Source: Sulfurovum sp.
GTDB taxonomy: Bacteria > Campylobacterota > Campylobacteria > Campylobacterales > Sulfurovaceae
Assembly (NCBI GenBank): GCA_020721815.1
Contig: DYMA01000008.1
Coordinates: forward strand, 1-32,347
Length of the DNA: 32,347 nt
Direction: 5' to 3'
Numbering within the stretch: position 1 is the stretch's first letter; every line of letters begins with the position of its first letter. Position numbers and translations under genes: made by a program. Positions 1 through 32,347 of this stretch are shown here, piece by piece. A model generated the notes under the pieces. The model was not told the origin of the DNA. It did no database searches and was given only the letters and a program-made list of their open reading frames with translations.

Positions 1-897
1 TAATTTTCTATTAAGAGTATCCCAATCCAATGAAAATAAGTTTTTATCATTATCTTTTATATTAAAATTTGTTCTTTCATCATTTACTGTTCTATCAAAA
101 AAAGTAGAAGTAACAAAAAAAAGCAATCCTTTATCCCTAGAAGTTCTAAAATTTACATCGAGTCCATCTTGTTTTACACTTCTTTTATCTGCACAATAAA
201 AACCTTTAATAGACGAGCCTTTTTGTTTATAAGATACTTTAAAGGTCTCTTCCATATCTCTAACTTTTATCGTAAACTCTTCATCAATGAAATTTGAGCC
301 ATGTTCTTTTGCTTCAATACTTTCTTTTAAAACATCATCAATATACAATTTAATCAAAACATTTTTATTTTCATCTACCATAAATTTGAATATTGATAAA
401 AAATGATTAATTATCTCTTTTGCTTCAACACTTAAATCTGATGATACTTCTCTATTTTCAATATTTATATATTTTAATTTTGTTTTTTTAACTAAAGTTT
501 CATTTTCTATTACTATTGGCTTTATCTCTTCTGTTTCCAAATTAAAATTGAATTTTATATTTTTATTATTGTTATGGCTTTCAAACTCTACTTTTTCACA
601 AATAGTTAGATAAGTAAACCTTCCTACACCTTTGCATCCTAAAGCTAATTTGTATTCACTCATATAATGATTGAATGAATCTATATTTTTATCTGTAAAA
701 CCATCTCCATTATCAACTATTGATACATTTTTAACTTTTCTAGTATCTCCAAATAAATTGGTGTCTATGGTATAAAAATAAATCTCAATTTCTGTTGCAT
801 TTGCTTGAATACTATTTGCTATAGCTTCATTAAGAACACTCAATAGCTTTAGATTTGTCGGTAATTTTTTTACGATTTGTTTAGTTGTTACTTTCAT
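1..897 (-). CDS. GHKL-type (HSP90/MutL/MORC-like) ATP-binding protein, 3'-truncated by window edge
   Basis: The minus-strand frame from ATG at 897 is open for 299 codons to position 1 with no stop, so the C-terminus lies outside the window; the ORF track omits it for that reason. The N-terminus has the Bergerat-fold motifs in order: N-box NEAIANS (about residues 23-29), the DxGxG motif VDNGDGF (61-67) and the glycine-rich lid GCKGVGRF (87-94). These are the ATP- and Mg-binding elements of GHKL ATPases. The later part, rich in charged residues, could be a transducer-like domain, but I do not recognise a subfamily. A histidine kinase is unlikely because the ATPase domain is at the very N-terminus and no H-box or membrane helix is visible. 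ATPases of this general type occur in MORC/MutL-like defence and restriction-modification loci, but nothing visible here proves that role. A small ORF ends 7 bases upstream, suggesting cotranscription. Confidence 0.75.
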   Translation of the reverse strand, partial: MKVTTKQIVKKLPTNLKLLSVLNEAIANSIQANATEIEIYFYTIDTNLFGDTRKVKNVSIVDNGDGFTDKNIDSFNHYMSEYKLALGCKGVGRFTYLTICEKVEFESHNNNKNIKFNFNLETEEIKPIVIENETLVKKTKLKYINIENREVSSDLSVEAKEIINHFLSIFKFMVDENKNVLIKLYIDDVLKESIEAKEHGSNFIDEEFTIKVRDMEETFKVSYKQKGSSIKGFYCADKRSVKQDGLDVNFRTSRDKGLLFFVTSTFFDRTVNDERTNFNIKDNDKNLFSLDWDTLNRKL

Positions 898-904
898 TGA
901 ATAT

Positions 905-1045
905 CTATTTCTTAATTTTTTTAGAATTTAAATTTGGTTGAAACACTCTTACTGATTCACCGTCACGCTTTTGGCTAGGTTGTGGCACCTTTAAATCCTC
1001 TTCCACTTTGGTGCGTAAAAAATCTTTGCTCTCGTTCATTACCAT
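905..1045 (-). CDS. small ORF (46 aa) upstream of the GHKL ATPase
   Basis: Starts at ATG 1045, preceded by a fair Shine-Dalgarno (AAAAGG, about 5 bases upstream), and ends at TAG 905-907, seven bases before the ATPase start. The product begins MVMNESKDFLRTKVEEDL and ends in a lysine-rich tail (NSKKIKK). It has no cysteine pairs, membrane helix or recognisable domain. The tight spacing and strand suggest a two-gene unit with the ATPase, perhaps a partner or regulator. It is below the ORF-track size cut. It could also be the re-initiated tail of the coding scrap directly upstream, whose stop codon touches this start. Confidence 0.42.
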   Translation of the reverse strand: MVMNESKDFLRTKVEEDLKVPQPSQKRDGESVRVFQPNLNSKKIKK

Positions 1046-1138
1046 TTAACCTTTTGATTTTGTCAGTGCGTATTTTATCCAATTAGTGCTTATAGAGCCT
1101 CTTTTAATACCTCTATTGTAATCCCTTGTTTTGATACT
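1046..1138 (-). pseudogene. start-less coding scrap after the porin stop
   Basis: Reading on in the porin frame after its TAG, 30 further codons stay open and end at TAA 1046-1048, immediately before the ATG of the small ORF. The translation contains NRGIKRGSISTNWIKYAL, which reads like the C-terminal end of a real protein rather than random sequence. It has no start codon and I cannot name the family. The porin ends with the phenylalanine typical of outer-membrane barrels, so this is not porin sequence. It may mark a deletion or insertion junction. Confidence 0.28.
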
Positions 1139-2265
1139 CTAAAAATGATAATTCACAAAAACTCTCATATTTGTAAACGACTCATCCTTGAAGCTTTTCT
1201 CTTCTATGTCGCTGTAGATGAGTTGAAGATTTAAGTTTGCGTTGTAGCTGTACTCAAGTGTAATATCACGTTCGTTGATAGATTGTAGAGTTTGGCGTTC
1301 TACATTGAGGTGAGCAATCCCCAATGTTAGATTCTCTATTCCCACTACACCCAAATCAAATGAAGCACCAACTAACAAAGCGTTAGCATTATCCCCGCCA
1401 TTGGCAACGGTAATATGCTCCGAACTCGTAAAAAAGGGCCCTCCGCCAAAAAAGTTATCGGCAGCTTTTCCATCCACTTCATTGTAGGCAAGTGTTGTTG
1501 TCACTCCAAAGGGTTCATAGGTGGCTTCAAGGGATACCCCGTAGATGGTTGAACGCTCCCCATTTTCGTAATCTTGAACGCTGTATTGTCCCGATAAAGT
1601 TGAATTGATAGCTCCCAATTGCAGATAATAATTGGCTTCAAAATATCCCAGTTTGGCTTGGTTGGGAATAGTGTAAACCCACGCTTTAAGTTGCGTATTT
1701 TCAACTCCTCCGTAAGTACCACCCACTATCCAAACACCGCTATCCCCATTCATTTTGCCAAAACTTTGGGGCGTGTGGCTATCTACTCCGCTCCATTTAT
1801 CAAGATAAGCAACAACTATCTTATTGCGTTTGGGTCTATTTTTATAGGTGAGTATCACGCCCTCAAAGGTGTATTGGGAATCATTCCTATATCATCGGCA
1901 TTGGCAAAGGGGCTATCAAAGGCTTGACGACCGATTACTACCTTTGTTAGCCCAAATTTTAGACGCAAATAGGCTTCACCCAAAATGGCATAGGAGTTGT
2001 TTTGATTATCATAAAAAGGCACACCAATATTTTCTTGGTTTTTAAGTGCATAGGTAGCATAGAGTGAAGCCCCCAATGCAAAGTAACCCTTTTGTTTTAG
2101 CTCAATATTAAGTTTGCCTCCCATTGCTTTATCGTGCTTATCCATCACGCCATCTTCAAGACTTTGATATCCTAGACGCAAATAGCCATCATGGCTCAAC
2201 TCCATTGCATTAATATCAATACTCATTGTCAATAATAATCCAAAAAAAATAGTTCGTTTCTTCAT
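1139..2265 (-). pseudogene. OprD-like outer-membrane porin, frameshifted
   Basis: Two overlapping frames together make one outer-membrane porin. The first (1855-2265) starts MKKRTIFFGLLL with a short signal peptide ending near DINA, continues with barrel-like sequence (LSHDGYLRLGYQS, LGEAYLRLKFG, VVIGRQAFDSP) and breaks off after MIPNTPLRA. The second (to 1139) resumes with VILTYKNRPKRNKIVVAY and finishes in VNYHF with the terminal aromatic residue used for BAM recognition. OprD-family proteins usually read through this point as MIPNTFE followed by a strand, so a 1-base loss (or 2-base gain) around 1860-1870 restores the normal protein of about 375 residues. The frames overlap by ATGA (GTG/TGA at 1855-1858). 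A sequencing error, a genuine inactivation or programmed switching are all possible. The gene lies 126 bases downstream of feoA on the same strand. Confidence 0.8.
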
Positions 2266-2319
2266 TGTAATCCTTATCGGTTAATTTAAATAAAAATATA
2301 TAGGCGAAAGTTTGGCAAA

Positions 2320-2346
2320 TTCAAACGACCCATAGAGTCGCTTGAA
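2320..2346 (-). terminator. imperfect hairpin between feoA and the porin
   Basis: TTCAAACGAC and GTCGCTTGAA form a 10-bp stem with one mismatch around a 7-base loop. It lies between the feoA stop and the porin start, so it could be a terminator or attenuator for the feo operon. There is no strong U-tract after it on the minus strand, so the role is uncertain. Confidence 0.35.
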
Positions 2347-2384
2347 AGCAAAATCACATTGTTGTAGTCTCTTTGTTAATTTTT

Positions 2385-2414
2385 CTCAATCTCAATCAAT
2401 CTCAATCAATCTCA
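2385..2414. repeat. 10-bp tandem repeat spanning the feoA stop codon
   Basis: On the plus strand CTCAAT is followed by two exact CTCAATCAAT units and then CTCA. The array covers the last codons and the TGA of feoA (2392-2394). The unit length is not a multiple of three, so a change of copy number would alter the FeoA C-terminus and the distance to the hairpin downstream. Confidence 0.8.
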
Positions 2415-2610
2415 TTTCAGTTTGTCGCAATCCCACAAGGGTATCATCGACAAGAAGCTCTACGTTTTGTTTGCCTATAGCAAAGCCTCGTACTTCAATA
2501 TCAGCTCCTCTAGTGAGTCCTAAGGATTGAAGTCGTAGCTTCAAATCTTTTTGGGCGTGAATATCCACCACTTTGGCTTTTTCGCCAATATTCATATCTA
2601 CAATGCTCAT
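2392..2610 (-). CDS. feoA: ferrous iron transport protein A (FeoA)
   Basis: 72 residues, the usual size of FeoA, a small SH3-like cytoplasmic protein that supports FeoB in Fe(II) uptake. Family features are the N-terminal GEKAKVVDIHA segment, LKLRLQSLGLTRGADIEV in the middle and the end LVGLRQTEMRLIEID, corresponding to the 'IALR..EA..I.V' pattern of FeoA proteins. The start ATG at 2610 has AGAGGTG about 7 bases upstream and overlaps the stop of the toxin gene (ATGA), so translation is probably coupled. Unusually, feoA is separated from feoB by a toxin-antitoxin pair. The last codons lie in a 10-bp tandem repeat. Confidence 0.88.
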   Translation of the reverse strand: MSIVDMNIGEKAKVVDIHAQKDLKLRLQSLGLTRGADIEVRGFAIGKQNVELLVDDTLVGLRQTEMRLIEID

Positions 2611-2891
2611 TTGTTATTCACCTCTTTTGGTTTGTTTTGATTAAAAATTGAGACTATCTCAATGGATTGTGTCTCCGTTTTGATACGATAGACAATCGTA
2701 TAGCCTTTAAAAATCATATCACGAATCTCTTTGTTATTAAAATAGATTGATTGACGATATTGGTAGGGAAAATCTACCATATTATCAAGCTGAATGCGAA
2801 ATTTCTTACTTGCTCCAATCTTGTCTTTGGCAATAGTTTCTAAAATATGCAAAAGTTCATCTTGATACTGTTGAGTTTTTTGAATATTCAT
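2607..2891 (-). CDS. RelE/ParE-family toxin
   Basis: 94 residues. The C-terminal half shows the RelE/ParE core: FPYQYRQSIYF, EIRDMIFKGYTIVYRI and then a SIEIVSIFNQNKP strand. Toxins of this superfamily are ribosome-dependent mRNA nucleases (RelE type) or gyrase poisons (ParE type); the sequence does not decide which. The start lies inside the upstream antitoxin gene (35-base overlap) and the stop overlaps the feoA start by ATGA, so it is translationally locked into the feo operon. It shares its pattern (RDhxxxGYTVVY) with the decayed toxin at 18201-18317. Complete and probably functional. Confidence 0.82.
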   Translation of the reverse strand: MNIQKTQQYQDELLHILETIAKDKIGASKKFRIQLDNMVDFPYQYRQSIYFNNKEIRDMIFKGYTIVYRIKTETQSIEIVSIFNQNKPKEVNNK

Positions 2892-3132
2892 CTTCTAATC
2901 TTTCAAAAAGTGCATCAATTTGTTTTTGAGACTCTTGATCGGAATAGATTTTCATCTTTCCACTATCTATAGCTTCCAATGTTTTTTGAAGTTGCTCTTG
3001 ACGTTGATAAAAATAGGGATCTTGCACCCAATCAGGATTTTTTTGAAGTTTGATTTTATCTTTATAGCCTTCGATAATCCTCAAAAAATCTTGCATAAAA
3101 CTCTCTTCTACATTAATAATAAGGGTTTGCAT
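2857..3132 (-). CDS. putative antitoxin of the feo-embedded TA pair
   Basis: 91 residues, placed directly upstream of the RelE/ParE-type toxin and overlapping it by 35 bases, as is typical for antitoxin-toxin pairs. It starts MQTLIINVEESFMQDFLRII, a beta strand followed by a helix, and then becomes highly charged and helical (QRQEQLQKTLEAIDSGK, KQIDALFERLEDEYSK), a form suited to wrapping a RelE fold. I see no clear ribbon-helix-helix or HTH DNA-binding motif. The assignment rests mainly on gene order. It begins 49 bases after the feoB stop, so it is probably transcribed from the Fur-controlled feoB promoter unless it has its own promoter in the AT-rich gap. Confidence 0.7.
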   Translation of the reverse strand: MQTLIINVEESFMQDFLRIIEGYKDKIKLQKNPDWVQDPYFYQRQEQLQKTLEAIDSGKMKIYSDQESQKQIDALFERLEDEYSKNSTVSR

Positions 3133-3181
3133 TATTTTTCCTTTTTTATTTAATTTAACGTCAAAACGAACACATTCGTTT

Positions 3182-5296
3182 TTACGCCATGATTACCAAA
3201 ACTCTGTAGGTTATAAAACTCAATACCCACGCACTACCCGTTGTAAATACAAAAAGATAGCCCAAATATTTCCAACTTCCCGCTTCTCGTACAAATACCA
3301 TTGAAGCGGCCAAACAAGGGAGGTAAATCATAACAAAAACGATAAACGCCATAGCAGCAGGAAAGCTTATGTTTTGACGTAGCTGTTCTTGCAAATTGCT
3401 ACTTGTCTCATCACTCTCTCCTATTGCATAGAGTATTCCCAGTGTCGAAACCACCATCTCTTTGGCAGCTAGTCCCGTTTCCAAAGCAACCGCCATCTTC
3501 CAATCCATGCCCAAAGGCACAACCAAAGGCTCGGTAAATTTGCCGATAATGCCCAAATAGCTATTTTCAAGCAGTTTCATTTGCAACTCATTAGCCAAAG
3601 CCACCTTTGTCTCTTCCGCTGTTGCGTTTTCAATTTTTGTGTTGTAACTTGCTTCAAGCACCCTGTTTTTGGGATAGTTGCTCGCAAACCAAATCACAAT
3701 CGAAGCCAACAAAATAAACGTTCCTGCCTTTTTGAGATAGGAGAGTGCTTGTATGTAAACCGTATGCCAGATTAGCTTGAGTGAGGGCAAACGATACTTT
3801 GGCATCTCCATAACAAAGGGTTCATCCTCGCCTTTAAATACCAAAAGATGCAGCACTTTAGCCCCGATTAGCCCCAATAACGCCCCAGCAATATAGATGA
3901 GAAACAACACATTACCCGCACTGCTTGGGGCAAAAAAGGCAGAGACAAACAAGACATAAATAGGCAATCTCGCCCCACAACTCATAAAGCCAATGATAAA
4001 AAGTGTAAGCAATCTATCCCGTTCGTTTTTGAGTGTGCGTGCTGCCATGTAGGCGGGTACAGAGCATCCAAAGCCTGTCACAAGTGGGATAAAGCTCTTG
4101 CCGTGGAGTCCAAATTTGTGAAAAAATCCATCAAGCAAAAACGCCACACGGCTCATATAGCCCGTCGTTTCAAGCAGTGCAATACCGATAAAAAGGATAA
4201 TAATATTGGGCAAAAAAAGCACCACCGCTCCCACACCTGCAATCATTCCATCGGCTACCAATTGCCCCAAATTGCCCTCACCCAGTATAAATTTGGCTTG
4301 TTCTCCCAAATAGGCAAAAAAGGCATCAATATACTCCATAGGAATAGCCCCTAGCTCAAAGGTAAGCTGAAACAAAGCCCACATAAAAAAGAGAAAGATA
4401 GGAATCCCTACAATCTTGTCAATCAAAATATTATCAATTTTTTGCGTGAGATTGGCTGCTCGCATACTTTTGGTACTCATTACCTCCATTTTGACACCTT
4501 TGGCAAAGGCAAAATACTCATCGCTAAAGATTTGGGTTATATCTTGGGTGTCGGTATGAAGATAGATGTGCGTTTTGGCTTCACGGATAATCGGGGCTAT
4601 CTCCATCCAAATAGGCTTATCGTGGATAAGGGCATAGGCCTCTTTGTCTTCTTGCAACAACTTAATACTCATTTGACGATAGCTATAAGGTGAGACAAAT
4701 TTTTTGGCTTTGAGAAAAAAGTTAAGCTTTGCAATCTCTTCTTCCATAAAATCACTATAGACAACTTTGGAGGGAGTGTTTGGGCTATTGTGGGCTTTGA
4801 TAATAGCGCTTTTAAGCTCCTCTATCCCTATCTTTTTGTTGGCACTGGTTTTGATGCACGGTACACCCAAAATAGTGGAGAGTTGTTTGTGGTCTATCTC
4901 AATCCCCTCTTTGTTGGCTTCATCTATCATATTGAGGGCTACGACGACTTTTTTGCCCATCTCAAGGAGTTGCGTCGTAAAGGTGAGATTGCGTTGGAGA
5001 TGGGTAGAATCGACTACATTAACTATCACGTCATACTCATCGCTCAACAAAAAGCTTCGAGTGACTTTCTCTTCTATTGTATAATCCGTAAGCGAATAGG
5101 CTCCTGGTAAATCAATAATATCAACGCTGTAATCTTGACAACTCACCTCATCGCAAAATCTAAAATTGATTTGTGTCTTTTCTACCGTGACCCCCGAAAA
5201 GTTGCCTACTTTGAGTTTGGCATTGGAGATGGCATTAATGAGTGAACTTTTGCCCACATTGGGCTGACCTGCAAGAGCTACCTTGATTGTGTTCAT
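3182..5296 (-). CDS. feoB: ferrous iron transporter FeoB
   Basis: 704 residues, normal for FeoB. The N-terminal G domain has all motifs: GQPNVGKSS (G1, residues 10-18), NFSGVTVEKT (G2, 32-41), DLPG (G3, 62-65) and NMID (G4, 122-125). A helical GDI-type spacer follows, then about eight membrane helices with the two Gate repeats, GCSVPAYMAARTL and LPCLAASMVFVREAG, each with the conserved cysteine. It is the inner-membrane Fe(II) permease, gated by GTP hydrolysis. The ATG at 5296 has a good ribosome site (AAGGAAAAG). A perfect Fur-type palindrome lies 26 bases upstream, so repression by Fe-Fur is expected. It heads feoB-antitoxin-toxin-feoA. Confidence 0.96.
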   Translation of the reverse strand: MNTIKVALAGQPNVGKSSLINAISNAKLKVGNFSGVTVEKTQINFRFCDEVSCQDYSVDIIDLPGAYSLTDYTIEEKVTRSFLLSDEYDVIVNVVDSTHLQRNLTFTTQLLEMGKKVVVALNMIDEANKEGIEIDHKQLSTILGVPCIKTSANKKIGIEELKSAIIKAHNSPNTPSKVVYSDFMEEEIAKLNFFLKAKKFVSPYSYRQMSIKLLQEDKEAYALIHDKPIWMEIAPIIREAKTHIYLHTDTQDITQIFSDEYFAFAKGVKMEVMSTKSMRAANLTQKIDNILIDKIVGIPIFLFFMWALFQLTFELGAIPMEYIDAFFAYLGEQAKFILGEGNLGQLVADGMIAGVGAVVLFLPNIIILFIGIALLETTGYMSRVAFLLDGFFHKFGLHGKSFIPLVTGFGCSVPAYMAARTLKNERDRLLTLFIIGFMSCGARLPIYVLFVSAFFAPSSAGNVLFLIYIAGALLGLIGAKVLHLLVFKGEDEPFVMEMPKYRLPSLKLIWHTVYIQALSYLKKAGTFILLASIVIWFASNYPKNRVLEASYNTKIENATAEETKVALANELQMKLLENSYLGIIGKFTEPLVVPLGMDWKMAVALETGLAAKEMVVSTLGILYAIGESDETSSNLQEQLRQNISFPAAMAFIVFVMIYLPCLAASMVFVREAGSWKYLGYLFVFTTGSAWVLSFITYRVLVIMA

Positions 5297-5321
5297 GCTC
5301 TTTTCCTTCTTTTATTTCAAT

Positions 5322-5340
5322 AATGATAACAGTTATCATT
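5322..5340. promoter_or_regulatory. Fur box upstream of feoB
   Basis: AATGATAACAGTTATCATT is a perfect 19-bp palindrome (9-1-9) close to the classical Fur operator GATAATGATAATCATTATC. The minus strand carries TATCAT inside it, a plausible -10 element, so bound Fur would block RNA polymerase. Its position just upstream of feoB fits iron repression of the operon. The call rests on motif and context. Confidence 0.87.
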
Positions 5341-5451
5341 TTTTGAATACTACGCTTTTTTTGGTGAAAGTTTGCTTAAAATTGCTGTTTTTAAATCAAA
5401 TGCAGGATTTTTTGTGTGATAGATTGCAGTATGCGTTAAACGCACACTTAT

Positions 5452-5949
5452 CTATTTGAAGTTTCCAAATACCAATGGAGCTTTGAGATCAAGTTGTTTG
5501 AGCGTCGAAATAACGCTCTGAAGATCATCGATGCTTTTGCCGCTCACACGCACCTCGTCGCCTTGAATGCTGGGTGTGACTTTGAGTTTGAGATCTTTGA
5601 TAGCTTTGACAATCTGTTTGGCTTCATCTTTTTCGATACTATCGACGATTTTGTAAAGCACTTTGAGGTTGCCACCGCTTACGCCCTCGCTTTTAATCTC
5701 TTCGAGCGATTTTCCTGCAATATTGCGTTTGATGAGTTTGGATATCAAAATATCTTTGAGTGCGTCAATCTTTTGTTCACTTGAAGTGGTGAGATTAAGC
5801 GTTTTTGCCTTTTCGTTGAGTTCAATTTCGGCTTTGATACCTTTGAAATCAAAACGGGTGGCGAGTTCTTTTTGTGCCATAATGACAGCGTTTTTCATCT
5901 CTTGCATATCAAGTTTGGCGGATATATCAAAATAGTGTTCTTTTGCCAT
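5452..5949 (-). CDS. yajQ: YajQ-family nucleotide-binding protein
   Basis: 165 residues, full length for the YajQ/DUF520 family. It begins MAKEHYFDISAKLDMQEMKNAV and continues through the ATRFDFKG segment, the most conserved part, to a C-terminal repeat ending LKAPLVFGNFK. The family has two ferredoxin-like domains and binds nucleotides; some homologues bind cyclic di-GMP, but the cellular role is unsettled. The ATG is preceded by AAAGGAG. It lies 13 bases after the prenyltransferase gene and is probably cotranscribed with it. A 13-bp palindrome (TGCGTTAAACGCA, 5432-5444) follows the stop but lacks a U-tract. Confidence 0.93.
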   Translation of the reverse strand: MAKEHYFDISAKLDMQEMKNAVIMAQKELATRFDFKGIKAEIELNEKAKTLNLTTSSEQKIDALKDILISKLIKRNIAGKSLEEIKSEGVSGGNLKVLYKIVDSIEKDEAKQIVKAIKDLKLKVTPSIQGDEVRVSGKSIDDLQSVISTLKQLDLKAPLVFGNFK

Positions 5950-5962
5950 GGAGTCTCCTTTG

Positions 5963-6820
5963 TTAGATGGGTAAGAGTATATCGACTAAGATAAATGCAA
6001 AAAAAACAAAACCCAAATAGCCATTTACGGTAAAAAAGGCTTTGTCGATTTTGGTAAAATCTTTTTGCACCAAATAGTGTTCGTAGCCTAGCATAGCGAT
6101 ACTAAAGCCAATAGCCACCATAGCAAAAGCTCCCAAATGAGCCTCGCAGACAAAAAGTGACCAAAAAGTAATCGTTAGCACATGAAAGCCTTGGGCTAAC
6201 CACAGAGTATAGGTAGCCCCTAGCTTGGAGGGTATGGAGTGAAGATGGTGTTCTCTATCAAACTCCATATCTTGAAGCGAATAGAGCAAATCAAACCCCG
6301 CTACCCAAAACATCACGCCAATGGCTAGATAAATCGACCAAAGCGTAATGGAGTTGCTCACCGCTACCGCCCCTGCAATAGGAGCAAGACCCAAACTCAC
6401 ACCCAGCACCAAATGTGCCAAAGCCGAGAAGCGTTTGAAGAGCGAATAGAGTCCTAGAATTATCAAAATAGGCAACGAAAGCTTAAACGCCAAATCATTA
6501 ATAAGATAGGCAACACCAACAAACACCAACGCATTAATGACAATAAAACCCAACATCTCACGAGGAGTTACCCGTCCATCGACTGAGGGGCGATTGGCAG
6601 TGCGGGGATTGAGCGCATCAATGTCACGATCAAGGTAGCGATTGACTCCCATAGCGAAGTTTCTAGCACTTAGGGCAGCTAAGAGTCCCAAAAGCAAAAG
6701 CCTCCATCCAAACCATCCATTGGAGGCTACAACCATCGCCACAAAGATGAAAGGCAACGAAAACACAGAGTGTTTAAACATGACCAATTCATTGAATGTG
6801 CGAAGATATTTGAGCATCAA
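5963..6820 (-). CDS. mqnP: UbiA-family prenyltransferase, probably menaquinone biosynthesis (MqnP)
   Basis: 285 residues, polytopic inner-membrane protein. The first aspartate-rich motif is NRYLDRDIDALNPRT (NxxxDxxxD), and the second is YSLQDMEFDREHHLHSIPS, with the YxxxDxxxD pattern that binds Mg and prenyl diphosphate. Bacteria of this group make menaquinone by the futalosine route, where a UbiA relative (MqnP) prenylates 1,4-dihydroxy-6-naphthoate; assignment to MqnP rather than UbiA therefore rests on taxonomy. The start ATG at 6820 lies 6 bases after the pssA stop, so they share a transcript. The product would feed the quinone pool used by complex I at the other end of the window. Confidence 0.88.
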   Translation of the reverse strand: MMLKYLRTFNELVMFKHSVFSLPFIFVAMVVASNGWFGWRLLLLGLLAALSARNFAMGVNRYLDRDIDALNPRTANRPSVDGRVTPREMLGFIVINALVFVGVAYLINDLAFKLSLPILIILGLYSLFKRFSALAHLVLGVSLGLAPIAGAVAVSNSITLWSIYLAIGVMFWVAGFDLLYSLQDMEFDREHHLHSIPSKLGATYTLWLAQGFHVLTITFWSLFVCEAHLGAFAMVAIGFSIAMLGYEHYLVQKDFTKIDKAFFTVNGYLGFVFFAFILVDILLPI

Positions 6821-6826
6821 AAGAGC

Positions 6827-7384
6827 CTAAGGATGAGGGATTTTGAGTTTGCTATTGAGACTCAACGCAATCAAAACCACAAAAAAAGCGACAAGGTAGC
6901 TACTCGTAATAATCCCATAGGCAAAAAGCAGATACAAAATCCACAACAAAATCGCCCCTAGCGGTGTAGGAACGCCCTCGAAATATTTGGAGACTTTGCC
7001 CACTTGAACTTTGAGATTAAAAGCTACTAAGCGTCTAAGACCGCTAATAATATAGAAGATAAATACCAATCCAATCAAAAGCTCTTGGGTTGTATCGGTT
7101 TGGTTGAGCGTGATGGCATAAAAGACCAAAAAGGAGGGCATAATGACAAACGAGACAAAATCGGCAAAACTATCAAGCTGTATCCCAAATTCGGTAGAGA
7201 GGTTGAATTTTCGTGCTACTTTTCCATCGGCTATATCAAAAGCTCCCGCAATCCATGCAAAAACAATAGCCGTAAAAAAATCTCCCTTGACAGTGAAATA
7301 GATAGCGATTACCCCACAAGCGATATTGCCAAAGGTAATTAAATTAGCAGCATTAAAATGGCTGTTTTTATCCATCAAAAACAT
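6827..7384 (-). CDS. pssA: CDP-diacylglycerol-serine O-phosphatidyltransferase
   Basis: About 185 residues. The CDP-alcohol phosphotransferase signature DG-x2-AR-x8-G-x3-D-x3-D is complete in DGKVARKFNLSTEFGIQLDS followed by FAD. It catalyses CDP-diacylglycerol plus serine to phosphatidylserine, the precursor of phosphatidylethanolamine, in the inner membrane. Several hydrophobic helices follow the motif. The protein is shorter than many PssA proteins (about 240 residues) but ends naturally. The ORF track starts at TTG 7387; I prefer ATG 7384, eight bases after AAGGA. It lies upstream of the prenyltransferase gene on the same strand. Confidence 0.9.
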   Translation of the reverse strand: MFLMDKNSHFNAANLITFGNIACGVIAIYFTVKGDFFTAIVFAWIAGAFDIADGKVARKFNLSTEFGIQLDSFADFVSFVIMPSFLVFYAITLNQTDTTQELLIGLVFIFYIISGLRRLVAFNLKVQVGKVSKYFEGVPTPLGAILLWILYLLFAYGIITSSYLVAFFVVLIALSLNSKLKIPHP

Positions 7385-7450
7385 CAATACAATCCTTACT
7401 TTAAAACAGTAATTTTATCTTATTTGAAATTAGGTACGGTTTAAGCGTGA

Positions 7451-8962
7451 CTATATCACCCCATCCATGGGCGGAATAGTTGAGGCATCAATGATTTTGA
7501 TTTCAAACTTTTTGGGTTGGGCGATATTGTAGATGGAGTTTTTGGATAGATAGAGTGATCGATTGGAGGAGATAGTGAGTGTGTTGTGTTGATACTCCAA
7601 ATCAATAATCGCATCTTTGGCATCTTCATAGAGGGCAATACTAAGGGCGTAGCAAAAATTGAGTACTTTAAAACTGCTCTTTTTGGGCAACAAATCCCTA
7701 TAGTAGCGGTAGTGAGTCGATTTTTTAACATCTTTGCCTTGCATAAGCAACAACATGGAGATAAGCACAATGGATTTGTGGCGGTATTGGTAGCTCAACT
7801 CTTGCGAAGCGATATAGAAAGCATGCTCGTTGGCGTGATAGATGGTAAGCGATTTGCCGATATTGGAGAGCTTAATAGCACTGGCTAACTCCATGGAGTA
7901 GTCTCTATCTTCATCCATCTTAAGGTTGTATCGCAATAAATTATAAAGCTTCAAAGCACTACCGATTGCATTGTCGTAACGTTTTAAGGTTTTGTCAAAG
8001 CGATCTTGCATGGAGATGATGCTAGGATTGATAGAGGCAGGGAAGCGGTAGTTGTAATTTTGGAGCAATTTGGATAAAAAAATCCCTTCACGCACCCCTA
8101 CACCGCTTGTAATCACCTCTTTTGCCTTGATTGCTTCGAGAATGGAGACAAAAATAAGTGTACCCTCACGAATAGTATCAAAGCGATCCTCCTTGAGATA
8201 GAGCCTTGCTAATCCCTCTAAATCACTGCGAATGATGGTATCAAAGTAGCTTGATTGCTCTTGAAGGGCATAACTAAAGGCGTGAAGTTTTTTAAGTGGG
8301 TAGGACTTTTTTGTCATAATGGCTTTGCTTAAGGCTCGAATAGTGCCACCCATCCCAATAGCGCTTTGATGGTGAAAATGTTCGGGAATACGTGCTATCT
8401 CTTGGTCGATAAAGTTTTGCATCTCCTCTAAGCTTTTGCCTTTGTCACGAAAAAGCTCTTTGAGACGAACACCGCCCAAATTAAGCGAGATAGTATCGAC
8501 TACCTTGCCCATCTTCATCAAAGACATATCAGCCGAACCCCCACCAATATCAATAGTAATACCGCTTTGAATAGGCAAAAGGTTAAGCGCTGCAATGGAG
8601 CCGTAAAATGCCTCTTTGCCGCCATCAATGACATCAATCTCAATGCCTATATTTGCTTTGATCCAATCAATAAACTCTTTTGCATTGGGAGCATCACGCA
8701 GTGCAGAGGTTGCTACACAATAAATATGCCCCACATCGTATTCACGAATCGTTTGCATAAAGCTATCAAGTGCTTGATAGGCACGGGTAATGCCAATGGC
8801 TTGAAGCCTCCCGCTATTTTGATAGGCTCCCTCACCAATGCGTACACGACTTTTTTGTTCGCATATAATATGAAAGCCAAATTTACTGCTGCGTTCAAAA
8901 ATCACCAAACGCGCGGAATTGGAACCAATGTCAATAACGGCCGTGTGTTTTTCCAGCTCCAT
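7451..8962 (-). CDS. Ppx/GppA-family exopolyphosphatase / pppGpp phosphohydrolase
   Basis: 503 residues. The ASKHA-fold phosphate loops are clear: AVIDIGSNSARLVIFE near residue 9, a GGKEAFYGSIAAL segment and TIDIGGGSADMSLM, followed by GMGGTIRALSKA. An HD-like helical domain makes up the C-terminal 200 residues, as in Ppx/GppA proteins. It hydrolyses terminal phosphates of polyphosphate or converts pppGpp to ppGpp; the two activities cannot be told apart by sequence here. It starts 9 bases after the ferredoxin stop and is probably cotranscribed with it. A 63-base gap separates it from pssA. Confidence 0.92.
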   Translation of the reverse strand: MELEKHTAVIDIGSNSARLVIFERSSKFGFHIICEQKSRVRIGEGAYQNSGRLQAIGITRAYQALDSFMQTIREYDVGHIYCVATSALRDAPNAKEFIDWIKANIGIEIDVIDGGKEAFYGSIAALNLLPIQSGITIDIGGGSADMSLMKMGKVVDTISLNLGGVRLKELFRDKGKSLEEMQNFIDQEIARIPEHFHHQSAIGMGGTIRALSKAIMTKKSYPLKKLHAFSYALQEQSSYFDTIIRSDLEGLARLYLKEDRFDTIREGTLIFVSILEAIKAKEVITSGVGVREGIFLSKLLQNYNYRFPASINPSIISMQDRFDKTLKRYDNAIGSALKLYNLLRYNLKMDEDRDYSMELASAIKLSNIGKSLTIYHANEHAFYIASQELSYQYRHKSIVLISMLLLMQGKDVKKSTHYRYYRDLLPKKSSFKVLNFCYALSIALYEDAKDAIIDLEYQHNTLTISSNRSLYLSKNSIYNIAQPKKFEIKIIDASTIPPMDGVI

Positions 8963-8971
8963 AAAGAGACT

Positions 8972-9223
8972 CTACTCCTCGTCTTGGAGTTGTTGAAACT
9001 TAAATTTAAGTTCATCAATCGTTTCAATATTATCAGGGTCAGGCACAATGCAATCAACGGGACATACCGCAATACACGATGGGTCATCGTAGTAACCAAC
9101 ACACTCTGTACATCTATCGGGGTCTATGATATAGATGGGATCATTTTCTTCAATTGCGTCATTGGGACACTCCTCTCTACAAGCGTCACAAGCGATACAT
9201 TCATCATTAATTAATAGAGCCAT
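8972..9223 (-). CDS. YfhL-family 2[4Fe-4S] ferredoxin
   Basis: 83 residues with two [4Fe-4S] motifs. The first is CIACDACREECP (C-x2-C-x2-C-x3-CP). The second is CTECVGYYDDPSCIAVCP, with the C-x2-C-x8-C-x3-C spacing characteristic of YfhL/Allochromatium-type ferredoxins, which have unusually low-potential clusters. The C-terminus is an acidic/glutamine-rich helix (FQQLQDEE). It is a soluble electron carrier; its redox partner is not visible nearby. ATG 9223 is preceded by GAGGATAAA. It heads the ferredoxin-gppA pair. Confidence 0.94.
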   Translation of the reverse strand: MALLINDECIACDACREECPNDAIEENDPIYIIDPDRCTECVGYYDDPSCIAVCPVDCIVPDPDNIETIDELKFKFQQLQDEE

Positions 9224-9600
9224 TTTATCCTCGGTTTTTAAAATTTTATGATTTATATCTTATCAAAGCTTATTGTTTTATTAAATCTATCAATAATATG
9301 AACGATATTTTTGCATAATGTGTAATTTTTTGAAGTTTTGAGAACAATAAAAGAGAGTATTTATCCTCTATTTGTTTTGAGTAGTCTTAATGGGAATGCG
9401 TTTAGCAAAGGGGTTAATTAATTGTCTTCAATAATCATCCATATAAGAGGCTTCTTTTGGAGTATTTATAGCCAAAAATCTGATGGTGAATTTTCCAATG
9501 CAGAAATTTTGAAGTGCATACCATCAGCTATTGAGTCTTTTGTGACTATCTTGTAACTCTTTTTGAATACACTATGAAAAAATTTCATATGGAGAGCATC
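9224..9600. other. AT-rich divergent intergenic region
   Basis: About 375 bases between the divergent ferredoxin and phoD genes; it must hold both promoters, but I cannot place a convincing -35/-10 pair. An 8-bp inverted repeat (CTGATGGT at 9480-9487, ACCATCAG at 9520-9527) has a 32-base loop. A 44-codon plus-strand frame (9422-9556) begins with TTG after AAAGGGG and contains FFWSIYSQKSDGEFSNAEIL; it has no recognisable relative and may be chance or a gene scrap. Confidence 0.45.
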
Positions 9601-11400
9601 ATGCGAGGTATGACACGACGAGAGTTTATCAAGGTTTCAGGTGCAGTGGCTTCAACCATTCTTATCTCTACAGGCTTAAGTGCTTGTGGTAGCAGTTCAA
9701 ACAATCAAGACAATCAATCGGCAATGCTTCGTGTTGCCTTTAATCACGGCGTGGCAAGTGGTGATCCTTTGGCTACTAGCGTGATTATTTGGACTCGTGT
9801 GACGCATCTTGAAGCACTCCAAAGCGATATTGAAGTCACTTTTGAAGTCGCTACCGATAAGGCGTTTGCAAACCTTGTCCATAGCGGCATCTACACCGCC
9901 AACCAAACCAGTGATTTTACCGTCAAAGTCGATGCGCAAAATCTTCAAGCAGGTACAACCTACTACTATCGATTTAGCTCCAACGGCGTAATTTCACCCA
10001 TTGGCAAAACCAAAACACTCCCTATCGACAATCCAGAACAAATCAAAATGGCACTCTTTACCTGCGCTAATTACCCCAATGGATATTTCAATGTCTATAC
10101 CGAGGCAGCCAAAATAGAAGATTTGGACGTAACGCTTCATTTGGGGGATTATATCTACGAATACGGGATGTACGAAAACGATGATTTTGATGCCAAAGTA
10201 CCCGCCTATGCGACCTCCAAAGCCGTTGCAATTGGCAGAGAATTACCCCAAGACAACAACAAAGAGCTACTTTTACTCGAAGATTACCGCAAACGTTACG
10301 CACTCTACCATACCGATAGCGGCACACAAGCCATTCATGCAGCAGCTCCTATGATAGTAGTATGGGATGACCATGAAGTAGCCAATGACACCTACAAAGA
10401 GGGGGCTCAGAATCATGATGAGAGCGAGGGAGATTTTGCTCAGCGTACGCAAGATGCTCTACAAGCCTATTTTGAGTGGCTACCCATTCGTACTATTGAG
10501 GACAAAAAAGCTATCTATCGTCGTTTTGATTTTGGAGGATTGGTATCGCTTTATATGCTTGAAACCCGTCTCTTTGGGAGAGATAAGCAGCTTAGCTACA
10601 GCAGCTATTTTGATGCCCAAGGCAACTTTGATGCACAAACCTTTCAAAGCGACATTGGAAGCCCCACACGCACCATGCTAGGGGCTACTCAATTGGAGTG
10701 GTTGCAACAACAAATGGCAACCTCAAACGCCACATGGCAACTGCTAGGACAACAAGTATTGATGGGCAAAATGTACCTACCTTCCGAATTGCTTATGGTC
10801 ATTGGAGGGCTTGATGGTGCGACAGGCGAAACCAAAACGGCACTTTTGACCCAACTCAATGCACTTTTGGGTGAGCTTGTCACTATCAAAACACGAATGT
10901 TGCAACAAGATGCGACACTAACCCAAGAGGAAATAGCACGCGTCACTACCGTACTTCCTTACAATTTGGATGCGTGGGATGGGTATTTTATGGAGCGTGA
11001 GACGATTTTTGGCACAGCTAAGGCGTTGGGCAAAAAGCTTGTCGTAGTAGCAGGAGATACCCATAATGCGTGGGCTAATAATCTTAGAGACTACAAGGGT
11101 GAAGTTATCGGAGTCGAGTTTGCTACCCCTTCCGTTACCTCTCCAGGGCTTGAAGAGTATGCGGGATTGAGCGATGTTATGATGGCGGGACAGTTTGAGG
11201 GAGCGATTGATTTGCTCATCGATGACCTCAAATACCTTAATGCTTACGATAGAGGCTTTATGACGCTCACCTTTGATGCTGCGCAAGTAAGTGCCAATTG
11301 GTACTATGTAAACGGTTGCGACTCCACAGAATATAGCCTAAACGCTCATAGAGCCAAGACTATCACAGTAGCCAACACTACAGGAGCTTTGAGTATTTAG
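9601..11400 (+). CDS. phoD: PhoD-family alkaline phosphatase, Tat-exported lipoprotein
   Basis: About 599 residues. The N-terminus carries a twin-arginine motif (TRREFIK) then a hydrophobic stretch ending in the lipobox LSAC, so the folded enzyme should be exported by Tat and lipidated at Cys29. A PhoD N-terminal beta domain (about residues 45-145, VASGDPLATSVIIWTRV) precedes the metallophosphatase domain with HLGDYIYEYG, VWDDHEVANDTY and VVAGDTHNAW supplying metal ligands. PhoD enzymes hydrolyse phosphomonoesters and diesters using Ca and Fe. The ORF track starts at 9574; I prefer ATG 9601, six bases after GGAG, which leaves the Tat signal near the N-terminus. It is monocistronic: a divergent gene lies upstream and a new promoter downstream. 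No Pho box was recognised. Confidence 0.9.
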   Translation: MRGMTRREFIKVSGAVASTILISTGLSACGSSSNNQDNQSAMLRVAFNHGVASGDPLATSVIIWTRVTHLEALQSDIEVTFEVATDKAFANLVHSGIYTANQTSDFTVKVDAQNLQAGTTYYYRFSSNGVISPIGKTKTLPIDNPEQIKMALFTCANYPNGYFNVYTEAAKIEDLDVTLHLGDYIYEYGMYENDDFDAKVPAYATSKAVAIGRELPQDNNKELLLLEDYRKRYALYHTDSGTQAIHAAAPMIVVWDDHEVANDTYKEGAQNHDESEGDFAQRTQDALQAYFEWLPIRTIEDKKAIYRRFDFGGLVSLYMLETRLFGRDKQLSYSSYFDAQGNFDAQTFQSDIGSPTRTMLGATQLEWLQQQMATSNATWQLLGQQVLMGKMYLPSELLMVIGGLDGATGETKTALLTQLNALLGELVTIKTRMLQQDATLTQEEIARVTTVLPYNLDAWDGYFMERETIFGTAKALGKKLVVVAGDTHNAWANNLRDYKGEVIGVEFATPSVTSPGLEEYAGLSDVMMAGQFEGAIDLLIDDLKYLNAYDRGFMTLTFDAAQVSANWYYVNGCDSTEYSLNAHRAKTITVANTTGALSI

Positions 11401-11466
11401 GAGTGCTTCTTGCACTTCTTAAGAGAAAAGTGCTAAATATAAAACTTTTTATTGATAAATATATGA

Positions 11467-11472
11467 TATAAT
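11467..11472 (+). promoter_or_regulatory. -10 promoter element before the CNNM leader
   Basis: A perfect TATAAT (in TATGATATAATC) lies 40 bases before the leader ORF start. The -35 region is only AT-rich, which is common in Campylobacterota. It sits after phoD and would give the CNNM gene its own transcript. Confidence 0.55.
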
Positions 11473-11506
11473 CTTCCCTAATAATTTTGTAAAGGATTAA
11501 GAAAAA

Positions 11507-11572
11507 ATGAGTTCATCCAACTCTTATAATAGGCGTACCTCAACTCTTGCTGTTGTGAGGTACGCACAATGA
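11507..11572 (+). CDS. 21-codon leader ORF coupled to the CNNM gene
   Basis: ATG 11507 follows AAAGGA (about 10 bases) and encodes MSSSNSYNRRTSTLAVVRYA plus Q. Its TGA (11570-11572) overlaps the CNNM start ATG (11569) as ATGA. The last third lies in a perfect hairpin that also contains the CNNM Shine-Dalgarno. Ribosomes translating the leader would open this hairpin, so a role as a regulatory leader peptide is likely. The short serine/arginine-rich peptide has no recognisable function of its own. Confidence 0.5.
   Translation: MSSSNSYNRRTSTLAVVRYAQ
11533..11565 (+). promoter_or_regulatory. 10-bp perfect hairpin sequestering the CNNM ribosome-binding site
   Basis: GCGTACCTCA (11533-11542) pairs perfectly with TGAGGTACGC (11556-11565) around a 13-base loop. 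The right arm contains GAGG, the best Shine-Dalgarno for the ATG at 11569, so the folded form should block initiation. The left arm lies within the leader ORF. I do not recognise a named riboswitch, and there is no U-tract after the stem, so translational rather than transcriptional control is favoured. Confidence 0.68.
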
Positions 11573-12654
11573 CCCTGTTGCTCACGTATCTATTTGCTGC
11601 ACTGTTTATCTCCTTTTTGTGTTCGGTTCTTGAGGCTGTTTTACTCTCTAGTACCTCTTCTTATATTGAAACTTTGGCAAAAGATGGCGATACCAAAACC
11701 TCTAAAATGCTAAAAGACCTAAAGTCCAATATTGACAAACCCATATCTTCCATCTTGACCCTCAACACGTTTGCTCATACCATGGGAGCCGCAGGTGTAG
11801 GCGCACAAGCCCAAATTTTATTTGGCAATGAGTGGCAAGCTTTGATTGCTTTTATCTTGACACTACTCATTCTTTATTTTTCAGAGATTATCCCCAAAAC
11901 AATCGGTGCAATTTATTGGAAAAGCCTTTTGATTCCAGCGGCTTATATCATATCGTTTATGATTAAAGTTACTTATCCTTTGGTTTGGTTTTCGGGTTTA
12001 ATAACGAGCTACATCTCAAAAGGCAAAAAAGATGAAATCAATTTTTCAAGAGATGAGATTATGGCGGTTGTTACTATGGGTGAAAAAGAGGGTTCTATCC
12101 AATCCAAAGAGAGCCTTTTGATAGAAAATCTCTTAAAACTCAAAAACATAAAAACAAAAGCGATTATGACACCCAGAAGTGTCGTTTTTGCACTCAATGC
12201 CGATATTACCGTCCAAGAAGCTATCGAAGATGATAAAATGTACATTCACTCAAGAATACCCATCTACAACGAATCCATTGATGATATTATAGGCGTTGTC
12301 TTTAATCAAACAATTTTGGAAGAGAGTGTTGAAGAGAGAGACCAAACGCTTCTAAGAGACATTACCGTTGCGGTTCATAAGATTTCAGAAAATGTTCCCG
12401 TTTCGGTACTCATAGATCTGTTTGTCAAAAGAAAAACTCACCTATTTGTCGTTCACGATAGCTACGGACAAACCAGTGGCGTTGTGACACTCGAAGATGC
12501 GATAGAGACGCTTTTGGGCGTAGAGATAGTCGATGAGATGGATGAAGTTGAAGATATGCAAGTTTTAGCAAAAGACAAAAGCAAACGATTTCAAGATAAG
12601 CTATTGGTCGAAAAGAAAAGATTGCAAAATTTAGATTCATCGAAAAAAAATTAA
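11569..12654 (+). CDS. CNNM/HlyC-CorC-family membrane protein with CBS pair
   Basis: 361 residues. The N-terminal half is a DUF21/CNNM transmembrane domain with about four hydrophobic segments, including [12 protein letters not shown]-type and [14 protein letters not shown] motifs typical of the family. A tandem CBS (Bateman) module follows from about residue 195 to 315 ([67 protein letters not shown]). A charged tail ends the protein, and the C-terminal CorC_HlyC domain of longer relatives is missing. CNNM/CorC proteins take part in divalent cation (Mg, Co) export or homeostasis, with ATP binding to the CBS pair. The start overlaps the stop of a leader ORF. nfo follows 43 bases later. Confidence 0.88.
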
Positions 12655-12697
12655 CATTTGTTGCACACTTAACAATTATCTCTCAAAAAGGAACGCA

Positions 12698-13588
12698 ATG
12701 AAATTTGTAGGAGCGCACGTAAGCAGTAGTGGCGGAGTCGATAACGCACCGTTAAACGCCATGGAGATAGGAGCAAAAGCCTTTGCACTCTTTACCAAAA
12801 ACCAACGCCAATGGGTTGCCAAACCACTTGAAAGCAAGACTATTGATAAGTTTTTGGCAAATCTTGAAAAGAGCGGAATTTTGCCCAAACATATTTTGCC
12901 TCACGATAGCTATTTGATCAATCTAGGACACCCAGAGAGAGAGCAACTCGAAAAATCACGCCACGCTTTTATCGATGAGTTGCAACGTTGCCAACTTTTG
13001 GGGCTTGATAGACTCAATTTTCACCCTGGTAGCCATTTGGTCAAACTATCCAAAAAAGAGCCTCACTACGCTCAAATGCTGCAAGAGGCAGAGAACGGTT
13101 GCCTTGAAGTTATAGCTGATTCGATGAATAGAGCCATTGAGGCGACGAAAGACTCCCATGTCAAACTTGTCATTGAAAACACCGCAGGACAAGGGAGCAA
13201 TTTGGGTTATAAGTTTGAACATCTAGCCAAACTCATTGAACTAGTCGAAGATAAAAGCCGTGTGGGAGTCTGCCTCGATACCTGCCACACTTTTACTTCA
13301 GGGTACGATTTACGCACCCGTGAGGCGTACGATGCTACCATGGCAGAGTTTGAGAAACTAGTAGGATTTGAGTATCTAATGGGAATGCACATCAACGACT
13401 CCAAACCCGCCCTTGGCTCACGCGTCGATAGACACCACTCACTAGGTCAAGGTGAAATTGGTTGGGATACCTTTGGATTTATTATGAACGATAGTCGCAT
13501 GAATGATATACCTTTGATACTCGAAACCATTGATGAGTCTATTTGGGCAAAAGAGATTGAGGATTTGTATCATTTGATAGAGAAGTAG
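12698..13588 (+). CDS. nfo: endonuclease IV (AP endonuclease)
   Basis: 296 residues, typical for Nfo. It begins [17 protein letters not shown] and shows the family signatures [18 protein letters not shown] and [21 protein letters not shown], which together with the IENTAGQG segment supply the histidines, aspartates and glutamates of the tri-zinc centre in a TIM barrel. It cleaves DNA 5' to abasic sites in base excision repair and can remove 3' blocks. The start ATG has AAAAGGA about 6 bases upstream. It probably shares a transcript with the CNNM gene and ends at a rho-independent terminator. Confidence 0.96.
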
Positions 13589-13605
13589 CTCAAAGGCTAC
13601 TTTTT
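13583..13605 (+). terminator. rho-independent terminator overlapping the nfo stop
   Basis: AAGTAGC and GCTACTT form a 7-bp stem with a 6-base loop, followed by a run of T (13601-13605). The stem contains the nfo TAG on one side and the TAG of the convergent S8 peptidase gene on the other, so the same 20 bases serve the 3' ends of both genes. Confidence 0.72.
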
Positions 13606-14718
13606 ATACTCCCTAGCAGCCAATACCGCTTTGTGGGCATCGATTTTGCCGTAGGCGTATTTGCGGTTCCATCCTGCGATGTACTCTACGCCTCCTATCT
13701 TTTGGGCGTTGGTGATGATGATTTCACGCACCTCTTTGGGCGTAAGGCTGGGATTGACGCTAAGCATCAAGGCTACTACACCCGAGACAATAGGAGCCGA
13801 TGCTGATGTACCCGAAAAAAAGGTGTATCCATCCTCCAATATCCCCTCATGCAAACCCATCCGATGCGTTCCATAATCATCGGTTGCCACGATACCGATA
13901 TACTCACCCGCAGGTGCTAAAATATCAATACTATCGCCGTAGCTTGAGTAGGAGGAGCGAGTGTTTGATTCGCTACTCGACCCTGCTCCCAAAACAAAAG
14001 CCAATTCAGACTCATCATCAATACCGTAGCGATCCAAACTCAAACCGTCGTTACCCGAAGCAAACACCACGACAATACCCTCATCGTAAAGCTCTTTGAT
14101 TTTGTGAGCAACAGCGTCGGAGACATTATTGGTACCCCAACTGCAATTAATCACTCTAGCACCGCTCTTTTGGGCATATTCAAAGGCTTTGAGCGTATCG
14201 GCATCGGTAGTGAGTTGGCTATCTTGAATCAACACAATTTTTGCTTTGGGAGCGACTCCTATTGTGCCTACACTGTTGGAAACAGCCGCTACAATACCTG
14301 CAACAGCGCTCCCGTGCGTACTAAGCCCCTCGGTTGAAATTTCACTGTTCTCATTGACGACACTGTAGGTTAAAACGATATTATCTTTTAAATCCTCATG
14401 ATTGACATCAAATCCATTGTCGATAATAGCAATCAACACCCCCTCTCCTTTGGTAATCTCCCACGCTTTGGCGACATTGGCTGAAGAGTCTTGGGTAATA
14501 GCGTAGTTGTATCCAAAGGTGCGATTGGTGGGTGCTTCGATATGCCATAGGTATTGTCGGTAGGGGTCTTGCAGCTTAGCCACCTTGCCATCATACAACA
14601 AAGAGCTATCAACAAGAGGTTTTGGGGTTGTGTTGGCATCAAGAGAGGTTGTACCGCCTCCGCCTCCACAAGCGACCAGTCCAAAAGCCAAAAAGAGCGT
14701 ATAGGCTAGATTCTTCAT
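13597..14718 (-). CDS. subtilisin-like (S8) serine protease lipoprotein
   Basis: 373 residues. A signal peptide ends in the lipobox LVAC (Cys17), followed by glycine-rich linker. The S8 catalytic triad is complete: Asp100 in IAIIDNGFDVNHEDL, His135 in STHGSAVAGI and Ser305 in FFSGTSASAPIVSG, with the oxyanion-hole Asn223 in ASGNDG. It should be an envelope protease facing periplasm or cell surface. Only about 70 residues separate the lipid anchor from the catalytic domain, too little for a normal I9/fervidolysin-type propeptide. The gene upstream seems to encode one and overlaps the start by ATGA. The 3' end is convergent with nfo. Confidence 0.9.
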   Translation of the reverse strand: MKNLAYTLFLAFGLVACGGGGGTTSLDANTTPKPLVDSSLLYDGKVAKLQDPYRQYLWHIEAPTNRTFGYNYAITQDSSANVAKAWEITKGEGVLIAIIDNGFDVNHEDLKDNIVLTYSVVNENSEISTEGLSTHGSAVAGIVAAVSNSVGTIGVAPKAKIVLIQDSQLTTDADTLKAFEYAQKSGARVINCSWGTNNVSDAVAHKIKELYDEGIVVVFASGNDGLSLDRYGIDDESELAFVLGAGSSSESNTRSSYSSYGDSIDILAPAGEYIGIVATDDYGTHRMGLHEGILEDGYTFFSGTSASAPIVSGVVALMLSVNPSLTPKEVREIIITNAQKIGGVEYIAGWNRKYAYGKIDAHKAVLAAREYKK

Positions 14719-15089
14719 CGTGTTTGTTTGGCTTTGATAAAATTGGGATGGGCAGATGTAACGCCCTCTTCATGATAGATTAAAGCGGCGATTTCAAAAA
14801 CCCTATCCCTTGGGGTCACTTTGCATCGATAAAAACGGTTGCCTATCTTTTCAACGACATCAATAGGATATTTTGCAACCAGTGCATCAATATTTTGCGT
14901 TTCAATAATAATCTCATCGCCTACTCCCACGGTTCTATTGTGTTCATCCACAAAGGTATCAACCGACAAATGCGAACGTAAAGAGGTCTCTTGTTTGGTG
15001 AGATATACTTTTTGAGCGTTTTGGTAGTAGAAAGTTTGCGGATATAAAAACGAGGAGAGCATCAAAAGAGGAAATATCTTTTTTCTCAT
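14715..15089 (-). CDS. secreted propeptide-like protein paired with the S8 protease
   Basis: 124 residues with a signal peptide (MRKKIFPLLMLSSFLYP). The rest, with two central VDxxV-like strands and the end VFEIAALIYHEEGVTSAHPN, resembles the C-terminal part of subtilisin N-terminal propeptides, which usually read 'xxxANxLYEdpxVxxAhPnF' just before the catalytic domain. Here it is a separate protein whose stop overlaps the S8 gene by ATGA. It may fold or inhibit the protease in trans. The family call rests on this short pattern and gene order. A five-codon mini-ORF overlaps its start. Confidence 0.62.
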   Translation of the reverse strand: MRKKIFPLLMLSSFLYPQTFYYQNAQKVYLTKQETSLRSHLSVDTFVDEHNRTVGVGDEIIIETQNIDALVAKYPIDVVEKIGNRFYRCKVTPRDRVFEIAALIYHEEGVTSAHPNFIKAKQTR

Positions 15090-15143
15090 AATTGTTCTTT
15101 CATTGTATTAGTCTCCTTTGCAAGAAGCAAAGCCCCTTGCAAA
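15086..15143 (-). promoter_or_regulatory. hairpin, strong RBS and 5-codon mini-ORF before the S8 pair
   Basis: On the minus strand TTTGCAAG pairs perfectly with CTTGCAAA (15117-15124 and 15136-15143 on the plus strand) and the 3' arm runs into AAAGGAG. Nine bases on, an ATG (15101-15103) opens the mini-ORF MKEQL, whose TGA overlaps the ATG of the propeptide-like gene. The strong ribosome site therefore serves the mini-ORF, and the real gene depends on re-initiation. The region also lies just after bamA. Confidence 0.45.
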
Positions 15144-15166
15144 TTCACCTTTATGATTTTGAGGGG

Positions 15167-17401
15167 TTAAAATTTTGTCCCCATTGAAAACTCAAAAGTA
15201 CTTGTGCTATCACCCGTCTCATCATCCAAAGCTTTGGCAAAGACGAGATTGATAGGACCAAAGCCCGATTGCCACTCAATGACGACACCTGCTGAACTTC
15301 GTTTGATCTCATCAAAGCTATCTTCACCTATCATACCGTAGTCATAGAAACCTGTCAAACGCATTTTGGCTTCGGTGGAGAGCGGAATACTTGCCTCGAT
15401 ACTGGTTGTGAAGTTTTGAAGTCCCCCTGTTCGTCTGCCCAATGTATCTCTAGGAGAGAGTGAGTAGGCGTTGTATCCTCTTAAGCTTCCGATACCACCC
15501 ATAAAGAGTTTTTCAGCAATTGGCACATACCCTTCATCGGTGATGTAATTGATTCTGGCTTTGTATCGCAAAATCAAATCGTAATCAATAATATCTTGGA
15601 AACCGTAATAAGCACCAAATTTTGCTTTGTATTTGATAAACTCGGCATCTCCGCCCAATCCAGCGTATTCGATGTTGAGTCCTGCAATGATACCCTCACG
15701 CGCTACATAAAAATCATCGGTGTTGTCGAAACTAAACCCAATAAGTCCTGCACTTTTGACGTAAGTACCTGTAAAGATAGGGTCAATCACCCCTCCACCA
15801 ATAGCGTTGGGATTGGCAGCGTTGTTAGCTTCGTGAAAATCGGTATCGACATAGGCGTATCCCAATGAAGCGTAGAAGTTTCGAGTGAGCTGTTTACCCA
15901 CCGCAATGCTTCCACCAATTTGCTCTTGATCGTAATCAATGTACTCATAATCACGTTTATAGAGATTGAGTGCCAATGAGTATTCGCTATCAAAAACCCT
16001 TGGGTTGGAGAAGCTTACATTGTAGTTGGTTGAAACCTCTGAAACATCAAATCCTAAACTCGCCGTAATCCCTGTACCAAAGATGTTTTTATCCGATACA
16101 CTCGCATTGAGCATAAACCCTTCGTAGCTTCCGTATCCACCTCCAGCGGTAATGCTACCTGTGGCGGTCTCTTTGACTTTGACGTGCAAATCGACTTTGT
16201 CGGAGGATACACGCTTGGGTGTGATTTCAACATTTTCAAAAAATCCTGTTCGTCCCAAAGCACTTTTGGAGTCTTTGAGATCGGTATAGCTGTAGGTATC
16301 ACCTGGAGCGAGATAGATGTAGCGTCTAACTACGCTATCTTTTGTCGCACTGTTTCCTGAAATGATAACGTCATTGATTTTGACTTGATCACCTGCAAGA
16401 ACCTGATAGGTTACGCTTACTTTTTTGTTTTGGGTATCTTTTTGGAAGTTTGGCATGATTTGGGCGTTGGCATATCCCAAATTTCCTACTTGTTCGGTGA
16501 GGTATTTGATATCTTGTCGCACTCTTTCGATATTAAAGACACGCCCTGTTTGAAGCTTGAACTCATCTTTATCGACTTTGAGTCCTGGTACATTTTGCAT
16601 AATATCGACACGAGAAACACGGTATTGTACTCCCTCATTGACGACATAGTTTACCTCGGCGTTGTAGGTACCAAAATCGACACGCATGACAGGTTTGCTC
16701 ACGGTTGCATCAAGGTATCCTTTTTCGAGGTAAGCATCTCTTGCACGGTAAGCATCGTAAGAGAGCTGATCGACATTGGCATCTCCGCTGTTACGTCCTG
16801 GCAAAAAGCCCAACACTTCGCTCTCTTTGTTGGCGACTTTTTTCTCAATTTCGTTTTTGCTTAGATTTTTTGCCCCTACGAAATTGACTTTTTTGATATT
16901 AATCTTCTCGCCCTTATTGACTTTAAACGTCAATGCCATACCGTCGTTGATTTTTGTCTCTTCGATAGTGACAACCGTATCGTAGTAGCCCTCCGATTCA
17001 ATTTTTTTGGCTAGTGCTTGTTTGGCCTTTTCGATGGTGATTTTGTCGTAAAAATCGCCTCGTTTGAGTCCTACTTGCTCCAATGCCTTGACACCATCTT
17101 CTTCGCTGCCGTATCCCTCTACTTTGATATTGGTAATGGCATTTTTCTCTTTGACGTGATAGACTAAACCGCCACCGCCTCTGTTTTCGACATAAACATC
17201 GCTAAAGTAACCCTGGGCAAAAAGTTTTTTGACCGACTCATTGACACGTCGAGGATCCAATGGATCGCCTACATGAATATCGGCAACCTCTTTGGCTACC
17301 TCTGGTGATAGATGCACAAGACCATCAAATTTGATACTTGTAACCTTTTGCCCCATCAAGAGCGAACCTGCAACAAGTGATAACGCTATAATTTTCTTCA
17401 T
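15167..17401 (-). CDS. bamA: outer-membrane assembly factor BamA
   Basis: About 744 residues. A signal peptide (MKKIIALSLVAGSLLMG) is followed by five POTRA repeats to about residue 415; each has the alternating strand/helix pattern, with copies such as IKVEGYGSEEDGVKALEQ and VIISGNSATKDSVVRRYI. A 16-strand Omp85 barrel forms the rest, with the lid-loop motif LRGYNAYSLSPRD near residue 640 and a final FEFSMGTKF with terminal aromatic. It inserts beta-barrel proteins such as the porin at 1139 into the outer membrane. The ORF track starts at GTG 17410; ATG 17401 suits the signal peptide and the AGAGAG ribosome site better. Confidence 0.96.
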   Translation of the reverse strand: MKKIIALSLVAGSLLMGQKVTSIKFDGLVHLSPEVAKEVADIHVGDPLDPRRVNESVKKLFAQGYFSDVYVENRGGGGLVYHVKEKNAITNIKVEGYGSEEDGVKALEQVGLKRGDFYDKITIEKAKQALAKKIESEGYYDTVVTIEETKINDGMALTFKVNKGEKINIKKVNFVGAKNLSKNEIEKKVANKESEVLGFLPGRNSGDANVDQLSYDAYRARDAYLEKGYLDATVSKPVMRVDFGTYNAEVNYVVNEGVQYRVSRVDIMQNVPGLKVDKDEFKLQTGRVFNIERVRQDIKYLTEQVGNLGYANAQIMPNFQKDTQNKKVSVTYQVLAGDQVKINDVIISGNSATKDSVVRRYIYLAPGDTYSYTDLKDSKSALGRTGFFENVEITPKRVSSDKVDLHVKVKETATGSITAGGGYGSYEGFMLNASVSDKNIFGTGITASLGFDVSEVSTNYNVSFSNPRVFDSEYSLALNLYKRDYEYIDYDQEQIGGSIAVGKQLTRNFYASLGYAYVDTDFHEANNAANPNAIGGGVIDPIFTGTYVKSAGLIGFSFDNTDDFYVAREGIIAGLNIEYAGLGGDAEFIKYKAKFGAYYGFQDIIDYDLILRYKARINYITDEGYVPIAEKLFMGGIGSLRGYNAYSLSPRDTLGRRTGGLQNFTTSIEASIPLSTEAKMRLTGFYDYGMIGEDSFDEIKRSSAGVVIEWQSGFGPINLVFAKALDDETGDSTSTFEFSMGTKF

Positions 17402-17524
17402 AAAACACACACTCTCTTATAGAAAAATTTTAAGAATAGTGTATCTATTTTTGGCTAAAAAGTTCATAATAAAGGCTTGAAAATATCAAATTAACCCCAA
17501 TAATAACAAAATGAATGCAATACA

Positions 17525-17562
17525 ACCCCTACCCTCCCCGCCCGTGCGTTTTTCGTGCACGA
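17525..17562. repeat. direct repeat copy A of the 19281 gene 3' end
   Basis: CCTACCCTCCCC is followed, with few mismatches, by CGTGCGTTTTTCGTGCAC. This matches copy C (the 3' end and stop of the gene at 19281-19808) over about 35 bases with about 4 differences. It lies 51 bases before the first TA gene, in the same orientation as copies B and C. Confidence 0.72.
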
Positions 17563-17579
17563 ATACTTCTACATTTTGG

Positions 17580-17585
17580 TATAAT
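17580..17585 (+). promoter_or_regulatory. -10 promoter element of the intact TA pair
   Basis: TATAAT (in TTTTGGTATAATAG) lies 28 bases before the antitoxin ATG. Extended TGG upstream bases are present; no clear -35. Confidence 0.55.
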
Positions 17586-17613
17586 AGTCCAATAGTTACC
17601 AAAGGAGCTTAAG

Positions 17614-17859
17614 ATGATAGCGATTGGATTTGAAGTCACTAGAGCAGATTTAGTTGATGAGTTTATGCAGTGGTTGCACCAGCAAAAAAAAGAGGATGTG
17701 AAGCTTACGTTTGTGCGTGATAGATCGGCTCAATTTGATGAAAATGGTATTGAGTATGTTGATGATAGAGAGCAAAAAGAGATTGAATCGATATTGGCAC
17801 AATTCACGCCACAAGATAGAGAAGTTTCACATACCAAAACATTGACGATAGAGCTTTAA
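17614..17859 (+). CDS. putative antitoxin of an intact TA pair
   Basis: 81 residues, directly upstream of a RelE/ParE-type toxin with a 1-base overlap (TAATG). The product starts MIAIGFEVTRADLVDEFMQW and is rich in acidic and lysine residues. No ribbon-helix-helix or HTH is obvious. Assignment as antitoxin rests on order and spacing. The start ATG follows AAAGGAG, a strong ribosome site. Repeat copy A and a TATAAT box lie just upstream, so the pair has its own promoter. Confidence 0.68.
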   Translation: MIAIGFEVTRADLVDEFMQWLHQQKKEDVKLTFVRDRSAQFDENGIEYVDDREQKEIESILAQFTPQDREVSHTKTLTIEL

Positions 17860-18146
17860 TGCAACGCCAAATCAAAATTACTTACCTCAAAAAAGCAACC
17901 AAATTCCTCAACAAAAATCCTAATAGTATTACCGAAGAAGATGTGGATGCTCTAATGATTTTGGCAATCAAAAAGAGAGTTTTTATGCAAGATGTAAATC
18001 TTGATATTAAAGCTTTAAAGGGTTCTTATCTAGGCAAAAATAGAGTACGCAAAGGCAAAATTCGCATTATCTTTGAAATAATTGAAAATAGTGTAGTTAT
18101 TGAGTCAATTGTTGAAAATATTGATTTTAGGGGAAGTATTTACTAG
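17859..18146 (+). CDS. RelE/ParE-family toxin
   Basis: 95 residues. The core ALKGSYLGKNRVRKGKIRII followed by FEIIENSVVIESIVENIDFRGSIY is the RelE-fold sheet: a basic strand (KGSY..RVRKGKIR) that contacts RNA in RelE-type nucleases, then two strands. The gene overlaps the antitoxin by one base and ends 8 bases before repeat copy B. It looks complete. Whether the target is ribosome-bound mRNA or gyrase cannot be told from sequence. Confidence 0.78.
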   Translation: MQRQIKITYLKKATKFLNKNPNSITEEDVDALMILAIKKRVFMQDVNLDIKALKGSYLGKNRVRKGKIRIIFEIIENSVVIESIVENIDFRGSIY

Positions 18147-18153
18147 AGCATTT

Positions 18154-18200
18154 CTCCTCAGCCGTGCATTTTTCTTGTACTGATGATGTGAAAATCTTGG
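18154..18200. repeat. direct repeat copy B of the 19281 gene 3' end
   Basis: CTCAGCCGTGCATTTTTC, a slightly altered hairpin arm, and CTGATGATGTGAAAATC match copy C over about 45 bases with about 4 differences. It is the junction between the plus-strand toxin stop (18146) and the minus-strand toxin remnant stop (18201). The copied region includes the last dozen codons of the neighbouring gene but nothing further upstream of it. Confidence 0.78.
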
Positions 18201-18542
18201 CTATCTCTTTTGCCACTTGAATATATCAAGTATCTCAATGGTTGCATTATTTACGCAATAGACCACTGTGTAGCCTAGATGCATCAAATCTCTACAGTTT
18301 GTGTCATCTTTGTGTGGGTCATTGCGAGGCACGAAGCAATCTATTTTAAATTGTGTCACAAGCAACGACTTTAAATCTGTAGCCTCGGCTTTAGCCCGAG
18401 TTTGAGACACCTGATAGCCTCTAATTTGTTCGGCTAAAGCCGAACCTACTAAAAAAGTAGAAATAAAACCCAGATTGCTTCACTAGCGTTCGCAATGACG
18501 CACTCTAACGGGGTAATTTTTTAAGTGCGCAACATCAGCTGT
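18201..18542 (-). pseudogene. RelE/ParE-family toxin split by a MITE-like element
   Basis: The minus-strand C-terminal part (18201-18317) reads NCRDLMHLGYTVVY followed by IEILDIFKWQKR and stop, the end of a RelE/ParE toxin, closely parallel to EIRDMIFKGYTIVY in the toxin at 2607. On the far side of the MITE-like element, bases 18542-18500 read ADVAHLKNYPVRVR, which matches the segment just before it in such toxins (compare DNMVDFPYQYRQ). The element therefore sits inside the toxin gene. The extreme N-terminus is gone, replaced by the hicB 3' end. Non-functional. Confidence 0.68.
18318..18499. mobile_element. MITE-like element with terminal inverted repeats
   Basis: Left end GTCATTGCGAGGCACGAAGC continues to AATCT; the right end read on the other strand is GTCATTGCGAACGC followed by GAAGCAATCT, giving terminal inverted repeats of about 25-28 bases with a 3-base gap. 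The 182-bp element codes for nothing. It contains a perfect 18-base palindrome (GTTCGGCTAAAGCCGAAC, 18428-18445), a CTACT/AGTAG stem and a CTCGG/CCGAG stem, so it would fold into several hairpins. Repeats of the 'gattgctt..cgcaatgac' kind are frequent in bacterial intergenic DNA. No target-site duplication is clear. Confidence 0.72.
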
Positions 18543-18566
18543 ACAATATGAGAGCATTGGGATTTT

Positions 18567-18923
18567 TTAAAGCATGAGTTGTTTTAACGCACTCTCTACC
18601 AAAAAGGTAGAGCGATTGATATTGTGGCTTTTGGTGTAGTTATCAATCTGTTCAAGGGCATAGGCAGGTATGGTGATATTAATTCTTTTTGTTTTCATCA
18701 AGTGAGAGGGCTCTTTGATACTATCCCCTTTGACAAGGGCTACATCCAAATAGGAGGCAAAAGCCAATTTCGCATCATTAATTGCCTCTTCGATACTCTC
18801 TCCATCCCCTGCAATAAAGGGCATATCAACATAATAAGCCAATATACCTCCACCCTCAGCTTCACTTAGCTCTCGCGTAGCGATACCATACTCCAATGCT
18901 AGATAATAGTCTCTATTTCTCAT
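18567..18923 (-). CDS. hicB: HicB-family antitoxin (orphan)
   Basis: 118 residues. The N-terminal half is the degenerate RNase H-like HicB fold (YYLALEYGIA, GGILAYYVDMPFIAGDGES, EEAINDAKLAFASYLD). The C-terminal 45 residues form a ribbon-helix-helix domain (KTKRINITIPAYALEQIDNY, NRSTFLVESALKQ), which would bind DNA and repress its own promoter. HicB normally neutralises HicA, a small RNA-cleaving toxin. Here only a 17-codon scrap resembling HicA precedes it, so the antitoxin is orphaned and may act on a hicA elsewhere. ATG 18923 follows AGGAG. Confidence 0.88.
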   Translation of the reverse strand: MRNRDYYLALEYGIATRELSEAEGGGILAYYVDMPFIAGDGESIEEAINDAKLAFASYLDVALVKGDSIKEPSHLMKTKRINITIPAYALEQIDNYTKSHNINRSTFLVESALKQLML

Positions 18924-18966
18924 CCAAAACTCCTAGTGATTTTAAAAGTTTCTCTTTTTTACTCAC
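18913..18966 (-). pseudogene. hicA remnant (17 codons)
   Basis: GTG 18966 follows AAAAGG and encodes VSKKEKLLKSLGVLDEK, ending in a TAG inside the hicB start region. SKKEKLL is the usual start of HicA proteins, followed here by KSLG as if the central part had been deleted; the dsRBD-like fold and catalytic histidine are absent. It may still be translated as a leader peptide coupled to hicB. Confidence 0.5.
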
Positions 18967-18982
18967 GGTGTGCCTTTTTATA

Positions 18983-19003
18983 TGTGTACTGTTATTATAC
19001 ACA
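18983..19003 (-). promoter_or_regulatory. hicB promoter and operator-like inverted repeat
   Basis: On the minus strand TATAAT (18999-18994) is a perfect -10 about 28 bases before the GTG of the hicA remnant. It is enclosed by the 6-bp inverted repeat TGTGTA/TACACA with a 9-base spacer. The position suits autorepression by the ribbon-helix-helix domain of HicB. Confidence 0.55.
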
Positions 19004-19276
19004 CTTTTATAGTTGAATGCAAATACATTCACACTTACATCCGTTCGCAAACATATCAAAGAAGCCCTGCTGTGGTGGTCTCAAACATCTGCATTTCACA
19101 ATACAATTGCAAAACGAGAGAAAATTTATTTTTTGATCTTTAGTCTATATGTTTGACTTCATATTGTTTCTTTTTTCCAATATCATCTATGCGTACTTGA
19201 TTGGTTTTTTGATTTATTTTTATATCTTTTTTATCATCAGTAACAATGAGTATATTTTTGGCATCTTTGTTTTTGA
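19004..19276. other. stretch with no assigned gene
   Basis: About 270 bases between the hicB promoter and repeat copy C. A plus-strand frame from TTG 19013 to TGA 19156 (47 codons) contains HIKEALLWWSQTSAFHN and looks more protein-like than its surroundings, but there is no ribosome site and no recognised family. The very hydrophobic start of the track ORF 19149-19427 lies here too and runs antisense into the next gene. Probably remnants. Confidence 0.4.
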
Positions 19277-19325
19277 CACCCTACCCTCCCCAGCCGTGCA
19301 TTTTTCGTGCACTGATGATGTGAAA
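19277..19325. repeat. direct repeat copy C (native 3' end of the 19281 gene)
   Basis: CCTACCCTCCCCAGCCGTGC, then TTTTTCGTGCACTGATGATG and TGAAAATC. This is the last 13-14 codons and stop of the gene at 19281-19808, and copies A and B are partial direct duplicates of it. It contains the small hairpin GTGCA-TTTTTCG-TGCAC. Confidence 0.8.
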
Positions 19326-19808
19326 ATCGTCGCTGATGTCGATGGGGTTGATGGCTACGAAGTAGTTGTCTTGAAGCGTATGAAACCACCGTTCGTAGGT
19401 TTGGGGGTTTTTATCGGTGAAGGCTAGAATAATGCCTCCGCTTTTGATAACGGTATAGACTTTTTGGATAAACTCCCCAAGCATCTCCTCTTCAATGGTG
19501 GCACTCACATAGAGATAGTCGTAAAATTTGCCTTGCATTCCGTAGCGGGGCTGTTTGAGATGGAGTAAACGCACACTTGAACTAGGCGATGAAAAGCGGG
19601 ATTTGTACTCTTCGAGTTTGTCGCTACGCACAAGATTGAGTTGAAAATCGTAATCGCACCTTTGGGTGTGTTCAAATAACCTTTGGGTGAGCTTAATCTC
19701 ATCGTCAAATTGCACTTGCCCATCGCTTATCTGCATCACTCTTGTGGCGGGATAGGGGAGTATGATATTGACAATATCGGCTAGGGTTTTATCGTTTAAT
19801 TTTTTCAC
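19281..19808 (-). CDS. hypothetical protein with methyltransferase-like fold
   Basis: 175 residues. The C-terminal half reads like the second half of a Rossmann-type methyltransferase: YDYLYVSATIEEEMLGEFI then VYTVIKSGGIILAFTDK and a final DDFHIISARKMHGWGG. The N-terminal part (LPYPATRVMQISDGQVQFDD) lacks a clear glycine-rich SAM loop, so SAM binding is doubtful. Such proteins in this group are often annotated only as hypothetical. The gene is divergent from nrdB. Its 3' end has been duplicated twice at 17525 and 18154 around TA genes. Confidence 0.6.
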   Translation of the reverse strand: MKKLNDKTLADIVNIILPYPATRVMQISDGQVQFDDEIKLTQRLFEHTQRCDYDFQLNLVRSDKLEEYKSRFSSPSSSVRLLHLKQPRYGMQGKFYDYLYVSATIEEEMLGEFIQKVYTVIKSGGIILAFTDKNPQTYERWFHTLQDNYFVAINPIDISDDFHIISARKMHGWGG

Positions 19809-19876
19809 AATTTACTCCTATTTTATGGTTTTGTAATCTTCTATATAGTATATTGTGCCAAAACTTACAATTAAGA

Positions 19877-19929
19877 CTATTGAAACAAAACCGATCCAAA
19901 CAAACTTACAACGTTTCAATAGGTTTCAA
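19877..19929 (+). promoter_or_regulatory. 10-bp inverted repeat in the nrdB leader
   Basis: CTATTGAAAC (19877-19886) pairs perfectly with GTTTCAATAG (19913-19922). A second GTTTCAA (19923-19929) follows directly and runs into the AAGAGG ribosome site. The left arm can therefore pair with either copy, and pairing with the second would partly block the ribosome site. Confidence 0.55.
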
Positions 19930-19938
19930 GAGGCAATC

Positions 19939-20958
19939 ATGCAACGAAAAAAGATTTACAATCCAGACTCTACCGAAAAGACACGCGATAGAAAAATATT
20001 TGGGGGCGATCCTACAGGGATTTTTGAACTCAACAACATCAAATACCAATGGGCATACAACCTATGGGAGATGATGCTCAACAACACATGGTTTCCAAAA
20101 GAGGTCGATATGACTCCCGATGTGCAAGACTACAAGCACCTCACCGATGCCGAAAAGGTAGCCTACGATAAGGTTTTGGCGCAACTTATCTTTATGGATT
20201 CGCTCCAAACCAACAACATCATCGACAACATTAACCCCTTTATCACCTCGCCCGAGATCAATTTGGTACTCGTTCGTCAATCCTTTGAAGAGGCTCTGCA
20301 CTCTCAAAGTTACGCCGTTATGGTCGATTCTATCTCTACTAATAGCGATGAGATTTATGAGTTGTGGCGGCGTGATATGATGCTCAAAAGCAAAAACGAT
20401 GCCATTGCCAAAGTCTATAATGAACTTAGTAGCAATCCCAATGACCGCAATATCGTCAAAGCGATGTTTGCCAATCAGATACTAGAGGGGATTTACTTCT
20501 ACAGCGGTTTTACCTACATCTACACCCTAGCACGAAGCGGCAAGATGCTAGGTTCTGCACAAATGATTCGCTTCATTCAACGAGATGAGGTGACGCACCT
20601 CTTGCTTTTTCAAAATATGATTAATGTCACCAAACGGGAACGCCCCGAACTCTTCACGCAAGATTTGCTTGATGAAGTCTATGCGATGTTCAAAGATGCC
20701 GTACGATTGGAGAGTGCATGGGGCAAATACATCACCCAAGGGCAGATTTTGGGACTCACCGACAACATTATAGAACAATACATTCAATACCTAGCCGATG
20801 AACGTCTAAGGGCGGTAGGACTCGAAAAGCTCTACAATGTATCGCATCCTATCAAATGGGTCGATGATTTTTCAAAGTTTAACGATCAAAAGACCAACTT
20901 TTTTGAGGGAAATGTCACCAACTACTCCAAAGGGAGTTTGGATTTTGATGATTTTTAG
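19939..20958 (+). CDS. nrdB: class Ia ribonucleotide reductase beta subunit
   Basis: 339 residues, like Helicobacter NrdB. It holds the diiron-tyrosyl radical cofactor that starts reduction of ribonucleoside diphosphates in the alpha subunit. Ligands are visible: Asp87 (IFMDSLQ), Glu118 and His121 ([10 protein letters not shown]), Glu183 (QILEGIYF), Glu217 and His220 (RDEVTHLL); the radical tyrosine is Tyr125. The C-terminal acidic tail ending LDFDDF fits the peptide that docks on NrdA. The ORF track starts at GTG 19855; ATG 19939, after AAGAGG, gives the usual N-terminus ([12 protein letters not shown]). nrdA is not in the window. The two following genes are within 12 bases and are probably cotranscribed. 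Confidence 0.96.
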
Positions 20959-20970
20959 AGGAGTAGCTCA

Positions 20971-21684
20971 ATGATTATCACCGCTTTGCAGTTTACGACG
21001 ACTCCCAACGACTACCAAGCAAACCTCAACCGCCTTATTGCTTTGATACAATCGCATGACCAAAGCGATATTATCGTAGCTCCCGAAGTAGCGCTCACGG
21101 GCTTTGATTATGAGCGTTTTGAAGAAGCGGCCGCTTTTTATGATGAGGCTATCAATACCTTAAGGGCTTTTGTGGGTGAATGGTTGCTTGTTATGAGCCT
21201 TGTCAAAGCTACTCCTGATGGCATAGTCAATTGCGCTATTGCCATGCACAATCACCAGCTTATCTATTCGCAAAACAAAGCCAAACTTTTTAGATTGGGT
21301 GATGAGCATCGCTATTTTTTGGAAGGTAGCACGCAACACATTACCAAATTTCAACTAGGAACGCTTACTTTTGGTATCCTTATATGCTTTGAGTTGCGTT
21401 TCAAAGAGCTGTGGCAAAAACTAGAAGGGTGCGATATTATCTTCATCCCTGCCCAATGGGGCAAACCCCGAAAAGCCCATTTAGAAACCCTTAGTCGTGC
21501 TTTGGCGATTATTAATCAATGTTTTGTGGTAGTAGCCAACGGAGCCAACGACGATATGGCACGTTCAAGTGCAATTATTTCGCCCAATGGAGATGCGACG
21601 ATAAACGATAGACTCCAAGCCATTAGCACCACAATTGATTTGCACGAAATCAAAACAATGCGACGCTACATTGATATTCGATAG
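20971..21684 (+). CDS. nitrilase-superfamily carbon-nitrogen hydrolase
   Basis: 237 residues, compact nitrilase fold. The catalytic triad is Glu39 (VAPEVALTGF), Lys103 (NKAKLF) and Cys139 (ILICFELRF). The enzyme cleaves an amide or nitrile C-N bond; the substrate is not evident, though short members of this branch include omega-amidases and deaminated-glutathione amidases. It begins 12 bases after nrdB with GAGGAG upstream of the ATG, and precedes the fumarylacetoacetase-family gene by 9 bases. Confidence 0.88.
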   Translation: MIITALQFTTTPNDYQANLNRLIALIQSHDQSDIIVAPEVALTGFDYERFEEAAAFYDEAINTLRAFVGEWLLVMSLVKATPDGIVNCAIAMHNHQLIYSQNKAKLFRLGDEHRYFLEGSTQHITKFQLGTLTFGILICFELRFKELWQKLEGCDIIFIPAQWGKPRKAHLETLSRALAIINQCFVVVANGANDDMARSSAIISPNGDATINDRLQAISTTIDLHEIKTMRRYIDIR

Positions 21685-21693
21685 GGAGAGACG

Positions 21694-22302
21694 ATGCAAT
21701 CTATCCTATTTAACCATCAACCCATTACCCCCTCAAAGATTGTCTGTATTGGACGCAACTACGTCGAACACATCCATGAACTCAACAATGAAATACCCCA
21801 AAAGATGGTGCTTTTCAATAAACCCAACTCCGCTATTAGCGATACGTTGCGCTACTTTGGCGAGGATACCCGATTTGAAGGAGAGATGGCTTTTTTGATT
21901 TTTGATAACCAAATCAAAGGGGTGGGTTTTGGGCTCGATTTAACCCATGCCGATATTCAAAACCAACTCAAAGCCAAAGGATTGCCGTGGGAGAGAGCCA
22001 AAAGCTTCGATGGTTCAGCACTCTTTGGAGAGTTTGTGGCTTTTGATGGGGATTTGAGTCATTTATCGATGGAGTTGTGGATTAACGACCAACCTATCCA
22101 ATACGCCCATTATGAACTCATGATTCACAAACCCCTTGAGATTATCCACGAGATTAGCACCTTTATGCACCTTGAAGATGGTGATATTGTTATGAGTGGC
22201 ACACCCAAAGGAGTAGGTGGTTACCGTAAACATGATAGATTTGTAGGGAAAATACTCTGCAAAGATAGGCTATTGGTGCAATCGCAATGGGAAGTCCATT
22301 AG
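21694..22302 (+). CDS. fumarylacetoacetate hydrolase-family protein
   Basis: 202 residues. The family core is present: IVCIGRNYVEHIHELN, the metal-binding glutamates in FEGEMAFLI, the aspartate in GFGLDLTHAD, and a C-terminal SGTPKGVGG loop. Small FAH-fold enzymes act as acylpyruvate hydrolases or oxaloacetate decarboxylases/tautomerases. It is the third gene of the nrdB transcript. Its TAG overlaps the TAA of the convergent AEC transporter within 4 bases (TTAG), so there is no intergenic terminator. Confidence 0.88.
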   Translation: MQSILFNHQPITPSKIVCIGRNYVEHIHELNNEIPQKMVLFNKPNSAISDTLRYFGEDTRFEGEMAFLIFDNQIKGVGFGLDLTHADIQNQLKAKGLPWERAKSFDGSALFGEFVAFDGDLSHLSMELWINDQPIQYAHYELMIHKPLEIIHEISTFMHLEDGDIVMSGTPKGVGGYRKHDRFVGKILCKDRLLVQSQWEVH

Positions 22303-23213
22303 CCTCCAAAAAGCCTCTCAATAAGTATCAAATCAAAATAAGACAACGCTACAAAGAGGAGCGTTGAGACCAATACCGTGGCGGTGACATCGTAGGGTTT
22401 GCAGTGGTAGAGTGCTGCCATATTGACATTATTGACCGCCAAAGGGACGATAAGTGAGACAATGAGTATAGCACTTAGATGCGCAGGAAAAGTGGTGAAA
22501 CTCACAATCGCAACGCCCAAAAGGGGCAAAAGGACAAGCTTGACCAAACTGACACTAAGCGTTAGGCGAAAGTTTTGGCTTTTGATGGGAGTTTTGGCAA
22601 GATAGATTCCAAAGATAATAAGTTGCAAAACAATCGTAGCATAGGCCGCCATTTGCAAAATAAGCTCAATTTGAGGATGAATCCCCCATCCGCTGTAGTT
22701 GTAAGCAAGTGCAACCATGGCACTCCACAAAATAGGAATTTTCACCATCTCCATCAAGGATTGTTGGATACCGTTGCGACTTTTGGCATAAAAATAGATA
22801 CCCACCGTGTAGATAAAAAAGATATTGGCGATATTGATAATGCTCATATACGCCACACTCTCCTCGCCAAAAAGTGCGATACCCAAAGGAATACCCAAAT
22901 TGCCCGTATTGCCAATAAGCGATGAAGCGATAAAAATAGAACGATCGTGGGTATCGGCAAAGATAAAGGGTGCTGCGATGATTAAAACAATAAGCATCGC
23001 CGTAATGATAACAAAATATAAAAAAGGGGTATAGAGAAGCGTAAAATCAATAGGGCTTCGTGTCAATCCCCAAAATACAAAAAAAGGTTGCAAGAAGTAG
23101 AGCGAAATAAGCATAAAACTCTTATCATCAAGACGATCATCAAATACTTTTTTGGCAACAAAACCTATCACAATAAAAACATAGATAGAGGCTACCGCCA
23201 AAAGAGCGTTCAA
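22299..23213 (-). CDS. AEC-family (auxin efflux carrier/malate permease-like) transporter
   Basis: 304 residues, about ten hydrophobic helices arranged as two five-helix repeats. Family features are the IASSLIGNTGNLGIPLGIALFG segment, with the asparagine and glycine crossover motif, and its counterpart VPLAVNNVNMAALY. Members export or take up organic acids such as malate; no substrate can be read from sequence. It follows the histidine kinase stop by 2 bases, so it belongs to the two-component operon and may be its signal-linked transporter. Confidence 0.88.
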   Translation of the reverse strand: MNALLAVASIYVFIVIGFVAKKVFDDRLDDKSFMLISLYFLQPFFVFWGLTRSPIDFTLLYTPFLYFVIITAMLIVLIIAAPFIFADTHDRSIFIASSLIGNTGNLGIPLGIALFGEESVAYMSIINIANIFFIYTVGIYFYAKSRNGIQQSLMEMVKIPILWSAMVALAYNYSGWGIHPQIELILQMAAYATIVLQLIIFGIYLAKTPIKSQNFRLTLSVSLVKLVLLPLLGVAIVSFTTFPAHLSAILIVSLIVPLAVNNVNMAALYHCKPYDVTATVLVSTLLFVALSYFDLILIERLFGG

Positions 23214-23215
23214 GA

Positions 23216-24520
23216 CTACTCCTTTTCTTGAACATTGGTAAGTATCACACGAGCCACGGCACCTACGCTATCTTCTCTATTTTTAATCTCCAACCTCGCC
23301 CCCAAAGCATCGGCGGCACTTTTTGCCAAAAAGAGTCCCAATCCTGTGCCTTTGGATTTGTCACTGCGTACAAAAGGGGCAAAAATATCAATCGCTTCAT
23401 TAATCCCCTCCCCCTCATCCAAAACTTCGATGATAAATTGCTCCTCATTGGCGTAGCTTTTGAGTACCACCGCCCTACCCTCTGGCGTAAAACGCAAAGC
23501 ATTTTGGACAAAGTTTTGCAAAATTTGTGTCAATAAAAGCGGTTGGATTTTCATAAAATAGTGACGTGGAGTGAGATTGTACTCAAACTTTTTATCTTTT
23601 GAAGCGGCATAAAATTTGAAATCGTTGCACTTTTTATGCAAATACTCAATCACATCAAGGGTTTGAGGTATCTCAAATTGAGCTCCCTCCGCACGTCCAA
23701 ACTCCAAAATGGAACTGACGATTTTGTTGAGTTCATCAATAGAGAGGATGTTTTGTTCTACTGCCTCTTTGAGTTTTTGCGGTGTAATATCTTTTTTCAT
23801 AAGCGTGACTTGATTTTTGGTCTTCATCACCGCCAACGGCGTTTTGAGTTCATGGGCACTGCCAATAAAAAGCTCTTTTTTGTAACGCAAAAAGTTTTCG
23901 ATACGCTTAAGCAATCCATTGAGCGACTCCCCCAATCGCTTAAACTCAATAGGCAAATGGGCCACATCAATCGATTTTATCATGTTTTCATTCATCTGTG
24001 AAAGGCTCTCGTTGAGCTTCTCAATGGGTGCAATAAGCATTTTGGAAAGAATAATAGCGTAAAGAGCGATAAAAAAGATAATCAAAATATTGCTAATAAC
24101 CATTGATTTGTAGATGGAGTATTGCATTTGCTTTTGGGCTGTTACATCTTTTTTGATGCTGATATAGTGGCTCGTCTCCTTATCGTGAGGGATAAGCAGC
24201 TCATAATAGTAACGATCCTTTTCGCTGTATCGATTGAGGCGTTTGTGGTGATTTTTGATATTGCCTACTACTTGCACGATACGAACATCAATCTCAAGGG
24301 TTTTTTGCATGATGTCGTGTTGGAGTTCAATATCTTGAGGGATATTGTTGTAGGTGGCCAAAATATAGTGAGCGTTTTGAGAGAGTGATTTTTCAATAGC
24401 CTTATCAACACTGTAGCTGATATGATTGTAGAGTATAAACGAAAAAACTATCGTCAAACTCACCATTGAAAAGGAGAGTTTGACAAGAAAGGTTTTTCTT
24501 ATGCTTTTTTGGGAAAGCAA
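23216..24520 (-). CDS. sensor histidine kinase
   Basis: 434 residues. Membrane helices at about 15-32 and 141-159 flank a periplasmic sensor of about 105 residues. A HAMP-like linker, the H-box SAHELKTPLA (His223), the N-box FVQNALRFTPEG, the G1 DEGEGI and the G2 KGTGLGLFLAKS follow. This is an inner-membrane kinase that would phosphorylate the upstream response regulator. The start is TTG 24520, with AAGAGG upstream; it overlaps the regulator gene by 22 bases, pointing to coupled translation. The sensed signal is unknown; the AEC transporter downstream hints at organic acids. Confidence 0.93.
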   Translation of the reverse strand: MLSQKSIRKTFLVKLSFSMVSLTIVFSFILYNHISYSVDKAIEKSLSQNAHYILATYNNIPQDIELQHDIMQKTLEIDVRIVQVVGNIKNHHKRLNRYSEKDRYYYELLIPHDKETSHYISIKKDVTAQKQMQYSIYKSMVISNILIIFFIALYAIILSKMLIAPIEKLNESLSQMNENMIKSIDVAHLPIEFKRLGESLNGLLKRIENFLRYKKELFIGSAHELKTPLAVMKTKNQVTLMKKDITPQKLKEAVEQNILSIDELNKIVSSILEFGRAEGAQFEIPQTLDVIEYLHKKCNDFKFYAASKDKKFEYNLTPRHYFMKIQPLLLTQILQNFVQNALRFTPEGRAVVLKSYANEEQFIIEVLDEGEGINEAIDIFAPFVRSDKSKGTGLGLFLAKSAADALGARLEIKNREDSVGAVARVILTNVQEKE

Positions 24521-25170
24521 AAGCGGTAACCTCTTCGACGAACGGTTTCAATCGTCGTGATATTGAGGGGTTTATCCATTTTTTGTCGGATTTGGTTGAT
24601 GGCGACTTCGATAACATTGGGCGTAACCAATTCGGGTTCTTCCCAAATGGCATCAAGGAGTTGCTCTTTGGATACGATTTGATCTTTGTGCATGGCTAAG
24701 TGAGTGAGTACTTCAAAAGGTTTGCCTTTGAGTTCAATCTCTTTCTTGTTGTAGATGATTTTTTCCTCTTCGGGATTGATAATCAAATTTTCGATTTCGA
24801 TGATATTGCTACCGCCAAATCGCAGTTTTGCTTCGATACGCACCAACAAAATCTCAAAATCAAAAGGTTTTTTGATATAATCATCGGCTCCGCCTCTAAG
24901 AGCTTCAATTTCGCTCTCTTTATCATCACGAGCCGAAAGAACAATAATAGAGGTTTTAGGCGTATGCGACTTAATCTCTTCAATCAAATCAATCCCACTT
25001 CCATCGGGCAACATCCAATCCAATAAGACCAAATCGTAATTTCTAATCCCCAAATAGTATCGTCCATCGGCTAAATTTTCAGCCACATCGTTTTGATAAT
25101 CAAACTCTTTGAGTCCATCGGATAGGGTTTTACTTAAAGATACTTCATCTTCAATAATTAATATTCTCAT
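24499..25170 (-). CDS. OmpR/PhoB-family response regulator
   Basis: 223 residues. The receiver domain has the acidic pair Glu7-Asp8, the phosphoacceptor Asp51 (VLLDWMLPDGSG), Thr/Ser at the SIIVLSARDD strand and Lys101 in IKKPFDF. The winged-helix effector (FEVLTHLAMH, NVIEVAINQIRQK, TIETVRRRGYRF) binds DNA. It is the first gene of the regulator-kinase-AEC operon. Its targets are not visible in the window. Confidence 0.95.
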   Translation of the reverse strand: MRILIIEDEVSLSKTLSDGLKEFDYQNDVAENLADGRYYLGIRNYDLVLLDWMLPDGSGIDLIEEIKSHTPKTSIIVLSARDDKESEIEALRGGADDYIKKPFDFEILLVRIEAKLRFGGSNIIEIENLIINPEEEKIIYNKKEIELKGKPFEVLTHLAMHKDQIVSKEQLLDAIWEEPELVTPNVIEVAINQIRQKMDKPLNITTIETVRRRGYRFCFPKKA

Positions 25171-25205
25171 TTTATAATACCAACCTATTTAAGTTTTTTT
25201 TTATA

Positions 25206-25211
25206 ATTATA
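25206..25211 (-). promoter_or_regulatory. -10 promoter element of the regulator-kinase operon
   Basis: On the minus strand ATGGTATAATTAT contains TATAAT with extended-type TGG upstream, 35 bases before the response regulator ATG. A long A/T tract lies at the -35 side. Confidence 0.55.
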
Positions 25212-25241
25212 CCATAAAAATTGCTTTTTTTTAAAAAAAAA

Positions 25242-25571
25242 TTAAAATTTCACATATTTTGAAAGCGAAACGATACAATGCTCCAAAATATCGGGTTTTT
25301 GCATCTCAATGCTAAGGCTTTTGAGGAGTTTGGAGTATCGATGAGTGAGCAAAATCTCAATAGCCTCTATCGCCTCTTCGAGAAGTTTGAAGCGTTGCTT
25401 TATCACCAACTCCTCTATCTCTTGTGCAACTTTAGCGTAATCAATAAAGACTCCCTCGCTATATTCATACTCCATTGCAACATCAACCACAACCCTTTGA
25501 GGCGTATGGCGCTCATGTTCCAAAATGCCTATAATCGCCTCAAAGGTGAGTTGCTTAATACGAATCGTCAT
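25242..25571 (-). CDS. folB: dihydroneopterin aldolase
   Basis: 109 residues from ATG 25571 (the track start at 25649 lies inside plsY). It begins MTIRIKQLTFEAIIGILEHERHTPQRVVVDV, the start typical of FolB, with the catalytic glutamate region in the IGILEHER stretch, and ends with an EMQKPDIL-type strand. It splits dihydroneopterin to glycolaldehyde and hydroxymethyl-dihydropterin in folate synthesis. AAAAGG lies just upstream, and the ATG overlaps the plsY TGA (ATGA). It is the last gene of the min-plsY-folB run. Confidence 0.85.
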   Translation of the reverse strand: MTIRIKQLTFEAIIGILEHERHTPQRVVVDVAMEYEYSEGVFIDYAKVAQEIEELVIKQRFKLLEEAIEAIEILLTHRYSKLLKSLSIEMQKPDILEHCIVSLSKYVKF

Positions 25572-26185
25572 ATCGCCTTTTCTTCTTTGTTGAAGAGCCG
25601 TACAAGATTGGGGATGTGCTTGTAAAAGACAATAATGGCTATTATCCACACAGGCGAATGCGAACCAATCCCCTCTACCTCAGGATAGACAACATAACTT
25701 GCCATAACAAAACCTGCCAAACCAATCAAGGAGGAGAGTGAAGATATTTTGAGTACCTTTGCACCAAATGCCCAAAAAGCAATCGCCACAAGTGAAGCAA
25801 ACGGCATCATGAGAGTGAGTACTCCAATAGCCGTCGCAACCCCTTTGCCCCCTTCAAAAGCCAAAAAAACCGAAAAACAATGCCCTACAACTGCCAATAC
25901 CGCTATCGACCAAAGCGTATCTTCGCTCACACCAAAAGCCATAGCCACAAGCATGACAACTACCCCTTTGATAGCGTCCAAAAAGAGCGTAATAGCTCCT
26001 AGTTTTTTTGCCAAAACGGGGTCTTTTTGTTTGACGACACGCAACACATTGGTAGCACCAATATTGCCGCTTCCCTCTTTTTTGATATCCACTTGCGCAA
26101 ATTTCATAGCCAAAAGATAGCCAAAAGGAATACTAGCCACAAGATAGACGGCGATATAAAACGCAATATTAATATTAAAATCCAT
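25568..26185 (-). CDS. plsY: acyl-phosphate:glycerol-3-phosphate acyltransferase
   Basis: 205 residues, five to seven membrane helices. The three PlsY motifs are present: ASIPFGYLLAM and GSGNIGATNVLR (motif 1), the DAIKG segment, and HCFSVFLAFEGGKGVAT (motifs 2-3). It transfers an acyl group from acyl-phosphate to glycerol 3-phosphate, the first step of membrane phospholipid synthesis, upstream of CDP-diacylglycerol used by PssA. It starts 2 bases after the minE stop and overlaps folB by 4 bases. Confidence 0.95.
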   Translation of the reverse strand: MDFNINIAFYIAVYLVASIPFGYLLAMKFAQVDIKKEGSGNIGATNVLRVVKQKDPVLAKKLGAITLFLDAIKGVVVMLVAMAFGVSEDTLWSIAVLAVVGHCFSVFLAFEGGKGVATAIGVLTLMMPFASLVAIAFWAFGAKVLKISSLSSLIGLAGFVMASYVVYPEVEGIGSHSPVWIIAIIVFYKHIPNLVRLFNKEEKAI

Positions 26186-26187
26186 CG

Positions 26188-26421
26188 TTATTTCTCTTTT
26201 ACTTGTACATCAATTGAAAGCGCTTCAAACTCACCGTGGCACTCTTTTTTGATATCAATATCTTGTACTTCAATATATTTTCTCACAACATCAATTATAT
26301 CTTTTTTTAAATCTTCCATGAAAGGATAATTATCATTTTGCTTATCGGTCATAATGGCGATACGCAAACGATCTTTTGCAACTGCGGCACTTTTTCGCTT
26401 TTTGTTCCAAGGAAAATTCAT
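26188..26421 (-). CDS. minE: cell division topological specificity factor MinE
   Basis: 77 residues from ATG 26421 (the longer track ORF enters minD). It begins MNFPWNKKRKSAAVAKDRLRI, an amphipathic membrane-targeting helix followed by the MinD-contact strand (DRLRIAIMTDKQ). The C-terminal half (LKKDIIDVVRKYIEVQDIDI) is the dimerisation topological domain. It stimulates MinD ATPase to keep the division site at midcell. The start overlaps the minD stop by ATGA. Confidence 0.93.
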   Translation of the reverse strand: MNFPWNKKRKSAAVAKDRLRIAIMTDKQNDNYPFMEDLKKDIIDVVRKYIEVQDIDIKKECHGEFEALSIDVQVKEK

Positions 26422-27230
26422 GAAAACAATCCTTTGAGTTTGCCTACTAATCCCTTGTTGTTTACAGTAGGCTCTTGAATAGGAATATTGTCTCCACAAA
26501 GCCTTGCTGCAATTCTTTTGTAGGCTGCCCCCGCTACCGATTTGGGGTCAAGGATGATAGGTGTGCCTTGATTGGAAGCCTCAATAACCCCTTTGTCTTC
26601 GGCAACTTTTCCCAAAAGCTTAATATTAAGAATCTCTAAAATATCTTCACTGCTAAGCATATCACCGCTTTGTACCATCTCGGGGATAATTCGGTTGATA
26701 ATAAGATACTTATCGACCTCTTCACCATCTTTGACTTTTTGTGATTTGGAATCAAGTATCCCAATAGCACGGTCGGAATCACGAATCGAAGAGACCTCTG
26801 GATTGACAATAACAATCGCACTATCAGCAAACTCAATGGTGTGTTCATAACCGCTCTCAATGCCCGCTGGAGCATCCAAAATCACATATTCAAACTGAGT
26901 ACTAAGCTCATCGACTAGTTTTTTAATCTTTGAAGAGACAAGAACGCTTTTGTCTTTGGTTTGTGAAGCGGCCAAAAAATAGAGGTTTTCATTTGATTTA
27001 CTTTTAATCAACGCTTGATTGAGTGAGGCTTCGCCATCCATTACCTGTACCAAGTCGTAAACCACACGATTTTCTAGCCCCAATATCATATCAAGATTTC
27101 GCTGACCTATATCAAAATCCACAACCACGCATTTACGTCCATACATTGCAATGCCCAATCCGATATTAGCCGTAGCTGTTGTTTTACCAACACCACCCTT
27201 TCCACTAATAACTGCAATAATCATACCCAA
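26418..27230 (-). CDS. minD: septum site-determining ATPase MinD
   Basis: 270 residues. The deviant Walker A KGGVGKTT (residues 11-18), switch I VVDFDIGQRNLD and Walker B-like VILDAPAGIE define a ParA/MinD ATPase. The last residues (NNKGLVGKLKGLFS) form the amphipathic membrane-targeting helix. With MinC and MinE it blocks Z-ring formation away from midcell. It overlaps minC by 10 bases and minE by 4. Confidence 0.96.
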   Translation of the reverse strand: MGMIIAVISGKGGVGKTTATANIGLGIAMYGRKCVVVDFDIGQRNLDMILGLENRVVYDLVQVMDGEASLNQALIKSKSNENLYFLAASQTKDKSVLVSSKIKKLVDELSTQFEYVILDAPAGIESGYEHTIEFADSAIVIVNPEVSSIRDSDRAIGILDSKSQKVKDGEEVDKYLIINRIIPEMVQSGDMLSSEDILEILNIKLLGKVAEDKGVIEASNQGTPIILDPKSVAGAAYKRIAARLCGDNIPIQEPTVNNKGLVGKLKGLFS

Positions 27231-27796
27231 GTTAGCTCCTTTTTTGAGATTGCTTTAATAATGATTTCATTATCCACAAACTCTATCATATTTAATCTAT
27301 TTTCCAATAATGTATTGTCTATCTTGACTCCGTGAAAGAGTATATTGGACTTTTGTGTATCACCCACGAGAATAAAATCTCCCGTTGAGCTTATATCACC
27401 ATTAACAACATTAAGTGCTATTACATTGCCTTTTGCTACAACTTTTGCACCGCTGTTGATACGCTCTGCTATTACAATGTCCCCCTCGTGTTCTACATAT
27501 TGACCGCTTCGCAAAGGCTCTGAAATAACTTTGCAACTCTCTTTGCACTTTTGCTCCTCATAGTGAGGCATTACAAAATTATCTTTGATTTTTTTTGCTT
27601 TGGGAAAATCAAAATTGTTAATATATTTTAGTGATTTTTTTTCAAGATACTGTTGTACCCTTTGAGGAATATCACCCTGAAGACAAAGCAGGTGATGTTT
27701 AAAAAGTTCATAATTGGCATCTATAAACGCCAAAAACTTATCTTCATCTTCAATCGTTGTCTCAAAGACCTTAATTGAATATTGATTGCTCTTCAA
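27221..27796 (-). CDS. minC: septum site-determining protein MinC
   Basis: 191 residues if it starts at TTG 27796, six bases after GGAG; the track uses GTG 27808, which lacks a ribosome site. The C-terminal domain is the MinC beta-helix, LRSGQYVEHEGDIVIAERIN then ALNVVNGDISSTGDFILVGD, containing the RSGQ motif that binds MinD. The N-terminal FtsZ-inhibiting part is less conserved and divergent, as in other Campylobacterota. It heads the minC-minD-minE-plsY-folB run. Confidence 0.88.
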   Translation of the reverse strand: MKSNQYSIKVFETTIEDEDKFLAFIDANYELFKHHLLCLQGDIPQRVQQYLEKKSLKYINNFDFPKAKKIKDNFVMPHYEEQKCKESCKVISEPLRSGQYVEHEGDIVIAERINSGAKVVAKGNVIALNVVNGDISSTGDFILVGDTQKSNILFHGVKIDNTLLENRLNMIEFVDNEIIIKAISKKELTWV

Positions 27797-27815
27797 TAGA
27801 CTCTCCACACCATAA

Positions 27816-27846
27816 TTTAAACAATTTTATCTTATTTTTGTTTAAA
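27816..27846 (-). promoter_or_regulatory. 9-bp inverted repeat upstream of minC
   Basis: TTTAAACAA and TTGTTTAAA are a perfect 9-bp inverted repeat with a 13-base AT-rich centre containing GATAAAAT on the minus strand, a possible -10. It ends about 20 bases before the preferred minC start. It could be an operator or a promoter-proximal stem. Confidence 0.4.
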
Positions 27847-27871
27847 ATAGGTATAAAGAGGCAATAATAGG

Positions 27872-28132
27872 CTATTTTGTGCTGTTTGAGTCTGATTTAT
27901 ACTCTTTAATCACTTTCAATAGTCCTTCACCTATACCTTTGACATTGGTGACATCATCAATCTTTGTAAATTCATTTTTCTTTCGGTACTCAATAATAGC
28001 CTCTGCTTTGGACTCACCGATTCCTTTGATCTTCATCAGCTCCTCTTTGGAGGCACTGTTAAGCTCACTTACACTCATCCCATACGCAAGTGAGACCGAT
28101 AGCAAAAACGCAGACAACAAAGTTCTTAACAT
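27872..28132 (-). CDS. ComEA-like helix-hairpin-helix DNA-binding protein
   Basis: 86 residues. A signal peptide (MLRTLLSAFLLSVSLAYG) is followed by two helix-hairpin-helix motifs, ELNSASKEELMKIKGIGESK and DDVTNVKGIGEGLLKVIKEY, the arrangement of ComEA proteins. Periplasmic ComEA binds incoming double-stranded DNA during transformation. It is shorter than Bacillus ComEA because it has no N-terminal membrane anchor and dimerisation domain, as is normal in Gram-negative bacteria. The ATG has AAAAAGG upstream. It stands alone between nuoN and minC. Confidence 0.86.
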   Translation of the reverse strand: MLRTLLSAFLLSVSLAYGMSVSELNSASKEELMKIKGIGESKAEAIIEYRKKNEFTKIDDVTNVKGIGEGLLKVIKEYKSDSNSTK

Positions 28133-28240
28133 AAAAATCCTTTTTAATAAAATATAATAATTTTAACAAAAAAATACTTATATGAACTTATAAAATTGTA
28201 AAATTGTATTAAAAATATTTATTAATAATTTGTTAAGCTA

Positions 28241-28258
28241 AGTGGATTAATATCCACT
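28241..28258 (-). terminator. hairpin overlapping the nuoN stop
   Basis: AGTGGAT and ATCCACT form a perfect 7-bp stem with a TAAT loop that includes the nuoN TAA. The following minus-strand sequence is AT-rich but has no long T run. Possible terminator of the nuo operon. Confidence 0.42.
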
Positions 28259-29737
28259 AGCTCCAACCATATAGGAGATGTAATTAATAAGCGGTTGAAC
28301 GTAGAAAATAGAGGTTACTGTGACAACTACGGCTATACCAATAATGGTCATTAATGGCTTTGCAAGGTTGTAGTAAATCGTTCCATCGTTACTAGCCGGG
28401 TCTTTTAAGAACATATAGACTATAAGCTTAAGGTAATAATAGGCCGATATAGCGGAGTTGATACCCATTACGATAGCCAACCACACATACCCCGCATCAA
28501 CGGCTGCACCCATAATGAAGATTTTGCCCCAAAAAACCGAAAAGGGAGGTACACCTGCCAACGAGAGCATAAAAAGTGCCATCACTACCGCACCCATGGG
28601 CATAACGTGAATAAGTCCTGCAAACTTCTCATAGGGGTGGTCAAATCTATCATGGTAGGTATTGTTTTTGTGTCGGCTTATCCAAAGCATCGCAAAAGCA
28701 CCCAAATTGGTAAAGAGGAACATCGTATAATAGAGGAATATACCTGTGTTTCCTTTAGTAGTATCAAGTGCAATAGCAGCCATTACAAAACCTGCGTGCG
28801 AAATGGAGCTATACGCCAACATTCTTTTCACATCGCCTTGAACCAAAGCCATAATGTTTGCCAACGTCATAGTAAGAACCGAAAGCACCAAAATAGCGTC
28901 ACGAATCGCTTCAATACCAATATCAATATACATACCAAAAATTCTCATAGCCACTACCAATGCGGCAAGTTTAGGAATAATGGACATATACCCCGCTAGT
29001 GGTGCGGAAGCACCCTCATAGGCATCAGGTCCCCATGTATGAAAAGGAAAGAGTGACATCTTAAAGGCAAAAGCAACCAACAACAATGTACCACCGCCAA
29101 TCAATGCAATCATCAATCCTGCTTCATCCATACGTGATTGCATCACTTCGGCAATCTTATAAAGCTCAACCGATCCCGTCGTAGCATAAACCGTAGCCGC
29201 ACCCATCGCAAAAAAGCCTGCAGCCATTGCACCCATCGTAAAGTACTTCACGGCCGCCTCGTACGAATTGGGGCGATTGTGCATAGCAATGAGCGTATAG
29301 AGTGCCAAAGAGGCAGTCTCAAGTCCTACAAAAATCAAAATAAGATTATCACTCGAAACCATAAATTGATACCCTGCAATCATAAAGAGAAAGAGAGCAA
29401 AATATTCGGGATAGGAGTACTCATGAAAACGCTTGGATGTAAGTGCCAAAGGAATAAAGAGCATCGAACCTAATAAAATAAGAGCTTGTGAGATAATTGA
29501 AATACCATCAATAAGCATCAAATTAAAAAAACCTCGCTGATTGACGCTCAACCCCAAAACAGCACCCAAATCAACCAATAACACAAGAAGAGTAAGCATC
29601 ACATAGAGTGATTTGTGCAATCCATCTTTAAACAAATCTATAATCAATATAGCCAACGCACCACCAATGGCTACAAGCATTGGCGTTAGCGTCGCTAATT
29701 TTAGATCTTCCAAACTTACACTAATAGCTTCTAACAT
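28247..29737 (-). CDS. nuoN: NADH-quinone oxidoreductase subunit N
   Basis: 496 residues, about 14 membrane helices; one of the three antiporter-like proton-pumping subunits of complex I. Key features are LETASLALYTLIAMHNRP with the glutamate of TM5, the central lysine helix (KMSLFPFHTWGPDAYEGASAPL) and the KRMLAYSSISHAGFVM segment. The ATG overlaps the nuoM stop by one base (TAATG). It is the last nuo gene, followed by a stem-loop. Confidence 0.96.
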   Translation of the reverse strand: MLEAISVSLEDLKLATLTPMLVAIGGALAILIIDLFKDGLHKSLYVMLTLLVLLVDLGAVLGLSVNQRGFFNLMLIDGISIISQALILLGSMLFIPLALTSKRFHEYSYPEYFALFLFMIAGYQFMVSSDNLILIFVGLETASLALYTLIAMHNRPNSYEAAVKYFTMGAMAAGFFAMGAATVYATTGSVELYKIAEVMQSRMDEAGLMIALIGGGTLLLVAFAFKMSLFPFHTWGPDAYEGASAPLAGYMSIIPKLAALVVAMRIFGMYIDIGIEAIRDAILVLSVLTMTLANIMALVQGDVKRMLAYSSISHAGFVMAAIALDTTKGNTGIFLYYTMFLFTNLGAFAMLWISRHKNNTYHDRFDHPYEKFAGLIHVMPMGAVVMALFMLSLAGVPPFSVFWGKIFIMGAAVDAGYVWLAIVMGINSAISAYYYLKLIVYMFLKDPASNDGTIYYNLAKPLMTIIGIAVVVTVTSIFYVQPLINYISYMVGASGY

Positions 29738-31260
29738 TATTTATCCTCCCCAGTGTTTGTGCTAATAATTATATCCTTAGCCTCTTGCGTTTGCGCTTTT
29801 TTCTCCATAAAAGATACCAAAGCTTTGACACTGTTATCAATAGGTTCCAATACTGGCTTTGGATAGATACCCAACCAAATGACAATCGCTACCAATGGCA
29901 CCAATGAAATAATCTCTTTGCTGTTTAAATCTTTGAGTTTTTTATTCTCTTCGTGTGTAACACGACCAAAAAAAGTTCGCTTATAGATACTTAGCATATA
30001 TACCGAACCGATAATAATCGTCAAACCTGCAACAATTGTCATCATAGGTGAAACTTTGTAAAAGCCCAAAAGTACTAGAAACTCTCCAACAAATCCAATC
30101 GTAAGGGGAAGTCCTACCGATGCCATAAGCATAATACCAAAGATGGTAGCATACTTTGGCATAACAGCGGCCAATCCACCAAATTTGTCAAGCTCTTTGG
30201 TGTGCGTTCTGTCGTAAATAACACCGACAAGCATGAACAGTGCACCCGAAACGATACCGTGCGAGAGCATCAAAAAGATAGAACCACTGATACCCTCGGC
30301 ATTCATTGCAAATACACCCAGCATAATAATACCCATGTGCGAAACCGATGAATAGGCGATCACTTGCTTAATATCTTTTTGAGCGTAAGCTACCATTGCG
30401 GTATAGACCACCATAATAAGCGACAAAATAGCTATTGGCGTAATCATCATTACTGAAGCATCGGGGAATATAGGCAATGAAAAACGTACAAATCCGTACG
30501 TCCCCATCTTAAGAAGTACCGCTGCAAGGATAACCGAACCAATCGTTGGAGCTTGTCCGTGAGCGTAAGGCAACCATGTATGAAACGGAAACATAGGAAC
30601 TTTAATCGCAAATCCAAAGAAGAATGCGATAAAGAGCCACACTTGATACTCCATTGGAAGCACCAACGCATACCAATCGGTAATAGCAAAACTCCATGTA
30701 CCCGTCACATCGTGATAGAGATACGCCAAGAAGAGCATACCTACAAGCATAATAAGTGAACCAAAAAAGGTGTAGAGAAAAAACTTAACCGCTGCATAGA
30801 CTCTTCGAGGTCCTCCCCAAGCTCCAATAATATAGAGCATTGGCACCAATGAGAGTTCCCAGAAAACATAAAAGACAATCGCATCAAGTGCCACAAAGAC
30901 ACCTACCATTGTCATTTCAAGAAAGAGCAGAGAGATAATCATGTTTTTAACATCTTTCTCAATGCTCATGCTAATCATCCCTACCAATGTCATTAAGGCA
31001 GCCAAAATGACAATGAAAAGAGAAATTCCATCCACTCCCAAATAGTAGCTAATCCCAAAATCAGGCACAAGAGGCAACATCTCTACAAACTGCATACCCC
31101 CATTAGAGCCATCAAAGCTCATCCATAACCACAGTGCTATAAAGAGTTCAATAGTGGCAACGGCTATACCGTAAGCCCTTGCACTCCCTTTATCGACGAC
31201 AAAACCAAGCAATCCAGCAAATGCTGGAAAAAATACCAAAATAGTTAAAATATGATCCAT
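29737..31260 (-). CDS. nuoM: NADH-quinone oxidoreductase subunit M
   Basis: 507 residues, about 14 membrane helices. The NuoM signatures are visible: FWELSLVPMLYIIGAWGG with the key glutamate, KVPMFPFHTWLPYAHGQAP with the proton-channel lysine and HTWLP loop, and KQVIAYSSVSHMGIIMLG. The C-terminal tail is polar and enters the cytoplasm. It starts 10 bases after nuoL and overlaps nuoN by one base. Confidence 0.97.
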   Translation of the reverse strand: MDHILTILVFFPAFAGLLGFVVDKGSARAYGIAVATIELFIALWLWMSFDGSNGGMQFVEMLPLVPDFGISYYLGVDGISLFIVILAALMTLVGMISMSIEKDVKNMIISLLFLEMTMVGVFVALDAIVFYVFWELSLVPMLYIIGAWGGPRRVYAAVKFFLYTFFGSLIMLVGMLFLAYLYHDVTGTWSFAITDWYALVLPMEYQVWLFIAFFFGFAIKVPMFPFHTWLPYAHGQAPTIGSVILAAVLLKMGTYGFVRFSLPIFPDASVMMITPIAILSLIMVVYTAMVAYAQKDIKQVIAYSSVSHMGIIMLGVFAMNAEGISGSIFLMLSHGIVSGALFMLVGVIYDRTHTKELDKFGGLAAVMPKYATIFGIMLMASVGLPLTIGFVGEFLVLLGFYKVSPMMTIVAGLTIIIGSVYMLSIYKRTFFGRVTHEENKKLKDLNSKEIISLVPLVAIVIWLGIYPKPVLEPIDNSVKALVSFMEKKAQTQEAKDIIISTNTGEDK

Positions 31261-31270
31261 TAAACGCTCC

Positions 31271-32347
31271 TTAACCTAATACCGATGAGAGTGATACAAT
31301 CACTGCAAGTAACAAGACCCCTACTGCCATCCAGTTGAGGTAGTGCGACAAGTTACCTGTCTGCATTGCTCTTGATTTATCTCCACTAAAGTAGATAAAT
31401 TTGGCAATCGCATCAACAACCGCATCAACAATTTTAAGATCTACTTTCTTCCATAGCATATCTGAGATTTCTGCATAGGGTTTTGTAAACATTATATCGT
31501 AGAATTTTGGTATATAGTATTGATTGGAGAGCAGTCTATAGACAAAGCTACCCTCTACTTTTTCATCACGAATAAGCCCTGCACCGTATTTTTTGTAAGC
31601 ATAAAAAATACCACTCAAAGCAATAAACGTTGTCAAAATGATAAATATCCATGCTATTTCATGCGTAGCGTGACTCATCTCGTAAGCAGGAAGTACCGTC
31701 GAGGTGAATGCTTGAAACGAATCCATAAAGACAAATCCAAAAATAACCGCCAAAATAGCCAAAGGTGCCATAGCAATCAATACATAATTGGGCATCTCAT
31801 GAGGGTGATGACCGAGTTCTTTGTAGCGTTCATTTCCGCTAAAGGTAAGGAAAACTTGTCTGAAGCTATAAAATGCCGTAAGACCCGCCGTCACCCAAAG
31901 AGCAAACCATATCAAATAGGTATCTTCATTGATAGCAACTTCCAGTATCGTATCTTTGGAGTAGAAACCTGCCAATGGAAAGATACCTGCAAGCGCCAAT
32001 GAAGCAAGACCCATATAGATGTAAGTCCACTTCATCACTTTGCTCAATCCGCCCATTTTGAAGATATCAAGCTCATCGTGCATGGCGTGCATGACGTTAC
32101 CTGCACCCAAGAAGAGTAACGCTTTGAAAAATGCGTGTGCCGCAAGATGGAAAAGCGCTACCCAATAGGCACCCAATCCCGCTGCTGCAAACATATATCC
32201 CAATTGCGAGAGCGTAGAGTAGGCGATAATTCTTTTGAGGTCTCTATTGACCAAAGCCATCGTAGCTGCAAACATCGCTACAAAAGTACCCAAATAGGCG
32301 ATAAAGAGGCTCACCCCCGCTACGGCTTCATCACTGTAGAGTGGATT
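31271..32347 (-). CDS. nuoL: NADH-quinone oxidoreductase subunit L, 5'-truncated by window edge
   Basis: The frame remains open through position 32347, so the true start is outside the window; the GTG at 32314 used by the track is internal (NPLYSDEAVAG precedes it in frame). About 359 C-terminal residues are present. LKRIIAYSTLSQLGYMFAA, LFHLAAHAFFKALLFLGAGN and HAMHDELDIFKMGGL are typical of NuoL, as is the long C-terminal helix region that runs along the membrane arm. It is the distal proton-pumping subunit. Confidence 0.96.
   Translation of the reverse strand, partial: NPLYSDEAVAGVSLFIAYLGTFVAMFAATMALVNRDLKRIIAYSTLSQLGYMFAAAGLGAYWVALFHLAAHAFFKALLFLGAGNVMHAMHDELDIFKMGGLSKVMKWTYIYMGLASLALAGIFPLAGFYSKDTILEVAINEDTYLIWFALWVTAGLTAFYSFRQVFLTFSGNERYKELGHHPHEMPNYVLIAMAPLAILAVIFGFVFMDSFQAFTSTVLPAYEMSHATHEIAWIFIILTTFIALSGIFYAYKKYGAGLIRDEKVEGSFVYRLLSNQYYIPKFYDIMFTKPYAEISDMLWKKVDLKIVDAVVDAIAKFIYFSGDKSRAMQTGNLSHYLNWMAVGVLLLAVIVSLSSVLG

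What the first reader, a model, noticed from the sequence alone, without database searches (positions are those of the whole stretch)
2607..3132. TA module inserted between feoB and feoA in a Fur-controlled operon
The antitoxin and toxin sit in the same strand between feoB and feoA; the toxin start lies within the antitoxin gene and its stop overlaps the feoA start by ATGA. FeoA translation is therefore tied to toxin translation, and the whole unit is likely driven by the Fur promoter. Toxin and antitoxin levels would then rise under iron limitation, linking iron status to growth arrest or addiction to the iron-uptake locus.
Basis: partly seen in the sequence, partly recalled or inferred. Interest (0 to 1): 0.65.

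Follow-up and report, generated by a model that had tools for sequence, protein, structure and literature searches.

The report
Promoterless ParE toxin-antitoxin inside feo operon
A small toxin-antitoxin gene pair has landed between the two genes of a bacterial iron-uptake system without bringing its own promoter, so it is probably switched on with iron uptake; gene capture of this sort is known, but this is a clean new example, and the toxin shows signs of being weakened.

Summary
On the minus strand the order is feoB (5296-3182), a 91-aa antitoxin (3132-2857), a 94-aa ParE-fold toxin (2891-2607) and feoA (2610-2392). Antitoxin and toxin overlap by 35 nt; toxin and feoA overlap by ATGA. A conserved Fur-box-like palindrome lies upstream of feoB.

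The pair is an insertion. In 92 of 94 family genomes with feoB then feoA, the gap is 13-289 nt; only this genome and Sulfurovum sp. FS08-3 carry the pair. A congener with 96% identical FeoB lacks it: the leader that precedes the antitoxin here sits directly before feoA there, so the indel boundary lies between ribosome-binding site and feoA start codon.

Thirteen of 18 relatives elsewhere carry a perfect TGnTATAAT promoter motif 16-38 nt before the antitoxin; the feo copies have none. That supports dependence on the feo promoter.

Two corrections. feoA has a good ribosome-binding site (GAGGTG) inside the toxin's tail, so coupling is plausible but not obligatory. The toxin lacks four helix-2 residues present in FS08-3 and the other relatives aligned, so it may be weakened; growth arrest under iron limitation is unproven. 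The best precedent is dinB-yafNO in the SOS regulon.

The parts
5324..5338 (-). Fur-box-like 7-1-7 palindrome TGATAACTGTTATCA upstream of feoB
   Evidence: Best match in the window to the Fur consensus (12 of 14). That score alone is reached in 28 of 100 simulated windows, but the site is conserved at the same place in five genomes of two genera.
3182..5296 (-). feoB, 704 aa, ferrous iron transporter
   Evidence: TIGR00437 626 bits, PF02421
3163..3182 (-). Hairpin AAAACGAA-TGTG-TTCGTTTT between feoB and the antitoxin; no T-run after it, so not a clear intrinsic terminator
   Evidence: Predicted fold -12.1 kcal/mol; shared with G002, where it precedes feoA; one copy in each of these two genomes, none in FS08-3
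3135..3143 (-). Ribosome-binding site AAGGAAAAA of the antitoxin; the same leader serves feoA in G002
   Evidence: Alignment of feoB-feoA gaps
2857..3132 (-). Antitoxin gene, 91 aa, family without Pfam or NCBIfam entry
   Evidence: 20-member alignment; pairs with ParE-like toxins across Campylobacterota; helical model, no solved-structure match
2607..2891 (-). ParE-fold toxin gene, 94 aa
   Evidence: PF05016; model pLDDT 84, Foldseek to PaaA2-ParE2, PfiAT and ParDE toxins
2780..2791 (-). Site of a 12-nt in-frame deletion in the toxin (QLD[KALD]NM), between CTTGATAA direct repeats
   Evidence: Alignment with FS08-3 and the other toxin relatives
2619..2624 (-). GAGGTG ribosome-binding site of feoA inside the toxin's 3' tail, 8 nt before the feoA ATG
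   Evidence: Sequence; the tail KEVNNK is absent from the closest toxin relatives, most of which stop at or just after NKP
2392..2610 (-). feoA, 72 aa, start overlaps the toxin stop (ATGA); single detected copy in the genome
   Evidence: PF04023 47.5 bits; one match in G000

Best explanation
A ParE-type toxin-antitoxin pair of a family widespread in Campylobacterota was inserted, without its own promoter, between the ribosome-binding site and the start codon of feoA in the common ancestor of this genome and Sulfurovum sp. FS08-3. It is now a passenger of the Fur-regulated feo operon: transcribed from the feoB promoter, translated from feoA's former leader, with overlapping starts and stops through toxin and feoA. 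Shown by sequence: the insertion, its boundaries, the overlaps, the conserved Fur-box-like palindrome and the absence of the relatives' promoter motif. Inferred: co-transcription, higher expression when iron is low, and retention because deletion would have to spare feoA's new translation start. The toxin copy in this window has probably been weakened by a four-residue deletion.
For: Empty sites: in 94 family genomes with feoB before feoA the median gap is 24 nt, and only the two pair-bearing genomes exceed 300 nt. G002 (FeoB 96%, FeoA 93%) lacks the pair and has the same leader directly before feoA. Relatives of the pair occur at non-feo loci. Promoter: 13 of 18 relatives elsewhere have perfect TGnTATAAT 16-38 nt before the antitoxin (chance 0.6% each), the feo copies none (5 and 6 of 8). 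In FS08-3 only about 20 nt separate the feoB stop from the antitoxin start. Fur-box-like palindrome conserved in five genomes; three FUR-family matches in the genome. Toxin identity: PF05016, ParE fold, profile match to solved ParE. Four-residue deletion.
Against: No transcript data. A weak TATAAC within the feoB 3' end cannot be excluded as an internal promoter. The 20-nt hairpin before the antitoxin could reduce read-through. Only two genomes carry the arrangement, both draft assemblies. The hairpin is shared by G000 and G002 but missing in FS08-3, so an extra loss or recombination event is needed.
Confidence: 0.68

Rival explanations
1. Working iron-responsive growth regulator: Fur derepression raises toxin and antitoxin, and unstable antitoxin lets the toxin slow growth when iron is scarce.
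For: Conserved Fur-box-like palindrome and no separate promoter motif. Conserved toxin positions R57, D58, G63, Y68 are kept. A TA-iron link exists in PacTA of Pseudomonas aeruginosa.
Against: Antitoxin precedes toxin on the same message, so co-induction alone does not free toxin. The window's toxin lacks four helix residues. Only two genomes keep it.
Confidence: 0.12
2. Decaying passenger: the toxin is already non-toxic, and the ORFs remain only because they carry feoA's ribosome-binding site and lie inside an operon.
For: 12-nt deletion in helix 2, not seen in the other toxins aligned. FS08-3 carries Glu at the nearly invariant Asp58. Changes in the pair between the two genomes are 3 nonsynonymous to 1 synonymous, against 3 to 12 in feoB (Fisher p = 0.07).
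Against: Both reading frames stay open in both genomes. The numbers are too small to show relaxed selection. The model of the shortened toxin still folds as ParE.
Confidence: 0.3
3. The pair has a promoter of its own within the feoB 3' end or the 49-nt gap and is expressed regardless of iron.
For: TATAAC in the feoB 3' end of G000 and FS08-3; type II pairs are usually transcribed from their own autoregulated promoter.
Against: No site approaches the TGnTATAAT of the relatives; consensus scans of the region find no excess over shuffles.
Confidence: 0.12

Closest known systems
dinB-yafNO of Escherichia coli
   Same: A type II toxin-antitoxin pair lying in a host operon under a stress repressor (LexA); induction by DNA damage comes from the host promoter upstream (PMC2814082; PMC7167474).
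   Different: yafNO follows dinB and has a proximal promoter with a putative LexA box; here the pair lies between two genes of one transporter, has no recognisable promoter, and the repressor would be Fur.
relA-mazEF of Escherichia coli
   Same: Toxin-antitoxin pair in an operon with a stress gene (PMC7167474).
   Different: mazEF lies downstream of relA and belongs to another toxin family (the family statement is from general knowledge); it is not between two genes of one transporter.
PacTA of Pseudomonas aeruginosa
   Same: Type II pair linked to iron and Fur and induced by iron starvation (PMC9561280).
   Different: GNAT toxin that binds Fur itself; not inside feo. Here the link would be by transcription only.
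PaaA2-ParE2 and ParDE toxins
   Same: Predicted toxin fold (TM about 0.77) and weak profile matches.
   Different: Identity only about 22%; the antitoxin has no detectable similarity to solved antitoxins.
RelE/ParE pairs on Campylobacter plasmids
   Same: Toxin 30-39% identical; the one record read has a small hypothetical gene directly before it.
   Different: Plasmid-borne; the one neighbourhood read has no feo genes.

Membership tests
Type II toxin-antitoxin, RelE/ParE superfamily | Toxin has the ParE/RelE domain above the curated cut-off | tested here: met
   PF05016 32.1 bits against 23
Type II toxin-antitoxin, RelE/ParE superfamily | Toxin has the ParE/RelE fold | tested here: met
   AlphaFold2 pLDDT 84; Foldseek best hits PfiAT, ParDE, PaaA2-ParE2
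Type II toxin-antitoxin, RelE/ParE superfamily | Small antitoxin gene directly upstream, co-inherited with the toxin | tested here: met
   Antitoxin relatives precede toxin relatives at about 20 loci
Type II toxin-antitoxin, RelE/ParE superfamily | Own autoregulated promoter (usual, not strictly defining) | tested here: not met
   Promoter motif of the relatives is absent here. This is a property of most members rather than of the fold, and its absence is the point of the finding.
Type II toxin-antitoxin, RelE/ParE superfamily | Toxicity neutralised by the antitoxin | not testable with these tools
   Needs expression assays; a four-residue deletion raises doubt
ParDE (gyrase-targeting) subgroup | ParD-type ribbon-helix-helix antitoxin | tested here: inconclusive
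   Antitoxin model has three helices, pTM 0.36, no solved-structure match
ParDE (gyrase-targeting) subgroup | Target is DNA gyrase | not testable with these tools
   No biochemical data
Fur-regulated feo operon | Fur-box palindrome upstream of feoB and a Fur protein in the genome | tested here: met
   TGATAACTGTTATCA conserved with small changes in five genomes; PF01475 at three places. Binding itself is not tested.
Fur-regulated feo operon | Co-transcription of feoB, the pair and feoA | not testable with these tools
   Needs RNA data

The most novel reading that the evidence does not exclude
A toxin-antitoxin pair has given up its own promoter and become a Fur-controlled element that ties growth rate and feoA translation to iron status; its toxin is tuned down so that it can be expressed at the level of a transport operon.
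Probability: 0.1. Interest if true: 0.65.

Novelty: new variant of a known kind. Interest (0 to 1): 0.4.

Why it matters
It is a start-codon-precise capture of a toxin-antitoxin pair by a core nutrient operon, with an empty-site relative and a pair-bearing relative to compare. It shows how a selfish pair can lose its own promoter and pass under a host repressor, and offers a test of whether toxins are weakened once that happens.

Tried and rejected
Hairpin as a dispersed repeat or mobile element end: rejected, one copy in each of two genomes. Hairpin as an intrinsic terminator: not supported, no T-run and no terminator call. Fur box by a 19-mer search with 3 mismatches: no hit; the 7-1-7 form and conservation gave the evidence instead. 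Antitoxin fold by structure search: no usable match. Literature search for pairs in feo operons: none of the 15 listed titles of 21 papers describes one. G107's 289-nt feoB-feoA gap was checked for another pair: no such ORFs were recognised, only an inverted-repeat element.

Full report
WHAT IS THERE. On the minus strand the window carries feoB (5296-3182), a 91-aa ORF (3132-2857), a 94-aa ORF (2891-2607) and feoA (2610-2392). The 94-aa protein matches ParE_toxin PF05016 above its cut-off, and feoA and feoB match their families. The 91-aa protein has no Pfam or NCBIfam family, but relatives of it stand directly upstream of relatives of the toxin at about 20 loci in Campylobacterota, so the pair is a toxin-antitoxin pair by gene association. 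The toxin model (pLDDT 84) matches ParE toxins of PfiAT, ParDE and PaaA2-ParE2. The antitoxin model is helical, of low pTM, and without a solved relative.

IT IS AN INSERTION. FS08-3 (G001; its contig C60 has the same length, 18426, as JQIS01000007.1, titled Sulfurovum sp. FS08-3, so these count as one genome) has the same order. In 94 genomes of the family with feoB followed by feoA, the gap between the matched ends has median 24 nt; the only two above 300 nt are this genome (574) and FS08-3 (552). G003 and G052 have feoB and feoA separated by little more than a ribosome-binding site. G002, with FeoB 96% and FeoA 93% identical, has no pair; its feoA is preceded by a leader (hairpin plus AAATTAAATAAAAAAGGAAAAA) that in this genome precedes the antitoxin. 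The boundary of the indel therefore lies between the ribosome-binding site and the feoA start codon. The outgroups favour a gain in the ancestor of this genome and FS08-3. The hairpin is present here and in G002 but not in FS08-3, which needs one extra event.

IT LACKS THE RELATIVES' PROMOTER MOTIF. In 13 of 18 antitoxin relatives elsewhere a perfect TGnTATAAT lies 16-38 nt before the antitoxin start. In shuffled 70-mers such a match occurs at 0.6%. The two feo copies reach only 5 and 6 of 8 positions, which is what shuffles give. In FS08-3 only about 20 nt lie between the feoB stop and the antitoxin start. The simplest reading is that the pair is transcribed from the feo promoter.

THE FEO PROMOTER. 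TGATAACTGTTATCA lies about 28 nt before feoB. On score alone it is not beyond chance for a window this size (12 of 14 positions, reached in 28 of 100 simulations), but the palindrome is conserved with small changes at this position in five genomes of two genera, with FeoB identity down to 73%. The genome has three FUR-family matches. Fur boxes upstream of feoB are described in Helicobacter pylori, and Fur and NikR motifs in the feo promoters of other Campylobacterota (PMC10353542). Fur control is therefore likely but not shown.

TRANSLATION. The antitoxin-toxin overlap is 35 nt and the toxin-feoA overlap is ATGA. In FS08-3 feoA also overlaps the downstream porin by 4 nt. The toxin has a six-residue tail (KEVNNK) beyond NKP, where most of its closest relatives stop; that tail contains GAGGTG, 8 nt before the feoA start. 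feoA can therefore be coupled to the toxin but also has its own ribosome-binding site.

THE TOXIN MAY BE WEAKENED. The window's toxin lacks four residues (QLD[KALD]NM) that FS08-3 and the other toxins aligned possess; the DNA shows a 12-nt loss between CTTGATAA repeats. FS08-3 has Glu at the nearly invariant Asp58. Between the two genomes the pair has 3 nonsynonymous to 1 synonymous changes, against 3 to 12 in feoB (p = 0.07): suggestive only. The deletion could be an assembly artefact.

COMPARISON WITH THE KNOWN. E. coli dinB-yafNO is the closest precedent: a toxin-antitoxin pair in a LexA-repressed operon, induced from the host promoter (PMC2814082; PMC7167474). PacTA links a different type II pair to Fur by protein contact (PMC9561280). 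No paper on a pair between feo genes was seen. This is a new variant of a known kind: capture between two genes of one transporter, precise at a start codon, without the promoter motif of the pair's relatives.

VERDICT.

Noticed in passing
window 1139-2265 (minus strand), shift near 1855-1870: The porin gene downstream of feoA is split by a frameshift in this window, while FS08-3 has one intact 369-aa frame. It could be a pseudogene, phase variation or an assembly error.
   Followed up: partly
window 2388-2416: The feoA 3' end runs into a short tandem repeat (ATTGAGATTG...), and its last ten codons differ sharply from FS08-3, as if a recombination junction lies there; the porin then starts 126 nt downstream instead of overlapping feoA.
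   Followed up: partly
L100 (G000:C192) 177-2273, minus strand: A second, intact pair of the same toxin-antitoxin family (toxin 49% identical) lies next to a RelE/YafQ-like pair and an ORF that looks like Cas2 (the Cas2 and YafQ names are from reading the sequence only).
   Followed up: no
L098 (G107:C29:7800-9000) about 560-900: In another family member the 289-nt feoB-feoA gap holds an element with inverted-repeat ends (GGAATACTATATCCACAAAA), resembling a MITE.
   Followed up: partly
G001 (FS08-3): FS08-3 has nine matches to this toxin family, several fragmentary or with internal stops, against two in the window's genome, which suggests that the family expands and decays quickly in this genus.
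   Followed up: no
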